From: Hufsiella arboris
GTDB lineage: Bacteria > Bacteroidota > Bacteroidia > Sphingobacteriales > Sphingobacteriaceae
Assembly: GCF_009834875.1 (NCBI RefSeq)
Contig: NZ_WVHT01000002.1
Location: 124,001 to 188,000 of the forward strand
Direction: 5' to 3'
Length of the DNA: 64,000 nucleotides
The notes below the pieces were generated by a model, which did no database searches, was not told the origin of the DNA, and saw nothing but the letters and a program-made list of their open reading frames with translations. Shown one piece after another: positions 1 through 64,000 of this stretch; the stretch's first letter is position 1; the number at the start of each line of letters is the position of its first letter. Position numbers and translations under genes: made by a program.

Positions 1-1
1 C

Positions 2-418
2 GTAAGCGGCGATACATCGGCGGGCGGTTTAAACCGGGTTGACTTGTTTCTCTACCAGCCGGTGGAAATATTTATTCTTGAACTTGGCGCTAACGACATT
101 CTACGTGGTATCCAGCCCTTTGTTACTGAATCAAACCTGCAAAAGATCATAGCAAAAGTGACGATTAAATACCCCGGCGCAAAACTCATGCTGCTTGGAA
201 TGGACCTTCCTCCGTTTATCGGCGGCGGCATGGTCAACGCTTTTCGTTCGATGTTTAAGAAAGTAGCGACAGACAACCGAATGGAATTTATACCCTTTCT
301 TTTGGATGGAGTTTTAGGAATACGTCATTTGAATCTTCAGGATGGCTTTCATCCTTCCGCTAACGGGTACAAGGTGATCGCTGAAAAAGTTTGGCCGGTG
401 CTGGAAAAGCTTTTGTAA
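2..418 (+). CDS. SGNH/GDSL-family esterase, C-terminal part (5' end outside window)
   Basis: The reading frame is open from base 2, so the gene begins before the window. The visible 138 residues hold three SGNH-family blocks: an opening VSGDTSAGG stretch (block II, with the family glycine), ELGANDILRG (block III, with its asparagine) and DGFHPSANGY (block V, with the catalytic Asp and His). This matches the TesA/arylesterase branch, which hydrolyses acyl or aryl esters, often in the periplasm. The catalytic serine block would lie upstream and cannot be seen, nor can a signal peptide. A TTG at 44 is inside the conserved region and is not the real start. Substrate is unknown. Confidence 0.85.
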   Translation, partial: VSGDTSAGGLNRVDLFLYQPVEIFILELGANDILRGIQPFVTESNLQKIIAKVTIKYPGAKLMLLGMDLPPFIGGGMVNAFRSMFKKVATDNRMEFIPFLLDGVLGIRHLNLQDGFHPSANGYKVIAEKVWPVLEKLL

Positions 419-450
419 CCCGCGAATCAATATATTGGGATAAAGTCATA

Positions 451-480
451 AAAAAACCCGCCTGAATTAAGCGGGTTTCA
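451..480. terminator. Bidirectional hairpin terminator
   Basis: An 8-bp perfect stem (AAACCCGC at 454-461, GCGGGTTT at 471-478) with an 8-base loop sits between two convergent genes. It has A residues on its left and T residues in its right arm, so it can serve the esterase gene on the plus strand and the isomerase-like gene on the minus strand. Confidence 0.75.
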
Positions 481-495
481 AATCAATACGTGTTA

Positions 496-1386
496 TTACA
501 CCAGATTGCTCTTGATATAACCAATACTCTTGGTAATACTGTCGAACGGTGATCCAGGAGTTTTATCCTGCTCCACGAAGAAGTATTTCATTCCTGATTT
601 ACCGGCATTAGCAAATATCTTTTTGAAGTCGATCGAACCGCTGCCTACTTCCGCGAAACTGTGTTCAGGTGTTTTATCCATGTCCTTCACATGCCATAGC
701 GGGAATCTTCCCGGATGCTTGTTAAACAGTTCGACAGGATCATGGCCGGCTTTGGTTGCCCAATATAAATCCAGCTCCATTTTTACCAGGTTTGCATCGG
801 TATTATTTAACAAAACGTCATAAGGAAGCTTGCCATCTTCAGCCTGGAATTCAAAATCATGATTGTGATAGCAGAATTGGATTCCTGCTTTTTTACAGGT
901 TTCTCCCGCCTTGTTAAAGTTTTCTGCCAGTTTTTTGTAGTTATCAAGGTTGCCGCGCTCATCCGGCATCAGGTAAGCGCAAACCATGTATTTGATGCCG
1001 ACCGCTGCTGCATCATCAACGGCTTTATCCCATTCATGCAGCAAAGTTCCTTTTAAATCGTTGCCGTTCATTTTTGCTTGCCCCAGAATGTAGTGGCTGC
1101 TCGGTATGATCAACCCGTTTTTTTTCAGCTCAGCGGCAAATTTTACAGGAGTCATTCCATAAAAGGTTTGAGTGCCGGTATAAGTTGCTCCTTCAACGGA
1201 ATTATAGCCTATCTGCGCAACTTTCGCCAATGTTCCTGCCGGGTCTTTCGCCATTGCATCACGAACTGTATAAAGCTGCAGCCCGATCAGTTTTCCTTTT
1301 TTGCTTTCGGCAAAGAGGGAAGGTGCAACCAGCATCCCTGCAGAGAACAACGCTGTTGACTTGATAAAAGATCTTCTTGTAGTCAT
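496..1386 (-). CDS. Tat-exported sugar phosphate isomerase/epimerase-like TIM-barrel protein
   Basis: A 296-residue protein. The N-terminus MTTRRSFIKSTALFSAG is a twin-arginine signal, followed by a hydrophobic stretch ending near residue 26, so it should be exported folded to the periplasm. The rest fits the xylose isomerase-like TIM barrel family (AP endonuclease 2 superfamily): a conserved GLQLYTVRD strand near residue 35, YHNHDFEF near 170, MELDLYWATKAGHDP near 203 and WHVKDMD near 230, which carry the usual His/Glu/Asp metal-ligand positions. The next gene upstream (1405-2247) is a paralogue with the same signal type, 18 bases away. Likely acts on a periplasmic sugar or polyol; the exact reaction cannot be told. 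Confidence 0.85.
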   Translation of the reverse strand: MTTRRSFIKSTALFSAGMLVAPSLFAESKKGKLIGLQLYTVRDAMAKDPAGTLAKVAQIGYNSVEGATYTGTQTFYGMTPVKFAAELKKNGLIIPSSHYILGQAKMNGNDLKGTLLHEWDKAVDDAAAVGIKYMVCAYLMPDERGNLDNYKKLAENFNKAGETCKKAGIQFCYHNHDFEFQAEDGKLPYDVLLNNTDANLVKMELDLYWATKAGHDPVELFNKHPGRFPLWHVKDMDKTPEHSFAEVGSGSIDFKKIFANAGKSGMKYFFVEQDKTPGSPFDSITKSIGYIKSNLV

Positions 1387-1404
1387 AATGTTATAATTGG
1401 TTTT

Positions 1405-2247
1405 TTATTTGTTAATATAATCGTAATCGTATTTGAGACTTTCCAGCGGCTGTGTGCTGTATTCTTCCTGTTCCACAAAAAAATATTTCATACCCGAGGC
1501 TGCTTTCATGTCAAGTAAACCTTTGATATCAACGTCACCTTTGCCAAATTCAGTACTGTGCTTTTTAGCTTTGTTCATATCTTTGAGATGCCATAACGGA
1601 AAACGTCCCGGATATTTTTTAAAATAGGTTGCAGGATCATTTCCCGTAACAATGAGCCAGCCCAGGTCAAGCTCCATTTGTACAAGCTTCGGATCAGTAT
1701 TGTCTAATAAGATATCATACAGCGTTTGCCCGTTTTCTTTTTCGAACTCATATTCGTGATTGTGATAACCGAAAATGAGTCCGGCCTTTTTACATTCTTC
1801 GCCTGCTTTGTTGAAACGCTCGGCCGCTCGTTTATAATTATCAATTCCTTGAATTTCCACTGGCAAGACTGAGCATACCAGGTAGGTTTGTCCCGCCTCG
1901 GCAGCCATGTCAATCGATTGCTGCCATTTCCCGTCGATCTGGACGTGGCCGCTTCTCAGAGTCATTCCCAGGTCGGAGCAGATTTTTTTTATTTCTTTTG
2001 GTGTAAGTCCGTAATAATTCCCTTTATCACTTCTCGCCGATTCAATTTCCTTATAACCAATTGCCGCCAGTTGTTTCAAAGTTCCTGCGGCGTCCTTAAG
2101 CATGTTTTCGCGAACCGAATAAAGTTGAATCCCGGTTTTAAAATTGGGCTTGTCTTCGTTTGTCTTGCTTTCAGCGATATACGGAAGTATCAGGGATCCA
2201 AGGGCCAATCCGCCTGTCAACTTTAAAAAATTGCGCCTGTCCTGCAT
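1405..2247 (-). CDS. Tat-exported sugar phosphate isomerase/epimerase-like TIM-barrel protein (paralogue)
   Basis: A 280-residue paralogue of the downstream neighbour, with the same order of motifs: RRNFLKLTGG Tat signal, GIQLYSVRE near residue 39, YHNHEYEF near 160, MELDLGWLIVTGNDP near 193 and WHLKDMN near 220. Both end in a similar YFFVEQ segment. The two genes are on the same strand, 18 bases apart, and look like a tandem duplication transcribed together with this gene first. Divergence is substantial (by eye roughly 40-50 percent identity), so the copies may have different substrates. A TATACTTG element on the minus strand near 2295 is a possible but imperfect promoter. Confidence 0.85.
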   Translation of the reverse strand: MQDRRNFLKLTGGLALGSLILPYIAESKTNEDKPNFKTGIQLYSVRENMLKDAAGTLKQLAAIGYKEIESARSDKGNYYGLTPKEIKKICSDLGMTLRSGHVQIDGKWQQSIDMAAEAGQTYLVCSVLPVEIQGIDNYKRAAERFNKAGEECKKAGLIFGYHNHEYEFEKENGQTLYDILLDNTDPKLVQMELDLGWLIVTGNDPATYFKKYPGRFPLWHLKDMNKAKKHSTEFGKGDVDIKGLLDMKAASGMKYFFVEQEEYSTQPLESLKYDYDYINK

Positions 2248-2348
2248 AAGAGTAGCGTTTAAGATAGATTATCGTTATAATGTGTTAGTTAGACAAGTAT
2301 AATAAATAAAAGATTAACCGCGCTACACAACTTTATTCAAACGGAGTG

Positions 2349-2777
2349 CTAGCTCTCAAGTAATTTCTTCATGTTTTGCAGCACTAAAGCCCAGTTCTCT
2401 TTCATATGATCAATTTCCTTTTTGGTGGCGATGTTGTCCTGCTGGATTGTTACGATGGTTTGCGCGCCATCGGCCGTTAGCGTATAAATAACGTTGTTAT
2501 AATTTTCGGGAATATCTTCTTTGCCGCTCATTCCACTTAAGTAGGTGGTATGCAGCTTCTTTTCCGGAATGATGTCAACAATTTCTCCTTTGTCTTCATA
2601 GGATTTTCCCTGCCATTCACCGGTATAAGTAATTTTGCTTCTCTTCTTCCAGTCGCTGGTTGCAGTTGTTCCGAAAAGATACTGTTTAATCTGTTCCGGA
2701 TCAGTTAATGCTTTCCATACTTTTTGTGGCGATGCATTGATTGTTGTGCTGGTTTCAGCAGTTAAATTAGGTTTCAT
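2349..2777 (-). CDS. SRPBCC (AHSA1-like) domain protein
   Basis: A 142-residue cytosolic protein of the START/Bet v1-like SRPBCC fold. The N-terminal TSTTINASPQKVWKALTDPE segment and the following GEIVDIIPEKKLHTTY are typical of Activator of Hsp90 ATPase homologue 1-like (AHSA1) domains. The bacterial members usually lack the Hsp90-binding part and their ligands are unknown. Length is normal for a single domain. It stands alone between the isomerase pair and a divergent DUF2911 gene. Confidence 0.8.
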   Translation of the reverse strand: MKPNLTAETSTTINASPQKVWKALTDPEQIKQYLFGTTATSDWKKRSKITYTGEWQGKSYEDKGEIVDIIPEKKLHTTYLSGMSGKEDIPENYNNVIYTLTADGAQTIVTIQQDNIATKKEIDHMKENWALVLQNMKKLLES

Positions 2778-2978
2778 GATAGCTCATATTTAAAAAAACA
2801 ATACTGGTAATGTTCGTTTTGTTTCAATACCTGCGCTCTCGTTACTGATGTTGACAGTTTATTCCATCCTTTCTTTATCTTAGTGCGTTAATACCAGATT
2901 AGGTCGTCGTTACAAAATTCGATTACACTGTCACCGAATTCTGAAAACGGCTTCTAAACCAAAACAAACTAAATTCTC

Positions 2979-3818
2979 ATGAAAACTTTTATTAAAAACA
3001 TGCTGCCGCTGGTCTTTGCAGCGGCGACTTTGCCATCATTGGCGCAACTCAAACTTCCACAACCAAGTTCAGGACAAACCATTAGTCAGGATTTAGGATT
3101 AGGAAAAGTTAACATTACTTATGCCCGACCGAATGTCAAGGGCAGAACAGTATTTGGCGGCCTGGTTCCTTATGGAGAAGTATGGCGTACAGGTGCGAAT
3201 TCGGCCACCACTATCGAGTTTACAGATAACGTTTCTCTGGCAGGCCATGCGGTTGCTCCGGGTACTTATGGATTGTTTACTATTCCCGGAAAAAGCGAAT
3301 GGACAATTATACTGAACAAGACAGCAAAACAATGGGGCGCTTATGAATACAAAAAGGAAGACGATGTACTGCGTTTTACCGTCAAGGCTTCAACTGTGAG
3401 TCCTGCTGTCGAGACATTCACTATCCAGTTTTCAGACGTAAAGGAAAAAACGGCGAACATGGATATTTGCTGGGATAAAACAAAAGTAAGCGTACCTCTC
3501 TCAACGGATATTGACGTAAAAGTGATGGCAAACATCGAAGAGGCGATGAAAGGTGAGAAAAAACCTTATATGCAGGCAGCGATGTATTATTACGACAATA
3601 ATAAGGATATGAAAAAGGCCCTTGAATGGGTAAACGAGGCGGATAAAGCCAATCCTAAAGAATTCTATATTAAATACTGGAAGGCAAGGATCTTGCTGAA
3701 AAATGGTGATAAACAAGGCGCCATTGCTACAGCGCAAGAAGGTGTTCAGCTGGCAAAAGATGCAAAAACAGATGAATATGTTCGTTTGAACGAGTCGGTA
3801 ATTGCCCAGGCAAAATAG
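2979..3818 (+). CDS. Exported DUF2911 protein with C-terminal helical repeats
   Basis: A 279-residue protein with a cleavable signal peptide (MKTFIKNMLPLVFAAATLPSLAQ). Residues about 25-170 form a DUF2911 domain, recognisable by the YARPNVKGRTVFGGLVPYG and VWRTGANSATTIEF segments. Residues about 185-275 (YYYDNNKDMKKALEWVNEA, then a second AIATAQEGVQLAKDA unit) look like TPR-type helices. DUF2911 has no established function; it is abundant in Bacteroidota secreted proteins. It is a single-gene unit ending at a strong hairpin. Confidence 0.85.
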   Translation: MKTFIKNMLPLVFAAATLPSLAQLKLPQPSSGQTISQDLGLGKVNITYARPNVKGRTVFGGLVPYGEVWRTGANSATTIEFTDNVSLAGHAVAPGTYGLFTIPGKSEWTIILNKTAKQWGAYEYKKEDDVLRFTVKASTVSPAVETFTIQFSDVKEKTANMDICWDKTKVSVPLSTDIDVKVMANIEEAMKGEKKPYMQAAMYYYDNNKDMKKALEWVNEADKANPKEFYIKYWKARILLKNGDKQGAIATAQEGVQLAKDAKTDEYVRLNESVIAQAK

Positions 3819-3841
3819 TTAGCTTTTTTCTTTGATAAACG

Positions 3842-3867
3842 AAGGGCTGGTTTTAACCGGCCCTTTT
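3842..3867. terminator. Hairpin terminator
   Basis: A GC-rich stem (GGGCTGGTT / AACCGGCCC, one T-G wobble) around 3844-3863 followed by five T residues lies between the convergent DUF2911 and acetyltransferase genes. Confidence 0.75.
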
Positions 3868-3870
3868 TGT

Positions 3871-4560
3871 TTATAAGTCGGCTTTTTCAAGGATGTAAAC
3901 CAGCATATTTTTTCTTAGCCGAAATCCTAATCTTTCATAAAGAGCGATAGCACGGGTATTTGTCGAGAAGGTATGTAAGAAAGGTATGCGTGAATTATCA
4001 ACTATATTCCGGATCTGGCGCTGAATGAGGATTCCCGCGTAGCCTTTACCCAGGTGATCAGGATGGGTACATACCGCGCTGACTTCCGTGTAAGGGTCAG
4101 GCTGCATTCGTTGGCCGGTCATAGCAACTAATTGTGATCCTTCAAAAATACCTTCGTAGTTGCCGAAGTCGATAGTTCGTGAAAAAAACGGGCCTGGATT
4201 GGTGAGCGCCGTTAAATCAAGCATTGCAGGAATATGAACATCCGTTAAAGGAACTACTTCCTTGCTAAATTCAGTTCCAGGCAGTTCTTGCTCGTTAAAT
4301 ACCATTTGTACGAGATCTTTTTTTGCCTTTACCAGCCAGCCTTCGGGGATTTTTATTTCGCCTGGGGTGAACAATACAACCACTCGTTGTGCGGCAACCT
4401 GATCGCGCAAATTAAGCAGGTCGTTTTCACTGTTATCTTTCAGTCCGGCGAAGCCTGCAACGGAGACGTCGAAAAATTTTGCCTGCTCACTTCCATGTGC
4501 GAGGTTTTGGTTTCCGGAAATCAATGCGTTCCATATCGGATTGTCTAATAGATGCTTCAT
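3871..4560 (-). CDS. GNAT family N-acetyltransferase (FR47-like)
   Basis: A 229-residue protein whose second half (about 125-225) is a GNAT fold: EVSAVCTHPDHLGKGYAGIL holds the Q/RxxGxG/A acetyl-CoA pyrophosphate loop (here HLGKGYA), followed by FLHTFSTNTRAIALYERLGF, the usual motif B. The N-terminal half is the diverged GNAT-like domain seen in FR47-type proteins. It transfers an acetyl group from acetyl-CoA to an unidentified amine. It lies 17 bases downstream of the permease gene on the same strand and may be cotranscribed with it. Confidence 0.8.
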   Translation of the reverse strand: MKHLLDNPIWNALISGNQNLAHGSEQAKFFDVSVAGFAGLKDNSENDLLNLRDQVAAQRVVVLFTPGEIKIPEGWLVKAKKDLVQMVFNEQELPGTEFSKEVVPLTDVHIPAMLDLTALTNPGPFFSRTIDFGNYEGIFEGSQLVAMTGQRMQPDPYTEVSAVCTHPDHLGKGYAGILIQRQIRNIVDNSRIPFLHTFSTNTRAIALYERLGFRLRKNMLVYILEKADL

Positions 4561-4577
4561 AGTATGCCATTTTTGCT

Positions 4578-5945
4578 TCAGGCCGTTTGCTTTAGATCGT
4601 TATTTGTTTCCGGGCGTTTAAACGGCCAGTCGCTGTTAATTTTTGCTTTTATAAAATAGACAGTCAGCCCGATCGCTGTTACCGTTAATCCGGAAAGCAT
4701 AAGTGTAAAGCCTGTTGAGATTAAAATGCAAATCCATAGAATGATTGCTATGTAAACGAAGATAGGGAACAAGGGCATTTTGTACGGAAACATATTCGCC
4801 GATCGTTTCTTTCTCAACAAAATCAACCCTATAGCCTGACCAATAAATTGCACTAAAATGCGCATGGCGAGAATTGCACTAATAACATCGCCCAATCGAA
4901 AAAGCAGACTGAATACGAAAGCCACACCACCCAATACCAATAAGGAAACATGCGGAAAATTTTTGGTAGGGTGCACCTTTGCAAACATTTTGAAAAAAGC
5001 GCCATCCTTAGCGGCGGCATAGGGGATACGGCTATACCCTAATGTTGCTGAAAATACTGAAGCGAAGGCCACCCACAAAATCAGGCAGGTAATAACAATG
5101 GCTGCCTTTTCTCCCGCGAGCTCTTTCATAAATAAGCTTACTACAAACTGGCTATTCTTCGCGTGCTCCCAGGGAATGACACTTACGATGCTGACGTTCA
5201 TCATGAGATACAGTAAGGCTATTCCAGCAATGGATAAAAACATGCTTTTGGGAATATTTATAGAAGGATTTTTGATTTCGCCGCCTAAGTGACACACATT
5301 ATAATAACCCAGATAGCTGTATACCGATTTGACGCTGGCGAAACCCAGAGCAGTAACAAACGCATAATTGAGCTGCAATCCGTCATTGATATGTTCTATC
5401 GGTTTTGAAAAATTGCCATGAGCGAGTCCCGAACCAATTATGATCGCCATTGTAAGCAATACGCCGGCCCAGAGAAAGACGCTTATTTTGCCGATAGCCT
5501 CAGTTTTCCGGTAAAGTAGAACGACAATCAGAACTACGACAGCGCCGCTTACGGCTTTTGATTCAATGGTTGTCAGTGGAACCAGGTACGAGAAATAAGC
5601 TGCAAATCCGATGGCGGCTGAAGCGATAACCAGGGGAGCCTGGATCATCGTTTGCCATACAAACAGAAAACTCATCATTTTGCCCGCACCTTTTTCGCCG
5701 TAAGCTGCTTTCAGAAAGTTATAACTTCCGCCGGCTTCGGGAAAAGCGGCACCAAGCTCACTCCAGATCATTGCATCAACAAATGACAGAATTGCTCCGG
5801 CTACCCAGGCATATAAAAAGTAGGGGCCGTTCATCATTCCAATCACCATCGGTAACGTAATAAATGGCCCGATTCCAACCATATCGGTCATGTTGATCGC
5901 GGTAGCCTGTAGTAAACCTAAGCGCCGTTGTAAATGTTGATACAT
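4578..5945 (-). CDS. APC-family amino acid permease
   Basis: A 455-residue inner-membrane transporter with about 12 hydrophobic segments. The N-terminal helix TDMVGIGPFITLPMVIG carries the GIG motif that binds the amino acid backbone in APC-superfamily members, and SELGAAFPEAGGSYNFLKAAYG is the family's conserved helix 2-3 region. ATG at 5945 gives the start MYQHLQRRLGLL; an in-frame TTG at 5984 would add 13 residues but is less likely. Substrate specificity is not evident. The 3' neighbour is a GNAT gene 17 bases on. Confidence 0.88.
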   Translation of the reverse strand: MYQHLQRRLGLLQATAINMTDMVGIGPFITLPMVIGMMNGPYFLYAWVAGAILSFVDAMIWSELGAAFPEAGGSYNFLKAAYGEKGAGKMMSFLFVWQTMIQAPLVIASAAIGFAAYFSYLVPLTTIESKAVSGAVVVLIVVLLYRKTEAIGKISVFLWAGVLLTMAIIIGSGLAHGNFSKPIEHINDGLQLNYAFVTALGFASVKSVYSYLGYYNVCHLGGEIKNPSINIPKSMFLSIAGIALLYLMMNVSIVSVIPWEHAKNSQFVVSLFMKELAGEKAAIVITCLILWVAFASVFSATLGYSRIPYAAAKDGAFFKMFAKVHPTKNFPHVSLLVLGGVAFVFSLLFRLGDVISAILAMRILVQFIGQAIGLILLRKKRSANMFPYKMPLFPIFVYIAIILWICILISTGFTLMLSGLTVTAIGLTVYFIKAKINSDWPFKRPETNNDLKQTA

Positions 5946-6126
5946 GAACTTTAAATCTTTGGGAAAGATAAGCGATTGCTGCAAAGTATCCTGTCATTAA
6001 AGTATCAAGCTTGTCTTAAGATTTCAAAGGTTAAATCGGTTTACTGGCGCCTTATTGGTAATTTCGTGCTTAATGCGATGCTCGCCGTGGCCTGTATCAT
6101 CATACAATCAAGCAGGATTAACCCTT

Positions 6127-6732
6127 ATGAACCAGTTAACTTTTTTTGAAAATAAAGCTTTGTCGATCCCCGACGAACTTGCATCTTATCATAATGCGTT
6201 CTTCAGCACCGCGGAAAGTATGGGTTACTTAGACAGACTTACAACGGTCACTCCCTGGAATCAGGAGACTATTCATATGTATGGCAAAATGTTAAAGACG
6301 CCCAGGTTAACAGCCTGGTACGGAGATGAGGAAAGTATTTACCAATTTTCAGGTAACAAATATCACCCTTTAAAATGGACTCCGGATTTATTGTCACTTA
6401 AAGAAAAAGTAGAACAAAAGGCCGGTGAAAAATTCAACAGTGTGTTGTTGAACTTTTATCGCGATGGCAACGATTCCGTTTCCTGGCATAGTGATGATGA
6501 ACCCGAGCTGGGTACGAATCCGGTAATTGCTTCAGTAAGTTTTGGTCAGCCAAGGCGATTTGATATCCGCAATAAGAGTGATCATCAACACAAGTTTTCA
6601 ATTGAGCTGGAAAATGGCTCGTTGCTGGTAATGAAGGGGGATATGCAGAAAAACTGGGAACACCGTGTGCCAAAATCAATCAGGCCTATGAAGCATCGGA
6701 TTAACTTGACTTTCAGAATGATAAATACTTAG
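6127..6732 (+). CDS. alkB: AlkB-type 2-oxoglutarate/Fe(II)-dependent DNA dealkylase
   Basis: A 201-residue protein that should repair alkylated bases (1-methyladenine, 3-methylcytosine) by oxidative demethylation. The iron triad is visible: H121-x-D123 in VSWHSDDEPELG and H179 in NWEHRVPK, followed by RINLTFR with the 2-oxoglutarate-binding arginines. NSVLLNFYRDGNDSVSWHSD is the classic ALKBH2/3-like core. I chose ATG 6127; a longer reading from 6055 would add 24 residues unlike the family. It has no alkylation-repair neighbours and is convergent with the next gene, only four bases away. Confidence 0.92.
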   Translation: MNQLTFFENKALSIPDELASYHNAFFSTAESMGYLDRLTTVTPWNQETIHMYGKMLKTPRLTAWYGDEESIYQFSGNKYHPLKWTPDLLSLKEKVEQKAGEKFNSVLLNFYRDGNDSVSWHSDDEPELGTNPVIASVSFGQPRRFDIRNKSDHQHKFSIELENGSLLVMKGDMQKNWEHRVPKSIRPMKHRINLTFRMINT

Positions 6733-6736
6733 ATCG

Positions 6737-7504
6737 CTAGAATATTTCTTTCAAGAAAACCAGCATATATTCCCATGATCGTTTGTCAGCCTGCTCGTTA
6801 TAAGCTGCGCCTTTTGAAGGATCAGTTCCCGCGGCCGGATCTGTAAACGCGTGAACAGCGTTTGGCAGATAAATCATCTGCCAGTCAGCCTTAGCCGTTT
6901 TCATTTCCTGCTGGAAGGCCTTGATTTCTTGTTCTGATTCATAAGGGTCGTTAGCTCCATGAAGGATCAGGAGCTTTGGTTTTATCGGATTAATTGTCCT
7001 GGAAGAATCTCTGCCTAGCCCTCCATGAAAAGAAATAACGGCTTTAACCGGAAAGTTCTCCCTGGCACATTCGATAGCGCCGGTTCCGCCGAAACAGTAG
7101 CCCATAACGGCAATTTGGCTCGGACTTGCACCCTGTTTTATAAGTGTGTTCAGCGCGGCTTTAATTCGCTCATGATATTTTTCAATATTGCTTTTATAAT
7201 AACCAGCAAGCTTTCCGGCTTCCTGTGGGTTTTTAGGTTGATTTCCATCACCATAAATATCTGCAGCCAGCACATGGTAACCTAATTTAGATAAACGTTG
7301 GGCCGTTGTTTTTTCATGAGCCGTGATTCCCATCCATGCTGGCAAAATGAGAATTCCCGCCGAATTGCTTTTACCGGTTGGAGCTGCATAAAAGCCGTTC
7401 AGTTTTGCCGAACCCTCCGTATATGCTAGCACTTTTCCTTGTCCACGCAAATTGCCTGTGCAAATAGTCATTATCGCGATAGCGAAAAGAATCTTTATTT
7501 TCAT
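6737..7504 (-). CDS. Exported dienelactone hydrolase-family alpha/beta hydrolase
   Basis: A 255-residue alpha/beta hydrolase with a signal peptide (about residues 1-21, MKIKILFAIAIMTICTGNLRG). The nucleophile is cysteine, C137 in the GYCFGG elbow, as in classical dienelactone hydrolase; D186 (HGANDPYES) and H218 (NAVHAFTDP) complete the triad. Classical members cleave dienelactones in the cytosol during chlorocatechol breakdown; exported Bacteroidota members have unknown substrates. ATG 7504 is preferred because it starts the signal peptide; an upstream start at 7534 would spoil it. Confidence 0.88.
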   Translation of the reverse strand: MKIKILFAIAIMTICTGNLRGQGKVLAYTEGSAKLNGFYAAPTGKSNSAGILILPAWMGITAHEKTTAQRLSKLGYHVLAADIYGDGNQPKNPQEAGKLAGYYKSNIEKYHERIKAALNTLIKQGASPSQIAVMGYCFGGTGAIECARENFPVKAVISFHGGLGRDSSRTINPIKPKLLILHGANDPYESEQEIKAFQQEMKTAKADWQMIYLPNAVHAFTDPAAGTDPSKGAAYNEQADKRSWEYMLVFLKEIF

Positions 7505-7587
7505 CTTTATTCGTAATATTAATTTCGGAAACACTGACGGTTTTTATACCGCTTGTATCAATTAAATTTACAGCTTATACCATCGTA

Positions 7588-9099
7588 ATGAAGAAAAAGT
7601 TGCTACTTATTTTCCTGGTTGCAGTCGTCCTGCAGTCTAGCGCACAGCCGGCATTTGTTAAAGACAGCCTTGACGCCTATATCAACGAAGGGTTGAAACA
7701 GTGGAACATTCCGGGCTTAGCTATTGCCATAATTAAAGACGGCAAAACGGTTGTTATGAAAGGGTATGGATATCGCGATGTAAAGACTAAACAGCCGGTG
7801 GATGAAAATACCTTGTTTATGATTGCCAGCAACAGCAAGCTTTTTACAGGAACGGCTTTAGCGAAACTGGAATTTGACAAAAAACTATCGCTCGACGACA
7901 AGATCACAAAATATTTTCCTGGCTATTCAGTATACGATTCTGCCACGACAAACCTGCTTACGATTAAGGATATGCTGGGACATCACCTGGGTACTAAAAC
8001 CTTCCAGGGAGATTTTACTTTTTGGAACGCTTCTTTATCGCGGCAGCAAATTATGGAAAAGATGAAACTCCTTAAACCGGCAGGTTCCTTCCGTCAGAGC
8101 TACGGCTATTGTAACAGCTGCTTTTTAACCGCTGGCGAGGTTATTCCTGTTGTAAGCGGCATCAGTTGGGAGGAGTATATTCAACAAAACATTCTTTCGC
8201 CGTTAAATATGACAAACACTTACCCTTTAAGCGCAGGCATTTCGCAAAGAACAAATGTCTCAAAACCTTATACAACAGCTTTCAGCGGTACATTAACAGA
8301 GCTTCCGTATGATCAGGTGGATAATCTGGCTCCGGCAGGAAGTATCGTAAGTAGTGTTAAGGATGTTGCTAAATGGCTGAGCATGCAACTTGACAGCGGT
8401 AAATTTGAAGGCCGGCAGGTTTTGCCATGGAGTGTGATACAACGGACAAGAGACGCCAATACCCTGATAAGTACCCGCAAAAACAGGTTGTACCCGAGCC
8501 ACTTTACAACCTATGGACTGGGAGTTTTTGAAACAGACTATAGCGGAAGGCAGATCTTCTGGCATACAGGCGGCGCCGATGGATTCGTAACCAATACATG
8601 CTTTGTTCCCGAAGAGAAGCTGGCAATTACAATTCTTACCAATAATGATAATCAGAATTTTTTCGAAGCATTGCGTTACCAGGTTTTGGATGCTTATTTA
8701 AACCGGCCTTTCATTGACCGCAGCCAGGAGCAATTGAAATTTTTTACTGCTGAAAATGACGAAGTGCTAAACACTGTAAAGTCACTAAAAGCCAGAGTTA
8801 AAGCAAACAAACCAGAGCTCCCGCTTAATGCTTACATTGGAAATTACTCAAATACATTATATGGCGCTATCTCCGTTGAAGCCAAAGGAAAAAACCTTGT
8901 TGTTCAATTTAAGGGGCATAGAGATCTGACTGCCAGCCTTCAATATATGGATAACGGGGAATGGCTTTTATCTTACAGTAATCCTGCTTTCGGGATTTTT
9001 CCGTTAAAATTTAAAATACAGAATGATAAAGTTGTTTCGACGGATATCAAAGTAAATGATTTCCTGGAATATGACCCTTATACTTTTGTGAAAAATTAG
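7588..9099 (+). CDS. Exported serine hydrolase, beta-lactamase/PBP4*-like with DUF3471-type tail
   Basis: A 503-residue secreted protein with signal peptide ending near residue 19. The penicillin-recognising motifs are all present: S81-N-S-K84 (SxxK nucleophile and base), Y174-C-N176 (YxN) and HTGG near residue 326 (the KTG equivalent). Residues about 405-503 form a separate beta domain like DUF3471, common behind this catalytic domain. Such proteins are esterases or D-Ala peptidases rather than true class C beta-lactamases. Stop TAG at 9097-9099 overlaps the stop of the convergent DUF1569 gene remnant. Confidence 0.88.
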   Translation: MKKKLLLIFLVAVVLQSSAQPAFVKDSLDAYINEGLKQWNIPGLAIAIIKDGKTVVMKGYGYRDVKTKQPVDENTLFMIASNSKLFTGTALAKLEFDKKLSLDDKITKYFPGYSVYDSATTNLLTIKDMLGHHLGTKTFQGDFTFWNASLSRQQIMEKMKLLKPAGSFRQSYGYCNSCFLTAGEVIPVVSGISWEEYIQQNILSPLNMTNTYPLSAGISQRTNVSKPYTTAFSGTLTELPYDQVDNLAPAGSIVSSVKDVAKWLSMQLDSGKFEGRQVLPWSVIQRTRDANTLISTRKNRLYPSHFTTYGLGVFETDYSGRQIFWHTGGADGFVTNTCFVPEEKLAITILTNNDNQNFFEALRYQVLDAYLNRPFIDRSQEQLKFFTAENDEVLNTVKSLKARVKANKPELPLNAYIGNYSNTLYGAISVEAKGKNLVVQFKGHRDLTASLQYMDNGEWLLSYSNPAFGIFPLKFKIQNDKVVSTDIKVNDFLEYDPYTFVKN

Positions 9100-9545
9100 C
9101 ATCGCTCATAGTGATAAAGGCCGAATTGCTTAAAATGGTGAGTAAAATATTTGCCGTGCCAGGTAGGCCATTCCTGGTAGTTCATTGGTCCGAAACCACC
9201 GTGAATTACCATCGCATCCGACGTTTTAAAAAATGAATGAAATCTTCATCCCGTAATAACTGTACTATCGCGGTCTGCAGATCTGGGTATAAATTGTTCT
9301 TCAGCAAAGGCACGAGACTGACATTTTTCGGGATTTCCTCATCCGTATAAATTCCCCATTGTTTCTGCTTGTTCTGGGGATCGTTCGCAAAACGGCACCT
9401 TTTTTCTGTTTGAGTACTGAATCTGGTCAATCAAATGTTCAATCATTTGCTGCGCCGTCATATTTCCCCATAGCGGTGTGGCGTCAAATTTAAGCCTGGA
9501 TAATAAGTTTTTAAGATGTTGCTGATCTGATATTTTTAAAAACAT
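9096..9545 (-). pseudogene. DUF1569 (DinB-like) gene split by two compensating frameshifts
   Basis: Read on the minus strand from ATG 9545, the family can be followed through three segments. The first frame gives LWGNMTAQQMIEHLIDQIQYSN; near a six-base run at 9400-9405 the homology moves to another frame (QWGIYTDEEIPKNVSLVPL, PDLQTAIVQLLRDEDFIHFLK); near a six-base run at 9228-9233 it returns to the first frame (GGFGPMNYQEWPTWHGKYFT) and ends at 9096. The first shift looks like one extra base and the second like one missing base. Without them the product would be about 149 residues, a normal DUF1569 length, with the His residues of the DinB-like fold kept. Either a recent pseudogene or homopolymer sequencing errors. 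Confidence 0.85.
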
Positions 9546-9640
9546 TGGTTAACTGGCCACGACGTTTTTTGCTTTTCAAATTTGAATTTTTAATTGATGG
9601 TAAAAATAGTATTATTGACTAACCTAAATTACTTATCAAA

Positions 9641-10603
9641 ATGAAAATTAGCCTGATTTTCGCAACAACGTTAATTAGCGTTGCTTGCCAAGCCCTCGCA
9701 AAAGACGTTGATTCTATCCAGATCAAAAGAACCCAGATCGAAAAAAGCTTCCATTATCAAACCGGAACAGTTAAGCTGGAAACGAACAATGCAACACTTA
9801 ACGTGCCACAGGGATTTAAATTCCTGAATAAAAAAGAAGGCATGGTTGTTTTGTCAGATATATGGAATAACCCACCAGACAGTACCATACTAGGTTTGTT
9901 GGTTCCTGCCAAAACAGGCGTTACAAGTCCTGATAGTTGGGCATTTGTCCTGAGCTTTGACAAAATGGGTTATGTGAAAGATGACGATGCTGAGAGCATT
10001 AATTATGACGATCTGTTAAAAGAACAGCAGAAGAACACAGAGGATGCTAATTCCTATCGGATTGCTAACGGGTACGAAAAAATTCAATTAGTTGGTTGGG
10101 CATCTGCACCTTTTTACGATAAAAATGCAAATACACTGCATTGGGCGAAGGAAATAAAGTTTGGAACAGATTCAACGAACACCCTGAATTACAACATCCG
10201 TATTTTAGGGAGAAAAGGAATTTTTTTGCTGAACGCCGTCGCCGGTATGGATCAGTTACCTCTCGTTAAACAGAATATTGACAAAGTTATCCAAAGTGTG
10301 GAGTTTGATAAAGGCCACCGTTATGCTGATTTTGTTCCCGAAGTTGATAATGTGGCCGCCTGGACGGTTGGTGGGCTGGTTGCGGGCAAGGTTTTAGCAA
10401 AAGCCGGTTTTTTTGTTTTGCTACTTAAATTTTGGAAGTTATTGCTGGTAGGGATCGCAGCCGCTGTTGGTGCCGTTAAACGATTTTTTGGGGGCAGGAA
10501 AAATACTGATTCAATTATCGAAGCAGAGCCTTTGCAAATACAGGAAACTTCTAAAACGGAAGAACTTGCCGACGATGCCGATCAGGAAAAAGAAAGAGAA
10601 TAA
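9641..10603 (+). CDS. DUF2167 family membrane protein
   Basis: A 320-residue protein with a signal peptide (to about residue 20), an exported domain of about 220 residues containing GWASAPFYDKNANTLHWAKE, which is the hallmark block of DUF2167, then a hydrophobic segment at about 245-285 (WTVGGLVAGKVLAKAG, LLLVGIAAAVGAV) and a charged cytoplasmic tail rich in Glu and Lys. The family is widespread and has no known activity. It is not linked to recognisable partners here. Confidence 0.85.
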   Translation: MKISLIFATTLISVACQALAKDVDSIQIKRTQIEKSFHYQTGTVKLETNNATLNVPQGFKFLNKKEGMVVLSDIWNNPPDSTILGLLVPAKTGVTSPDSWAFVLSFDKMGYVKDDDAESINYDDLLKEQQKNTEDANSYRIANGYEKIQLVGWASAPFYDKNANTLHWAKEIKFGTDSTNTLNYNIRILGRKGIFLLNAVAGMDQLPLVKQNIDKVIQSVEFDKGHRYADFVPEVDNVAAWTVGGLVAGKVLAKAGFFVLLLKFWKLLLVGIAAAVGAVKRFFGGRKNTDSIIEAEPLQIQETSKTEELADDADQEKERE

Positions 10604-10652
10604 AGAAGATTGTTCAGTAATTACGTGAAATAATTTTGCCCGATTATTTCTA

Positions 10653-10685
10653 TTGCCGCTAATTTCTTCGTTACGTTTATATTTG
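10653..10685 (+). promoter_or_regulatory. Bacteroidota-type promoter of bioB
   Basis: TATATTTG at 10678-10685 matches the -7 consensus TAnnTTTG, with TTG at 10653-10655 and a 22-base spacer. The start codon of bioB lies 23 bases further on. Confidence 0.6.
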
Positions 10686-10708
10686 CTGATCAAACAGCAA
10701 TCAAAACC

Positions 10709-11707
10709 ATGACTGAAATAAGAACAAATTGGACAAAAGAAGAAATTTCAGAAATATATTACGGCCCTTTACTTGACTTAATTTATCGCGCCGCCACGGT
10801 ACATCGCGAGAACGCAGATTATTCGGAAGTGCAGATCAGCAGCCTGATTTCAATTAAAACAGGCGGCTGTCCGGAAGATTGCGCGTATTGCCCACAGGCT
10901 GCTCGTTATAACACAGGTGTCGATGTTCATGGAATGATGTCGGTTGCGCAGGTTACCGATGCCGCGGTTAAGGCTAAAAATGGCGGTGCATCCCGTTTAT
11001 GTATGGGTGCCGCATGGCGGGAAGTTCGTGATAACCGTGATTTTGATAAGGTGATAGACATGGTAAGGGCAGTGAATGAACTCGATATGGAAGTGTGCTG
11101 CACGCTGGGCATGCTTACAGAATCGCAGGCACAACGCCTGGCAGATGCAGGTTTGTATGCATATAATCATAATCTCGACACATCAGAAGATGATTATAAA
11201 CGAATTATCACGACGCGCACTTACGACGATCGTTTAAAAACAATTGAAAATGCTCGAAAAGCAAAGCTGACAGTTTGCAGTGGTGGTATCATTGGCTTGG
11301 GTGAAACAGTGGAAGATCGCATCTCCATGCTTAAAACACTTTCAAATATGCCAAAGCATCCCGAGTCGGTCCCAATAAACGCATTGGTTCCGGTGAAGGG
11401 AACACCGCTTGCAGATCAGCCGCGTGTTCCGGTTTGGGATATGGTGCGCATGATTGCTACAGCACGAATCATTATGCCGAAAACCGTTGTCAGGTTGTCT
11501 GCTGGCCGTACAGAGATGAGCATAACAGATCAGGCGTTATGCTTTATGGCCGGTGCGAATTCAATATTTGCCGGTGATAAATTGCTGACTACACCTAATC
11601 CGGCGTTTACCGAGGATATGCAGATGTTTGAATTACTGGGATTAAAGCCACGCGAAGCTTTTAAAAACGGCCGCCCGCAGACGAGGCAAGAAGCGCTTGC
11701 GGGATAA
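10709..11707 (+). CDS. bioB: Biotin synthase
   Basis: A 332-residue radical SAM enzyme that inserts sulfur into dethiobiotin, the last step of biotin synthesis. The SAM cluster motif is C54-x3-C58-x2-C61 (GGCPEDCAYC). Later blocks CMGAAWREVRD, YNHNLDTSEDDY, CSGGIIGLGE and the RLSAGRTEM segment (with the arginine that ligates the 2Fe-2S cluster) are all standard. Length is normal. It stands alone; no other bio genes occur in the window. It has its own predicted promoter. Confidence 0.97.
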   Translation: MTEIRTNWTKEEISEIYYGPLLDLIYRAATVHRENADYSEVQISSLISIKTGGCPEDCAYCPQAARYNTGVDVHGMMSVAQVTDAAVKAKNGGASRLCMGAAWREVRDNRDFDKVIDMVRAVNELDMEVCCTLGMLTESQAQRLADAGLYAYNHNLDTSEDDYKRIITTRTYDDRLKTIENARKAKLTVCSGGIIGLGETVEDRISMLKTLSNMPKHPESVPINALVPVKGTPLADQPRVPVWDMVRMIATARIIMPKTVVRLSAGRTEMSITDQALCFMAGANSIFAGDKLLTTPNPAFTEDMQMFELLGLKPREAFKNGRPQTRQEALAG

Positions 11708-11770
11708 TTGTTAAAGTATTCAAATCAAAAATTCGTGTTTGGTGTTTAACGGTATATTAAACAATAAACC

Positions 11771-12247
11771 ATGAAGAGATTAATTTTTTCCTTATTAGCA
11801 ATAGGTTCAATTGCCGTTATTTTTTCGGCATGCTCATCAACTAAAACAGCCACTGGCACAAGCGTAAGCCGGGGCAAAATCGTGGGAACCTGGACGGTAA
11901 GTTCTGTAACTTTCGACGGGCTGTTAGAAAATGCTGTTCAGTCAGCGTTTGATCAGGCTAAACCGAAAGATTTTGAAGGCAGCACCTGGACACTTACAAA
12001 CAGCGGTAACGGAACTTATGCTTTGGCTAACGGAACCACCCAGAAAATTTACTGGTCGTTTGACAACTCTACGGGTTCGCCTGTGTTTCAGTTCAAAAAA
12101 ATATTTGAAGGTGATAAAGCGGCAGACGTAGCCAGCGGTTATAAGCTGGTTGTCGCAAATGCCGATGGAAGTTCAATGACACTTAAATCACCTGTTGACA
12201 ATAACGGAAGTACAGGTTATGTGATTTATTCTTTCACAAAGAAATAG
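11771..12247 (+). CDS. Lipocalin-like lipoprotein
   Basis: A 158-residue lipoprotein: the signal sequence ends at a lipobox IFSACSS with the acylated Cys near residue 21. After it, GKIVGTWTVSSVTF resembles the GxW opening strand of lipocalin-like domains found in many Bacteroidota lipoproteins; the remaining segments alternate in a beta-rich manner (WTLTNSGNGTYALANG, IYWSFDNS). No ligand can be predicted. It is followed by a strong terminator and is probably a single-gene unit. Confidence 0.75.
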   Translation: MKRLIFSLLAIGSIAVIFSACSSTKTATGTSVSRGKIVGTWTVSSVTFDGLLENAVQSAFDQAKPKDFEGSTWTLTNSGNGTYALANGTTQKIYWSFDNSTGSPVFQFKKIFEGDKAADVASGYKLVVANADGSSMTLKSPVDNNGSTGYVIYSFTKK

Positions 12248-12263
12248 TTAACACTCACATTCT

Positions 12264-12300
12264 GAAAGCTGCTTCTGCATTACACGGAAGCAGCTTTTTT
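12264..12300 (+). terminator. Hairpin terminator
   Basis: An 11-bp perfect stem (AAAGCTGCTTC at 12265-12275, GAAGCAGCTTT at 12287-12297) followed by a T run, just after the lipocalin-like gene. Confidence 0.85.
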
Positions 12301-12341
12301 TATGGACCCATAGCTCGAGTAATTAATTATCTGCATTACGT

Positions 12342-12349
12342 TATATTCG
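12342..12349 (+). promoter_or_regulatory. Possible -7 element abutting the DUF3810 start
   Basis: TATATTCG is one base off TAnnTTTG and lies directly before ATG 12351. If used, transcription would begin at or within the first codons (second ATG at 12354), giving a leaderless message. No good -33 TTG is seen. Confidence 0.3.
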
Positions 12350-12350
12350 C

Positions 12351-13433
12351 ATGATGTCAACCAAAAAAAAAGGAATCTTTGCACTGACTTTTTTAATACT
12401 GATAATTGTCATCCCTTTTCTTCGCTTTATACCTGATATTGTTGAAGACATCTATTCGCAGATAATTTACCTGGTTCCAGCTTATTTTTTCCAGTATGCT
12501 CTCGGCTGGATTCCATTCAGCATCGGCGATATTTTTTACGCTTTGCTGGTTTTGGCTTTCATTCTGACATTGGTCCGTCTACTCATAATGCTTTTTAAAA
12601 AGCAATGGAAGAGGGGGTTAAAGCTACTGCTTAATTGCCTGCTGACATTCGAGACCTTGATTTTGCTGTTTTATTTTTCCTGGGGCTTTAACTATTTCCG
12701 CGAACCTGCGTCAGTGCGGCTAAATTTAACTGACACAGCTTATACACAAAATGACCTGGAACTTGTAACAGGCAAACTTATCGACAGTACCAACTTATAT
12801 CGTTCAAAGTTAAAAAAGGCTGATTTTGATAAATCTGATGAGGAGATGTTTTCGGTCGCGAAAATGGCAGTTAACGAATTGTCCAGGAAATCGCCGGTTT
12901 ATAAGATTTATCACCCGGCAATAAAAAAGTCACTATTTACGCCGCTGCTTAATTATATGGCGACTTCCGGGTATTTTAACCCTTTCACTGGTGAGGCACA
13001 GCTGAATTTCGAGATGCCCGTGTTTTTGAAACCTTTTGTAGCCTGCCACGAAATGTCGCACCAGTCAGGCTTTAACCGGGAGGACGAAGCGAATTTTGCA
13101 GGATTCGTCGCCGGAATTCATTCGGATGATCGTTTGCTCAAATACTCATCTTACTATGTTGGCGTGCAGGAATTTATGTTTGAAATTAGGCGACGCGATA
13201 CGCTGGTATACAAGGATTTACGCAACAGGATATCGCCGGCAGTAATGGCGGATTTTAAAACGGATTACGACTACTGGACACGCTATCAGGGGGATGTTAC
13301 ACGTTTTTCGGGAATATTTTACGACCATTTTCTGAAAGCTAATAATCAGAAAGAAGGATTGAAAACTTATAACCGGATGATTAAACTGGTTATGGCTGCT
13401 GAATTAAAACAGCGGCGGAATACTGCTTTTTAA
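12351..13433 (+). CDS. DUF3810 membrane protein with zincin-like HExxH
   Basis: A 360-residue protein with three hydrophobic segments in the first 110 residues (about 10-30, 57-78 and 92-112), then a soluble domain. The domain holds ACHEMSHQSGFNREDEANF near residue 233: an HExxH zinc motif plus a downstream ED-EAN that could supply the third ligand, which suggests a membrane-anchored metallopeptidase. DUF3810 is recognised from this block and from the ATSGYFNPFTGEAQLN segment before it. Function has not been shown for the family. The next gene (nucleoid-associated protein) begins 26 bases downstream on the same strand. Confidence 0.85.
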   Translation: MMSTKKKGIFALTFLILIIVIPFLRFIPDIVEDIYSQIIYLVPAYFFQYALGWIPFSIGDIFYALLVLAFILTLVRLLIMLFKKQWKRGLKLLLNCLLTFETLILLFYFSWGFNYFREPASVRLNLTDTAYTQNDLELVTGKLIDSTNLYRSKLKKADFDKSDEEMFSVAKMAVNELSRKSPVYKIYHPAIKKSLFTPLLNYMATSGYFNPFTGEAQLNFEMPVFLKPFVACHEMSHQSGFNREDEANFAGFVAGIHSDDRLLKYSSYYVGVQEFMFEIRRRDTLVYKDLRNRISPAVMADFKTDYDYWTRYQGDVTRFSGIFYDHFLKANNQKEGLKTYNRMIKLVMAAELKQRRNTAF

Positions 13434-13445
13434 GTCCGGAGAATT

Positions 13446-13453
13446 TATCTTTG
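13446..13453 (+). promoter_or_regulatory. -7 element immediately before the nucleoid-associated protein gene
   Basis: TATCTTTG is a full match to TAnnTTTG and ends six bases before ATG 13460, so the transcript would start at or very near the initiation codon. No convincing -33 TTG is visible. Confidence 0.45.
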
Positions 13454-13459
13454 CCGGCC

Positions 13460-14515
13460 ATGATATTTTCTTTCGAAGCAGAACTGACGCAGTTGTCGGT
13501 ACACCGGGTTGGCAATAAATTACAGGATGAGTTTTATGTATTGTCCGATTCGCCGTTACAGATAAGCGATGAAATACTTCCCGGTTTATTGAAACAATAC
13601 TTTTTACAGGCTTTTGAGAAGCAGAACGAGATTTACCGTTTCTTTCATAGTGCTGACGATCTTGAACTAAATGAAATCTATCATTTTGCCAGCGATGTGT
13701 TTTCTAATCCCGCCAGGTTTCATGAAACCAGCCAGCAGATCACCAAATATCTGTATGACGTATCATCGCACCCTAAAATCAAAGGCGGCGAACTTTATAT
13801 TGCTTATTTTAAAAATATTCAGATTGAAGGCGAGCTGACCGATGCGCTTGGAATTTTTAAATCAGAAACGAAAGAGACCTATCTTAAAATTTACCCGGAA
13901 AACGAAGGCTTCCAGATCTCCTATGAGCAGGAAGCGATAAACATCCAGAAACTTGATAAAGGCGCTTTGATCTTCAATATCGAAAAAGAAGAAGGGTACA
14001 AGATTTCCGTAATCGATCAGACGAACCGAAGCTCAGAAGCAGTTTACTGGAAGGATGATTTTTTAAAACTTAAAATACGGAATGATCAGTACAATCAAAC
14101 ACAAAATACATTAAGTATCTACAAAAATTTCGTCACGAAAAAGCTCGATGAGGATTTTGAGATTTCCAAAGCCGATAAGATCGATTTATTAAACCGTTCA
14201 ATGAAGTATTTCAAGGAGAACGAAACCTTCGATATGAATGAGTTTTCCAACGAGGTTATCGGTAACGAACAAGGAATTGAATCATTCAAAAACTTTAAAA
14301 GTAGTTATGAAAAGGAGTTTGACACGGAAATTCCAGATAGTTTTCAAATTTCAGAAGCAGCTGTGAAGAAGCAAAGCAGAGTCTATAAAAGTGTCTTAAA
14401 ACTTGACAAGAACTTCCATATCTATATTCACGGGAATAAGGAACTCATTGAAAAAGGTTTTGATGACAACCGTTCAATGAATTATTATAAAGTTTTCTTT
14501 AAGGAAGAGCAATAA
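13460..14515 (+). CDS. Nucleoid-associated protein (NdpA/YejK-like)
   Basis: A 351-residue cytosolic protein of the 37-kDa nucleoid-associated family, by analogy a DNA-binding chromosome protein. Typical are the opening LTQLSVHRVGNKLQDE segment, GGELYIAYFKNIQIEGELTDALGIFKSE near residues 113-140, and the later EAVYWKDDFL. ATG 13460 was chosen over a TTG at 13451, which adds only three residues and lies inside the probable -7 element. Length is close to family members of about 330-350 residues. No special neighbours. Confidence 0.85.
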   Translation: MIFSFEAELTQLSVHRVGNKLQDEFYVLSDSPLQISDEILPGLLKQYFLQAFEKQNEIYRFFHSADDLELNEIYHFASDVFSNPARFHETSQQITKYLYDVSSHPKIKGGELYIAYFKNIQIEGELTDALGIFKSETKETYLKIYPENEGFQISYEQEAINIQKLDKGALIFNIEKEEGYKISVIDQTNRSSEAVYWKDDFLKLKIRNDQYNQTQNTLSIYKNFVTKKLDEDFEISKADKIDLLNRSMKYFKENETFDMNEFSNEVIGNEQGIESFKNFKSSYEKEFDTEIPDSFQISEAAVKKQSRVYKSVLKLDKNFHIYIHGNKELIEKGFDDNRSMNYYKVFFKEEQ

Positions 14516-14516
14516 C

Positions 14517-14828
14517 CTATTTCGTAGGTGGCGTTCCTTCTTTTGCCGGTTGTTGCGGCCGGTTGTCTACCGGGGCAGTCGGATTAACCGGATTTGGACG
14601 CGGGTCATGCGGGTTAGGATTATTTGGGCTTGGTGAAGTCGGAGAGGCCGGTTTAAGATCAATTAGTTTTTTGGCAGTGTCTGCTGTCATACCAGTGGTG
14701 TCGGTAATTTTCAACGCATTTTTTCTTCTGTTTGCTTCGGTCGTATTAGTTTTTGGCTTTTTGGTTTGCGCGAAGGCGGCACTTGTGCTCAACGCAATAA
14801 GTACCAACGTAATGTAACTGATCTTCAT
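14517..14828 (-). CDS. Small exported Pro/Asn-rich protein
   Basis: A 103-residue protein, not recognised. It has a signal peptide (MKISYITLVLIALSTSAAFAQ) and a mature part of low complexity: Lys/Thr-rich first, then a tail of proline, asparagine and serine repeats (SPSPNNPNPHDPRPNPVNP) that should be unstructured. Unusually for this window the start is preceded by a strong Shine-Dalgarno sequence, AAAGGAG about seven bases upstream. It ends one base from the convergent nucleoid-associated protein gene. Confidence 0.6.
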   Translation of the reverse strand: MKISYITLVLIALSTSAAFAQTKKPKTNTTEANRRKNALKITDTTGMTADTAKKLIDLKPASPTSPSPNNPNPHDPRPNPVNPTAPVDNRPQQPAKEGTPPTK

Positions 14829-14944
14829 AATAATCTCCTTTAATTACTACAATACTTCGGCAAAACTGTTTGTAAGGTCGTTATAACTAAATCTGCCTCA
14901 AATTGTTATCATTTAGGTCAATCGTACACCTAATTCTTACGATT

Positions 14945-16039
14945 ATGAAAGTTTTAATAAAACTGGTACTGTTGCTGGCTATCGCGACCGCCTGCAGAAA
15001 ATCCGGCTCAGGTACCAGCAGTGAAGGCAATACTTCCGATTCTCTGTCAACAAAAGTTTTAAATGAGAAGCTCAGCTATCCCTGGGAAGTTTTGTGGGGT
15101 CCCGATAATATGCTTTGGCTCACAGAGCGAGGCGGCAAAGTTAGCAGAGTAGACCCGGTTACCGGTGTACAAACAACTTTGCTTCAAATTCCCGATGTCA
15201 AATCAATGGGCGAGGGTGGACTGCTCGGCATGGTTCTTCACCCTGATTTTTCAAAAAGTCCACAGGTATTCCTGGCTTATAATTACGATAAAAATGGAAC
15301 GTATACGGAAAAGATTGTCCGGTATGACTACACAAACGGCTCGTTGAATAATCCATTAATTCTGTTGGATAATATTCCCGCAGCCAGCATTCACGACGGT
15401 TGCCGGCTAGCGTTTTCCCCGGATAAAAAGCTGTATATCAGTACGGGTGATGCATCGAATTCCGCAAGAGCGCAAGATAAAAATTCCTTATCGGGAAAAA
15501 TATTCAGAATCAATCCAGACGGTAGCATTCCCGCAGATAACCCCGTTTCGGGAAGCCCGGTATGGTCATACGGACATAGAAATCCGCAAGGCTTGGTTTT
15601 CGTCGGCGATAAATTGTTCAGCTCTGAACACGGTAACTCAACCGACGATGAAATCAATATTATTGAAAGGAACAGGAATTTCGGCTGGCCAAATGTAGAA
15701 GGTTTTTGTAATACGTCTGCCGAGCAAAGTTTCTGTACATCTAACAATGTTAAAGAACCGATTTATGCCTGGTCGCCAACCATCGCTCCATCTGGATTAG
15801 ATTATTACAATAGTGATTACCTTCCCCGGCTTAAAAATTCGCTGTTATTGTGTGTTCTTAAAAATCGCGTGTTAATTCAGCTAAAGCTCGATGATTCAAA
15901 AAATAAGATCACGGAAACAAAAGAGTTCTTCAAAGATGAATTTGGCAGACTGCGTGACCTATGCATCTCACCCGATGGGAAAATTTATTTTATTACCAGT
16001 AACGGAACAAATGATAAATTAGTGGTAATAACTAAATGA
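14945..16039 (+). CDS. PQQ-dependent sugar dehydrogenase-like lipoprotein (glucose/sorbosone dehydrogenase family)
   Basis: A 364-residue lipoprotein with lipobox ATAC (Cys near residue 17). The mature part is a six-bladed beta-propeller of the soluble glucose dehydrogenase (GSDH) family: YPWEVLWGPDNMLWLTERGG, GGLLGMVLHPDF, HDGCRLAFSPDKKLYISTGD, SYGHRNPQGLVF and SEHGNSTDDEIN, NFGWPNVEG follow the family order, including the His and Arg near PQQ. It oxidises sugars or other alcohols in the periplasm if PQQ is supplied. ATG 14945 gives the signal peptide; a TTG at 14903 does not. The next gene follows after 10 bases. Confidence 0.88.
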   Translation: MKVLIKLVLLLAIATACRKSGSGTSSEGNTSDSLSTKVLNEKLSYPWEVLWGPDNMLWLTERGGKVSRVDPVTGVQTTLLQIPDVKSMGEGGLLGMVLHPDFSKSPQVFLAYNYDKNGTYTEKIVRYDYTNGSLNNPLILLDNIPAASIHDGCRLAFSPDKKLYISTGDASNSARAQDKNSLSGKIFRINPDGSIPADNPVSGSPVWSYGHRNPQGLVFVGDKLFSSEHGNSTDDEINIIERNRNFGWPNVEGFCNTSAEQSFCTSNNVKEPIYAWSPTIAPSGLDYYNSDYLPRLKNSLLLCVLKNRVLIQLKLDDSKNKITETKEFFKDEFGRLRDLCISPDGKIYFITSNGTNDKLVVITK

Positions 16040-16049
16040 TAAACTTATT

Positions 16050-16874
16050 ATGAAAAGGAAGTTTTTATTGCTGAGCTGTTTTAGCCTTGCGTTTACAGTG
16101 AGTGGCTGGTCGCAACACAAGCTGACTAAAATCTGGGAAACGCCCGACAGCATTATTAATATGCCGGAATCAGTTTTGCCTTACGGGAAGTTCCTGTACG
16201 TTTCCGAATTAGGAAATAGCGCTACCGAGAAAGACGGGATCGGAGGCGTTATTAAAATGGATACGAAAGGACAGATCATTAAAAAAGATTTCGTGTCTGG
16301 CCTGAACGCGCCAAAAGGACAGGCGATATTCGGCAATAAATTTTACGTTGCTGATCTCGATCAAATCGTTGAGATTGATCTTAAATCCGGGAAACTACTG
16401 AAGAAGCACGCCGTAGAGGGAGCGGTTTTTTTGAATGACGTAACTGTTTCGGGCAATGGTATTGTTTATGTTTCTGATACACGGACAAATAAAATTCACA
16501 AACTTGAAAATGGCGTTGTTTCTACCTATCTCGAAAATATCAATAAGGCGAATGGCGTAAGGGTAGTTGGCAATTATCTTTACATAGCGGCCGGACAAAA
16601 TTTATTGAAAGTAAACAGCGAAAAACAAATGACTTTGGTGGCGAAGCTGCCACAGGACGGTGATGGGATAGAGCCAATAGGAAATGGAGATTTCTTGTTC
16701 AGCTCCTGGAGCGGTTACATTTATTATGTCGACGCAGATGGCAGATTCCAATTGCTGCTGGACACTCACAACGAGAAAAAGAATACGGCAGATATTGGCT
16801 ATAACCAGGAAACCGGTACTTTGTATGTGCCAACTTTTAACCGGAAGAGCGTGGAAGCTTATAGGCTCGAATAA
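16050..16874 (+). CDS. Exported SMP-30/NHL-like beta-propeller protein
   Basis: A 274-residue secreted protein with a signal peptide ending near residue 22. Repeated blade-like segments (FLYVSELGN, NKFYVADLDQIVEIDLKSGKL, GIVYVSDTRTNKIHKLENG, NYLYIAAGQNLLKV, GDFLFSSWSGYIYYVD) indicate a six-bladed propeller of the SMP-30/gluconolactonase type. It lies 10 bases behind the PQQ sugar dehydrogenase-like gene, so a role in handling the oxidised sugar lactone is plausible but only inferred. The operon ends at the perfect hairpin that follows. Confidence 0.75.
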   Translation: MKRKFLLLSCFSLAFTVSGWSQHKLTKIWETPDSIINMPESVLPYGKFLYVSELGNSATEKDGIGGVIKMDTKGQIIKKDFVSGLNAPKGQAIFGNKFYVADLDQIVEIDLKSGKLLKKHAVEGAVFLNDVTVSGNGIVYVSDTRTNKIHKLENGVVSTYLENINKANGVRVVGNYLYIAAGQNLLKVNSEKQMTLVAKLPQDGDGIEPIGNGDFLFSSWSGYIYYVDADGRFQLLLDTHNEKKNTADIGYNQETGTLYVPTFNRKSVEAYRLE

Positions 16875-16906
16875 AAAAGGCCATTCTTGATCAAGAATGG
16901 CCTTCA
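16875..16906. terminator. Long perfect palindrome terminator
   Basis: A 14+14 bp perfect palindrome (left arm 16877-16890, right arm 16891-16904, core CTTGATCAAG) lies between convergent genes. A residues precede it and T-rich sequence ends it, so it can act in both directions. Confidence 0.75.
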
Positions 16907-16922
16907 ACTCATTTAAATATTA

Positions 16923-18407
16923 TTAAAATCTGACACCAAGCGTCAGATAAAAATTGTTTGTTTTATTCTCCAGGGCTGCTGCAGGACTAATAGCATTCGC
17001 TGGCGAAATATCATACGTCGGATCTAAAGTGTAAGGATAATCGGTTCTTTTAGAAAACACATTAGTGTACGTAAAGTCTAACGATAGATTATTTTTACGA
17101 TATCCTAAACCTGCACTGTATGTTTCGATTGCACTGCCATTAAATTTTTCAGGATTCGGGCGATAATTATAACCTCCGCGAATGAAAAAATCGTCAAGCT
17201 TGCCTTCAATACCTACTCGTGTATTAACAGTCGATTTATAAAGATCTCTTAGATCGCGATTATCTGCCGATTCATCGTAGCCGGCATCTCCGTTGCCACT
17301 GATTTTCATCGAAGCGTAATCAACATACTCAATGTCGCCGGTAATAAAACCGTAATTTCCAAGGAAGAAAGCGAGTCCTCCGCTTGCGCGAAATGGAGTC
17401 GTCAGATCATAGTTAAATTCGTAATCTTCCGGCCCGTCGGTGTAAGTGTTGCTCTGAACGTAAGCGGTACGCATTCTGTAAGAAGTAACGTCATCAATGC
17501 TGTACCAGGTAGGAGTGTTAATCGATGCGCCAATCCTGACAAATTCAACCGGTTTGTATATTACGCCAAATTTTGCACTAAAGCCTGATCCTCTTGTGTC
17601 CTGGTCTACAGTGTAGTCGGTGTTATAATCAACATCGTCTACGAACTGATGGCCAGATTCTGAAAAAACATTAGTTGATCTGTAACGAAGACTATTAAAG
17701 GAAAGGCCAACACCTAAATAAAGCTTATTGCTGTAATTAGCACCTAACGCTAAATTAAATTCATTTTGTCCACCGGTGGTAGTTCGCTGGTTAATCTGCG
17801 TAGAATTTAAATCTGTGTTTGCCTCGTAAACCGGTGGTTGATTGGCTGCGGCGATATTGTCAAATAAATATTCACTATAGCCAAAAGATTGAGGTACTCC
17901 GTCAACCCCGAAATTCCGGGCTTGCTCGACCAGATAGTCGGCCAGATTGTTATTGGGATTAACACCACTATAATAAGTATTTTGATAAAAATCATTTGTG
18001 CGGCCATAAGAAACGCCGAAATTAAAACCTACAAAACCTTTGGTAAGGTCTGAGCCTTTTCTTTTAGAAGCTTTTCCAGCAAATACCAGCGAAACGTTAT
18101 TTAGATTAAATTGATTTTTGGTGTCACTATTATTAACATTAAAATAATTTGAATTAACTTTTGATGAGTTTACCTCAGGAGTTAAACTGAATTCAGATTT
18201 GGTAAAAAATCCAAGTCCAGCTGGATTAAATCCTACAGAACTGACATCACCGCCAACAGCTGTACCTGCGTTACCAATGGCTTTTATACGCGCTGAAGAA
18301 CCGGGTTCAAAAGTTGAGAAACGAAAAGCATCCTGACTGTATTGAGCATAGGAAGTTTGAGCAAACGCAACTATTGCGATTGCAATGGGCAAAAATTTAA
18401 CTTTCAT
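16923..18407 (-). CDS. OmpP1/FadL-family outer-membrane transporter
   Basis: A 494-residue protein with a signal peptide (to about residue 21) and an outer-membrane beta-barrel of the FadL type, which takes up long-chain fatty acids or other hydrophobic compounds. The N-terminal hatch region ARIKAIGNAGTAVGGDVSSVGFNPAGL carries the family NPAGL motif. Alternating aromatic/polar strands continue to a C-terminal FYLTLGVRF ending in Phe, as expected for BAM-inserted barrels. The Gly/Tyr-rich lipoprotein gene lies 20 bases upstream on the same strand and is probably cotranscribed. Confidence 0.87.
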   Translation of the reverse strand: MKVKFLPIAIAIVAFAQTSYAQYSQDAFRFSTFEPGSSARIKAIGNAGTAVGGDVSSVGFNPAGLGFFTKSEFSLTPEVNSSKVNSNYFNVNNSDTKNQFNLNNVSLVFAGKASKRKGSDLTKGFVGFNFGVSYGRTNDFYQNTYYSGVNPNNNLADYLVEQARNFGVDGVPQSFGYSEYLFDNIAAANQPPVYEANTDLNSTQINQRTTTGGQNEFNLALGANYSNKLYLGVGLSFNSLRYRSTNVFSESGHQFVDDVDYNTDYTVDQDTRGSGFSAKFGVIYKPVEFVRIGASINTPTWYSIDDVTSYRMRTAYVQSNTYTDGPEDYEFNYDLTTPFRASGGLAFFLGNYGFITGDIEYVDYASMKISGNGDAGYDESADNRDLRDLYKSTVNTRVGIEGKLDDFFIRGGYNYRPNPEKFNGSAIETYSAGLGYRKNNLSLDFTYTNVFSKRTDYPYTLDPTYDISPANAISPAAALENKTNNFYLTLGVRF

Positions 18408-18427
18408 AAAGGATGTTGAACTGATAA

Positions 18428-19348
18428 TTATCTTCCTCCGCGTGCTGGTCTTGATGAACCACTACTGCTTCCGCCGCCGCTGCTACTACCACCGCTGCTT
18501 CTGCCGCTGTCATACGAAGGGCTCGGTCTGCTAACTCCAGCATCTGGTCTGCTAACCGGTCTGTCTATATCACGGCTTGGACGATCGCCCTGTCTGCCGG
18601 AATTATTCGGTTGATTATCATTTACATCCTGGCGGGTTGGCCGTTGACGGGTTCCTGAAACGGCGTTTCCGTTTCTGTCAACAGTAGTTCCGGTGGCTCT
18701 TGGACGACCATAATTGCCATAACTTCCAGATGGAGTACCGTTACCGGTGTTTGGCCTTGCCCGATAATTAGGTGACGCATAAATCGGGCGATAATATCCG
18801 CCGCCACCGTAGCCATAACCATATCCACCGCCATAATAGCCGGGATAATAGTTATAATAAGAGTAAGGTCCCCAGAAGCCGGCACCATACGAATTGTAAC
18901 CGTAATAAGGATTATATCCGTAATATGGGCTGTAACCGTAACCAAGGCCTGAGCCAAAACCAATGCCGAAGCTTAAAGACAAGCCCGATCCATAATAGTA
19001 AGGATTATATCCGCCATTAAATCCCAGCCATGGATCGTATGCATAAGAACCATAATAAGGAGTTCTCCAATAGCTGTTTCCATAAAAACGGCTGAAACGC
19101 TGAGCGTAAGTTCCGTCTTCCGAATAGTAATCATCGTCATTACGGTCATCACCATAAAGCTGCTCGTCTGTACGATAGCTTTTTTCTTGTTTTGCGATGT
19201 ACTCTTTTTGCTCTTTCGCTTTCGTGGATGTGTAATAAACGTCGTCATCCGGTGTAGAAGTAGCTGTTTGAGCTAATTTACCGGTTGAGCAGGAAGCCAT
19301 CATTAATATGATAACGGCGGCTTCATATATCAGTAATTTTTTCAACAT
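18428..19348 (-). CDS. Gly/Tyr-rich low-complexity lipoprotein
   Basis: A 306-residue lipoprotein (lipobox MASCSTGK, Cys near residue 20), otherwise not recognised. It has an acidic Asp/Glu/Tyr segment at about 55-85, a long Gly-Tyr-Pro-rich middle at about 95-195 made of irregular YGYSPYYGYNPYYGYN-type repeats, and an Arg/Gly/Ser-rich C-terminus with runs of Gly and Ser. Such compositions suggest an unstructured or self-associating surface protein. It precedes the FadL-type barrel gene by 20 bases. The open frames on the other strand here are by-products of this composition. Confidence 0.75.
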   Translation of the reverse strand: MLKKLLIYEAAVIILMMASCSTGKLAQTATSTPDDDVYYTSTKAKEQKEYIAKQEKSYRTDEQLYGDDRNDDDYYSEDGTYAQRFSRFYGNSYWRTPYYGSYAYDPWLGFNGGYNPYYYGSGLSLSFGIGFGSGLGYGYSPYYGYNPYYGYNSYGAGFWGPYSYYNYYPGYYGGGYGYGYGGGGYYRPIYASPNYRARPNTGNGTPSGSYGNYGRPRATGTTVDRNGNAVSGTRQRPTRQDVNDNQPNNSGRQGDRPSRDIDRPVSRPDAGVSRPSPSYDSGRSSGGSSSGGGSSSGSSRPARGGR

Positions 19349-19443
19349 GATGGGTATGTTTAAGAGAATTAAATGTTAGACGACGGAAAGTTGCAATGGT
19401 TGCATCGACCTTTTAATAAATTCGAATACATCAGCTAGTTTTA

Positions 19444-19451
19444 TAACTTTG
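19444..19451 (+). promoter_or_regulatory. Possible -7 element of the proS operon
   Basis: TAACTTTG matches TAnnTTTG, 51 bases before ATG 19503. No TTG at the usual -33 distance was found. Confidence 0.4.
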
Positions 19452-19502
19452 TCGCCTGAACAAATTTCATATAAAAGTACAAAAAATATTCCAAAATATC
19501 AT

Positions 19503-20975
19503 ATGAGCAAAGGTATAACTAGCAGAGCCGAAGATTATTCACAATGGTATAATGAACTGGTAGCCAAGGCCGATCTGGCTGAACACTCGGCAGTGCGGGG
19601 ATGTATGGTAATTAAGCCATACGGCTATTCAATCTGGGAGAAAATGCAGGCAGCTCTCGACAAAATGTTTAAGGACACAGGCCATACCAATGCTTATTTT
19701 CCGCTGTTTATACCTAAATCATTCTTTACTAAAGAAGCCTCACATGTTGAGGGTTTTGCTACAGAATGTGCAGTTGTTACACACTATCGTCTTAAAAATG
19801 ATGGAAACGGCAACATAATAGTTGATGAAGACGCCAAATTGGAAGAAGAACTGATAGTAAGGCCGACTTCAGAAACGATCATTTGGAACACTTACCGGGG
19901 TTGGGTGCAATCTTATCGCGATCTGCCGATTTTGGTCAATCAATGGGCTAACGTAGTAAGATGGGAAATGCGTACGCGCCTGTTTTTGCGTACTGCCGAA
20001 TTTCTTTGGCAGGAAGGACACACAGCTCATGCAACCTCCGGGGAAGCTATTGAAGAAGCGGAGCGCATGCTGGAAGTTTATGCCGATTTCGCTGAGAACT
20101 GGCTTGCCGTGCCTGTAATACGGGGAATAAAAACGCCTAATGAACGTTTTGCAGGCGCTGTTGAAACATATTGTATTGAAGCGTTGATGCAGGATGGAAA
20201 AGCGCTCCAGGCTGGAACCTCCCACTTTCTCGGACAAAATTTTGCAAAAGCGTTTGATGTAAAGTTTACGAGCAAAGAGGGAAAGCTTGAACATGTTTGG
20301 GCGACTTCATGGGGCGTTTCCACCCGGTTGGTCGGTGCGTTGATTATGTCGCATTCGGATGACCAGGGCCTTGTTTTGCCTCCTAAACTGGCACCTATAC
20401 AAGTAGTAATCGTTCCAATTCATAAAACAGACGACGATCTTGCGCGTATCGGTCAATTTGCTGACGGTCTGATTGCAAAACTAAAATCGAAGAATATCTC
20501 TGTAAAATATGACGACCGCGACACACAGCGGCCGGGATTTAAGTTTGCCGAATACGAGATGAAAGGTGTGCCAGTGCGCATAGCTTTGGGTGCACGCGAC
20601 CTGGAAAACAATACAGTAGAAATCGCCCGTCGGGATACCCGCGAAAAACAAACGATATCACAGGAGGGACTCGATCTATATATCGAAAATCTACTAACAG
20701 AAATACAACAGAACATATATAACAAAGCGCTTGAGTTCAGAACCCAAAATACCCGTGAAGCAAACTCTTACGAGGAATTTAAAAAGGCTTTGGATGAAAC
20801 ACCTGGATTTATCTCCGCGCACTGGGACGGAACACCGGAAACCGAACAAAAAATAAAGGAGGAAACAAAAGCCACTATACGCTGCATTCCGTTAAATAAC
20901 AAAAAAGAAGAAGGAGTGTGTATTTATTCGGGAAAACCTTCATCGCAACGCGTGTTGTTTGCACGGGCATACTAG
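19503..20975 (+). CDS. proS: Prolyl-tRNA synthetase, archaeal/eukaryotic type
   Basis: A 490-residue class II synthetase that charges tRNA-Pro. Motif 2 ([42 protein letters not shown]) and motif 3 regions are clear, as is [21 protein letters not shown]. It lacks the editing insertion of the long bacterial type and ends in [16 protein letters not shown], the C-terminal extension ending in Tyr of the archaeal-like (type 3) enzymes, which many Bacteroidota use. ATG 19503 ([20 protein letters not shown]) is preferred to a TTG at 19449. The MutS-like gene follows after six bases. Confidence 0.96.
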
Positions 20976-20981
20976 TAATTA

Positions 20982-22787
20982 ATGGACGCTTCTACTGAAA
21001 AATACTACCGGGAGCGTATTGCCTTAGCGGAGGATAAAATTAAAAAGGAGCGGAAGTTTGTTAACGGCTATTCATTCCTTAGGCTTTTTATGATCCTTGC
21101 CGGCATAGCGTTAACCGGTTTGGCTATAAAGCATGAGAATATTTTGCTTACCGAATTGGCAATAATTGCAACTTTTATTGCGTTTGCAATTGTCGTTCGT
21201 GTTCAGGTTACGCATATTAAACTACGTGATTATCACACTACTTTCAGACAGGTTAATGAAAATGAGTTGAACTGTTTAGCGGGAAAAGCAAACAGCTATT
21301 CATGCGGTGCAGAGTTTGCAAATGATTTGCATCCATACACATCTGATCTGGATATTTTTGGTAAGAAATCGTTATTCGCTCTGTTAAACCGGTGTTCTAC
21401 AAGGGGCGCTAATCTTTTATTGGCGAGCTGGTTAAGGAATCCGGCTGAAGTAAATGAGGTTGAAAAAAGACAAGAACTCGTCAAGGTATTAGCTTCAGAC
21501 GGAGAATGGATTCAGAAATTTCAAGCTACACTGATTTCCGATGAAGCGGAGGTTGATCTTAACCGCTTATTTTCTTCTCTTAAAGCATTTCCGGCTGGAC
21601 TGGACTCCTGTACCGCAATCTTTGTAAAGTTGTCGCCATTAATATTTTTCATTTCTGCGGCACTTTCTTTTTTCTTCTACCAGGCCCTGATAGTTCTTTT
21701 CATTACAGGATTATCCAATATTTTTCTGGTAGTTTATTTTTTGCCGAGAATCGCAAAGGCTTCCAGAATTACCGGCAAGATAAGTTCGGATATGTATCGC
21801 TATTCGGGCGCCTTTATGCTGATGGAATCAAATCCAGCTATCGCAGCATTGCTTGCAAAAGGGCTGGAAGGCTCCGGTGCTGACTCAGTAACAGTTTCAA
21901 AAGAAGTAAAAAGACTTGCTGCCATTTCTGCGAGGCTTGATGTTGGCGCTATTCCTTTAATCGGGCCGCTCCTTAATATTTTCATGGCCTGGAATGTTCG
22001 CCACTTTTCTACACTGGCAAAATGGGTGGAAGAAAATAAGGGATTGCTTCCGGAAGCTTTCGCGGTATTAGCGGAAACAGAGGCATTGTTAAGCCTTAGT
22101 GTTTTATATAGAAACCACCCCGATTGGGTTTTTCCAACGGTGGTGTCTCAATCTCCCGCTATGACTGCTGTGCAGTTAGGCCATCCGCTCATTAGAGATA
22201 ATGTACGTGTTTATAACGATTTTTCGCTTGGAGATACTGGCCATATCGACATCATTACCGGCTCGAATATGGCGGGTAAAAGTACATTTCTCCGAACCAT
22301 TGGAATTAATGCGGTTTTGGCGTTAGCTGGTGCGCCCGTTTGTGCGCGTTCGATGCAACTTAGCTCATTCCAAGTATTCACTTACATGCGAATTAAGGAT
22401 TCGGTAAACGATGACATTTCTACGTTTAAGGCAGAACTCAACCGTTTGAAATATCTGTTTCAATACATAAGCGAAAATCAGCATGTATATTTTTTGATAG
22501 ATGAAATGCTGCGCGGCACCAACTCGGCGGATAAATACAGGGGCTCAAAAGCTATAATTGAAAAACTTATCAGTATGCAGGGGATAGGGATGGTGGCTAC
22601 TCACGACCTGGAAATTTCAAGACTTGAGGCTACGCATGAAGGTTATGTGCGTAACTATTACTTCGACATCCAGGTTGATAATGACGATATGTATTTTGAT
22701 TACAAGTTGAAGCACGGAATCTGCAAAACTTTTAACGCGTCGTTATTGCTGAAAAATATTGGGATCAATATAAACAAAATCGTTTAA
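20982..22787 (+). CDS. Membrane-anchored MutS-like ATPase
   Basis: A 601-residue protein. The C-terminal third is a MutS ABC-type ATPase domain: Walker A GSNMAGKST near residue 426, Walker B FLIDEMLRGTNS near 503, and the H-loop ATHDLE after it. The middle looks like the MutS core/lever helices. Unlike MutS or MutS2 it has two hydrophobic hairpins, about residues 30-80 and 213-257, and no N-terminal mismatch-binding domain or C-terminal Smr domain. Related proteins are common in Bacteroidota and are often labelled MutS, but mismatch repair by a membrane protein is unlikely. Six bases separate it from proS. Confidence 0.85.
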   Translation: MDASTEKYYRERIALAEDKIKKERKFVNGYSFLRLFMILAGIALTGLAIKHENILLTELAIIATFIAFAIVVRVQVTHIKLRDYHTTFRQVNENELNCLAGKANSYSCGAEFANDLHPYTSDLDIFGKKSLFALLNRCSTRGANLLLASWLRNPAEVNEVEKRQELVKVLASDGEWIQKFQATLISDEAEVDLNRLFSSLKAFPAGLDSCTAIFVKLSPLIFFISAALSFFFYQALIVLFITGLSNIFLVVYFLPRIAKASRITGKISSDMYRYSGAFMLMESNPAIAALLAKGLEGSGADSVTVSKEVKRLAAISARLDVGAIPLIGPLLNIFMAWNVRHFSTLAKWVEENKGLLPEAFAVLAETEALLSLSVLYRNHPDWVFPTVVSQSPAMTAVQLGHPLIRDNVRVYNDFSLGDTGHIDIITGSNMAGKSTFLRTIGINAVLALAGAPVCARSMQLSSFQVFTYMRIKDSVNDDISTFKAELNRLKYLFQYISENQHVYFLIDEMLRGTNSADKYRGSKAIIEKLISMQGIGMVATHDLEISRLEATHEGYVRNYYFDIQVDNDDMYFDYKLKHGICKTFNASLLLKNIGININKIV

Positions 22788-22818
22788 AACCAGCAGGCCG
22801 GAATAATGTTGTCGATTC

Positions 22819-23292
22819 ATGGAAAACGAGCAAATAATCCGTAAAGAATTAGCTGACATGATCAATAAGGGCAATGCTCACGCCACGTTTGAAGATGCCG
22901 TAAAAAACATTTCAAAAGAAAACCGAACAAAAGTTCCTGAAAAACTTCCTTATTCCCTCTGGCAGCTCATCGAACATATTCGCATTGCCCAATGGGATAT
23001 CATTGAATTCTGCAAAAATCCCGACCATCAATCGCCGGAATGGCCAAAGGAGTATTGGGTCGATAATTTGGAACCGACAGATGAGCAGTGGAATAATACT
23101 TTAAATACGATACGCCAGGATCGTAACGACTTTCTTGAGTACTTAGCTGACCTGAACAACCATCTCTATAAGCCTTTTAATCATGGAAACGGGCAAAATC
23201 TGTTGCGTGAAGCCATGCTGATTTCAGACCACAATGCTTATCACACTGGTGAAATTATTATTTTACGCAGGCTTCTAAACGATTGGAAATAA
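22819..23292 (+). CDS. DinB-fold protein
   Basis: A 157-residue four-helix-bundle protein of the DinB/YfiT group, which bind a divalent metal through three histidines. Candidates here are H47-type His in LWQLIEHIRIAQWD and two in SDHNAYHTGEIIILRRLL. Members act as thiol-dependent S-transferases or are of unknown role. It lies 31 bases behind the MutS-like gene and its TAA overlaps the ATG of the small gene that follows, so the run proS to 23480 is probably one transcript. Confidence 0.83.
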   Translation: MENEQIIRKELADMINKGNAHATFEDAVKNISKENRTKVPEKLPYSLWQLIEHIRIAQWDIIEFCKNPDHQSPEWPKEYWVDNLEPTDEQWNNTLNTIRQDRNDFLEYLADLNNHLYKPFNHGNGQNLLREAMLISDHNAYHTGEIIILRRLLNDWK

Positions 23293-23480
23293 TGGCGGGC
23301 TATTTTTCCTTATTAATAGATGATGAACCTGTAACTTTTGAAAAAAACAGGGTAATAGCTATCGAGCCGTCGTTTAATGGCACTAAAATTATTTTACAGG
23401 CTTCCCATAGCGAGGAGGAACCGATAATATATTTTAGTAAAGAGCCCTATGAACAAGTCATGAAAGCATATACCTCTTGA
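23292..23480 (+). CDS. Small protein of unknown function
   Basis: A 62-residue protein, not recognised. Its ATG overlaps the stop codon of the DinB-fold gene (TAATG), an arrangement that favours translational coupling. The sequence (start MAGYFSLLIDDEPVTFEKN) is mixed alpha/beta in character, acidic, and has no cysteine, signal peptide or membrane segment. Confidence 0.55.
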   Translation: MAGYFSLLIDDEPVTFEKNRVIAIEPSFNGTKIILQASHSEEEPIIYFSKEPYEQVMKAYTS

Positions 23481-23491
23481 TGGTCTAAGGC

Positions 23492-23842
23492 TTAATAGCG
23501 CTTTTTGTAATCATCATTGTCGGGGCGGCGGTTATAACCTCCTCCACTTGACGGACGTCTGTTGTTGTCGAATCTGCCGCCCGGTTTGCTGCGGTTGTCG
23601 GCTTTTGGATCTGATTTTTTCACGCCTATTTTACGGCCATAAATTTCAATTCCGTCAAGTTCCTGGATGGCTTTTTCAGCTTCTTCATCGTTAGGCATTT
23701 CTACAAAGCCATAACCTTTACTCTTGCCTGTTTCCTTGTCTAAAATTAATTTGGCAGTTTCAACTGATCCGTATTCACGGAATGTTTCTTCCAGGTCTGC
23801 TTGCGTCATCTGAAACGGCAAACCTCCAATAAAAATGTTCAT
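23492..23842 (-). CDS. RRM-domain RNA-binding protein
   Basis: A 116-residue protein. Residues 1-80 form one RNA recognition motif, with RNP-2 IFIGGL at residues 3-8 and RNP-1 KGYGFVEM near residue 43. The tail (about 85-116) is rich in Arg, Gly, Asn and Asp (RFDNNRRPSSGGGYNRR), like the RGG-type tails of the small cyanobacterial and Bacteroidota RNA-binding proteins. It probably binds mRNA in the cytosol; targets are unknown. Many Bacteroidota carry several copies. It stands alone. Confidence 0.92.
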   Translation of the reverse strand: MNIFIGGLPFQMTQADLEETFREYGSVETAKLILDKETGKSKGYGFVEMPNDEEAEKAIQELDGIEIYGRKIGVKKSDPKADNRSKPGGRFDNNRRPSSGGGYNRRPDNDDYKKRY

Positions 23843-24028
23843 TTTGTGGGACTAAAAAAGTGTAAGCGAATTTAATGATAAATTGTTTTATAAGATTGAA
23901 TAAATTTTAATAAAAAGGAAAAATATTTTTAATCAGCTAGCTGTTAAAAATACCGTCGAATAAATATAGCAAATTTGATATTTATAATTTAATCTGTGAC
24001 ATTAGCGATTCTTAACCAATTGTTCAAA

Positions 24029-24835
24029 ATGCAAAATAAAACTTCAGTAACGCTACATTATGTTTTACGTGTCGCTGTTGCCATGTGTTTTATTGGTCAC
24101 GGAATATTTGGCCTTTTAACCAAGCCGATATGGTTTAATTACTTTGAGGTATTTAATATCGGCCACCATTCAGCTGCTATCTGGATGCCCATAATTGGTT
24201 CTTTTGATATACTACTCGGCGTCATAATGTTGTTTTATCCGGTTAATGCAATTGCTGGTTGGCTGATTTTATGGGGATTGTTTACTGCTTTACTCCGGCC
24301 TTTATCCGGTGAACCCTTCGCTGAATTTATAGAACGTGCTGGAAATTACGGTGCCCCATTAGCCTTACTATTAATGAGCGGGAAAATATTTCGTTCGCCC
24401 GGAGAATGGTTTAAGCCTATAAAAATACCAGATACGAACAGATACGATAAACGGTTTTATTTGTGTTTACGGGTAGGCGCCTTTTTATTACTGGCAGGGC
24501 ACGCGTGGCTAAATCTAATTGATAAACCGGGCTTATTAGCTCAATATCACTACCTGGGCTTTAACAATGTCGAATATGTTGCACGAATAGCCGGTTTAAC
24601 CGAGCTGTTATTTTCATTTATTGTGTTACTATTTCCGGTTAAACCGCTATTGATAATTATTCTAATTTGGAAAGTTGGTACTGAACTTTTTTATCCTCAT
24701 TTTATGCCAGTAGAATGGGTAGAGCGCGGCGGAAGTTACGCGTTGCTTATCTGCTTATACTTGACTTCACCCGCCTTAAAAGTGTCTTTCGATATGTTTA
24801 GAGGCAGTATAGACAGCCCGCCGATAGCCAATTAA
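24029..24835 (+). CDS. Internally duplicated DoxX-like membrane protein
   Basis: A 268-residue inner-membrane protein with about eight hydrophobic segments. It is two copies of one domain: G23-H24 of the first half (CFIGHGIFGLL) matches G157-H158 of the second (LLAGHAWLNLI), and E102-R-A-G-N-Y107 matches E232-R-G-G-S-Y237, an offset of 130-134 residues. The four-helix layout with a GH in helix 1 resembles DoxX/MauE-like proteins, some of which serve thiol or quinone redox. ATG 24029 chosen; a GTG at 23996 would add 11 residues. It heads a three-gene run with a beta-barrel and a haloperoxidase-type protein. Confidence 0.75.
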   Translation: MQNKTSVTLHYVLRVAVAMCFIGHGIFGLLTKPIWFNYFEVFNIGHHSAAIWMPIIGSFDILLGVIMLFYPVNAIAGWLILWGLFTALLRPLSGEPFAEFIERAGNYGAPLALLLMSGKIFRSPGEWFKPIKIPDTNRYDKRFYLCLRVGAFLLLAGHAWLNLIDKPGLLAQYHYLGFNNVEYVARIAGLTELLFSFIVLLFPVKPLLIIILIWKVGTELFYPHFMPVEWVERGGSYALLICLYLTSPALKVSFDMFRGSIDSPPIAN

Positions 24836-24915
24836 TCATATTTGCATTTTTATTTTTTTTAGATACATTTGACACGTAACACAATTGTTGCAACCAAAAT
24901 AAAACCATTTCATTT

Positions 24916-25875
24916 GTGAGTAAAATTTTACCTAAGCGGATTAAACTTAAGGGTCTTTTATGTATTTGTTTTGCTGCATTTTCAATTAATGCAAAAGCTC
25001 AAACAGAGGCCGACGCCATCATGATACCGAAAAACTATTTCTGCGTAGGCGGTATGTACAGCTACAGCAGTTGGAACGAATACTGGGAGGGCACTTTTAA
25101 GCGTGACAACCAGAACATCGGCACGCTATCGGTTCAAACAGCTGGGGTGATGGCAAATTATGGAATAAACGATCGCCTTAATGTCATAGCTGGATTGCCA
25201 TACGTTACAACCCGCGCCACGGCAGGGACGTTAGCTGGTATGAATGGATTTCAGGATCTGACCGCTTCAGTAAAATGGATGCCGGTAGAAACGAAATTAG
25301 GCAAAGGACTTTTTTCTTTCTATGGAATTGGATCGATCGTATTGCCTTTAAATGATTACGTCGCAGATTTTTTACCGATGTCGATCGGTCTGCATTGCAA
25401 AAGTTTTATGGCAAGGGCTATGGTTGACTATCAATTAAATTCGTTGTTCTTCACAGGTTCTGGCCAGTATATTAATCGTAGTAACATTACAATAGACAGG
25501 AATACTTACTACACCACAAGACTTATTTATAGTAATGAAGTTGCTATGCCTGACGGGGCTGTATTTAACTTCAGAACAGGCTACAGAAGTCAAAAGCTTA
25601 TTGCAGAAGCAATTTTAGAGAGCGGCACTACATTGGGTGGATTTGATATCCGCAAGAATGACATGCCATTCCCAAGTAATAAAATGAATTCTACTACAGC
25701 CGGCGTCAATTTTAAATACTCCATGGATTTTGGTTTGGAATTTACGGGAGGAGCCAACTATGTTGTTGCCGGAAGGAACGTCGGCCAAAGCAGTATGGTG
25801 CATGCCGGAGTTTACTATTTGTTTGACATCGGCAAGAAAACTAAGGAGACGAAAAAAGAAGAAAGCGAAAATTGA
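24916..25875 (+). CDS. Outer-membrane beta-barrel protein
   Basis: A 319-residue exported protein beginning at a GTG (24916), which gives the only reading with a proper signal peptide (hydrophobic LLCICFAAFSINAKAQ, cleavage near residue 29). The mature part has many amphipathic strands (GVMANYGINDRLNVIAGLPY, LFSFYGIGSIVLPL, FKYSMDFGLEFTGGANYVVA), like transporter barrels grouped with the MetA-pathway family. The last strands end before a Lys/Glu-rich tail. The stop TGA lies two bases before the ATG of the haloperoxidase-type gene, indicating coupled expression. Substrate unknown. Confidence 0.72.
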   Translation: MSKILPKRIKLKGLLCICFAAFSINAKAQTEADAIMIPKNYFCVGGMYSYSSWNEYWEGTFKRDNQNIGTLSVQTAGVMANYGINDRLNVIAGLPYVTTRATAGTLAGMNGFQDLTASVKWMPVETKLGKGLFSFYGIGSIVLPLNDYVADFLPMSIGLHCKSFMARAMVDYQLNSLFFTGSGQYINRSNITIDRNTYYTTRLIYSNEVAMPDGAVFNFRTGYRSQKLIAEAILESGTTLGGFDIRKNDMPFPSNKMNSTTAGVNFKYSMDFGLEFTGGANYVVAGRNVGQSSMVHAGVYYLFDIGKKTKETKKEESEN

Positions 25876-25877
25876 TT

Positions 25878-27434
25878 ATGAAAAAACGTTTACACTTTAA
25901 ATATATTGGTTTACTATTTTGTGGCTTAGCTCTGGCGGCCTGTAAAAAAATAGAAGAGAGGGTTGAAAATTACGAACCATTAGCTCCGTCAAACCTTGAC
26001 GTAGACGCCGACACCTGGAAGCCGGTTTTGTTAAACGGATTTACCGATTTGGCAGTAGCAAACCCCGATGCAATTAATTCCAATGCTTATCTCGCAGATT
26101 TAAACGAGATAAAAGGATTCCAAAACAATCTGACGAGTGAACAACGTGAGAAAATTAAATATTGGAGCGCTGGTGCCGTATTACGATGGAACGAAATTAT
26201 GCGGGGGCTTGTTGCGAAACATAATTTACCGCCATACCAGGGGCCAGATGGTGTTTATCCGGCGCCAAGTGCAGCTAATCCATTTGCTTATCCGCAGTTT
26301 CCTTTTTCTAATCCGCCATATGCTGCACGCTCTTATGCTTATGTAAGCGCTGCTCAGTATGACGCTTTGATAGCTGCATGGTACTTTAAGAAGAAGTTTG
26401 CCCGGAAGGCACCTTATAAAAACGATGTGTCAGTACAGTCGCTTGTTCCTCAAACTGATTTGCCGGCTTACCCAAGTGAGGATGCCGTTGTAGCGGGAAC
26501 TGTTGTGGAAATGATTAAACTGCTCTTTCCTACAGAAATTTCATATATCGAAGAAAAGGAGAACGAACAAAAGCTTGCCCGTTTAATGTCGGGTGCCAAT
26601 ACGCGCAGCGACTGGGAGGCAGGAGAATCTTTAGGCAAACAAGTGGCCGCAAAATTTGTGGTTCGTGCCAGGGGTGATCGCGCTGGAGCTGCAATAGGAA
26701 CGCCAGCAATATGGCAGCAGCTTTACGATAAGACTACTGCAACGGGCGAGACGGCATGGCTTAGCCTGGAAACACCTAAGCGGCCTCCCATGTTACCAAT
26801 GTTTAGTAAGGTTAAACCTTTTTTATTCGATTCACTTACAGTCATCGCATTGCGTCCTTCTCCGCCACCATCTGTCAATTCAGAAGAGTTCAGGAAAGAA
26901 ACTGAAGAAGTGTTAAAGTATTCAAAAAATGTAACCCGCGAACATAATGCCCAGGTTGCTTTTTGGGCAGACGGAGTAGCGACTTACACTCCGGCGGGAC
27001 ACTGGAACGCAATCGCAGCTGATGAGTTTGTTAAAGAAAAATATAGTGAAGTTCGTTGGGCACGCAATTTTGCTCTGTTAAATATGGCGCTGATGGATGC
27101 TGGTATAGTATGCTGGGATACTAAATATTTTTACTTCAATGCAAGGCCATCGCAGATCGATCCCAAAATTAAAACATTAACCGGCGTTCCGAACTTTCCC
27201 GCTTATACATCCGGCCACTCAAACTTCAGCGCTGCTGCGGCCACTGTTTTAAGTTATCTTTTGCCAGACAGAGGTTCGAAGTTTACTGATCTGGCTAACG
27301 AAGCAGCTATGTCACGCTTATATGGCGGGATTCACTATCGGGTTGATTGTGAAGCCGGGCTGGCAACCGGAAAAAAGGTTGGGGAATATGCGGTGCAGCG
27401 TGGTAAAACAGATGGCGCAAATCTAGGTCATTAA
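25878..27434 (+). CDS. Vanadium-dependent haloperoxidase-type lipoprotein (PAP2 superfamily)
   Basis: A 518-residue lipoprotein (lipobox LALAACKK). All three signature motifs of the vanadate-binding/acid phosphatase superfamily are seen in the C-terminal 110 residues: K-x6-RP (KYFYFNARP, near 415), SGH (AYTSGHSNFS, near 444; Thr replaces the usual Pro) and SR-x5-H-x3-D (SRLYGGIHYRVD, near 477-488). The long N-terminal helical half fits bacterial haloperoxidase-like enzymes rather than simple PAP2 phosphatases. It would act in the periplasm or on the outer membrane, halogenating substrates or removing phosphate; sequence alone does not decide. Two bases from the upstream barrel gene. Confidence 0.85.
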   Translation: MKKRLHFKYIGLLFCGLALAACKKIEERVENYEPLAPSNLDVDADTWKPVLLNGFTDLAVANPDAINSNAYLADLNEIKGFQNNLTSEQREKIKYWSAGAVLRWNEIMRGLVAKHNLPPYQGPDGVYPAPSAANPFAYPQFPFSNPPYAARSYAYVSAAQYDALIAAWYFKKKFARKAPYKNDVSVQSLVPQTDLPAYPSEDAVVAGTVVEMIKLLFPTEISYIEEKENEQKLARLMSGANTRSDWEAGESLGKQVAAKFVVRARGDRAGAAIGTPAIWQQLYDKTTATGETAWLSLETPKRPPMLPMFSKVKPFLFDSLTVIALRPSPPPSVNSEEFRKETEEVLKYSKNVTREHNAQVAFWADGVATYTPAGHWNAIAADEFVKEKYSEVRWARNFALLNMALMDAGIVCWDTKYFYFNARPSQIDPKIKTLTGVPNFPAYTSGHSNFSAAAATVLSYLLPDRGSKFTDLANEAAMSRLYGGIHYRVDCEAGLATGKKVGEYAVQRGKTDGANLGH

Positions 27435-27485
27435 GTTTTAACGTTTTTCAATCAATTGCATCGTTAAGATGTTAATTGTATTGAA

Positions 27486-28439
27486 ATGAGCAATAACCGT
27501 CCGCACCGCCACTGGCCAGAGCTAGAATTCGAGAAGTTAAAGGAAACACTAAGCCTTGTACACTTGCTGACCCAGATTGTCGGTAAGATCAGGTTAACGC
27601 AAACGCCATGGATTAATCATTCATGGCATGTTCCGTTATATATTAGCGCGACCGGATTTACAACAGCCGGTATACCATTCGATAAAGGTATTTTCCAGAT
27701 CGACTTTAATTTTATTAGTCATCGGCTTGAAATAATAACAAGTACCGCGCAAAACAAAAGTCTCATATTGCAGTCGGGGTCTGTTGCCGGCTTTTATGAA
27801 CAGATAATGTCGGCTTTAAGGTCGTCGGGGATTGAACCGATAATCTACCCGGTTCCTAACGAACTCGAAACGGCAATCCCTTTTGAAAACGATGTGGAAG
27901 TTCGGTCATACGATGCCCCAGCAATTCATACGTTATGGAAGGCGATGGTGCAGATCAATAATGTATTCACGGAATTTAGAGCCGGATTCAGAGGAAAGTG
28001 CAGTCCTGTTCATTTATTTTGGGGAGCATTTGATCTGGCGGTAACACGTTTCTCCGGTAAAGAAGCCCCGAAACATCCCGGAGGCGCGCCTAACATTCCG
28101 GTTGAAATTATGCAAGAGGCGTATTCGCAGGAAGTAAGTTCTGCCGGCTTCTGGCCGGGAAGCGACCAGTTTCCTCATCCTGTATTTTATTCCTATTGTT
28201 ATCCCACTCCGGAAAACTTCAGCCAACAGCCTGTAAAGCCAGATCAAGCCTTTTTTAGTAAAGAAATGGGCGAATTTATGCTAACCTATGAAGCCGTACA
28301 ACGATCGGACAACCCGCGATCGATGCTCCTCGATTTTCTAAACTCAACCTATGAGGCGGCAGCTAACACAGCGAAATGGGACAGGGAGACGCTGGAATGC
28401 AATTTGGAAGGTTTAAAAACATACTCACCCAATACTTAA
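27486..28439 (+). CDS. DUF5996 family protein
   Basis: A 317-residue cytosolic protein. The opening segment (WPELEFEKLKETLSLVHLLTQIVGKIRL, split by family gaps) and the NHSWHVPLYISATGFTT, DLAVTRFSGKEAP and YEAVQRSDNPRSMLLDFLNSTYEAAA blocks mark the DUF5996 family, whose function is unknown. No signal peptide, membrane segment or cofactor motif is evident. The next small gene starts five bases after its stop and is probably cotranscribed. Confidence 0.85.
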   Translation: MSNNRPHRHWPELEFEKLKETLSLVHLLTQIVGKIRLTQTPWINHSWHVPLYISATGFTTAGIPFDKGIFQIDFNFISHRLEIITSTAQNKSLILQSGSVAGFYEQIMSALRSSGIEPIIYPVPNELETAIPFENDVEVRSYDAPAIHTLWKAMVQINNVFTEFRAGFRGKCSPVHLFWGAFDLAVTRFSGKEAPKHPGGAPNIPVEIMQEAYSQEVSSAGFWPGSDQFPHPVFYSYCYPTPENFSQQPVKPDQAFFSKEMGEFMLTYEAVQRSDNPRSMLLDFLNSTYEAAANTAKWDRETLECNLEGLKTYSPNT

Positions 28440-28444
28440 TTTTT

Positions 28445-28654
28445 ATGGCAACTTATCAAACAGCTCACATAATTCTATTCGACGAGCAAAAATCAATCAG
28501 AGAGAACCTGGATAAAGACGATGTAATTCATACCGACCAGGTCAATATCGCGATGATTCGTGCTATTCTGGACACCAACAAGATCAACTATACCATTACC
28601 AGAAGCAAAGATGAAGTTGCTGACGTAGACGATGACCTTATAACAATTATGTAA
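28445..28654 (+). CDS. Small protein of unknown function
   Basis: A 69-residue acidic protein, not recognised. ATG 28445 follows the DUF5996 stop by five bases. The sequence (MATYQTAHIILFDEQKSIRE onward) ends in an Asp-rich segment EVADVDDDLITIM. It could be an adaptor or accessory of the DUF5996 protein, but this rests only on position. Its stop adjoins the stop of the convergent DUF4199 gene. Confidence 0.55.
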   Translation: MATYQTAHIILFDEQKSIRENLDKDDVIHTDQVNIAMIRAILDTNKINYTITRSKDEVADVDDDLITIM

Positions 28655-29197
28655 TTAGACCGGAACCGCAGTCGTTGCTGAATGATTTTTGCGTTTTAAA
28701 ATCAGCGCGCATATAACCGAAACAATCAGGCCAACCGGAAAAATTTCCAGGTATGTCATAAGCATCACCCCAAGCGGACTTTTATACATTTCTGAATATT
28801 GCTTCAGCTCGGCCGTTTTTGCCGCAAGCTCAGCACTTGTTGCACCCTTGGCCCGGGCTTCATTAAGCACGTGCGAAGTATATCTTTCCATAAAGTCGGG
28901 TATAAAGACATAATAGTCGACCATCCAAACCAATACGTATACCGTGGAAGAGATAAGCGTAATGTAGAGACCGATTCTAAAAGCTTTTCCAAATGAGATA
29001 ACGCCGCTATTATACTTATCACGGTAGTTTTTAACGGCGACAAAAATGAGAGAGAATGCGAGGATCATGGACGCATAGCCCAAAAGCATGCTGCCTTCAA
29101 AATTGCCTTGCAGGTAACACATGGTTGTTGAATAGATCACCATTGCAGAGACAATTAGTCCCGATATCAGTCCAAAAACAATTACAATTTTTTTCAT
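28655..29197 (-). CDS. DUF4199 membrane protein
   Basis: A 180-residue integral membrane protein with four hydrophobic segments (about 2-22, 30-52, 68-92 and 137-160) and a polar loop between the third and fourth. The layout and the GISFGKAFRIGLYITL-like segment (VISFGKAFRIGL here) match DUF4199, a Bacteroidota family of unknown role. ATG 29197 was chosen; an in-frame TTG seven codons upstream would put polar residues before the first helix. Confidence 0.82.
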   Translation of the reverse strand: MKKIVIVFGLISGLIVSAMVIYSTTMCYLQGNFEGSMLLGYASMILAFSLIFVAVKNYRDKYNSGVISFGKAFRIGLYITLISSTVYVLVWMVDYYVFIPDFMERYTSHVLNEARAKGATSAELAAKTAELKQYSEMYKSPLGVMLMTYLEIFPVGLIVSVICALILKRKNHSATTAVPV

Positions 29198-29292
29198 TTT
29201 ATTCGTTTTATCAAGCAAAAATGCCGGATCAGTTTAATTTTTCCATCATACTTTAGTTTGATTTTTTAAAAAAAACAGCGTCGAGGAAATAA

Positions 29293-29781
29293 CTAGGCTA
29301 TGATTTTAAGTCGTTTTGCTTTTTCGATAGCTTGTGTCCTGCGCCGCACATCCATTTTGTCAAATAGCTTGACTGAATGTGTTTTTACGGTACTAACTGA
29401 GATAAATAGCTTGTCGGCGATCTCCTCATTGCTCAAACCTTGCGCGATAAGTTGCAGTACTTCAATTTCTCTTTTGCTTATGCCTAGTCGGGCGAGTTCA
29501 TTTTGGTCTATTTCAAAAGGATCAGGATCGACGAATCTCTCTTTTTCTATTGTCACTATCTCTTTAGCTGGTTTTGTCAACTTAACTGCAAGCCATATTC
29601 CTAAACCAGTAAAGATGACGGCTATACCGGCGGTATAAAGTTCAAAAAGATGATTTATCAGGAGAAAATGTAACTCTAGCTGTCTTAAAACAATCAATAG
29701 CAACGCAAGTATAAAACCGTAAAAGCTTGCTTGTTTATAATTTGGAAAGTGAAGCAACAATGTTTTAACCTTACGAATCAT
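29293..29781 (-). CDS. Membrane-tethered LuxR-type HTH regulator
   Basis: A 162-residue protein with two predicted membrane helices (about 18-35, FYGFILALLLIVLRQL, and 44-66, TAGIAVIFTGLGIWLAVKL), a short charged linker, and a C-terminal LuxR/GerE helix-turn-helix at about 97-160 (SKREIEVLQLIAQGLSNEEIADKL, with VKTHSVKLFDKM recognition helix). There is no receiver or ligand-binding domain, so the signal must come through the membrane part or a partner. Its start codon lies inside the end of the upstream DUF5655 gene (11-base overlap), so the two are coupled. Confidence 0.85.
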   Translation of the reverse strand: MIRKVKTLLLHFPNYKQASFYGFILALLLIVLRQLELHFLLINHLFELYTAGIAVIFTGLGIWLAVKLTKPAKEIVTIEKERFVDPDPFEIDQNELARLGISKREIEVLQLIAQGLSNEEIADKLFISVSTVKTHSVKLFDKMDVRRRTQAIEKAKRLKIIA

Positions 29782-30142
29782 AAGCCAACCGCATGAATTT
29801 TTTCACTTCATCATTCAGGTCTTCAATATACAGCATCCTGAAATGATGATTGTATTGATCATCACCCGGAACCTGTGCTATTTTTTGAAAACATAAATTA
29901 TCGATATAAGGCTCTTTAAACGGAAAAACGACGTGAACAAAATTTTTTCCCAGCTGAGTTATCCAGGCTATGCGTTTATGCGACCCGGCAACACCGATCA
30001 TAGTTTTAGCAGGATGTAACGTTATGTTTCCAATCTTCTTAAATTCAGCTACAAAATGATCGAACAACATTCTTGTGTGTTCACTTTTACCAGCGAGAAA
30101 TTCGTCAACCGTTTTTTCGTCAGTTTCATCGTCTTTTGCCAT
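29771..30142 (-). CDS. DUF5655 family protein
   Basis: A 123-residue soluble protein. The EHTRMLFDHFVAEFKKIG, HPAKTMIGVAGSHKRIAWI and HFRMLYIEDLNDEVKKFM segments match the DUF5655 family, which has no known activity and resembles the DUF1801-type small proteins. It overlaps the start of the LuxR-type regulator by 11 bases, so both are made from one message; whether it works with the regulator is unknown. Confidence 0.7.
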   Translation of the reverse strand: MAKDDETDEKTVDEFLAGKSEHTRMLFDHFVAEFKKIGNITLHPAKTMIGVAGSHKRIAWITQLGKNFVHVVFPFKEPYIDNLCFQKIAQVPGDDQYNHHFRMLYIEDLNDEVKKFMRLAYDS

Positions 30143-30453
30143 GTGATTGATCTTTTTCAGTTAACGCTAAGATACGCGGCTAATTGACCGCTGATTGCTC
30201 TAATATTTTAAATAATAAGTCAGTAAGATAAAGTTAGTAAATAACCGATTTTTAGGTCAGTTTCGTTTCTGACAATTTTTCAATAAAAGCGTAACATTTT
30301 GATTTTCTATTCTGTAAAAAGAAGTATCATTAAAATAATAGTTATATACCTATCTCTTCGTTAGCAAATTTTCATTTTTAGTTTTCGAAATAATAATTGC
30401 ATGGGTACGTTCTATTAGTTATTTATTTGTCCATCTAAGAAAAAATTGTCTTT
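30143..30453. other. 311-base AT-rich intergenic region, no gene seen
   Basis: Divergent genes flank this stretch. It is strongly AT-rich and has no reading frame of useful length. A weak hairpin (GTCAG 30256-30260, CTGAC 30269-30273) is present. Near the right end, TTTATTTG at about 30421-30428 is one base off the -7 consensus and could drive the glycosyltransferase gene. Nothing else stands out. Confidence 0.6.
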
Positions 30454-31584
30454 ATGTATATAGCCATTTTGGGTACCCGTGGTATTCCGAACAATTATGG
30501 AGGTTTTGAACAATGTGCGGAATACCTGGCGAAAGGTCTTGTTGAAAAAGGTTATCGTGTAGCAGTTTATAATTCTCACAATCATCCATACCAGGAAAAA
30601 GCCTGGTCAGGTGCGGAAATTATTCATTGTTACGATCCGGAAGACAAACTTGGAACGGCAGGCCAGTTTATTTACGATCTGAATTGTGTACGTGATGCGC
30701 GCCGCAGAAATTTCGACATCATCTTGCAGCTGGGTTATACAAGCAGCTCTATATGGGGATGGTTGATGCCCAAAAGTTCAATCGTGACCACAAATATGGA
30801 TGGTCTCGAGTGGAAACGAACAAAATATTCTGACAACGTACGCCGATTTTTATTGTATGCTGAGAAGCTGGGAGTAAAATATAGTAAGCATCTCATAGCA
30901 GATTCAGTTGGTATTAAAAACTACCTGAAGGAAAAATACAACGCCGAATCTGATTTTATCCCTTACGGAGCTCACTTGTTTAATGAACCGGACGAGAGCC
31001 AGCTACTAGACTATAAAGTAAAACCATTTGAATATAACATGCTCATCGCCAGGCTTGAACCCGAAAACAGCATCGAAATAATACTGGACGGAGTAGCTAA
31101 GGCCGATAAAAAGAAAGAGTTTTTAGTCATTGGGAAGCATGAAACAGAGTATGGCGACTTTTTGAAAAATAAGTTTGCAAAACACGCTCATATTCGTTTT
31201 ATCGGGGGTGTTTATAGTATGGGCAGATTAAATAATCTCAGGTATTATTCAAATATTTATTTTCACGGACACACGGTGGGCGGCACGAATCCCTCACTTC
31301 TAGAAGCTATGGCATCCGATAGTTTTATTTGTGCCAATGAAAATCCTTTTAATCATTATATCCTGGAAGACGATTCCTTATATTTTAGTACCGCTGACGA
31401 TGTCACAATGGTGTTAGATAACTTTTCAAAAGGAGATAAAAAGGCAGAGATAATGATCGCGAACAACAGGAACAAAATATCAAATTTGTATGATTGGGAT
31501 ATAATCACCTATCAGTACGCGAATCACTTCGAAGAAATCTACAAAGCAAAATTTAATCAATCAATTTCATATGGATATCAATAG
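30454..31584 (+). CDS. DUF1972-type family 4 glycosyltransferase
   Basis: A 376-residue cytosolic glycosyltransferase. Residues 1-180 are a DUF1972 domain (opening YIAILGTRGIPNNYGGFEQCAEYLA, NMDGLEWKRTKY near 130), as in rhamnosyltransferases of capsule and exopolysaccharide synthesis; the C-terminal half is a GT-B nucleotide-sugar domain (ARLEPENSIEIILDG, VGGTNPSLLEAMASDS with the conserved Glu). It probably adds a sugar from a nucleotide donor to a lipid-linked repeat unit. The sugar-phosphate transferase that could start such a unit is 1.8 kb downstream, but a Wzi gene on the other strand lies between. Confidence 0.87.
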   Translation: MYIAILGTRGIPNNYGGFEQCAEYLAKGLVEKGYRVAVYNSHNHPYQEKAWSGAEIIHCYDPEDKLGTAGQFIYDLNCVRDARRRNFDIILQLGYTSSSIWGWLMPKSSIVTTNMDGLEWKRTKYSDNVRRFLLYAEKLGVKYSKHLIADSVGIKNYLKEKYNAESDFIPYGAHLFNEPDESQLLDYKVKPFEYNMLIARLEPENSIEIILDGVAKADKKKEFLVIGKHETEYGDFLKNKFAKHAHIRFIGGVYSMGRLNNLRYYSNIYFHGHTVGGTNPSLLEAMASDSFICANENPFNHYILEDDSLYFSTADDVTMVLDNFSKGDKKAEIMIANNRNKISNLYDWDIITYQYANHFEEIYKAKFNQSISYGYQ

Positions 31585-31607
31585 GGCACAAACAGCTCTA
31601 TTGATAT
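31575..31607. terminator. Hairpin terminator overlapping a stop codon
   Basis: A 10-bp perfect stem (ATATCAATAG 31575-31584, CTATTGATAT 31598-31607) extended by three more pairs, one of them G-T. The left arm contains the TAG stop of the glycosyltransferase gene. It lies between convergent genes. Confidence 0.6.
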
Positions 31608-31617
31608 TACATTTTGA

Positions 31618-33168
31618 TTAGTCATTTCTGGTTGCCGACCCCGCGGGCTTGCTGCTATAGCTAAATGATTTTGAAACTTTCAGGATAATTCCCGTCGAGT
31701 TATACAAAAGCTTTCCCTGGTCGACAGCAAGAGCTGCACCCACATTGAAATTGTTTTTTAACGATTTATTAGCCTCCAGGTAACCCGAAAACTGGTTAAC
31801 TTGTCCAAAGAGAATATCAGCCGGTGGAAGCGGCCTTGGTTTAATTACACCGGTTGTATGTCCTTCCGGACTTGTTCCGAATGTTCCGTAGTTCATCGAA
31901 TAAGATAACTTTGTTAAAAATGACCAGTCTGCTATCGAACAGATGAATCCTGTGTGAAAAGCAACTACACGATTGTTAATAAACGCGTCGCCTGGAACGG
32001 AAGGTAAATCCTGGCGTGCATCTTCTTTGCGGGTAATAAGAGGAGTCCCTATTCCGGCGCCCTTATATGTCCATCCGTCTTGGTAAAAGAAATTATTATA
32101 GTAATCCTCGTCACCGGATAAGGTGTGTTTTGAGCCGAACTCACCCGCCTGGTCTTTCGTGTATAATAACTCGAATAAAAAGCTTTTCCATTGGAACGAA
32201 GAATTTTCCTGCTCATAGCGCCTGTTATGCAAAGCGATTCCATTTAAACCATCTGCGATGTTCGCCAGTCTTGAAAGTGCGCCAACATCATAAATACTCT
32301 GGCGATAAGCAGAAAGCTTAACGGCATTAAAATTATAATCAAAACCTAAGTCGATAGACCCTAACTGGTTGCCAATTTTAGATTTGGGAACACCGCGCCC
32401 GCCGTATGACTTCCCAAGTGTTGCATAATAAAAAGTTTCTATCGGCGAAAGCTTGAAAGCTTTTCCCCAGGTTTCAGCTTCACTGCCCCACATGGCTTGA
32501 TGGTTTACACCCCCGTATAACTGTAAACGCCAGTTGGGCTTGCCGAGACGCATATAAAAGGATAACTGGTTCAGGTATGTCTTCGGATCTGAGGTCCCCA
32601 TCGGAACACCGCTTACTTCGCGAGGGATATTCACACGGCCAAACCAGCCGTGCGCAAGATTGCCTTTTACTGAGAAAAGCTTCCCGAAAATAGGGATAGC
32701 GTAATACTCTGGGATCGAAATCTCGACTTTTGGAATCCCCAAAGCATTGCCGGACATTGAGAAATTGCCGGAACTGAGCGTAGTGTCACCGTTTAAACCC
32801 ATTACATCGGTTGTTCTTCCGGCCTTTAACTGAAAAATCCAGAGTTTAGCTTTTGCGTACCCCTGAATTAAAGTGAGATTGGAATTTCCACCCACGTTTG
32901 CACGGCCCTCGAAGCCCGCGCCCCAGTCAAAAATGCTGGTTTTGGTTGTGTCGTAATCTTTTATGGCGCTTCCGGTGAAGCCAGCAGAGAGTCCATCAAT
33001 TGGAACGCTGCCATATTTATTTGAACGCATCCAGAAAGGAACATGGTCGCCGGTGATGACAGCTTCCGTTCCAACATTGAATTTTATTTGGTTCTGGGCA
33101 AATGATACCGAGTAGCTGACTGTCAGTATATTGAGTGAAAAAAGGAGCTTCTTTAAGTGATTTTTCAT
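31618..33168 (-). CDS. Wzi-family capsule assembly outer-membrane protein
   Basis: A 516-residue exported protein (signal peptide to about residue 24). The VPFWMRSNKYGSVPIDG segment near residue 43 and the following barrel strands are typical of the Bacteroidota branch of Wzi, an outer-membrane barrel that helps attach capsule or exopolysaccharide to the cell surface. Length agrees with the family. It is encoded between, and opposite to, a glycosyltransferase and a sugar-phosphate transferase, which supports a polysaccharide role. Confidence 0.82.
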   Translation of the reverse strand: MKNHLKKLLFSLNILTVSYSVSFAQNQIKFNVGTEAVITGDHVPFWMRSNKYGSVPIDGLSAGFTGSAIKDYDTTKTSIFDWGAGFEGRANVGGNSNLTLIQGYAKAKLWIFQLKAGRTTDVMGLNGDTTLSSGNFSMSGNALGIPKVEISIPEYYAIPIFGKLFSVKGNLAHGWFGRVNIPREVSGVPMGTSDPKTYLNQLSFYMRLGKPNWRLQLYGGVNHQAMWGSEAETWGKAFKLSPIETFYYATLGKSYGGRGVPKSKIGNQLGSIDLGFDYNFNAVKLSAYRQSIYDVGALSRLANIADGLNGIALHNRRYEQENSSFQWKSFLFELLYTKDQAGEFGSKHTLSGDEDYYNNFFYQDGWTYKGAGIGTPLITRKEDARQDLPSVPGDAFINNRVVAFHTGFICSIADWSFLTKLSYSMNYGTFGTSPEGHTTGVIKPRPLPPADILFGQVNQFSGYLEANKSLKNNFNVGAALAVDQGKLLYNSTGIILKVSKSFSYSSKPAGSATRND

Positions 33169-33418
33169 AGGCGCGGGCGATGTGAAGCAAATTATTTGTG
33201 AAAAAATTACGTTTAAGTGAGAAGATGGTTTGATTAAATTCCACAGTACGTTTTTACGGTAGATGATTTAAACAGTTTAATTTTCAACGTTCTACATTAC
33301 ATATTAGTATATTTCATTAATGGATTTAAAATTATTAATTATTTATTTTAAAATAAATGTAACAAAACCGAGTTAATTTTAATATAAGTACAAAATAAGT
33401 TTACGTCATATCTTACCT

Positions 33419-34807
33419 ATGAAAACACGCTACGTCTACTTATTGCGATTTGTTCTTGCCGTCACGGATATTCTGCTTGTGAATATTTGTTTCGTAATAA
33501 CCTATTATGTCGTAAGTAGCTATGATTCTCCACTTGATCCCGTTTTATACAGGCGTTATCTTGCTGTCGCTAATTTGTTGTGGCTCTTTAGCAGCAGCAC
33601 CTTTGGTCTTTACAAAGAGCAGACAATCCAAAAGCTCGAAAAAATATACCGTTCAACTTTTCGGAGTATAGTTTTACACGGTTTCGTATTCCTCATTTAT
33701 CAGCTTTTATCGAACGATACTCAGATATCCACACTATTCCTCGTAATATTTTACCATATAATGGGTGGTGGATTTTTGCTGAGCCGTTTTATCGGAACTG
33801 TATTCGAGCAGGTGCTGATTGACCGTTACAAAATCAGGAAGCCAGTTGCAATTATGGATGCAACGGGAGCGGGGATAAGACTTGCAGAATATCTAAGAGA
33901 TGATAAAAACTTCAATTTTCATGGGTTCTTGGGTGATTCTACTTCCGTTCATACAGATGCGTCGGGCGAAGTTCTCTCCACAATAAGCGATCAGTTGCGT
34001 TATGCTGCCGAACAAGGCGTAAAAGAAATTTATGTGCCGTTAACACCAGACCGAATGCATGAAGCACCGAAGCTTTTGGGTGAAGCAGAAAAACAATGTG
34101 TCCGTTTAAAATTCGTTCCTGATCTTAGCGGAACCCTTTCATTGCCATTTAGCCTGAACTACATGGATACTTTTCCCGTGATCAGCGTCCGTCGCGAGCC
34201 CCTGGAATACATGCATAACCGTTTCAAAAAACGGCTTTTTGACATCGTGTTCAGCCTTGCAGTAATTTTATTCATACTGAGCTGGCTGTATCCCGTTATC
34301 GCGTTGTTTATAAAATGGCAAAGCCCGGGCCCGGTTCTTTTCAAGCAATTAAGAAGCGGTCGTGATAATAAGCCTTTCTGGTGTTACAAGTTCCGAAGCA
34401 TGAAGGTAAATAAAGACAGCGATAAGAAGCAGGCAAGTGTTAACGATGATAGGGTAACCGCTATCGGTAAGATCATGAGAAAAACCAGTCTGGATGAACT
34501 TCCACAGTTTTTCAACGTGCTGATGGGAAACATGAGTATCGTCGGGCCCCGTCCACATATGTTGCTTCATACCAAAGAGTACAGCGAGGTAATAAAAGAA
34601 TATATGGTGCGCCAGTTTTTAAAGCCTGGAATTACCGGATGGGCGCAGGTAAACGGGTACAGGGGCGAAACGAAAGAACGGTATCAAATGCAAAAAAGGG
34701 TAGAACACGATATTTGGTATATGGAATCATGGTCGTCAATGCTTGACGTTCAAATTATATTTATGACCATAATCAACGTGTTTAAAGGCGAGGAAAATGC
34801 ATTTTAG
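33419..34807 (+). CDS. Polyprenyl sugar-phosphate transferase (WcaJ/WbaP-like)
   Basis: A 462-residue inner-membrane enzyme that loads a sugar-1-phosphate onto undecaprenyl phosphate, the first step of exopolysaccharide repeat synthesis. Four N-terminal hydrophobic segments (about 8-120) are followed by a CoA-binding-like domain (about 140-250), one more helix (about 272-297) and the catalytic bacterial sugar transferase domain: SPGPVLFKQLRSGRDNKPF, CYKFRSMKVN, TSLDELPQFFNVLMGNMSIVGPRP. The C-terminus ends shortly after WYMESWSSMLDVQIIFMT. The 250-base region upstream is AT-rich and shows no clear promoter match. Confidence 0.93.
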   Translation: MKTRYVYLLRFVLAVTDILLVNICFVITYYVVSSYDSPLDPVLYRRYLAVANLLWLFSSSTFGLYKEQTIQKLEKIYRSTFRSIVLHGFVFLIYQLLSNDTQISTLFLVIFYHIMGGGFLLSRFIGTVFEQVLIDRYKIRKPVAIMDATGAGIRLAEYLRDDKNFNFHGFLGDSTSVHTDASGEVLSTISDQLRYAAEQGVKEIYVPLTPDRMHEAPKLLGEAEKQCVRLKFVPDLSGTLSLPFSLNYMDTFPVISVRREPLEYMHNRFKKRLFDIVFSLAVILFILSWLYPVIALFIKWQSPGPVLFKQLRSGRDNKPFWCYKFRSMKVNKDSDKKQASVNDDRVTAIGKIMRKTSLDELPQFFNVLMGNMSIVGPRPHMLLHTKEYSEVIKEYMVRQFLKPGITGWAQVNGYRGETKERYQMQKRVEHDIWYMESWSSMLDVQIIFMTIINVFKGEENAF

Positions 34808-34837
34808 ACCCAATCTTTTTAGGGACGCTAAAACGAG

Positions 34838-35134
34838 TTAATAATGATCAACCAGTTTATTCCATTGCGGGTTACGCTTCAGGTACGACAGTACAAATGC
34901 ACAGCGGGGAATAATTTTGGCATTTTCTTTATCAAGATAGTCGAAAACTTTTTCGACCAGGGCATTCGCTACTCCCAGGTTTTGAATCTCCCGAGGAACC
35001 TCCGTGTGGATCAAATAAAATTTACCGTCTTTAATAAGATAATCCATAAATGCCCGATAACCATTAAAATATAATTCAAACGATCTTTCGGCTTCGTTAT
35101 TTATGAGCTGGAGAGTTAGGAATTCGTTTTTCAT
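34838..35134 (-). CDS. Small GNAT-like N-acetyltransferase (Acetyltransf_CG type)
   Basis: A 98-residue protein. HTEVPREIQNLGVANALVEKVFDYLDKEN contains the acetyl-CoA loop in the QNLGVA form, and KIIPRCAFVLSYLKRNPQW contains the Cys and Pro typical of the CG (conserved Cys-Gly/YjdJ-like) single-domain branch. These minimal acetyltransferases have few known substrates. It is convergent with the sugar-phosphate transferase gene and divergent from the epimerase gene. Confidence 0.85.
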   Translation of the reverse strand: MKNEFLTLQLINNEAERSFELYFNGYRAFMDYLIKDGKFYLIHTEVPREIQNLGVANALVEKVFDYLDKENAKIIPRCAFVLSYLKRNPQWNKLVDHY

Positions 35135-35206
35135 GCTGATAAAGTAAAAGATAAAACTTCATAATAACATGTATAAAATATATTTATGACTTTTAAACTT
35201 AAACCA

Positions 35207-35214
35207 TAGATTTG
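35207..35214 (+). promoter_or_regulatory. Possible -7 element of the epimerase gene
   Basis: TAGATTTG matches TAnnTTTG and lies 27 bases before ATG 35242. No TTG at the usual -33 distance was seen. Confidence 0.4.
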
Positions 35215-35241
35215 GCACCTTTAATCAGGCTTTATCATATC

Positions 35242-36441
35242 ATGTCAGAGAACTTTGCTGCGAATGTCAGTTATTTAAAAGACGAATTTTCTTCCGAGCT
35301 AAAAAATATCCTTCGTTATTGGATTGATAATACAGTAGATGAAGAAAATGGCGGATTCTACGGGCAGATTGATGAAAATAATCAAGTAATAGATGATGCG
35401 CCAAAGGGCTCGGTTTTAAATGCTCGTATTTTATGGTCATTTTCTGCGGCTTATAACCTGACAAGCAATTATGAATACTTACTCTTTGCCAGAAGAAGCG
35501 CGGATTACTTTCTGAAAAATTTTGTGGATAAACTTTATGGTGGAGTCTACTGGTCAATAAAGGCGAATGGCGATCCACTTGATGCAAAAAAACAAATTTA
35601 CGCACTTGCTTTTGCTATATACGGCCTCACGGAATATTATAAAGCTGATCGGAACGAGGCAGTGCTAGATACTGCTATTGAGTTATATCAAACCATCGAA
35701 AAATATAGTTTTGACAACGAACGTGGAGGTTACTTTGAAGCGTTCACACGCGACTGGCGCTTAATCGATGATTTGAGGCTCAGTGAAAAAGATGCAAATG
35801 AGAAGAAAACCATGAATACCCATTTGCATATTCTGGAAGCCTATACAAATCTTTTTCGGGTTTGGCCAGATCTCTCGTTAAAAATTAAAATCGTTGAACT
35901 GCTTAAAGTTTTTGGCAAACATATTTTCAATGAAGATTATCATTTGAATCTTTTCTTTGATGAGAACTGGTCAATCAAGTCTGATATTATTTCTTATGGA
36001 CACGACATCGAAGCTTCGTGGCTATTATTGGAGGCCGCTGAAGTTCTTGAAGATGAAGTGATCATTCAAAATTTTCAAGAATTGTCAATTAATGTAGCGG
36101 AGGCTGCAGCAGAAGGGCTTGATAAAGATGGTTCTATGTTTTATGAAATGGATTTTGGTAGCAAACACCTGATTCAGGAAAAACATTGGTGGGTTCAGGC
36201 CGAGGCAATCGTAGGATTTCTAAACGCTTCCCAGATCAGCAATGACGACAAGTTTTTTAGTCGATTTTTGAAAGTCTGGCAATTCACCCGGAATTACATT
36301 ATAGATCATAAACATGGCGAATGGCTGTGGGGAATTCTTCCTGACCATTCTACAATGCCCTGTCAGGATAAAGTTGGTATTTGGAAATGCCCTTATCACA
36401 ACAGCAGAGCCTGTATTGAAGTGATTAAACGCCTTGGTTAA
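35242..36441 (+). CDS. Cellobiose 2-epimerase-like protein (AGE family)
   Basis: A 399-residue (alpha/alpha)6-barrel enzyme of the N-acylglucosamine 2-epimerase family. The motif set fits cellobiose 2-epimerase: GGFYGQIDENN near residue 37, GSVLNARILWSFSAAY near 57, MNTHLHILEAYTNLFRVWPD near 196, GHDIEASWLLLEAAEVL near 255, KHWWVQAEAIVGF near 318 and CPYHNSRACIEV near the end, which provide the catalytic histidines. It would epimerise the reducing glucose of beta-1,4 disaccharides to mannose. ATG 35242 is preferred to a TTG at 35212. No mannan-utilisation genes are nearby. Confidence 0.87.
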   Translation: MSENFAANVSYLKDEFSSELKNILRYWIDNTVDEENGGFYGQIDENNQVIDDAPKGSVLNARILWSFSAAYNLTSNYEYLLFARRSADYFLKNFVDKLYGGVYWSIKANGDPLDAKKQIYALAFAIYGLTEYYKADRNEAVLDTAIELYQTIEKYSFDNERGGYFEAFTRDWRLIDDLRLSEKDANEKKTMNTHLHILEAYTNLFRVWPDLSLKIKIVELLKVFGKHIFNEDYHLNLFFDENWSIKSDIISYGHDIEASWLLLEAAEVLEDEVIIQNFQELSINVAEAAAEGLDKDGSMFYEMDFGSKHLIQEKHWWVQAEAIVGFLNASQISNDDKFFSRFLKVWQFTRNYIIDHKHGEWLWGILPDHSTMPCQDKVGIWKCPYHNSRACIEVIKRLG

Positions 36442-36677
36442 AGGTTATAGGATTCAAGTTTATGGATGATGAGATGTAATGTCTCATAGTCAATGCCCCC
36501 CGGATTTTTACAAACGTGGAGGTATTCGTTTTTGTCAGGTTCAAGACTTGCAATCAGTTTGCCGTTTTGGAATATCTCAAATTTGCAGTGCGTGTCAGAG
36601 TGATGCAAATATTCTGCTACCTCAAAATTCTCCGTACGGCTGTCCTGATGAGTGATACTTAAATGAAATCGGTCCAT
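36438..36677 (-). CDS. Small protein of unknown function
   Basis: A 79-residue soluble protein, not recognised (start MDRFHLSITHQDSRTENFEV). It is rich in histidine and acidic residues, with alternating beta-like segments (CKFEIFQNGKLIASLEPD) and a C-terminal helix. Its stop overlaps the stop of the convergent epimerase gene by a few bases. Compact size and clean frame suggest a real gene. Confidence 0.6.
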   Translation of the reverse strand: MDRFHLSITHQDSRTENFEVAEYLHHSDTHCKFEIFQNGKLIASLEPDKNEYLHVCKNPGGIDYETLHLIIHKLESYNL

Positions 36678-36740
36678 AAACTTCTTTAGCTTTTAAAACA
36701 ACCATGCATGCTACGCATTTGTTGACATTGACGAAAATAT

Positions 36741-36813
36741 TTAACATTGCCAGTTTCTTAAAAATCTCTTAACAACGATTTATTATCAGCTTAACATTGC
36801 CATTATAGTTTCG
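36741..36813 (+). promoter_or_regulatory. 11-bp-phased TTAACA array and -7 element before the phosphoesterase gene
   Basis: Hexamers starting at 36747 (TTGCCA), 36758 (TTAAAA), 36769 (TTAACA), 36780 (TTATTA) and 36791 (TTAACA) are exactly 11 bases apart; three carry a leading C. A further TTAACA starts at 36741, and the 12-mer TTAACATTGCCA occurs at 36741 and 36791. TAGTTTCG at 36806-36813 is one base off the -7 consensus. Direct repeats with an 11-bp period are how PhoB/PhoP-type (OmpR-family) regulators bind. A phosphate-responsive operator is therefore inferred. Confidence 0.5.
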
Positions 36814-36844
36814 CCTCCATAGACGATACACTGAATTTTATAGC

Positions 36845-38329
36845 ATGTTAAGAAGACATTTTTTAAGAAACCTTGGTTTGTTAAGCGCGGCGACAACAAT
36901 TCCCGCGACAGTAATTAAAGCCGCTGAGCCACAATTTGTTTACGGCTTAGGACAACTTTTAATAAAAGGCCGCGTGGCGAGCGGAGCCAAAGGTATTTCC
37001 GGAGTAGCCGTTACTGATGGCGTCAACGTAGTTTTGACGAATAGCAATGGCAGTTATGAGTTAACCAGCAATAAAAGCTGTCGTTTTGTTTACATCTCGC
37101 TGCCATCGGGATATGAGTTTCCTCATGAGAACAGTGTCGCGAAGTTTTATCAAAAAATCGATCCGTCAAAAAGTACATTCATCGCAAATTTTAATTTAAC
37201 AGAATTATCTCAATCCGACGAGAAGCATACATTCGTGGTTTGGGCCGATCCGCAAATCCAGTCAAAACACGATGCCGAGCTGCTGCTGGCCAATTCGGCT
37301 CCCGATTTAAAGGCCCTGGTTGAAAATTACCGCGGGCAGCTTCTTCATGGTATAGGATGCGGAGATCTGGTGTGGGACAATTTTAATTTGTTTCCCGACT
37401 ATCAAAAAGCGATTGCAATGAGCGGCCTGCCATTTTTCAACGTAATTGGTAATCATGATATGGACCTTGAGGCGCGGACGGATGAGGGATCATCTGATAC
37501 ATTCAAAGATCATTTTGGGCCAACATATTACTCGTATAATCGCGGTAAAATACATTATGTCGTATTGGATGATGTGTTCTTTTTAGGAGTGGCGAAAAAG
37601 TATATCGGATATCTTACAGAGAGCCAGTTACAGTGGCTTGAGCAGGATTTGAAAAATGTTAAGGAGGGCTCCACAGTCGTTGTAAGTTTGCACATACCAA
37701 CGAACACAGGTCAGCTGCGCAGGGATAAAGAGAAGGTTGATCAAATGGGCGGCACTGTGATCAACCGTCAGCATCTTTATAATCTTTTAAAACCGTATCG
37801 TGTACACTTAATGTCGGGGCACACCCATTTTAATGAAAAGTGGGAAGATGGTAATATAACCGAGCACGTTCACGGAACCGTTTGCGGCGCCTGGTGGACC
37901 GGACAAATTTGTGGCGACGGAACGCCTAACGGTTATGGTGTTTACGAGGTTAGCGGGAACGACGTTAAATGGTATTACAAAGCGACCGGCCATCCAAAAA
38001 ATTATCAGTTGAAAATTTATAGTCCCGGGAAGCACAAGGAATATCCGGACGAAGCATGTATTAACGTATGGAATTATGATAAGAACTGGAAGATAGAATG
38101 CTTTGCAGACGGAAATTCTATAGGTGCGCCGATCCAAAAAACTGCTTATGATCCATTGGCTGCTGAAACATTATTAGGAGCGGATATACCCAAACCTCGC
38201 GGCTGGGTTGAACCACTTTTAACCGACCACTTGTTTTTTATCAAGGTTCCGGCCGGCACAAAATCATTGAAGGTTAATGCAACCGATCGTTTTGGCGAGA
38301 CATTTACCGATACGCTCGGACTGGCATAA
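36845..38329 (+). CDS. Tat-exported calcineurin-like metallophosphoesterase
   Basis: A 494-residue protein with a Tat-like signal (MLRRHFLRNLGLLSAATTIP). After an Ig-like N-terminal domain (about 35-125; KGISGVAVTDGVNVVLTN), the metallophosphoesterase core shows VWADPQIQ (D-x-x, where most members have DxH), GCGDLVWD, NVIGNHDMD (GNHD) , SLHIPTN and MSGHTHF (GHxH) in order. A C-terminal domain of about 130 residues follows, as in the MetallophosN/C family. It should release phosphate from periplasmic or extracellular phosphoesters. The phased repeat array upstream suggests phosphate control. Confidence 0.88.
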   Translation: MLRRHFLRNLGLLSAATTIPATVIKAAEPQFVYGLGQLLIKGRVASGAKGISGVAVTDGVNVVLTNSNGSYELTSNKSCRFVYISLPSGYEFPHENSVAKFYQKIDPSKSTFIANFNLTELSQSDEKHTFVVWADPQIQSKHDAELLLANSAPDLKALVENYRGQLLHGIGCGDLVWDNFNLFPDYQKAIAMSGLPFFNVIGNHDMDLEARTDEGSSDTFKDHFGPTYYSYNRGKIHYVVLDDVFFLGVAKKYIGYLTESQLQWLEQDLKNVKEGSTVVVSLHIPTNTGQLRRDKEKVDQMGGTVINRQHLYNLLKPYRVHLMSGHTHFNEKWEDGNITEHVHGTVCGAWWTGQICGDGTPNGYGVYEVSGNDVKWYYKATGHPKNYQLKIYSPGKHKEYPDEACINVWNYDKNWKIECFADGNSIGAPIQKTAYDPLAAETLLGADIPKPRGWVEPLLTDHLFFIKVPAGTKSLKVNATDRFGETFTDTLGLA

Positions 38330-38332
38330 ATG

Positions 38333-38362
38333 AATACCGGGCCTTATTTCAGGCCCGGTATT
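38333..38362. terminator. Strong bidirectional hairpin terminator
   Basis: A 12-bp perfect stem (AATACCGGGCCT 38333-38344, AGGCCCGGTATT 38351-38362) lies between the convergent phosphoesterase and smpB genes; its right end touches the smpB stop codon. Confidence 0.85.
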
Positions 38363-38811
38363 TATCTTTTCATTACCCGGTCAAGCTCAATTTTCGACTC
38401 ACGTTCTTTGATCGTGTCGCGCTTGTCAAAAGATTTTTTTCCCTGTGCCAGTGCAATTTCAAGCTTTGCAAACCCACGCTCACTGATAAATAGTCGTAAT
38501 GGAACGATCGTGTAGCCCCGCTCTTCACCTTTTTCCCGAAGTTTCTTGAGCTCTTTCTTACTCAGCAGTAAAATCCTGTCGCGTTTTTGTTCATGATTAT
38601 AAAACGAACCATGCGAGTATTCAGCGATATGCATATTTCTTACATATAACTGCTCATCAATAAATGAACAGAATGCGTCGTTTATGTTTGCTTTACTTTC
38701 GCGGATAGATTTTATTTCTGTACCTAAAAGCTTAATCCCGGCAGTATAAGTGTCAAGTATGTGATATTCGAAATGCGCTTTTTTATTTCGAATGTTTAAA
38801 TCATTAGCCAT
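38362..38811 (-). CDS. smpB: SsrA-binding protein SmpB
   Basis: A 149-residue protein needed with tmRNA for ribosome rescue. The core is standard: NKKAHFEYHILDTYTAGIKLLGTEIKSIRE, SFIDEQLYVRNMHIAEY and RDRILLLSKKELKKL, with a basic C-terminal tail KSFDKRDTIKERE that enters the ribosomal A site. ATG 38811 fits the family; a longer frame reaches 38844 into the upstream barrel gene and is unlikely. It is the last gene behind mntR, the Nramp-Usp gene and the barrel gene, seven bases downstream of the barrel's stop. The tmRNA gene is not in the window. Confidence 0.96.
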   Translation of the reverse strand: MANDLNIRNKKAHFEYHILDTYTAGIKLLGTEIKSIRESKANINDAFCSFIDEQLYVRNMHIAEYSHGSFYNHEQKRDRILLLSKKELKKLREKGEERGYTIVPLRLFISERGFAKLEIALAQGKKSFDKRDTIKERESKIELDRVMKR

Positions 38812-38818
38812 TTTTTCT

Positions 38819-39640
38819 CTAATATCTGAAGGAACATCCCACAAAATAGACTTTATCAGATGCTTTTGTTATTCCATAATTAAGGCCGGCATCGATATTG
38901 AAGTTATCTGAAAAGGAATAAATTATTCCTCCGTCAACGTACAAGTCAGCTTTATTGTTCAGAAAATCATAGGTATAAAATGATTCGACGAACGAAGAAA
39001 AGCTTTTTGAAAATTCCTTTCCAAAGGTAAATGAATTTAGTATTTCAGCATGATAGTTTTTGTTCATTTCGTTTCGAACAAGGTCGAATTGTGTTTGGGC
39101 GCCAAAGCTCCAGTCGTCAGGTAATTTTAGCGCGAAAGGAAAAACTATACCTCCGTCGACTCCTTCGCTGGTCTTTGATGTCGGAAAATTCACATAAGGC
39201 ATCATACTTAATGCGGTTTTTCCGCCATCGTTTCCCCACAGGTTTTTCTTCACGCGGAAAGTCATATCGCCGAAACCAGAACTTGATTCGTAAACCTGTC
39301 CGCTTGTCGTCGATTTTACTTTATAATCGTTAAAAGGTGAAACGACCAGCTGTATATCTACACTTTTTGTCAAACCTAACTTTACATTCATTTTATTAAA
39401 GTCGTTCTCTACCGATTTTAGGTCACCATCTTTATTGGTGGTTGATTTAAAAAGGTCGCTTTCTACCTGGAAATGGCCTGCCGGCACACTGTAAGCGCTC
39501 TCTGTCACATCCGGCCGATCGGTCTCCATATCACCCATTAACTGTTTAGGAACAGGATTGAAGAGGGTGTAATGCGTGTTTTCCTGGCAGTTTGCGCCGA
39601 GCCCGAATATTGAAAGCGTAATAACCAAGAAATATTTCAT
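38819..39640 (-). CDS. Outer-membrane beta-barrel protein in the metal-uptake operon
   Basis: A 273-residue exported protein (signal peptide to about residue 18). METDRPDVTESAYSVPAGHFQVESDLFKS near residue 37 and the following amphipathic strands (VDIQLVVSPFNDYKV, SFSSFVESFYTYDFL, NIDAGLNYGITKASD) fit the family often labelled transporter or MetA-pathway barrel; it ends in CSFRY with an aromatic terminus. Its ATG overlaps the stop of the Nramp-Usp gene (ATGA). Tight coupling to a manganese/iron transporter suggests that it lets metal or a chelate through the outer membrane, but this is inference. Confidence 0.78.
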   Translation of the reverse strand: MKYFLVITLSIFGLGANCQENTHYTLFNPVPKQLMGDMETDRPDVTESAYSVPAGHFQVESDLFKSTTNKDGDLKSVENDFNKMNVKLGLTKSVDIQLVVSPFNDYKVKSTTSGQVYESSSGFGDMTFRVKKNLWGNDGGKTALSMMPYVNFPTSKTSEGVDGGIVFPFALKLPDDWSFGAQTQFDLVRNEMNKNYHAEILNSFTFGKEFSKSFSSFVESFYTYDFLNNKADLYVDGGIIYSFSDNFNIDAGLNYGITKASDKVYFVGCSFRY

Positions 39641-41499
39641 CGTATGATCAATACAGGTATGTTTACCTGGTGACGTACAGAGTCAAGAGTCGTTCCAAAA
39701 ATCCAGTCGCTTAACCCTTTGTGCCCATGCGCCCCCATTACCAGTAAATCCAGGTTGTTAGCGATAACCAGTTTAGCGATTGATTTAGACCGCTTCCCGT
39801 ACCCAATTAATGCATTGGCTTTATAATCAAGCGCCACCAGATTCTCGCGATACTTTTCCAGATTTTCTTCGTCATTCACTGTTTCTAAATCCATTACATT
39901 GCCGCCATGATAATTTGCTCCGGCTGTTTCTACAACGTGTATGAGAAAATATTCAGCATCTGTGCCGCCCTGGGCGAGCGCTTTCCTGATCGTGTTTATA
40001 TCGTTTTTCGAAAAATCGACTGTAATTCCGATCCTTCCGTGCTTAAAGTGATCAATATCTGTTATTTGCAACGCTTTGCCATGCGGAACACGAACAACCT
40101 CCGTTTTAGGTGTGCGGATTAATGGGAAAATAAAAACATACAGCAATAAGAAAACGATTCCCAGGATCATTGGAAAAATTACTAAAAAAATCCACCAGTC
40201 ATGTGCTGTCGTAGTTAGCCACGTATGTAATTCCTCATACACAAGTTTTACATTCAGCGAAATAATGACTATCGCACTTATCCATGCAAATACCTTTGCC
40301 CATGTTTTTATCGCGAACTGTTTCATTTCATATTTATTAGACACGAAATGGATCAGTGGAATTATGGCAAATCCGAGCTGCAGGCTCAATACAACCTGGC
40401 TCAATACAAGCAGTTCGCCAAGCGCGTCATCCCCAAAGTAAATTATAGTCATTAACGCAGGGAAAATTGCAAGCAAACGAGTGATTAGTCTTCTCAGCCA
40501 AGGTTGGATTCGCAGATTGAGATGGCCTTCCATAATGATCTGTCCGGCCAGCGTGCCCGTAATGGTCGAACTTTGTCCTGAAGCTATCAGCGCGATAGCG
40601 AAGAGGGCAGGAGCCAGTGAACCGAAAATGTTTGTTAGCAGTTTATGCGCGTCGGTTATCTCGGCAACTTCATAATATCCATTTTTGAAAAATGCGCCAG
40701 CGGCTAATACTAAAATTGCGGCGTTGACCAAGAACGCCAAGTTCAACGCGATAGTCGTGTCAAATAGATTGAATTTAATTGCTTCTCGAATGCTCGGTTC
40801 GTTCCGCTCTATTTTTCTGGTTTGAACAAGGGACGAGTGGAGATACAAATTATGCGGCATAACTGTTGCACCAATTATCCCGATGGCGATGTATAAAGCG
40901 CTTCCGGACAAGGCAGTAGGTTTAAATCCGGCAGCTACCTCAATCAGGTCTGGTTTAATGATAAACATTTCTACCAGAAAAGAAACGCCGACTACGAAAA
41001 CCATCGACACAATAAAGCGCTCCATAGTTTGCATGCCGCGATTCATCAGAAAAAGCAGTAAAAACGTATCAAAAACGGTTATAGAAATACCCCAAATCAA
41101 TGGCAGGTTAAACAACAATTGCAAACCGATAGCCATTCCTATTACTTCTGCGAGATCGCAGGCTATAATTGCGATCTGCGCCAAAATGTACAGTGGAATA
41201 TTAACTGATTTTGGATAAAAATGCCTTGATGCTTGAGCCAAATCCATCCCACGTACAATGCCAAGTCGTGCGCTAAGTGATTGCAGTAAGAGTGCGATCA
41301 GGTTGGACATCAGTAAAACCCAAATAAGTTTATAGCCAAACTGGCTTCCACCAGCAAGGTCTGTAGCCCAATTTCCGGGATCCATATATCCTACGCTTAC
41401 AAGGTAAGCCGGCCCAAGAAAGGATAAGATTCTTCTCCAGCCAGTTCGGGTATTGGTTCCAACGCTTGCATGAACTTCGCTTAATGATTCTGTGCTCAT
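39637..41499 (-). CDS. mntH: Nramp-family Mn2+/Fe2+ transporter fused to a UspA domain
   Basis: A 620-residue protein. Residues about 20-460 are an Nramp transporter of about 11-12 helices; SVGYMDPGNWATD holds the metal-binding DPGN motif of helix 1 and GATVMPHNLYLHS the MPH motif of helix 6. Residues about 475-620 form a universal stress (UspA) domain ending in VMGAHGHKGLSDWIFGTT, the ATP-binding G-2x-G-9x-G signature. It imports divalent metals with protons; the Usp part may gate this by nucleotide. Its start overlaps the mntR stop (ATGA) and its stop overlaps the next start. Confidence 0.93.
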   Translation of the reverse strand: MSTESLSEVHASVGTNTRTGWRRILSFLGPAYLVSVGYMDPGNWATDLAGGSQFGYKLIWVLLMSNLIALLLQSLSARLGIVRGMDLAQASRHFYPKSVNIPLYILAQIAIIACDLAEVIGMAIGLQLLFNLPLIWGISITVFDTFLLLFLMNRGMQTMERFIVSMVFVVGVSFLVEMFIIKPDLIEVAAGFKPTALSGSALYIAIGIIGATVMPHNLYLHSSLVQTRKIERNEPSIREAIKFNLFDTTIALNLAFLVNAAILVLAAGAFFKNGYYEVAEITDAHKLLTNIFGSLAPALFAIALIASGQSSTITGTLAGQIIMEGHLNLRIQPWLRRLITRLLAIFPALMTIIYFGDDALGELLVLSQVVLSLQLGFAIIPLIHFVSNKYEMKQFAIKTWAKVFAWISAIVIISLNVKLVYEELHTWLTTTAHDWWIFLVIFPMILGIVFLLLYVFIFPLIRTPKTEVVRVPHGKALQITDIDHFKHGRIGITVDFSKNDINTIRKALAQGGTDAEYFLIHVVETAGANYHGGNVMDLETVNDEENLEKYRENLVALDYKANALIGYGKRSKSIAKLVIANNLDLLVMGAHGHKGLSDWIFGTTLDSVRHQVNIPVLIIR

Positions 41500-42152
41500 A
41501 ATGCTATTAAAATGCTTTTAGCAGCCTCACGGCTAATAGTGATATCTTTTTTGTCGTTTAAAATCAGCAAAACCGAGCCGTCATATTCCAGAATCTCTTT
41601 TATTTTAATTTTGCTTCCAAGTGTGAGTCCCGCTTTATCCAAATATTGTAGAAAGACAGACGAATGTTCGCTGACACCTGAGATAACACCGCTTTGTCCA
41701 ACTTTCATTATAGAAGTTTTAACCAGTTCGGCGACTTTAACTTTCCCGTTTTTATCCGGAATAGGATCTCCATGCGGGTCGGTTTTTGGGAAGCCAAGAA
41801 ATTCATCGAGACGGGTCACGAGGATTTCTGATTCTATGTGTTCGAGGTCTTCGGCGATATCATGTACTTCGTCCCATTTGAAGCCCAGTTTCTCTACCAG
41901 GAAGACTTCCCAAAGCCGGTGTCGTCTCACAATATCGACAGCAGTGTTACGCCCCTTGTCTGTTAATGTAACTCCCTGGTATTTGATGTAATTAATCAGG
42001 CCCTTTTTTGCCAGCTTCCGTAGCATGTCTGTAACCGACGACGCTTTAGTGCAAATTACTTCGGCGATGCTGTTGGTTGACACAGCTTTACCTGTTTCTC
42101 CGCTCAGGTGATAAACGGCTTTTAAGTAATTTTCTTCAGACTGCGAGTTCAT
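41496..42152 (-). CDS. mntR: MntR/DtxR-family metal-dependent repressor
   Basis: A 218-residue regulator. Residues 1-65 are a winged helix-turn-helix (ENYLKAVYHLSGETGKAVSTNSIAEVI, then KASSVTDMLRKLAKKGLI), 66-140 the dimerisation and metal-binding region (RRHRLWEVFLVEKLGF, HDIAEDLEHIES with the usual Glu/His ligands), and 145-218 an FeoA/SH3-like domain. With bound Mn2+ or Fe2+ it should repress the operon it starts. A long perfect palindrome lies 16 bases upstream of its start codon, next to a -7 element, consistent with autoregulation. Confidence 0.93.
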   Translation of the reverse strand: MNSQSEENYLKAVYHLSGETGKAVSTNSIAEVICTKASSVTDMLRKLAKKGLINYIKYQGVTLTDKGRNTAVDIVRRHRLWEVFLVEKLGFKWDEVHDIAEDLEHIESEILVTRLDEFLGFPKTDPHGDPIPDKNGKVKVAELVKTSIMKVGQSGVISGVSEHSSVFLQYLDKAGLTLGSKIKIKEILEYDGSVLLILNDKKDITISREAAKSILIAL

Positions 42153-42159
42153 ATTTAAG

Positions 42160-42167
42160 CAAATCTA
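42160..42167 (-). promoter_or_regulatory. -7 element of the mntR operon
   Basis: Minus-strand TAGATTTG matches TAnnTTTG and ends seven bases before the mntR start codon, so the message would have almost no leader. The operator palindrome begins two bases upstream. Confidence 0.55.
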
Positions 42168-42168
42168 A

Positions 42169-42198
42169 TAAAATTTTTAGACTTGTCTAAAAATTTTA
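42169..42198. promoter_or_regulatory. 14+14 bp palindromic operator, probable MntR site
   Basis: Arms 42169-42182 and 42185-42198 are perfect inverted repeats separated by TT (core TTTTTAGAC-TT-GTCTAAAAA). Size and symmetry suit a DtxR/MntR dimer site. It covers the spacer between -7 and -33 of the mntR promoter and lies 28 bases upstream of the -7 element of the divergent Lrp-type gene. Confidence 0.75.
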
Positions 42199-42225
42199 AA
42201 TAAATAAAAATATGATTCAAAGAAT

Positions 42226-42233
42226 TATATTTG
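42226..42233 (+). promoter_or_regulatory. -7 element of the Lrp/AsnC gene
   Basis: TATATTTG is a full consensus match, 23 bases before ATG 42257. No -33 TTG at the usual spacing is seen. Confidence 0.5.
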
Positions 42234-42256
42234 GAAAATCAATCATAAACTTATAA

Positions 42257-42727
42257 ATGGCATTAGAACTAGACAGAATCGACTTCCAGATACTGAAAAT
42301 ATTACAGGAGAATGGACGTATCACCAATCTCCAGTTATCAACCGAAATTGGCTTATCGCCGGCACCAACATTGGAAAGGGTGAGGAAGCTGGAAAACGCC
42401 GGTTTTATTAAAAGTTATCACGCATTGGTAGACGAAGAACTGTTAGGTTTAGGAATTAAAACGTTTATCCAGATCCAGCTGGACTTTCATAAAAATAACA
42501 CGATACAAACCTTTGTAGACGAGGTGAAGAGCATAAAAGAGATTACAGAATGCCACCACGTTACAGGGCAATGCGACTTCCTTTTAAAAGTTTATGTAAA
42601 AGACATTAAAGCGTACGAACGTTTGATTATGGATAAGATCAGTAAGATCAGCGTAGTTAAAACATTCCAGACGATGATGATCATGTCAACCAGCAAGAAG
42701 GAACCAGCGGTGCCTTTGGAATATTGA
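42257..42727 (+). CDS. Lrp/AsnC-family transcriptional regulator
   Basis: A 156-residue regulator. Residues 1-60 are the winged HTH (LDRIDFQILKILQENGRITNLQLSTEIGLSPAPTLERVRKLE) and 70-150 the RAM/ligand-binding domain (ITECHHVTGQCDFLLKVYVKD). Members bind amino acids and control amino-acid metabolism; Bacteroidota carry several. It is transcribed divergently from mntR, with the palindrome between the two promoters. No target gene lies next to it. Confidence 0.93.
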   Translation: MALELDRIDFQILKILQENGRITNLQLSTEIGLSPAPTLERVRKLENAGFIKSYHALVDEELLGLGIKTFIQIQLDFHKNNTIQTFVDEVKSIKEITECHHVTGQCDFLLKVYVKDIKAYERLIMDKISKISVVKTFQTMMIMSTSKKEPAVPLEY

Positions 42728-42737
42728 ACCCTAAAAA

Positions 42738-42783
42738 GAGGCAGGTAAATCAGAAGAATGAGACAACTTATTCTACCTGCCAG
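42738..42783 (-). terminator. Possible terminator at the end of ung
   Basis: GGCAGGTA (42740-42747) pairs with TACCTGCC (42774-42781), with a second inner stem AGAAT/ATTCT. On the minus strand a T-rich run follows. It overlaps the last codons of ung and lies after the convergent Lrp-type gene. Confidence 0.45.
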
Positions 42784-43445
42784 TCGATTGGCTCTTTGCC
42801 GTTTTCCTGAAGGATTTTATTTGTTTTTGAAAAGTGTTTGCAACCAAAGAAACCAAAACTTGCTGAGTATGGAGAGGGATGCGCGGCTTTTAAAATGTAG
42901 TGTTTTTTCTCGTCGATCAATTCGGCTTTCGACTGAGCAAACTTTCCCCAAAGAAGGAAGACGATACCTTCACGCTTTTCCGATAGTTGCTTGATCGCCT
43001 CGTCGGTAAACTCTTCCCATCCCTTTTTTTGATGTGACCCAGGCTCACCAGCATTAACGGTTAACGTTGCGTTTAAAAGTAAAACGCCCTGATCGGCCCA
43101 CTTTGTCAAATCACCTGATTTCGGTTGCTTGAAATCCGTAATGTCTTCGCTAAGCTCTTTGTAAATACTTCTTAGGGAGGGAGGTATCGTAACTCCTTTT
43201 TGAACCGAGAACGACAAACCATGCGCCTGGTTCTTCCCGTGGTAGGGATCCTGGCCGATGATGACAACTTTTACTTTGTCGAATGGTGTGTGATTAAACG
43301 CGTTAAAAATAAGGTTATTCGGAGGGTAAATAGTTTTGCCTTCAGCCTTTTCGTTTTGAAGAAATAGCTTCAGTTTCAGCATGTAATCTTTTTCAAATTC
43401 CTGATCCAGTACCTTCTTCCAGCTCTCTTCTAATTGCGATGCCAT
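42768..43445 (-). CDS. ung: Uracil-DNA glycosylase
   Basis: A 225-residue family 1 uracil-DNA glycosylase that removes uracil from DNA to start base-excision repair. VVIIGQDPYHGKNQAHGLSFSV holds the catalytic Asp in GQDPYH, WADQGVLLLNATLTV is the uracil-pocket segment, FLLWGKFAQ follows, and HPSPYSASFGFFGCKHFSKTN is the DNA-intercalating loop with the conserved His. Length is normal. It is divergent from a membrane-TPR gene with 79 bases between. Confidence 0.97.
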   Translation of the reverse strand: MASQLEESWKKVLDQEFEKDYMLKLKLFLQNEKAEGKTIYPPNNLIFNAFNHTPFDKVKVVIIGQDPYHGKNQAHGLSFSVQKGVTIPPSLRSIYKELSEDITDFKQPKSGDLTKWADQGVLLLNATLTVNAGEPGSHQKKGWEEFTDEAIKQLSEKREGIVFLLWGKFAQSKAELIDEKKHYILKAAHPSPYSASFGFFGCKHFSKTNKILQENGKEPIDWQVE

Positions 43446-43524
43446 AATTTATAATTGCTATTTATTTAACGATTAAAATGCGGATATTTGCGCTCTAAAA
43501 TTATACTATTTAACAAATATTCAC

Positions 43525-44067
43525 ATGCCTAATTTTGTTCGGTTAATCATATCGTTTGCGCTTCTCGGAGCGAGTGTCGCACTTTTTATATTTGGACACT
43601 GGGGGTGGGGAATCCCGGCATTTTTGTTGGCGATTATTGTTTTCGTTACGTTTTTCTTTAATGAAAATATGCTTATTGCGCAGTATTTTTTAAGAAAAGA
43701 AAATATGGAGAAAGCGCAGCAGTGGCTCGATAACATCAAAAATTACGAGAAGCAATTAATTCGTGCACAACACGGATACTACAACCTGCTTATTGGGTTA
43801 ATTGAATCGCGTAAAGCTCCGATGCAATCTGAGAAATATTTCAAACGCGCGCTTTCGCTTGGAATGACAATGGATCACAACGTAGCTCTTGCTAAGCTTA
43901 GCCTCGCTGGAATTGCGATGGCAAAACGAAATAAACGCGAAGCCACAATGTATTTACAGGAAGCTAAGAAAGCTGACAAAAATAAGTTGCTGGCAGATCA
44001 GATAAAAATGATGCAGGGCCAGATGACCCAGATGGATAGAACGATAATAAAGGGCGGCTACAGGTAA
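43525..44067 (+). CDS. Membrane protein with TPR-like helices
   Basis: A 180-residue protein, not assigned to a named family. Two adjacent N-terminal hydrophobic segments (about 5-22 and 27-46) form a membrane hairpin; the rest (about 55-165) consists of amphipathic helices with TPR-like pattern (ENMEKAQQWLDNI, APMQSEKYFKRALSLG, AKRNKREATMYLQEAKKAD). It probably anchors a small protein-interaction domain on the cytoplasmic face. No partner is evident. Confidence 0.75.
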   Translation: MPNFVRLIISFALLGASVALFIFGHWGWGIPAFLLAIIVFVTFFFNENMLIAQYFLRKENMEKAQQWLDNIKNYEKQLIRAQHGYYNLLIGLIESRKAPMQSEKYFKRALSLGMTMDHNVALAKLSLAGIAMAKRNKREATMYLQEAKKADKNKLLADQIKMMQGQMTQMDRTIIKGGYR

Positions 44068-44072
44068 GTCTC

Positions 44073-44288
44073 TTACTTGTCGTTCAGATGGTCAAACCTG
44101 CTGAAATTATCTGATTCAGATATTTTCGCGATCAAGTCATCTTCGGTGTTGAGACTTTTGAAGCTGAAAAAGCTTTGCTCTGTTTGAATTCGCTTTAGCA
44201 GTTGATTGATAAATCCCAGATCAAAATCGTCTTTACGTAGTTTAATCAGGTATTCGTGTTCCGTAATTTCAAGACTTGATGTTTTCAT
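44073..44288 (-). CDS. Small protein of unknown function, antitoxin-like size
   Basis: A 71-residue acidic protein, not recognised (start MKTSSLEITEHEYLIKLRKD). The N-terminal part resembles the beta-strand plus helix opening of small antitoxin-like proteins seen in Bacteroidota, but no toxin gene adjoins it: the neighbours are lysS upstream and the membrane-TPR gene downstream (convergent, five bases). Treated as an orphan. Confidence 0.5.
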   Translation of the reverse strand: MKTSSLEITEHEYLIKLRKDDFDLGFINQLLKRIQTEQSFFSFKSLNTEDDLIAKISESDNFSRFDHLNDK

Positions 44289-44316
44289 AAAACAGTTTTA
44301 GCGACTTCTAAAATAG

Positions 44317-44350
44317 AAAAAGCCGGTAACATGAATGTTTACCGGCTTTT
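44317..44350. terminator. Hairpin terminator after lysS
   Basis: A stem of about 12 bp (AAAAGCCGGTAA, TTACCGGCTTTT) with a small loop lies between the end of lysS and the small gene at 44288, both on the minus strand. It separates the two transcripts. Confidence 0.8.
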
Positions 44351-44370
44351 ATCTTTTTGTTAAGTTTTTA

Positions 44371-46089
44371 TTAGCTAAACCAGCTCATCACCAGGTCTTT
44401 TGATAAAGAAGGGATTTCCAGTTTGAGCTTTTTGCGCATTCCGCCTAAATCATTAAAAACTTTATTAGGGTTTGCATTTTTCAGATCATCGACGGTATTT
44501 ATTCCCATCTTATTTAGTACCGGGACCCACTCGAGTGGTACGCCTACTTCCACGAAATCTTCGGGAACCGGCACTTTGGCTTGTTTTTCAGGTCGCATTT
44601 GCGGAAAGAACAATACGTCCTGTATGCTTGTCTGGTTAGTCATCAACATAGCCAGGCGGTCAATGCCGATGCCGATGCCGGCAGTTGGAGGCATGCCGTA
44701 TTCTAATGAGCGTAAGAAATCATAGTCAATAAACATCGCTTCATCATCTCCGCGTTCCATTAATTTCACCTGCTCCTCAAACCGCTCACGCTGATCGAGG
44801 GGATCGTTTAACTCGCTGTAGGCGTTTGCTATTTCTTTTCCGTTCACCATCAATTCGAAGCGTTCAACCAAGCCTTTTTTGCTTCGGTGCTTTTTAGTCA
44901 GCGGACTCATCTCTACCGGATAATCGATAATAAAAGTAGGCTGGATGTAGTTCCCTTCGCACTTTTCTCCAAAGATTTCGTCGATCAGCTTGCCTTTACC
45001 CATCGTATCATTCACTGGAATGTTCAGTTGTTTGCAAACATCACGCAGGCCAGCTTCATCCATTTCGCTTACATCAAAACCTGTATATTCCTTAATTGCA
45101 TCGAACATGCTGATACGTTTGTAAGGAGCCTGAAAGTCGATTTCCTTGTCGCCAACTTTTACTTTAGTTGTGCCGTTGGTAGCAATGGCAACTTGTTCAA
45201 GTAATTGCTCGGTAGTTTCCATCATCCAGATATAATCCTGGTAAGCTACGTAAAACTCAAGCACGGTAAACTCGGGATTATGTGTGCGGTCCATCCCTTC
45301 ATTCCGGAAGTTCCGGCTAAATTCATATACCCAATCAAAACCACCCACGATCAGCCTTTTCAAATACAATTCGTTGGCAATTCGCATATATAGAGGAATG
45401 TCCAATGCATTATGATGTGAAATAAATGGCCTCGCAGTGGCGCCGCCCGGAATGCTTTGTAAAACGGGCGTATCAACCTCAAGTGCGCCACGCTCGTTCA
45501 AAAAGTCGCGGATGGTGTTTTTTAATATGGTTATCTTTTTAAATGTGTCTTTTACTCCAGGGTTTACTACCAGGTCGACATATCGTTGTCGATACCGGAA
45601 TTCAGGATCAGTAACTGCATCGTAAACCTTTCCATCAGCTTCTTTTACGACGGGAAGCGGTTTTAAAGATTTTGATAAAACGGTTAACTGGCTGGCATGA
45701 ATAGAAATTTCTCCGGTTTGAGTTGTAAACACGTAGCCTTTGATACCAACGAAGTCGCCGATGTCAAGCAGTTTTTTAAACACTGTATTATAGAGAGTTT
45801 TATCTTCATCCGGACAAATTTCGTCGCGTTTAATATAAACCTGGATCCTGCCAGTTCCATCCTGTAATTCGGCAAAGGAAGCATTCCCCATAATTCGTCG
45901 GCTCATAATACGTCCGGCGATACTGATATTTTTATAGGAGGTTTTATCGCGCTCGTAGTTTGCTTTAATGTCGTCAGCCGTAACATTCACTTCAAATGCT
46001 TCTGCAGGATACGGATCAATACCCAGGTTTCTTAATTCCTGTAAAGCGTTACGGCGTAATAACTCCTGTTCGGATAATGCTATACTCAT
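44371..46089 (-). CDS. lysS: Lysyl-tRNA synthetase, class II
   Basis: A 572-residue enzyme charging tRNA-Lys. The OB-fold anticodon-binding domain (about 50-160, ISIAGRIMSRRIMGNASFAELQD) precedes the class II core with motif 2 FSRNFRNEGMDRTHNPEFTVLE near residue 258 and motif 3 GIGIGIDRLAMLMTN near 480. About 70 extra residues follow motif 3 (VPEDFVEVGVPLEWVPVLNKMG and a helix-hairpin-like VDDLKNANPNKVFNDLGGMR), an extension that bacterial LysS such as E. coli lacks and that looks like a small helix-hairpin-helix-type domain seen in Bacteroidota enzymes. Confidence 0.96.
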   Translation of the reverse strand: MSIALSEQELLRRNALQELRNLGIDPYPAEAFEVNVTADDIKANYERDKTSYKNISIAGRIMSRRIMGNASFAELQDGTGRIQVYIKRDEICPDEDKTLYNTVFKKLLDIGDFVGIKGYVFTTQTGEISIHASQLTVLSKSLKPLPVVKEADGKVYDAVTDPEFRYRQRYVDLVVNPGVKDTFKKITILKNTIRDFLNERGALEVDTPVLQSIPGGATARPFISHHNALDIPLYMRIANELYLKRLIVGGFDWVYEFSRNFRNEGMDRTHNPEFTVLEFYVAYQDYIWMMETTEQLLEQVAIATNGTTKVKVGDKEIDFQAPYKRISMFDAIKEYTGFDVSEMDEAGLRDVCKQLNIPVNDTMGKGKLIDEIFGEKCEGNYIQPTFIIDYPVEMSPLTKKHRSKKGLVERFELMVNGKEIANAYSELNDPLDQRERFEEQVKLMERGDDEAMFIDYDFLRSLEYGMPPTAGIGIGIDRLAMLMTNQTSIQDVLFFPQMRPEKQAKVPVPEDFVEVGVPLEWVPVLNKMGINTVDDLKNANPNKVFNDLGGMRKKLKLEIPSLSKDLVMSWFS

Positions 46090-46103
46090 CTAAAAAATTT
46101 TTG

Positions 46104-46111
46104 CAAAAATA
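46104..46111 (-). promoter_or_regulatory. -7 element of lysS
   Basis: Minus-strand TATTTTTG matches TAnnTTTG, 14 bases before the lysS start codon and just after the terminator-like hairpin of the upstream gene. Confidence 0.4.
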
Positions 46112-46117
46112 AAATTT

Positions 46118-46137
46118 AACGCCCAAAGTTGGGCGCT
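46118..46137 (-). terminator. Possible terminator after the acyl-CoA ligase gene
   Basis: CGCCCAA (46120-46126) pairs with TTGGGCG (46129-46135); on the minus strand a T-rich stretch follows. It separates the ligase gene from lysS. Confidence 0.5.
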
Positions 46138-46165
46138 TTAATAAAGGTTTTCGATAGAAGTCTAA

Positions 46166-48079
46166 TTAATCAACAGCTTCTTCCTGTTCGTACATTTCGT
46201 TAATGACGTCGGAATACTTGTTTTCTATGACTTTACGTTTGGCTTTAAGTGTTGGCGTAATTTCTCCGTCTTCAATCGTAAATGGATTTCGTTTTACCTT
46301 AAAGTGTTTGATACGCTCGAATTTTGCAAGCTCAGCGGATAGACGTTTAATGTCCTGGCCAATCCAGTCGATTATTTCCGGCTCGTCAATAAACATTTCA
46401 GAGCGCTGGAAAAATTCCTCTTTCAGGCCAAAAGTTTCCTGAAGCGCTTCCTTTGAAGGCGCAACAATCGCTGTTATGTAATCACGTTTATCTCCAACCA
46501 AAAAGATCTGCTCAATGCGCTGACTTTTGAGATAAGTGTTTTCAACCGGCGTTGGATAGATATTTTTCCCAAACGCGTTTACAAGCATATTTTTTATCCG
46601 GTCAGTGATTTGAAGGTTTCCCTGGTAAAATCTTCCGATATCGCCGGTATGGAACCAACCGTCTTTGTCAATCACTAATTCTGTTTCCTGCGGCTTGTTC
46701 CAATAGCCTTTCATTACACAGTGTCCGCGGACAATTATTTCTCCTTCTCCGGTAATAAGTTCGGGATCAAATGTATGGTGGGTTTGTATAGAAACGAATT
46801 CTTTAGTTTCTACGTCTTGTATGCCAACTTCAATACCGGGTATAACGCGGCCAACGGTGCCATAAACCTGCCGGTCAAATTCAGTTACCGACATAACAGG
46901 TGATGTTTCAGTCAAGCCGAATCCTTCGAGGATAATGATTCCCAGGTTTCCGAAAAACTCTCCGATGTTCTTAGGTAAAGCCGCACCTCCTGAAATCATA
47001 AATTTCAACCGGCCACCGGTTTTTTCTTTTATCTTGCTGAAAACCAATCGGTCGGCCAGGTTATGCTTGATATTCAAAAGGATACCCGGTTTTTTTCCAG
47101 ACTCTTTACTTTCCCTGTAGGCTTTTCCGGTTTGCATCGCCCAGTTGAAGATATCGGCCTTGATGCCACCGTTCGCTGTAGCGTTTTTAATAGCTTTGTC
47201 ATGAATACGTTCCAGCAAACGCGGAACTACATTCATCACTGTAGGCCGTACTTCAGCCATATTACGGGCAAGAAGTTCCAGGCTTTCCGCGAAAGCGATC
47301 TGACACCCCTGTGCGCAGCAAACGTAATAAGTTGCGGTACGTTCGAAAACGTGTGATAATGGCAGGAAGGATAAAAACAAGTCGGTTTTTTCAATTACCG
47401 GGATTTGCTCGAGGCAAACTTTCACATTTTCTACAAAGTTGGCGTGCGTAAGCATAACACCCTTCGGGATGCCTGTTGTGCCGGATGTGTAGATCAATGA
47501 CGATACATCAGATCGCATAATTGCTTCGCGAGTTGCATCGATCTGTGCCTTATAACCCGAAACAGTACGTTTGCCTTCCGTTAACAGATCGCTGAAACTG
47601 ATTACTCCGGCGTTTATTGAAATTCCTTTGCAATGCTTTTCATAATCGTCAAAGGATGGAATGATACGTTCAAGTTCCGGGCAATTATTAGCGATTTTCA
47701 GAATTTTTTTAAATAGAAACGGACTGCCTACCAGGATACATCGCGAGCCCGAATCATTTAAAATGTATTCGATTTCTGATTCAGAAAGAGTAGGGTAGAT
47801 AGACACGTTAATTGCACCTATTTGTTGTAGCCCCTGGTCATAGTAAACATACTCCGGCGAGTTTTCAATAAGCAGCGCAAGCCGGTCGCCCTTTTGAATG
47901 CCTATTTCAAGAAAATATGAAGAAAGGGCGTCAGCATTTTCAAGTGCCGTTTTGTAGGAAATTTCCTTCCACGATTGCCCGGATTTTTCTAATAAAAACG
48001 GATGAGATTCAGGGTGAATGGTTTCAACAACATTCCTTAATAGTTTCGGGATCGTTGTGAATTCGTTAATCAGGTTCAT
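46166..48079 (-). CDS. Long-chain fatty acid-CoA ligase (AMP-forming)
   Basis: A 637-residue adenylating enzyme that activates fatty acids to acyl-CoA through an acyl-AMP. The ATP loop is LIYTSGTTGIPKGVMLTH near residue 190; ILEGFGLTETSPVMS near 385 and the GWFHTGDIGRFYQGN and DRIKNMLVNAFGKNIYPTPVE motifs follow in the C-terminal part. The size and the LPLSHVFERT segment match the FadD15/long-chain type. ATG 48079 (MNLINEFTTIPKLL) is preferred to a TTG at 48103. It may work with fatty acids imported by the FadL-type protein at 16.9-18.4 kb. Confidence 0.93.
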   Translation of the reverse strand: MNLINEFTTIPKLLRNVVETIHPESHPFLLEKSGQSWKEISYKTALENADALSSYFLEIGIQKGDRLALLIENSPEYVYYDQGLQQIGAINVSIYPTLSESEIEYILNDSGSRCILVGSPFLFKKILKIANNCPELERIIPSFDDYEKHCKGISINAGVISFSDLLTEGKRTVSGYKAQIDATREAIMRSDVSSLIYTSGTTGIPKGVMLTHANFVENVKVCLEQIPVIEKTDLFLSFLPLSHVFERTATYYVCCAQGCQIAFAESLELLARNMAEVRPTVMNVVPRLLERIHDKAIKNATANGGIKADIFNWAMQTGKAYRESKESGKKPGILLNIKHNLADRLVFSKIKEKTGGRLKFMISGGAALPKNIGEFFGNLGIIILEGFGLTETSPVMSVTEFDRQVYGTVGRVIPGIEVGIQDVETKEFVSIQTHHTFDPELITGEGEIIVRGHCVMKGYWNKPQETELVIDKDGWFHTGDIGRFYQGNLQITDRIKNMLVNAFGKNIYPTPVENTYLKSQRIEQIFLVGDKRDYITAIVAPSKEALQETFGLKEEFFQRSEMFIDEPEIIDWIGQDIKRLSAELAKFERIKHFKVKRNPFTIEDGEITPTLKAKRKVIENKYSDVINEMYEQEEAVD

Positions 48080-48125
48080 TTTATAGCCAGTAATTCTGAA
48101 CAATATTAAACAATACTGTTATAAA

Positions 48126-48155
48126 ACAAAAGGCCGTTAAATAACAGCCTTTTAA
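48126..48155 (-). terminator. Terminator of the isc operon
   Basis: AAAAGGC (48128-48134) pairs with GCCTTTT (48147-48153), continued by GTT/AAC after one mismatch. It lies just downstream of iscA on the minus strand. Confidence 0.55.
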
Positions 48156-48179
48156 AACACATTGTAATAATTTAATTTA

Positions 48180-48506
48180 TTAAACCGAAAAGCTTTCACC
48201 ACAGCCACACGTGCGTGAGGCATTTGGATTGTGGAAGTTAAAGCCCTTGCCGTTCAATCCATCTGAAAAATCGAGTTCGGTTCCTGCGAGGTACAAAAAT
48301 GACTTCATATCTAGCGCCATCCTTACACCTTTATCATCAAAAAACTGGTCGCCGGGCTTTTCTTCGTTGTCGAAGTCGAGATTGTAAGACAATCCTGAAC
48401 AACCGCCGCCTTTAACTGATACGCGTAAAAAGTATGATGAATCCAGGCCTGCATTTTGTATCAGGTCTTCAATTTTACTTTTCGCTTTATCTGTAACTGT
48501 TACCAT
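48180..48506 (-). CDS. iscA: A-type iron-sulfur carrier protein (IscA/SufA/ErpA-like)
   Basis: A 108-residue carrier that passes Fe-S clusters to apoproteins. The three ligand cysteines are in VKGGGCSGLSYNLDF (near residue 36) and the C-terminal TCGCGESF (near 101 and 103). It is the last gene of the iscS-iscU-iscA order. Unlike the other gaps in the operon, the 82 bases before it to iscU hold a repetitive AT-rich sequence. Confidence 0.93.
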   Translation of the reverse strand: MVTVTDKAKSKIEDLIQNAGLDSSYFLRVSVKGGGCSGLSYNLDFDNEEKPGDQFFDDKGVRMALDMKSFLYLAGTELDFSDGLNGKGFNFHNPNASRTCGCGESFSV

Positions 48507-48510
48507 AATT

Positions 48511-48570
48511 AGATTTGAGATTTAGAATTTAGATTTGAAATGGGCGCTATCTGCCTGATATCTCAAATCT
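48511..48570. repeat. Imperfect GATTT-type simple repeat with an 11-bp inverted pair
   Basis: Between iscU and iscA, AGATTTGAGAT (48511-48521) is inverted at 48560-48570 (ATCTCAAATCT). Between and around the arms are degenerate copies of the same unit (TTTAGAATTTAG, AGATTTGAAAT, CTCATATCTGACATCT). Units of this AGATTTGAG/AGATTTAG kind form intergenic repeats in related genomes as far as I recall. Confidence 0.65.
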
Positions 48571-48588
48571 CATATCTGACATCTTCTA

Positions 48589-49002
48589 TCAGTGATGCGC
48601 TTTTTCTTCAACTAACGCTTCTAATCCGTTTTTTACACGGTAGTCGTTAATTGCTGCTTTTATAGCGTCTTCTGCCAAAACAGAGCAGTGGATTTTTACC
48701 GGCGGCAAAGCCAGCTCTTCTACGATATCCATGTTGTCAATTTTTACGGCATCATCTATCGTTTTACCTTTAAGCCATTCTGTAGCTAATGATGACGAAG
48801 CGATTGCAGAACCGCATCCAAAAGTTTTAAATTTTGCGTCGGTGATCACATGATTTTCATCAACTTCAATCTGCAGACGCATTACATCGCCACATTCCGG
48901 CGCTCCCACCAAGCCAGTCCCAACTTTAGAACTGCTTTTATCCAAGGTTCCAACGTTTCTTGGATTAGTATAATGATCGATTACCTTTTCTGAGTAAGCC
49001 AT
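48589..49002 (-). CDS. iscU: Iron-sulfur cluster scaffold protein IscU
   Basis: A 137-residue scaffold on which 2Fe-2S clusters are built. Conserved cysteines are in GAPECGDVMRLQI (near residue 37), FGCGSAIASSS (near 63) and KIHCSVLAEDAI (near 106); the LPPVKIHCS segment is the form of the chaperone-recognition LPPVK motif. It lies 27 bases behind iscS. HscA, HscB and ferredoxin genes do not follow. Confidence 0.97.
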   Translation of the reverse strand: MAYSEKVIDHYTNPRNVGTLDKSSSKVGTGLVGAPECGDVMRLQIEVDENHVITDAKFKTFGCGSAIASSSLATEWLKGKTIDDAVKIDNMDIVEELALPPVKIHCSVLAEDAIKAAINDYRVKNGLEALVEEKAHH

Positions 49003-49029
49003 TTTATTTACGATTTACAATTTTTTAAA

Positions 49030-50241
49030 TTAATGTTCAACCCATTCAACCTTGTCAAGATCGATACCTTCTTTGAACATTTCCCAAAGAGGTGAAAGAT
49101 CACGCAAGTGGTTTACAGCTTTTTTTGTTTGCTCAATAGCATAGTCAACTTCTTCTTCGGTAGTAAATCTGCCTAATCCAAAACGGATAGAAGAATGTGC
49201 CAAATCATCTGACAGCCCTAAGCTTTTCAATACGTAAGAAGGTTCCAGTGAGGCTGAAGTACAAGCAGATCCTGAGGATACCGCAAGGTCTTTCATCGCC
49301 ATCATTAAGCCTTCACCTTCCACATACTTGAAAGAAATATTTGCAACATGCGGCAAACGGTGCTCAACGTTACCATTTACGTAACTTTCCTCCATTTGTG
49401 TTAATGATGCCTGAAGTTTGTCTCGCAATGCTGAAAGTCTTTTAGCTTCGTCCGCCATTTCTAAACGGCATAACTCACATGCTTTGCCGAAACCTACAAT
49501 TCCGGGAACATTTAATGTTCCGGAACGCATACCACGTTCGTGGCCTCCGCCATCCATTTGTGCGGTAACTTTTACCCTTGGGTTTTTACGGCGCACGTAA
49601 AGAGCTCCAACACCTTTCGGGCCATACATCTTATGTGCTGAAAATGCCAATAAGTCTATCCCGTCTTCCAAAACATTTACAGGGATCTTTCCAACCGCTT
49701 GTGTCGCGTCAGTGAAAAATAGAGCACCATGTTTATGTGCGATCGCAGCAATCTCCTTTACAGGTTGGATAACTCCGATCTCGTTATTTCCATACATTAT
49801 AGTAACAAGGATCGTCTTATCGGTAATAGAGCTTTCAAGCAGATCAAGATCAACCAGTCCATCTTCTTTAACAGGAAGATAGGTAACAGTTCCGCCTAAT
49901 TTTTCAACGTGTTTGCAGGCATCTAATATTGCTTTATGTTCTGTAACGCAGGTAATGATGTGATTACCTTTGTCTTTATACATTTCAAAAACACCTTTAA
50001 TTGCAAGGTTATCTGATTCAGTTGCGCCTGAAGTGAAGATAATTTCCTTCTCATTGGCACCAATTAATTTAGCAACCTGCTCACGCGAATAGTCTACGCC
50101 TTCTTCAGCAGCCCATCCAAAAGCATGGTTACGGCTGGCCGCATTGCCAAACTTTTGATTAAAGTACGGCAACATTGCTTCCAGAACACGAGGGTCCATT
50201 GGCGTTGTTGCGTTATTATCAAGATATATCGGAAGATTCAT
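49030..50241 (-). CDS. iscS: Cysteine desulfurase IscS
   Basis: A 403-residue PLP enzyme that takes sulfur from cysteine for Fe-S clusters and tRNA thiolation. The start region [19 protein letters not shown] is typical; the PLP lysine is in [20 protein letters not shown] near residue 205 and the active cysteine in [16 protein letters not shown] near 330. ATG 50241 is used; an in-frame start at 50271 would add ten atypical residues. First gene of the iscSUA operon. Confidence 0.97.
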
Positions 50242-50268
50242 ATCAAAATTAAGTTTTAAAACTATGCA

Positions 50269-50302
50269 CAAATATACGAAAACTTAAACGGTATTAGTCA
50301 AA
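50269..50302 (-). promoter_or_regulatory. Promoter of the iscSUA operon
   Basis: Minus-strand TATATTTG (50269-50276) is a full -7 match, with TTTG at 50299-50302 upstream and a 22-base spacer, the expected Bacteroidota spacing. The iscS start codon is 27 bases downstream. Confidence 0.65.
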
Positions 50303-50356
50303 CGAATGCCATTGTAATGTCGGTTTTAATGGTCATCTTTATGCCATATAAGAGCT

Positions 50357-50779
50357 ATGAAGCACATCGAGCATATTGGTATCGCCGTTAAAAGTATTGA
50401 TGCGGCAGAACTTATCTACAAAAAAATTCTAGGATCATCATCGTATAAACGGGAAGAAATTTTATCGGAAAATGTGCTGACCTCGTTCTTTCAAATAGGA
50501 GACAGTAAAGTAGAGCTGCTCGAGTCAATCACTTCCGATGGGCCGGTAGCTAAATTCCTTGAAAAGAGAGGGGAGGGAATTCATCATATAGCATTTGCCG
50601 TTGACGATATATATTCTGAAATGAGCCGGTTAAAACAGGAAGGTTTCATTCTTCTGTCGGACGAGCCGAAAAAAGGTGCGGACAATAAATTGGTTTGTTT
50701 CATTCATCCCAAGGACACTTCGGGTGTATTAATTGAGCTTTGCCAGGAAATCAGCCAGCCCGTAAATAGCAGAGGTTGA
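50357..50779 (+). CDS. mce: Methylmalonyl-CoA epimerase
   Basis: A 140-residue vicinal-oxygen-chelate fold enzyme interconverting (R)- and (S)-methylmalonyl-CoA, linking propionyl-CoA and succinyl-CoA metabolism. Metal ligands are visible: His in IEHIGIAVKS (residue 6), His in IHHIAFAVDD (near 76) and Glu in GVLIELCQE (near 130). GDSKVELLESI is also typical. Methylmalonyl-CoA mutase genes are not in the window. Confidence 0.94.
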   Translation: MKHIEHIGIAVKSIDAAELIYKKILGSSSYKREEILSENVLTSFFQIGDSKVELLESITSDGPVAKFLEKRGEGIHHIAFAVDDIYSEMSRLKQEGFILLSDEPKKGADNKLVCFIHPKDTSGVLIELCQEISQPVNSRG

Positions 50780-50842
50780 ATATGTATCAGTTTTGACTCC
50801 ACAAGAACTTGAAAATTATTTTTTAATTTTATTTTAAAAAGC

Positions 50843-50850
50843 TATATTTG
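50843..50850 (+). promoter_or_regulatory. -7 element of rpmE2
   Basis: TATATTTG is a full consensus match, 24 bases before ATG 50875. The leader contains AAGAAGGAA, a possible weak Shine-Dalgarno sequence. No -33 TTG at the usual spacing. Confidence 0.5.
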
Positions 50851-50874
50851 CGCCTCTTAAAAAGAAGGAATATC

Positions 50875-51123
50875 ATGAAGGCTGACTTACATCCAAAAAA
50901 TTATAGATTAGTTGTATTTAAAGACATGTCTAACGACTATGCTTTTTTAACCAAATCATGCATTGAATCGAAAGAATCAATCAAATGGGAAGATGGTAAC
51001 GAATATCCGCTTATAAAGCTGGAGATCTCACATACATCTCACCCTTTTTATACTGGTAAAATGAAATTGGTTGACACTGCCGGACGTATTGACAAGTTCC
51101 GCAGCCGTTACAACAAAAAATAA
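50875..51123 (+). CDS. rpmE2: Ribosomal protein L31, type B (zinc-independent)
   Basis: An 82-residue 50S subunit protein. [19 protein letters not shown] is the L31 type B start, and [21 protein letters not shown] the signature near residue 53. It lacks the CxxC zinc motifs of type A L31; the only Cys is in TKSCIES. This form is the normal one in Bacteroidota. ATG 50875 matches the family start. It has its own -7 element and terminator. Confidence 0.97.
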
Positions 51124-51144
51124 TCATTTTTAAAATATAATCTG

Positions 51145-51176
51145 AAGTCCCGTTTTCACAGACGGGACTTTTTTTA
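51145..51176 (+). terminator. Strong terminator after rpmE2
   Basis: A 9-bp perfect stem (AAGTCCCGT 51145-51153, ACGGGACTT 51162-51170) followed by a T run. The T run also forms part of the -7 element of the next gene. Confidence 0.85.
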
Positions 51177-51182
51177 TTTTTG
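51175..51182 (+). promoter_or_regulatory. -7 element abutting the GlmU-like gene
   Basis: TATTTTTG matches TAnnTTTG and ends three bases before ATG 51186, inside the T tail of the rpmE2 terminator. If real, transcription starts at the initiation codon. The T run makes a chance match possible. Confidence 0.35.
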
Positions 51183-51185
51183 CGC

Positions 51186-52364
51186 ATGACCGTAATCCTT
51201 TTTGATGATTCGTCCAGAGAAAGCCTGTTCCCTTTAACTTTTTTACGACCGGTAGCCGAAATACGTGTAGGAATTCTAACCATTGCCGATAAATGGCGAA
51301 AATATTTAAAAGCTGACGTTTCCTTTCGGTCTGCAGAATATCTCCAGCTAAAATTTCCTGAAAAGACCAGTGATGACTCTAATCTCTTTATCAACGGTTC
51401 AATTTGTCCTGACGAAAATTTGCTGGAAGCAATTGATCAATTGGCTGACGGCGACGTGCTGATCAGCGGCCAAATTTTACTTGCGGCGAAAGCAGAAGGA
51501 ACGTTCGATGCCAACGATTTTTCATCTTACCATCCAATAACTTACGAACAGGTCTTTACTAAAATTAGTTTTCCGGAGGATATTTTCCGTTTGAATGACA
51601 GTGAACTTCGAAAGGATTTTAAACTGTTAACCCATAGCCGCAAGTCTGCTTCAATAAGTTCGACAAATACCATAATTGGCGAAGACATCTTTATAGAAGA
51701 TGGCTTTGAAGCTGAATGTGCAACCTTTAATACTAAAAATGGCCCGATTTATTTGGGCCGGAATTCACAGGTTTGGGAGGGGACTCATATTCGTGGCGCA
51801 TTTGCACTTTGTAACGATTCGCAGGTTAAAATGGGCGCGAAAATTTACGGAGCTACAACGATCGGTCCTTTCAGCCGCGTCGGAGGAGAAATAAATAATT
51901 CCGTAGTCTTCGGATACTCTTCAAAAGGGCATGAAGGATACCTTGGAAATTCGGTAATGGGTGAATGGTGTAATATCGGCGCCGACAGTAATAATTCCAA
52001 TCTTAAAAACAATTACGCTGAAGTACGCCTTTGGGATTACAACAGACAAAGTTTTCGAAGAACTGGACTGCAGTTTTGCGGGCTTATCATGGCCGACCAC
52101 GCAAAATGTGGCATCAACACCATGTTCAACACGGGGACGGTAGTTGGAGTGGGAGCAAACGTTTTTGGTGCGGGCTTTCCGAGAAATTTTATTCCGGATT
52201 TTGCCTGGGGTGGCGCTCAAGGTTTCGAAGTTTACACATTGAAAAAAATGTTTGAAACAACTGAGAAAGTCTTTGAAAGACGAAACAAGCCTTTCGATGA
52301 AGCTGAAAAGCAACTATTAACAAATGTTTTTGAATTAACTGAGTCATACAGAAATTTTAAATAA
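51186..52364 (+). CDS. GlmU-like putative sugar nucleotidyltransferase
   Basis: A 392-residue protein. The N-terminal part (about 1-150) is a degenerate nucleotidyltransferase domain of the GlmU-like NTP_transf_4 group: VILFDDSSRESLFPLTFLRPVAEIRVGI replaces the usual LAAGxGTRM loop, and INGSICPDENLLEAI follows. The C-terminal part (about 160-350) is a left-handed beta-helix with hexapeptide repeats (IYLGRNSQVWEGTHIRGA, MGAKIYGATTIGPFSRVGGE). Related proteins are widespread in Bacteroidota, next to tpiA as here (six bases). Catalysis is uncertain. Confidence 0.85.
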   Translation: MTVILFDDSSRESLFPLTFLRPVAEIRVGILTIADKWRKYLKADVSFRSAEYLQLKFPEKTSDDSNLFINGSICPDENLLEAIDQLADGDVLISGQILLAAKAEGTFDANDFSSYHPITYEQVFTKISFPEDIFRLNDSELRKDFKLLTHSRKSASISSTNTIIGEDIFIEDGFEAECATFNTKNGPIYLGRNSQVWEGTHIRGAFALCNDSQVKMGAKIYGATTIGPFSRVGGEINNSVVFGYSSKGHEGYLGNSVMGEWCNIGADSNNSNLKNNYAEVRLWDYNRQSFRRTGLQFCGLIMADHAKCGINTMFNTGTVVGVGANVFGAGFPRNFIPDFAWGGAQGFEVYTLKKMFETTEKVFERRNKPFDEAEKQLLTNVFELTESYRNFK

Positions 52365-52370
52365 TAAATA

Positions 52371-53135
52371 ATGAGAAAAAAAATTGTAGCAGGAAACTGG
52401 AAAATGAACCAGGATTATCAATCAGGTTTAAGTTTGTTTTCGGAAGTGGTAAATATGGTATCTGATGAAATTACGGGCGATCAGCTGGTAATAGTTTGTT
52501 CCCCGTTTATTCATTTAAACAGTCTTGTTCAGTTGAAAAAAGCAGGTGTTAACGTTTTTATTGGTGCTCAAAACTGCCATCAGGAAGAATCCGGCGCCTA
52601 TACCGGAGAAATTTCCGCGCAAATGCTAAAATCTGCAGGCGTTGAATACGTAATATTAGGTCATTCAGAGCGTCGCCAATATTTCGAAGAATCTGATGAG
52701 CTATTATCGAAAAAAGTAAATACCGCTTTGAAAAACGGGTTAAAGCCAATTTTTTGTATCGGCGAAACTTTAACAGAGCGTAATGCATCAATTCATTTTG
52801 ATGTAGTAAAAGCACAGTTGGAGAAAGGCCTTTTTCATTTAAGCGCTGAAGAATTTTCCAGCATAATTCTAGCTTACGAGCCGGTTTGGGCTATCGGAAC
52901 GGGTTTGACTGCTACGCCTGAACAAGCCCAGGAAATTCACGCGTTTATCAGAAAGATCATCGCGGAGAAATACGGACAGCAAGTTGCCGACGATACAACG
53001 ATACTTTACGGAGGTAGCTGCAATCCGAAAAACGCGAACGATTTATTTTCACAGGCCGATATCGATGGTGGTTTAATTGGAGGAGCTTCATTAAAGTCGC
53101 GCGATTTTACGGACATTATCAAGGCTTTGAATTAA
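52371..53135 (+). CDS. tpiA: Triosephosphate isomerase
   Basis: A 254-residue TIM barrel interconverting dihydroxyacetone phosphate and glyceraldehyde 3-phosphate in glycolysis. VAGNWKMN (Asn/Lys of the active site) at residues 5-12, [12 protein letters not shown] with the catalytic His near 100, [20 protein letters not shown] with the catalytic Glu and loop 6 near 170, and [10 protein letters not shown] and GLIGGASLK phosphate-binding loops. Six bases behind the GlmU-like gene. Confidence 0.98.
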
Positions 53136-53171
53136 TTTCCATACCCGCTTAACGCCGGTTTGATTTATTTG

Positions 53172-53225
53172 CGATGGAACATTCGGAGAATATAACATCT
53201 CTGTGTGTTCCATCGTTGTTTTAAC
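53172..53225. repeat. 10-bp inverted repeat between tpiA and prmA
   Basis: CGATGGAACA (53172-53181) is perfectly inverted at 53216-53225 (TGTTCCATCG) with 34 bases between. T-rich sequence follows the right arm. A TTTATTTG element (one base off the -7 consensus) lies just before the left arm. It may be a terminator of tpiA or the folded leader of prmA. Confidence 0.5.
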
Positions 53226-53297
53226 AAGGTTTGCAAAATCTCTGGTGTTGCGGGGAGCTGTACTTTTTAAACTATATCACAAATACTTAATTAACAG

Positions 53298-54137
53298 ATG
53301 AATTATATAGAGCTGGTTTTTACGCTGCATAATGGTGAAGACTATCAGAAGGATTTACTCATTAACTCACTCGGAGAACGAGGCTTTGATACCTTCGAAG
53401 AAACAGAATCGGGATTTAACGCTTATGTGCCCGAAAGCGACTTTAGTAAGGAAGATATAGATGATATTCTTGGTTCATTTCAAGGCGTTATTGATGCCAG
53501 CTTTGAGGTCAATAAAGTGCCGCATAAAAACTGGAATGAGATATGGGAAAGCAATTTTCAACCGCTCATCATTGGAGACAAATGCTATGTAAGAGCGACA
53601 TTTCACGAACCAAGGCCTGAATTTCCTTACGAAATCATCATTGACCCGAAAATGGCTTTTGGTACTGGGCATCATCAAACCACATCGTTGATGATGCAGT
53701 TTTTGCTGGAAGAAGATGTTGTCAATAAATCTGTACTTGACATGGGCTGTGGAACAGGTATTTTGGCAATTTTGGCTGAAAAGCTTCAGGCCAATGATCT
53801 GCTTGCTATTGATTACGATCCGGTATGTTATGATAGCACGTTAGAAAATTGCTCGTTAAATCATTCTTCTTATATCCGGGCACTATGTGGTTCAAAAGAA
53901 GTGATTCCTGAACGGAAATTTGATTTGATTCTTGCCAACATAAACAGAAATATTCTCCTCGACCAGCTTCCTGCATACCGTGCCGTGTCTGATTCTGGAA
54001 CGGTATTGCTAATGAGCGGTTTTTATGAATCTCCTGATTTAGAGATTATAAAACACGCTGCCGAACAAATTGGTTATCATTTTACTTCTCATAAAACGTT
54101 TGATAATTGGACCGCGGCGAGATTTATTTGTAACTAG
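53298..54137 (+). CDS. prmA: Ribosomal protein L11 methyltransferase
   Basis: A 279-residue SAM-dependent methyltransferase that trimethylates L11. The N-terminal substrate domain (about 1-100) is diverged, as in Bacteroidota; the Rossmann core shows KMAFGTGHHQTTSLMMQFL, SVLDMGCGTGILAILAEKL (SAM loop) near residue 150 and FDLILANINRNILLDQLP near 215, the substrate NPP-like motif. Length is typical. Confidence 0.93.
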   Translation: MNYIELVFTLHNGEDYQKDLLINSLGERGFDTFEETESGFNAYVPESDFSKEDIDDILGSFQGVIDASFEVNKVPHKNWNEIWESNFQPLIIGDKCYVRATFHEPRPEFPYEIIIDPKMAFGTGHHQTTSLMMQFLLEEDVVNKSVLDMGCGTGILAILAEKLQANDLLAIDYDPVCYDSTLENCSLNHSSYIRALCGSKEVIPERKFDLILANINRNILLDQLPAYRAVSDSGTVLLMSGFYESPDLEIIKHAAEQIGYHFTSHKTFDNWTAARFICN

Positions 54138-54199
54138 TCTGTGATATTTATCTAAACTTTATTAACCTTTAGATAATTTTCATTAATTTTCCATTTTAT

Positions 54200-55567
54200 A
54201 TGAATTTACACTTTATTGCTATCGGTGGAAGTGCGATGCATAATTTAGCTATTGCATTAAAGAAAAAGGGCTTTGTGATAACAGGCTCTGACGATGCGAT
54301 CTATGAACCTTCGGCATCCAGACTTTCGAATTACGGATTGTTGCCTAAGGAAATGGGTTGGTTTGAAAATAATATAACCTCTGAGATTGATGCGGTGATT
54401 TTAGGTATGCATGCCCGGCCTGACAACCCGGAACTTCTTAAAGCTCAAGAACTCGGTATTAAAATTTATTCCTATCCGGAGTATGTATATGAGCAATCAA
54501 AACATAAGAAGCGCGTAGTAATTGGTGGCAGTCATGGTAAAACAACGATAACGTCGATGATTATCCATGTTTTGAAGAATTGCAATAAAGAATTCGACTA
54601 CCTGGTAGGAGCACAATTAGAGGGTTTTGACACGATGATCCAATTGACGGATGCTCCAGTAATTGTGATTGAGGGCGATGAATATCTCTCATCTCCGATT
54701 GACAGGCGACCAAAATTTCATTTATACCACGCTGACGTTGGTGTAATCAGCGGAATCGCGTGGGATCATGTGAACGTATTTCCAACCTTCGATAACTACA
54801 AAGAACAGTTTGATATTTTTATAGATACCATCGCTGAAAATGGTGCACTGATATTCTGTAAGGATGACGAGGTGTTGAGTGAACTGGTAAAATCGAATAA
54901 GTCAGGTGTTCAAAAAATTCCATATAGCGTTCCTGCTCACGAAATTAAGGATGGTGTAACTAAATTAACGTGGAATAACGAACAAGTTCCATTGACCGTA
55001 TTCGGACAACATAACCTGTTAAATTTAAATGCCGCCTGGAACGTATGTAAATTGTTGGGTATCGGTGACATTGATTTTATTACCGCGATAAAAACGTTCA
55101 AGGGCGCGTCAAAGAGACTCGAAGTAATCGGTAAAAACGATGACTCAATAATATTTAAAGACTTCGCACATTCTCCTTCAAAATTGAAGGCTACGGTTAA
55201 CGCAGTAAAACAACAGTTCCCTAACCGAAACCTTATTGCTATAATTGAACTACACACGTTTAGCAGCTTAAATAAAAGTTTTATAAGTGAATATTATGGT
55301 TCACTCGATTTGGCAGATGAGGCTATCGTTTTCATTGATCAGTCGACTTTCAGGCACAAAAATCTTGAGCCATATGACGAAAATGTCGTCCGAAAGTCAT
55401 TTGGTAACAATAAGTTAAAATATTTCAACGATGCTAAAATATTGGAGGAGTTTTTGAGTTATATTAATTTGAAGGGTAAAAACTTGCTTCTGATGAGCTC
55501 AGGCAATTTCGGCGGTATAAATCTTAACATATTGGCCGATAATCTTTTAAAACACACACACACTTAA
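54200..55567 (+). CDS. mpl: UDP-N-acetylmuramate:tripeptide ligase (Mpl-type Mur ligase)
   Basis: A 455-residue Mur ligase that reattaches recycled murein tripeptide (L-Ala-gamma-D-Glu-meso-DAP) to UDP-MurNAc. The UDP-binding start HFIAIGGSAMHNLAIALKKKG, ATP loop GGSHGKTTITSMIIHVL near residue 110, VIEGDEYLSSPIDRRPKF near 155 and DFAHSPSKLKATVNAV near 325 are the Mpl forms; the RRPKF block separates it from MurC. It ends in a CA-repeat-encoded KHTHT tail. The Xre-type gene follows after 10 bases. Confidence 0.92.
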   Translation: MNLHFIAIGGSAMHNLAIALKKKGFVITGSDDAIYEPSASRLSNYGLLPKEMGWFENNITSEIDAVILGMHARPDNPELLKAQELGIKIYSYPEYVYEQSKHKKRVVIGGSHGKTTITSMIIHVLKNCNKEFDYLVGAQLEGFDTMIQLTDAPVIVIEGDEYLSSPIDRRPKFHLYHADVGVISGIAWDHVNVFPTFDNYKEQFDIFIDTIAENGALIFCKDDEVLSELVKSNKSGVQKIPYSVPAHEIKDGVTKLTWNNEQVPLTVFGQHNLLNLNAAWNVCKLLGIGDIDFITAIKTFKGASKRLEVIGKNDDSIIFKDFAHSPSKLKATVNAVKQQFPNRNLIAIIELHTFSSLNKSFISEYYGSLDLADEAIVFIDQSTFRHKNLEPYDENVVRKSFGNNKLKYFNDAKILEEFLSYINLKGKNLLLMSSGNFGGINLNILADNLLKHTHT

Positions 55568-55577
55568 TATTAATAGA

Positions 55578-55919
55578 ATGAAAACGCTAGGAAAAAAAAT
55601 CAGGCTTTTGAGGCATCAAAAAGGATGGAGTCAGGAGGATGTGGCGAAACGGTTAGACATATCCATTCCTGCATTTTCAAAAATCGAAACAGGTATCACT
55701 GATGTAAACTTGTCTCGTTTAGAGCAAATTGCAACATTATTCGAAATGAATGTTGTACAGCTGCTAACTTTTAATGATACCGAAGAGCAAGAGAAGTATC
55801 AGTCGGAGTTAGAAACGTTAACCACCAAATTACAAGATCGAGAAACAGAAGTAATTTCATTACAGAAAAAAATCATCGATTTGTATGAAGAACTGAGACA
55901 TACCAAAGTACTTGCTTAA
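55578..55919 (+). CDS. Xre-type HTH protein with coiled-coil tail
   Basis: A 113-residue protein. Residues 4-65 are a lambda Cro/Xre helix-turn-helix (KKIRLLRHQKGWSQEDVAKRLDISIPAFSKIETG), and about 72-110 form a strongly predicted coiled coil (EEQEKYQSELETLTTKLQDRETEVISLQKKIIDL). It should dimerise and bind DNA. It follows mpl by 10 bases and probably shares its transcript. Targets unknown. Confidence 0.88.
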   Translation: MKTLGKKIRLLRHQKGWSQEDVAKRLDISIPAFSKIETGITDVNLSRLEQIATLFEMNVVQLLTFNDTEEQEKYQSELETLTTKLQDRETEVISLQKKIIDLYEELRHTKVLA

Positions 55920-55923
55920 ATAA

Positions 55924-55950
55924 AGAACTCCGTGTTGAGCGGAGTTTTTT
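55924..55950. terminator. Hairpin terminator
   Basis: AACTCCG (55926-55932) pairs with CGGAGTT (55940-55946), followed by a T run, directly after the Xre-type gene and before the convergent GNAT-like gene. Confidence 0.75.
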
Positions 55951-55951
55951 A

Positions 55952-57070
55952 TTAAAACTGCTTACGTAATGTTAAATGTTTTTTTCCGAACGTGGCGCCG
56001 GTGGCTTCATGTATGGCTAGCATTTTGTCATTAAAATTGCCTACCCACGATAATTCAAGCTCTTCGTACTGCTTTAACGGCAAAACATATTCTTTCAATT
56101 TTATAAACATGGCAGATTCCAAACCATGTTTCTGAAAATCTTGTTTTGTTCCCATCACGATCGCACGCATCCGAGATACGCCTTTCCAGCGGTAGTAAAG
56201 AAATTTCAATTTCTCAATTATTCCCAGTTTTCCTTTTAGAGGTTTAATAATCTGGTTAGCATCAGGAAGAATGATTACGAACGAAGCGGGCTGCCCGTTT
56301 ACATAGGCAAACCATATAAGCTTTTCGTCCATGATGATTTTCATTTTCTCAAAGCTCTCCCTTATCGTTTTTTTATTAATGGGAACAAAGCTTTGAAAGT
56401 CCTTCCATGCATCGTTATAGATCTCCATGAAATCATCTGCAAATTTGTCTATTTGCTTTACGTCAAGGTGCTTGAATTCGTAGCCAGGTTTCTTTGCAAC
56501 CCATTCGGCTATTTTGGTGAAACGTTCCGGAAATGGCTTATTGACATCCAAATGATTGGTTATCTGCTCATATAAGGTTTCAAAACCATAGTCTTTGAAG
56601 AATTGATAATAGTATGGAGGATTGTAATTCATCCCAAAAGACGGGTGTGTGAATCCTTCAACCAACAGACCCCAGAAAGTATCATTCTCTCCGAAGTTAA
56701 TCGGGCCGTCCATGGCTTGCATGCCATTTTTTATCAACCACTCTTTTGCCGTATCGAATAACAAGAATGCTGCTTCCTTATTATCGATACATTCAAAAAA
56801 GCCAATTCCGCCAGTTGGCACCGGGTTTGAATAAGCCTTTTCGTTATTTATGAAGGCGGCGATCCTGCCTATCAGTTCGTTTTTATCGTTTTTTAAAATC
56901 CACCTGGTGATTTTACCGTGCTGATGAAAGTTGTTTTTTGAAGGATCAAAAACTGCTTCAACATCATTTTCAAGCGGCGACACCCATACCGGATCGTTTT
57001 TATATATTTTTTGAGGAGTTTGAAGAAACTGCTTTCTTGTTTTTTTATCTGAAACTTCAACGATTGTCAT
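55952..57070 (-). CDS. Large GNAT-like protein of unknown substrate
   Basis: A 372-residue cytosolic protein with two regions of acyltransferase-like fold: the N-terminal part (KTRKQFLQTPQKIYKNDPVWVSPLENDV, RWILKNDKNELIGRIAAFIN) and a C-terminal part (IVMGTKQDFQKHGLESAMFIKLKEYV, LSWVGNFNDKMLAIHEATGA) resembling motif B of GNAT enzymes. Similar proteins are common in Bacteroidota and have been given unrelated names. ATG 57070 gives the expected start MTIVEVSDKKTR; an upstream in-frame start at 57136 would run through a terminator. Confidence 0.75.
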   Translation of the reverse strand: MTIVEVSDKKTRKQFLQTPQKIYKNDPVWVSPLENDVEAVFDPSKNNFHQHGKITRWILKNDKNELIGRIAAFINNEKAYSNPVPTGGIGFFECIDNKEAAFLLFDTAKEWLIKNGMQAMDGPINFGENDTFWGLLVEGFTHPSFGMNYNPPYYYQFFKDYGFETLYEQITNHLDVNKPFPERFTKIAEWVAKKPGYEFKHLDVKQIDKFADDFMEIYNDAWKDFQSFVPINKKTIRESFEKMKIIMDEKLIWFAYVNGQPASFVIILPDANQIIKPLKGKLGIIEKLKFLYYRWKGVSRMRAIVMGTKQDFQKHGLESAMFIKLKEYVLPLKQYEELELSWVGNFNDKMLAIHEATGATFGKKHLTLRKQF

Positions 57071-57096
57071 GCTTTGCAAATTGGAACGGCTAAAAT

Positions 57097-57130
57097 AAAA
57101 AAAGCACCCGGATAGGAGGGTGCTTTTTTT
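57097..57130. terminator. Hairpin terminator
   Basis: A 13-bp stem (AAAAAAAGCACCC 57097-57109, GGGTGCTTTTTTT 57118-57130) lies after the small acidic gene and before the GNAT-like gene, both on the minus strand. Confidence 0.8.
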
Positions 57131-57144
57131 ATGCAATTCTTTAG

Positions 57145-57345
57145 TTAATAATCGTCGTCGTCGTCATAATCGTTATAATGATCAAAGCCACCACCTCCAA
57201 TTTCGTCCATTTCCATATCCATATCATCGTCATCATCGTTCTGGAAACGCTTAGTCGGCTTATCAGCTGTCTTTTCTGCACCTTTATCAATTGGCAGCGA
57301 TTTTTTTGTTGTAATCTTTTTGTCGGTCTTTTTTGGTGTTTTCAT
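57145..57345 (-). CDS. Small protein with Lys-rich head and Asp-rich tail
   Basis: A 66-residue protein, not recognised as a named family. Residues 1-32 are Lys/Thr-rich, residues 36-66 very acidic, with runs of Asp (NDDDDDMDMEMDE, NDYDDDDDY). It is probably disordered and may bind cations or basic proteins. A dedicated terminator follows it and related small proteins occur in the phylum, which supports a real gene. Confidence 0.6.
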   Translation of the reverse strand: MKTPKKTDKKITTKKSLPIDKGAEKTADKPTKRFQNDDDDDMDMEMDEIGGGGFDHYNDYDDDDDY

Positions 57346-57494
57346 GAAATCAATTTTTCAAGTTATTTCATCTATATAAAAATACTAAGATTTTAAAAAT
57401 TTCCGTTTTTTAAAAAAAAATAAAAGTTTGATTTTTCGAGCGTTATGTCAGCAAATTTATAAGAAATCAGACGCCGTAAAAATCGAAATTAAAA

Positions 57495-58055
57495 TTATTC
57501 AGAAATATCGCCGATTTCGTTTTCTGGCTTGTCTATGTCCTTTAATTGTGGCAGCTCAGCGATTGAATTAATTCCGAAATAATCCATAAAAAGTGGGCTG
57601 CTACTATATAACAGAGGTTTTCCGACCGAGTCTGCTTTTCCACTGATACTAATCAATTCTTTTTCAAGAAGTTTTTGAATTGTATAATCGCAGTTGACGC
57701 CTCGTATTTGTTCGATTTCAAGTTTTGTGATTGGCTGGCGGTACGCAATGATCGCTAAAGTTTCCAAAGCGGCCTGGCTTAACTTTTTCTTCGCGCGATG
57801 CGCCTGAAGCTGATTAATGACCGAATGGAATTTATTCTTTGTGAGAAATTGGTAGCCCTTGTTCAGTTTAGTAAGCTCAACAGGCATACTATTGTCGGCA
57901 TATTTCTTTTCAATCGTATTAATCGCTTCCTGGACAATATCGTATTCGATGGTACTTTCCGTATAGCTGGCTAGTATCTGCTGTATTTCTTCGATACTGA
58001 TGCTTTGATCCGAAGCAAAAATTACCGCTTCGATTTCTAACTGTAGGTTATTCAA
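57495..58055 (-). CDS. scpB: Segregation and condensation protein B
   Basis: A 186-residue protein of two winged helices that joins ScpA and SMC in chromosome condensation. IEAVIFASDQSISIEEIQQIL at the start, KLSQAALETLAIIAYRQPITKLEIEQIRGVNCDYTIQKLLEKELI near residue 90 and GKPLLYSSSPLFMDYFGINSIAELP near 140 are all standard. The start codon is TTG (58055): no ATG occurs upstream in frame before a stop, and the promoter lies 20 bases before it. scpA is not nearby. Confidence 0.95.
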   Translation of the reverse strand: MNNLQLEIEAVIFASDQSISIEEIQQILASYTESTIEYDIVQEAINTIEKKYADNSMPVELTKLNKGYQFLTKNKFHSVINQLQAHRAKKKLSQAALETLAIIAYRQPITKLEIEQIRGVNCDYTIQKLLEKELISISGKADSVGKPLLYSSSPLFMDYFGINSIAELPQLKDIDKPENEIGDISE

Positions 58056-58074
58056 TGTTGTTGAATTTTGATCC

Positions 58075-58106
58075 CAAATGTATTTTAATTCTTAGCAGGC
58101 TTCAAA
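58075..58106 (-). promoter_or_regulatory. Promoter of scpB
   Basis: Minus-strand TACATTTG (58075-58082) matches TAnnTTTG, with TTTG at 58103-58106 upstream and a 20-base spacer. It fixes the scpB start to the TTG at 58055. Confidence 0.6.
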
Positions 58107-58183
58107 ATATTAATTAAAGAAATCCGTAGGAATTTTTTTGTCGTAAGTAATCCATATCAATTAAATCAACTAAATAATTAATT

Positions 58184-58900
58184 ATGGAAAACTTAACTAA
58201 AGCGGAAGAAATCGTTAGTCATGATAATAGTGACTTTCTTACCGCTAACGTTCAGCGACGCTCATTTATTAAATACGCGGGAGCTGCAACTGCAGCCGTT
58301 GCTTTAATAGCTGCTGGCTGTAAAAAATCACACGATGGCAATAACGGTGCAGAGGCTTACCTTGGCCGGGGCGATACCGGCATTTTAAATTACGCCTATG
58401 CTTTAGAGCAGTTGGAAGCGGCGTTTTACACTCAGGCAGTAGCTTCGTTTGGTGGTGATAGTTCATGGACAGTGGCCGAAAAGGCATTGATCACGGATAT
58501 CCGTGATCATGAAATAGCTCACCGCGAATTTTTCAAGACGGCTCTCGGAACCAATGCTATCGGTTCATTAGAAGTAAATTTTGATTCGATCAATTTCAAT
58601 AGCAAGGCTAATGTACTTGCTACAGCCAAAGCGTTTGAAGACCTGGGCGTTTCCGCTTACAACGGCGCAGGGTACCTGATCGAAAACGGAGATTACCTCA
58701 CGTTGGCCGGAAAAATAGTATCGGTTGAAGCGCGACACGCGGCTTACATCCGCGACCTAATCAGCAACGGGTCATTTGCCGGTGCAGATGTGGTTAATCC
58801 GACAACCGGTTTAGACACTTCGCGCTCACCTCAGGAAGTTCTGGGTATAGCCGGTGCTTACATCAAGACAAAAATAAATGCTAACGATCTTCCATCTTAA
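58184..58900 (+). CDS. Tat-exported ferritin-like lipoprotein
   Basis: A 238-residue protein with a Tat signal (VQRRSFIKYAGAATAAVALIAAG) followed by a lipobox Cys (LIAAGCKKS), so it should be an exported lipoprotein. The four-helix ferritin-like domain (Ferritin_2 type) has all diiron ligands: Glu in LEQLEAAFY (near residue 87), ExxH in DHEIAHREFF (near 115), Glu in KAFEDLGVSAY (near 152) and ExxH in VEARHAAYIR (near 187). The following gene encodes a related protein after 11 bases. Roles in metal or oxidative stress are guesses. Confidence 0.87.
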   Translation: MENLTKAEEIVSHDNSDFLTANVQRRSFIKYAGAATAAVALIAAGCKKSHDGNNGAEAYLGRGDTGILNYAYALEQLEAAFYTQAVASFGGDSSWTVAEKALITDIRDHEIAHREFFKTALGTNAIGSLEVNFDSINFNSKANVLATAKAFEDLGVSAYNGAGYLIENGDYLTLAGKIVSVEARHAAYIRDLISNGSFAGADVVNPTTGLDTSRSPQEVLGIAGAYIKTKINANDLPS

Positions 58901-58911
58901 ACTAACAAGAC

Positions 58912-59748
58912 ATGAACTTATTTAATATAATCGACGAAATCGAAAATGTTGACCCGGAATTCCAGGACAGAATCAGTCCACGAAGGGCAGCGATAAAAAA
59001 TATTACATCTTTTGGCTCAAAAGTAGCCGTTGCCGCTTTGCCGTTTGCCTTTTCAACCTTATTTAAAAAAGCTTACGGGCAAACCAGCGGAACCGCAGTA
59101 AACGATGTGTTAAACTTTGCGCTAACGCTGGAATACCTTGAAGCCGAGTATTATGCTACCGGTGTCTCAACTGCCGGATTAATTCCTGCCGGTGCAGGCG
59201 CGACTGCTTTGGCTCAGATTGCGAAGGATGAAGCTAACCATGTTGCCTTTCTGAAATCGGTACTTGGTTCGGCCGCAGTATCGAAACCGACATTTGATTT
59301 TACAGCAAAAAATACTTTTCCTGACGTGTTCAGCAATTATCAAACGTTTTTGAAAGTTGCTTTGGCATTCGAAGATACCGGCGTGCGTGCATATAAGGGC
59401 CAGGCTGGTAATTTAAAAGGAAATAAGGTTGTTTTAACGGCTGCTTTAAATATCCATTCGGTTGAAGCGCGCCATGCATCACACTTGAGGCAAATGGTTG
59501 CAGCGAATGTGAGCGGAGCTTCGGCGCTTAAGCCATGGATTGCTTATACCGCTAATGGAAATGACACCGGAATAGCCGCTGTAAATCCAGTTTACGCGGG
59601 TGAACAAAATACAACACAAGCAAACGTCAATGTTACAGGATTTATGGGAGCGAGCGGGAATATTTCGCAAAGCGCCGCGGCTGAGGCATTTGATGAGCCG
59701 CTTACAAAAGATGCGGTGCTCGCCATCGCCGGACTTTTTATAGTTTAG
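58912..59748 (+). CDS. Exported ferritin-like protein (paralogue)
   Basis: A 278-residue relative of the preceding protein. The N-terminus has SPRRAAIKNITSF and then a hydrophobic stretch VAVAALPFAFSTLF, a Tat-like signal without the usual Phe and without a lipobox Cys. The diiron ligands are kept: LTLEYLEAEYY, KDEANHVAFLK, LAFEDTGVRAY and SVEARHASHLR. About 70 extra C-terminal residues (from ALKPWIAYTANGNDTG) end in a helix similar to that of its partner. The pair likely forms mixed oligomers, which is inference from order and similarity. Confidence 0.85.
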   Translation: MNLFNIIDEIENVDPEFQDRISPRRAAIKNITSFGSKVAVAALPFAFSTLFKKAYGQTSGTAVNDVLNFALTLEYLEAEYYATGVSTAGLIPAGAGATALAQIAKDEANHVAFLKSVLGSAAVSKPTFDFTAKNTFPDVFSNYQTFLKVALAFEDTGVRAYKGQAGNLKGNKVVLTAALNIHSVEARHASHLRQMVAANVSGASALKPWIAYTANGNDTGIAAVNPVYAGEQNTTQANVNVTGFMGASGNISQSAAAEAFDEPLTKDAVLAIAGLFIV

Positions 59749-59763
59749 TAAATAGTTGGTGGT

Positions 59764-59790
59764 TGAAAGAGCGGAATTCCCGCTCTTTCT
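59764..59790. terminator. Hairpin terminator
   Basis: A 10-bp perfect stem (GAAAGAGCGG 59765-59774, CCGCTCTTTC 59780-59789) with a 5-base loop lies between the convergent ferritin-like and mqnC genes. Confidence 0.8.
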
Positions 59791-59795
59791 ATTTA

Positions 59796-60920
59796 TTAAT
59801 AACTGATTACCTGTTCTTCGATCTCGATAGGAACATCTCTCCATCGGTATTGCTGATCGCGAAGTTGTGGTTCAAAGCCGGCCTCTTTAATCGATTCCTG
59901 TATTCCTTTTGCTGTGAAACGATGTGGCGCTCCTGCTGCTGAAACAACATTTTCTTCAATCATAATTGAACCAAAATCATTGGCGCCACCATGGAGGCAG
60001 AGTTGGGCAACCTGTTTTCCCACAGTTAACCATGATGCCTGGATGTTTTTAATGTTTGGTAGCATGATTCTGCTTAAAGCAATCATCCGGATATATTCGT
60101 CGCCGCTTACGTTATTTGTAATTCCGCGAAGCCTTCTTAATAAAGTTCCATCATCCTGGAATGGCCAAGGGATAAATGCCACGAATCCTTTTGAACTTTC
60201 GGGTTTTTCTGATTGAACCTGGCGTATCCAAACTAAATGTTCAAACCGTTCTTCAATAGTTTCCACATGTCCGAACATCATGGTAGCTGAAGAAGGTAAA
60301 TCCAGTTTGTGAGCGGCACGCATTACGTCGAGCCATTCTTGCCCTCCGCATTTTCCTTTTGAAATAAGCCTGCGAACACGATCGTTCAATATTTCAGCTC
60401 CGGCTCCCGGAAGAGAATCAAGACCCGCTTCTTTCATAGCTTTCAACACATCGTAATGCGACATGCCTTCAAGTTTAGAAACGTGGGCTATTTCGGGAGG
60501 GCCTAGAGAATGCAGTTTTAGTGTAGGATAAAGTTCTTTTAGTTTGCTGAAAAGATCGGTATAAAAGCTAAGACCGAGATCGGGATGGTGGCCACCCTGA
60601 AGTAAAAGCTGATCTCCGCCATATCGGAATGTTTCCTCTATTTTTTGCTTATATGTTTCAATATCAGTTATATAGCTGTCTTCATGACCAGGGCGCCGAA
60701 AGAAGTTGCAAAATTTGCAATTCGCGATACAAACGTTGGTGGTATTAACATTGCGATCAATTTGCCAGGTAACTTTGCCATGAGGAACCTGTTTTTTTCG
60801 AAGCTCGTTGGCTACGTACATCAGTTCGGCGGTCGCAGCGTTTTTAAACAGGTAAACGCCTTCTTCCTGCGAAAGGAAATCAAAGTTCAAGGCGCGGTTA
60901 AGCAGCTCGGAAATATTCAT
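59796..60920 (-). CDS. mqnC: Cyclic dehypoxanthine futalosine synthase MqnC
   Basis: A 374-residue radical SAM enzyme of the futalosine menaquinone pathway, which cyclises dehypoxanthine futalosine. The SAM cluster is CIANCKFC near residue 59. The QGGHHPDLGLSFYTDLF, SLGPPEIAHVSKLEGMS, SLPGAGAEILNDRVRRLIS, TMMFGHVETIEERFEHL and FIPWPFQ blocks identify MqnC rather than its relative MqnE. ATG 60920 (MNISELLNRALNF) lies five bases after a -7 element; GTG 60926 is an alternative. The adenine deaminase gene lies 30 bases upstream on the same strand. Confidence 0.93.
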   Translation of the reverse strand: MNISELLNRALNFDFLSQEEGVYLFKNAATAELMYVANELRKKQVPHGKVTWQIDRNVNTTNVCIANCKFCNFFRRPGHEDSYITDIETYKQKIEETFRYGGDQLLLQGGHHPDLGLSFYTDLFSKLKELYPTLKLHSLGPPEIAHVSKLEGMSHYDVLKAMKEAGLDSLPGAGAEILNDRVRRLISKGKCGGQEWLDVMRAAHKLDLPSSATMMFGHVETIEERFEHLVWIRQVQSEKPESSKGFVAFIPWPFQDDGTLLRRLRGITNNVSGDEYIRMIALSRIMLPNIKNIQASWLTVGKQVAQLCLHGGANDFGSIMIEENVVSAAGAPHRFTAKGIQESIKEAGFEPQLRDQQYRWRDVPIEIEEQVISY

Positions 60921-60925
60921 CAGCA

Positions 60926-60933
60926 CAAAGATA
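60926..60933 (-). promoter_or_regulatory. -7 element immediately before mqnC
   Basis: Minus-strand TATCTTTG is a full match to TAnnTTTG and ends five bases before ATG 60920, so the mqnC message could be leaderless. A TTTG lies 25 bases upstream of it, a slightly long spacing. Confidence 0.45.
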
Positions 60934-60950
60934 CTTAGTGTAATTGTTAT

Positions 60951-62597
60951 TTAAGAAGCAAAAGCGTCATCTAAAAGTTTAAACTTGTCGCCGTCAAAAA
61001 GGCCCTTGTCGCTTAGTTTTAAACTAGGTATCACAAGTAAAGCCATGAACGACAATGTCATAAATGGAGATGAGAGCGTCGAGCCGCATTCCTTTGCCAT
61101 CAAATCGATCTCGGTGTATTTTTTTGCAACCTCATAACCATCAGCGGTACTCATAAGGCCGGCCACGGGTAACGGTAAAATGGAATTCTTTATGCCGGTT
61201 ACGCAGCTTACACCTCCTTTGGCTTCAATAATCAGATTTACAGCTTCAGCAATACTTTCATCGTCAACGCCTACAACAACGATGTTGTGACTGTCATGTG
61301 CCACGGAAGATGCCAGAGCGCCGGTTTTTAAGCCGAAGTTTTTGATAAACGAGATAGCAGCCGGGGCATCATGATACCTGTTGACCACCGCGATCTTTAA
61401 GATATCATTCTCCAAGTCAGTTTGTACATAACCGCTTTTCGCAGTTAATTCGAACTCAAGCCTATTAGTGATTAATTGTCCGTCAAGTGCTTCGATGACT
61501 AATGTTTTCTTACTGTCGAGATCGGACGCAACGCCAAAATCAAATGGCTTTTTGGTTTTGCAATCGAAAAAGTTGATTGGTTCAGCTTCAGTTGTATTAA
61601 TCAGGCTTTCGCCGTTTTTTGCTACCAGCAAGCCGTCAATATAGGTCTCAAGTGTTTGGAAATGAGTAAGATCTTTTACTAAAACAAAATCTGCCGGATC
61701 CTTTGGCTGTAATAAGCCGATGTTCAATTTGTAATGCTTTACGGGATTTATGCAGGCCGCTTGCAAGATTTTGAAAACGTCAACTCCTTTTTCAACTGCA
61801 CGTTCACAGAGCTTATTTATATGACCTTCAACCAAACTATCAGGATGTTTGTCATCGCTGCAAAACATTATGCTGTCCGGAAAATCGTTCAGCAAATTGA
61901 TCAGTGCCTCGAAATTTTTAGCAGCGCTTCCTTCACGGATCAGAATCTTCATTCCAAGCTGTAGTTTTTCTAAAGCTTCAACTTCCGTAAAGCATTCATG
62001 GTCTGTACTTATTCCGGCTTCAATGTATTTTCTGACCTCATCACCTTTTAATCCCGGTGCGTGGCCGTCGACTGGCTTATTGTATTTTTTTGCCGCGGCG
62101 ATTTTCTTTAAAACTTCGGCATCGCCAAATAAAACGCCGGGATAATTCATCATCTCAGACAGGTATTTAATCTCGTCGCGCTTTAGTAAAGACTCTACAT
62201 CATCGGGATTAAGCTCGGCACCAGCCGTTTCAAAGACAGTTGCCGGTACACAGCTGGGAGCGCCAAAATTAAATTTAAAAGGAACGGTTTTGCCGTTATC
62301 AATCATAAATTCCACACCTTCCATTCCGCAAACATTGGCAATTTCGTGTGGATCACTTACTGTTCCGACAGTGCCATGCACCACTGCCAGTCTGGCGAAT
62401 TCCGAAGGAACCAGCATCGAACTTTCAATATGGACGTGAGCGTCTACGAAACCAGGTAAGATAAAAGGGTGGCTATCATCGATATCATCGCTTAGTTTTT
62501 CAATGCGTTCGATCCGTTGGTTTTTAACGATGATGGTTGCCTGGTAAATTCGTTTTTGCGCGATGTCGACCAGGTTTCCGGAAATTGAAAAGTCCAT
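60951..62597 (-). CDS. ade: Adenine deaminase
   Basis: A 548-residue amidohydrolase converting adenine to hypoxanthine and ammonia. [28 protein letters not shown] near residue 46 has the metal-binding [30 protein letters not shown] the next ligands, [14 protein letters not shown] and [17 protein letters not shown] the rest; the C-terminal [20 protein letters not shown] and GGVSCV segment is typical of the Ade family. Length is normal. It lies just upstream of mqnC; adenine is the by-product of the aminofutalosine branch of that pathway, so salvage is a reasonable link. Confidence 0.95.
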
Positions 62598-62677
62598 ATG
62601 TTAATTTGAGGCGATAAAATTACTTAAAATTAAATTTCCGCAAGTTGCCTATCAATTTCCACTTTCATCAAAATATA

Positions 62678-62685
62678 TAACTTTG
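62678..62685 (+). promoter_or_regulatory. -7 element of the M16 peptidase genes
   Basis: TAACTTTG matches TAnnTTTG, 31 bases before ATG 62717. No TTG at the usual spacing. Confidence 0.45.
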
Positions 62686-62716
62686 CTGCTCAAAAAATTT
62701 ATAACCAACATATTCC

Positions 62717-63958
62717 ATGGTTAAGTTTAACAGATTTACACTTGCTAACGGCTTGCGCGTTTTAGTACACGAGGATAAAACCACGCCAATGGCCGTTGTC
62801 AATATACTTTATGATGTCGGCGCGAGGGATGAAGATCCGGAACAAACCGGTTTTGCCCATTTATTTGAGCATTTAATGTTCGGCGGATCTATAAATATTC
62901 CAAGCTACGACGAGCCTCTTCAACGCGTTGGCGGCGAAAATAACGCCTTTACCAGCAATGATATAACAAATTATTATGTAACACTTCCTGCAGTGAACCT
63001 TGAAACAGCTTTTTGGCTCGAAAGCGACCGTATGCTAAATCTCGCGTTCAGCGAAAAAAGCCTGGAAGTTCAGCGAAACGTAGTTGTTGAGGAGTTCAAG
63101 CAGCGCTATCTGAATCAGCCGTATGGCGATGTGTGGTTAAAGCTTCGCCCGCTGGCTTATAAAAAACATTCTTACCGTTGGGCTACTATCGGCAAAGAAA
63201 TATCACATATCGAAAATGCCAAAATTGAAGATGTAAAGGCATTCTTCAAAAAGCATTACAATCCGCAAAACGCGATTATGGTTGTAGGCGGAGATGTGAA
63301 CACTGAAGAGGTGAAAACACTGGCTGAAAAGTGGTTTGGCGGTATCCCGGCAGGAGAGAAGTATCAGCGTGATTTGCTTAAGGAAGACCGGCAAACCGAG
63401 CCAAGATATGAAACGATAAAAGCAAAAGTGCCGATTGACGATCTTTATATCGCGTTTCATGTGCCGGCGCGAATCGATCAAGGGCACTATGAGTGTGATT
63501 TGATTTCGGATATTTTGTCGAGAGGAAATTCTTCCCGCTTACATACATCATTGGTAAAGGAGCAAAAAATATTCAGTGAAGTTCATGCCTATCAAACCGG
63601 AAGCCTGGATGAAGGATTGTTCATTGTCGAGGGGAAGCCATTGTCGGGAATTGATATCCATGATGCAGAGAAAGCTGTTTGGAACGAGTTGGAGAAATTA
63701 AAAAATGAACTGGTTCCGGAAGATGAACTTACCAAAGTGAAAAATAAAATGGAATCGACCATGGTTTTTTCTGAGATGAATTTGCTTGACAAAGCCATGA
63801 ACCTCGCCTATTTTGAGCTGTTAGGAAACGCCGACGGATACAATCACGAAACTGCCAAATATCTAAAAGTCGACGCAACCGCTATTCAAGACCGCGCTAA
63901 ACAAGTATTCAGCAAGGAAAATTCCTCGACACTTTATTATCTAGCCGAAAATGATTAA
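62717..63958 (+). CDS. M16-family zinc peptidase, catalytic subunit
   Basis: A 413-residue insulinase/processing-peptidase-like protein. The inverted zinc motif HxxEH is in FAHLFEHLMFGG near residue 50, and the third ligand Glu in VVVEEFKQRYLNQPYGD about 76 residues on, so the active site is complete. No signal peptide is seen, unlike many Bacteroidota M16 proteins, so it may be cytosolic. The length is that of one two-domain half; the next gene, overlapping by eight bases, should encode the second half as a separate chain. Confidence 0.93.
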   Translation: MVKFNRFTLANGLRVLVHEDKTTPMAVVNILYDVGARDEDPEQTGFAHLFEHLMFGGSINIPSYDEPLQRVGGENNAFTSNDITNYYVTLPAVNLETAFWLESDRMLNLAFSEKSLEVQRNVVVEEFKQRYLNQPYGDVWLKLRPLAYKKHSYRWATIGKEISHIENAKIEDVKAFFKKHYNPQNAIMVVGGDVNTEEVKTLAEKWFGGIPAGEKYQRDLLKEDRQTEPRYETIKAKVPIDDLYIAFHVPARIDQGHYECDLISDILSRGNSSRLHTSLVKEQKIFSEVHAYQTGSLDEGLFIVEGKPLSGIDIHDAEKAVWNELEKLKNELVPEDELTKVKNKMESTMVFSEMNLLDKAMNLAYFELLGNADGYNHETAKYLKVDATAIQDRAKQVFSKENSSTLYYLAEND

Positions 63959-64000
63959 CAGAACCGAAGCTCCTGCATTCAGGCAGGTTGAACATATAGA
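63951..64000 (+). CDS. Start of a second M16-family protein (cut by window end)
   Basis: ATG 63951 lies inside the end of the M16 peptidase gene in another frame and opens a reading frame (MINRTEAPAFRQVEHI) that runs off the window. The eight-base overlap implies translational coupling. M16 peptidases often come as a catalytic subunit plus a partner that lacks the zinc motif; this is the likely identity, but only 16 residues are visible. Confidence 0.55.
   Translation, partial: MINRTEAPAFRQVEHI

Follow-up and report, generated by a model that had tools for sequence, protein, structure and literature searches.

The question raised by this locus is whether the short repeats in front of a phosphoesterase gene of Hufsiella arboris (Sphingobacteriaceae) form a Pho box and, if they do, how far it extends. 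The window, meaning the whole stretch of 64,000 nt that was analysed, holds a metallophosphoesterase gene at 36845–38329 (forward strand) with the Pfam domain order MetallophosN–Metallophos–MetallophosC. PF16371 (84.6 bits), PF00149 (30.1 bits), and PF16370 (159.2 bits) each score above cut-off, which bears out the phosphoesterase named in a preliminary description of this DNA. The MetallophosN family is present in a single copy in the genome, and relatives of the protein include those of Taibaiella koreensis (54%) and an Ignavibacteriae MAG (43%). Its N-terminus, RRHFLRN, is twin-arginine-like by eye, and export is predicted. A 167-bp intergenic region (36678–36844, 32% GC) separates the gene from a short divergent ORF (36444–36677, reverse strand) without a Pfam match. 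Within this region, at 36741–36813, the preliminary description placed a five-step array with the architecture of PhoB/PhoP boxes, read as a phosphate-starvation promoter.

TT-starting hexamers begin at 36747 (TTGCCA), 36758 (TTAAAA), 36769 (TTAACA), 36780 (TTATTA), and 36791 (TTAACA), all on the forward strand and spaced by exactly 11 bp, and a −7-like element comes after them; all of this, including the two TTAACA copies, is in the sequence as first described. Among 5000 dinucleotide shuffles of the intergenic region, five TT in 11-bp register on either strand were found in 1.0%, and in 2.7% when spacings of 10–12 bp were allowed, so the TT register alone is weak evidence and was rejected as an argument in its own right. 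The same register including two TTAACA (forward strand) was reached in 0 of 5000 shuffles, and three or more TTAACA in 0.04%. The original statement that a five-step register is unlikely by chance thus stands for the array with its two TTAACA copies and falls for TT alone. The third TTAACA in the region, at 36741, lies outside the 11-bp register. It begins an out-of-register copy, TTAACATTGCCA (36741–36752, forward strand), that is identical to 36791–36802, the two forming an exact 12-bp direct repeat 50 bp apart; TTGACATTG at 36722 is a third near-copy, and the outer copies are off the 11-bp register.

Scans for comparable arrays used the consensus TTHAYA, the form of the Bacillus subtilis PhoP box, in which TT(A/T/C)A(C/T)A hexamers are separated by spacers of about 5 bp; that box belongs to another phylum and another core promoter than the window box. 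The H. arboris sample came to 464 kb, made up of the window and 20 other stretches, two of them picked for holding the pit and PhoB-like genes. In this sample four steps scoring 22/24 at 11 bp occur in the window only, at two overlapping starts. At a 14-bp period there are also two matches at 22/24, one of them starting at 36741, inside the window promoter. Together with the shuffle counts, this leaves the evidence within the window sequence suggestive but short of decisive.

No PstB above the family cut-off was found by searching the H. arboris genome (best 185 vs. 343.2 bits), so pit rather than pst served as the reference gene. The genome has one PHO4/Pit permease, and a search for the PF00245 alkaline phosphatase family found it absent. 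PHO4 is present in 56 of 61 family genomes, and in 29 of the 30 pit loci examined there is a DUF47 gene upstream. At these promoters 11 bp is the sole outstanding period: 22 of 29 loci score at least 16/18, vs. 0 or 1 of 29 at periods of 7–10 and 12–15 bp. The usual form is TTAACA-TTAAC-TTAACA-TTG-N6-TAnnTTTG. In 22 of 30 loci the two repeats are perfect TTAACA copies, and in 26 of 30 the −7 element (one mismatch at most) begins exactly 15 bp downstream of the second repeat's start. This form agrees with the earlier suggestion of a candidate Pho box for the lineage.

From its second repeat on, the window site is TTATTA-TCAGC-TTAACA-TTG-CCATTA-TAGTTTCG, spaced as in the common pit form. The actual unit, as far as can be read from these comparisons, therefore appears to comprise the final three repeats and, after them, the −7 element: TTAACA-N5-TTATTA-N5-TTAACATTG-N6-TAGTTTCG, at 36769–36813 on the forward strand. 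Repeat 1 (TTAACA, 36769–36774) aligns with the first repeat of the SusC-operon promoters described below; repeat 2 (TTATTA, 36780–36785) is degenerate; repeat 3 with its tail (TTAACATTG, 36791–36799) ends in TTG, the most frequent form in pit promoters; and the putative −7 element TAGTTTCG (36806–36813), with one mismatch to TAnnTTTG, begins exactly 15 bp downstream of where the last repeat starts. The proposed PhoB/PhoP-box architecture is thus matched by the conserved box at 36769, 36780, and 36791. It finds no counterpart in pit or SusC promoters at 36747 and 36758, and the idea that all five steps are functional was rejected. These two hexamers are probably incidental: TTAAAA (36758–36763, forward strand) might be a fourth, outer repeat or may be incidental, and TTGCCA (36747–36752), the fifth step of the preliminary description, has two mismatches to the repeat consensus and is probably there by chance.

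The strongest single result comes from a matrix trained on 23 pit promoters from other genera. Left out of it were the H. arboris locus (L089), a locus from the same genus (L186), three failures (L183, L202, and L210), one shifted case (L185), and one near-duplicate (L199). Among 926,614 H. arboris positions (464 kb) the genome's own pit promoter ranks first at 45.8 bits and the window site second at 19.7, with the next at 8.6. The order is unchanged when the own genus is included, and with only the part of the matrix from the second repeat to the −7 element the window site is again second, at 20.2 bits vs. 15.0 for the next. In 20,000 shuffles of the region, the score observed for the site is never attained. 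Any TTAACA-type matrix score is raised here because the site was first picked for its TTAACA repeats; neither the TTG tail nor the precise distance to the −7 element played a part in that choice. Another match to the matrix, at 15.7 bits, lies near position 1522 of stretch L017 on the reverse strand (C1:45004 region of the same genome). These rankings bear on one alternative, that an AT-rich intergenic region produced the array by chance. Chance would suit the 32% GC content, the 1% of shuffles with five TT in register, and the 14-bp register of similar score that runs through the same region. It is extremely improbable given second place among 926,614 positions for a matrix drawn independently from other genera, a score that no shuffle reached, and an exact −7 spacing that recurs in operon promoters of orthologues of the downstream gene.

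Those orthologues were sought in 399 family genomes, a sample of 25 genera of which two are heavily represented. The phosphoesterase has matches in 128 of them at E ≤ 1e-130, and loci were examined for the best 29 of the 128, the window excluded. Directly upstream of 17 orthologues outside the genus g14 considered below (15 loci plus L049 and L050) there is no array above 19/24. Several orthologues lie inside operons, so the DNA directly upstream is insufficient, and the operon promoters were read instead by extending the upstream reading by about 6–7.6 kb for 12 orthologues. Six of the 12 (L212–L217) have the order SusC–SusD–phosphoesterase, SusC being identified by position and length, and five of these six operons have three 11-bp repeats plus a −7 element at the window spacing, 50–115 bp before the called SusC start. 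TAGTTTCG is identical in three of the five; the box of L213 is weak among them (20/24), and the sixth operon (L215) has a degenerate version only (18/24), also with TAGTTTCG. The other six loci (L218–L223), with other gene contexts, gave no strong box match. By the 24-point score the window site has 23 and the next site in its own genome 21, a ranking that is descriptive since the score was devised after the SusC promoters had been seen. In the loci L060, L061, and L063 the phosphoesterase gene comes after SusD and before a GDPD gene (Pfam checked in L060 only).

A locus of related composition is described for Flavobacterium johnsoniae, where a Pi-induced SusCD locus (PUSI) includes a PF00149 phosphoesterase (PMC8115612). 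As far as the account of the Pus loci goes, the likeness is to the relatives of the window gene that sit in SusC–SusD–phosphoesterase operons, some with GDPD; the window gene differs in standing alone behind its own box, with SusC and SusD absent beside it. The term "pho box" is absent from the main text of that paper. Elsewhere in the H. arboris genome, L143:5180-13086 (C5) encodes a TonB receptor, a 480-aa lipoprotein, and an Oar-like receptor, with a box-like site before each (5149, 8010, and 9770). These genes resemble the Pi-induced receptor and lipoprotein pairs presented for F. johnsoniae (PMC8115612). The lipoprotein, a possible counterpart of the FI/FII lipoproteins of F. johnsoniae, has no Pfam, NCBIfam, or PDB match, and its single-sequence fold was uninformative (mean pLDDT 32.9).

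Arrays were also looked for at 12 loci of the H. arboris genome, comprising eight regulators, Pit, and three Porin_O_P matches. The best PhoB match (L051) has TTAACA-N5-TTAATA-N5-TTAATA, 18/18 vs. TTHAYA, 74 bp before the regulator start, and the DUF47-Pit operon has TTAACA-N5-TTAACA-N5-TTAGTA (17/18). A 17/18 match in regulator locus L054 lies behind a kinase gene rather than before the regulator, and the three Porin_O_P loci have no array (best 15/18). The expectation that TTAACA-type 11-bp repeats would accompany phosphate genes is accordingly upheld for the PhoB-like and DUF47-Pit genes of H. arboris, for most pit loci of the family (22 of 29, or 26 of 30 judged with the −7 element), and for five of the six SusC–SusD–phosphoesterase operons, one of them weak; it is not upheld for the three Porin_O_P genes.

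The identity of the regulator can be narrowed to some extent. The genome has eight near-full-length PhoB-like regulators, none of them above the PhoB cut-off (best 226.6 vs. 296.2 bits), a cut-off passed by only two of 14 control genomes. Just one of the eight, the best PhoB match, has an array before its own gene. It is encoded at C12:539546 and has receiver and Trans_reg_C domains; among NCBIfam models it is matched best by PhoB (227.2 of 296.2) and by Bacteroides PhoB (217 of 270), both below cut-off. No kinase gene lies beside it in the 3.7-kb locus. The kinase encoded upstream of DUF47-Pit in H. arboris has PnpS and PhoR as its best models (255.5 of 400 and 232.4 of 334.2, below cut-off), and a kinase gene is directly upstream of DUF47-Pit in 24 of the 30 pit loci (L183–L211 plus H. 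arboris, L092:8594-9640 on C1), 21 of them counted by pattern and L189, L200, and L203 by eye. We infer that the PhoB-like regulator and this kinase are partners, and the arrangement suggests a tie between Pi sensing and Pit in this genome, in which PstB is not recognisable.

Throughout the 464-kb sample, 11-bp TTHAYA triples of at least 17/18 occur at five sites: the window, pit, and PhoB-like promoters and two places without an evident phosphate link. Periods of 8–10 and 12–15 bp give 0–3 such triples each. Exact TTAAYA pairs occur four times at 11 bp, four times at 22 bp, and 0–3 times at every other spacing from 7 to 30 bp, and five of these eight pairs fall in the three phosphate-linked promoters. 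As an off-period control, the pattern with 10-bp spacing and up to two mismatches gave 255 matches vs. 214 for the reversed control. These counts bear on a second alternative, in which the lineage uses the repeats as a general part of its core promoters, a TTAACA-type upstream element of many genes with no specific tie to phosphate. TTAACA is moderately enriched upstream of genes (30 and 31 vs. 18 expected in the two strand orientations), and pit promoters hold their repeats rigidly to the −7 element. A generic element is nevertheless very unlikely: three of the five triples precede the phosphoesterase, pit, and PhoB-like genes (in a sample with two stretches chosen for the latter two), the 464 kb hold just two strong matches to the pit matrix, and 225 upstream regions contain 55 exact TAnnTTTG sites, of which a single one has a TTAACA starting 8–39 bp before it, a count that missed the genome's own pit because its crudely called start falls inside the box.

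A different set of arrays accompanies the loci of g14, one large genus, where an ECF sigma gene is followed by the phosphoesterase gene and then by fecR (Pfam support for sigma and FecR in L067) and a further ORF behind fecR, a fragment without a Pfam match, looks like the start of a TonB receptor. Triple arrays precede fecR in 14 of 14 of these loci and the phosphoesterase gene in 12 of 14, counts that cover L064, L066–L077, and L079, the higher-scoring g14 matches of the 399-genome search. Their form is TTAAYA-N5-TTHAYA-N5-TTAAY, followed mostly by TTTTGG or TTTCAG, not TAnnTTTG. They may represent a Pho box feeding an ECF-type promoter. A recurrent CTCTT plus TAAA stretch is seen some 20–30 bp further on.

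A sequence-only model (R1) was built from 23 of 27 g14 arrays, the weak upstream arrays of L072, L074, L075, and L079 being left out, and searched in eight genomes, with 150 of 4160–6179 first-look candidates scored per genome. It recovers the PhoB-like promoter in at least six of the eight (L126 in H. arboris; L129, L131, L139, L141, and L159) and the DUF47-Pit promoter in at least four (L144 in H. arboris; L153, L155, and L165). Among the candidates scored, the model also matches at a second DUF47 gene, at TonB receptors, and at many places that look unrelated. Taken one by one, the E-values are weak (0.15 for the H. arboris PhoB-like promoter), and many of the 87 matches look like chance; surroundings were scanned for 69 places, one scan reporting only those of at least 15/18. 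The window site itself scores poorly (8.1 bits, E 3.6, partial), so its box would be of the pit/SusC type and not of the g14 type.

PHO boxes as reviewed are 11-nt direct repeats with a consensus that differs by species (PMC4415409). The repeat unit is TTAACA here, vs. CTGTCAT in E. coli and GTTCACC in Streptomyces coelicolor in that review; given such variation, the lack of the E. coli CTGTCAT is not decisive for the kind of element (PMC4415409). The traits of a PHO box can be followed in H. arboris: direct repeats with an 11-bp period, the middle of the three degenerate; a position near the core promoter, on its upstream side, with fixed spacing, 15 bp to the −7 element; and a like element before phosphate-uptake genes and phoB in one genome (pit 17/18, PhoB-like 18/18). 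Unlike the PHO box as presented in the review, the window box keeps a fixed spacing to a −7 element of the Bacteroidota type, TAnnTTTG (PMC4415409). Among the matches listed from the open-licence literature, titles and abstract openings gave no Pho-box consensus for Sphingobacteriaceae.

Closer in phylogeny, PhoP of Riemerella anatipestifer, another Bacteroidota PhoP, has TTTAACA as its most conserved nucleotides by DAP-seq and binds upstream of its own operon; PhoPR is upregulated under phosphate starvation, according to the introduction of the same paper (PMC9603813). The text of that study, a virulence paper, gives no 11-bp register or −7 spacing, and its 583 peaks mean that the motif is not specific to phosphate genes (PMC9603813). 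A third alternative is that the repeats are bound by another OmpR-family regulator, one that recognises TTAACA and responds, for example, to the envelope or redox state, with phosphate genes as only part of its regulon. It would accommodate the eight near-full-length PhoB-like regulators, the several array matches before Oar-like TonB receptors and other genes, and the resemblance of the widely bound R. anatipestifer motif to that of ArcA (PMC9603813). We consider it unlikely, as only the best PhoB match among the eight regulators has an array before its own gene, and PhoB suits the arrays before pit, the second DUF47 gene, and phosphoesterase operons. A phosphate/sulphate permease gene of Bacteroides fragilis is listed as PhoB-dependent, with a change of −52.2 in a phoB mutant at low phosphate, and this gene (pit, group 3) is reported as unchanged by phosphate in the wild type (PMC3547664).

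The reading we prefer, and hold to be very probable, is that 36769–36813 is a phosphate-starvation promoter whose Pho box depends on PhoB and serves the gene of an exported phosphoesterase. What is seen directly is the repeats, the conservation of their geometry, and their occurrence with phosphate genes. The box geometry common to pit promoters, along with this association, supports the reading originally proposed, and so do the TTTAACA motif of R. anatipestifer PhoP (PMC9603813), the PhoB-dependent permease gene listed for B. fragilis (PMC3547664), and the phosphoesterase of the Pi-induced SusCD locus of F. johnsoniae (PMC8115612). The binding protein, the phosphate response, export, and the substrate are more conjectural. 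At low phosphate, a PhoR-type kinase would phosphorylate a PhoB-type response regulator, which would bind head-to-tail to the three 11-bp repeats (TTAACA, TTATTA, and TTAACATTG) in the place of a −33 element and recruit RNA polymerase to the −7 element TAGTTTCG. The exported phosphoesterase would then be switched on and would free phosphate from organic esters, possibly glycerophosphodiesters, because some relatives encode the phosphoesterase between SusD and GDPD. Several observations count against this reading: the middle repeat is degenerate; R1 scores the window site poorly, no array above 19/24 lies directly upstream of the 17 non-g14 orthologues, and no regulator is above the PhoB cut-off; many R1 matches precede genes without an evident phosphate link; the R. 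anatipestifer PhoP motif is not confined to phosphate genes (PMC9603813); and the B. fragilis pit was, as reported, unmoved by phosphate in the wild type (PMC3547664).

A broader picture can be offered tentatively, with somewhat less than an even chance of being right. The Pho response of the family may operate without Pst, through a PhoR-like kinase linked to DUF47 (PhoU-like)-Pit, and the box may be a portable module, moving with phosphoesterase genes among SusCD operons, loci with ECF sigma and FecR, and genes that stand alone. If this is true, the link of the kinase to a DUF47-Pit operon with a TTAACA-box promoter would mean that phosphate status is read via Pit/DUF47 and not via PstSCAB/PhoU. 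The PhoR–DUF47–Pit linkage becomes testable in a genome without a recognisable PstB. The box would tie a family of exported phosphoesterases to phosphate scavenging, and with the conserved repeats and their fixed −7 spacing, the phosphate regulon becomes readable from sequence in the little-studied Sphingobacteriaceae and perhaps in the Bacteroidota more widely.
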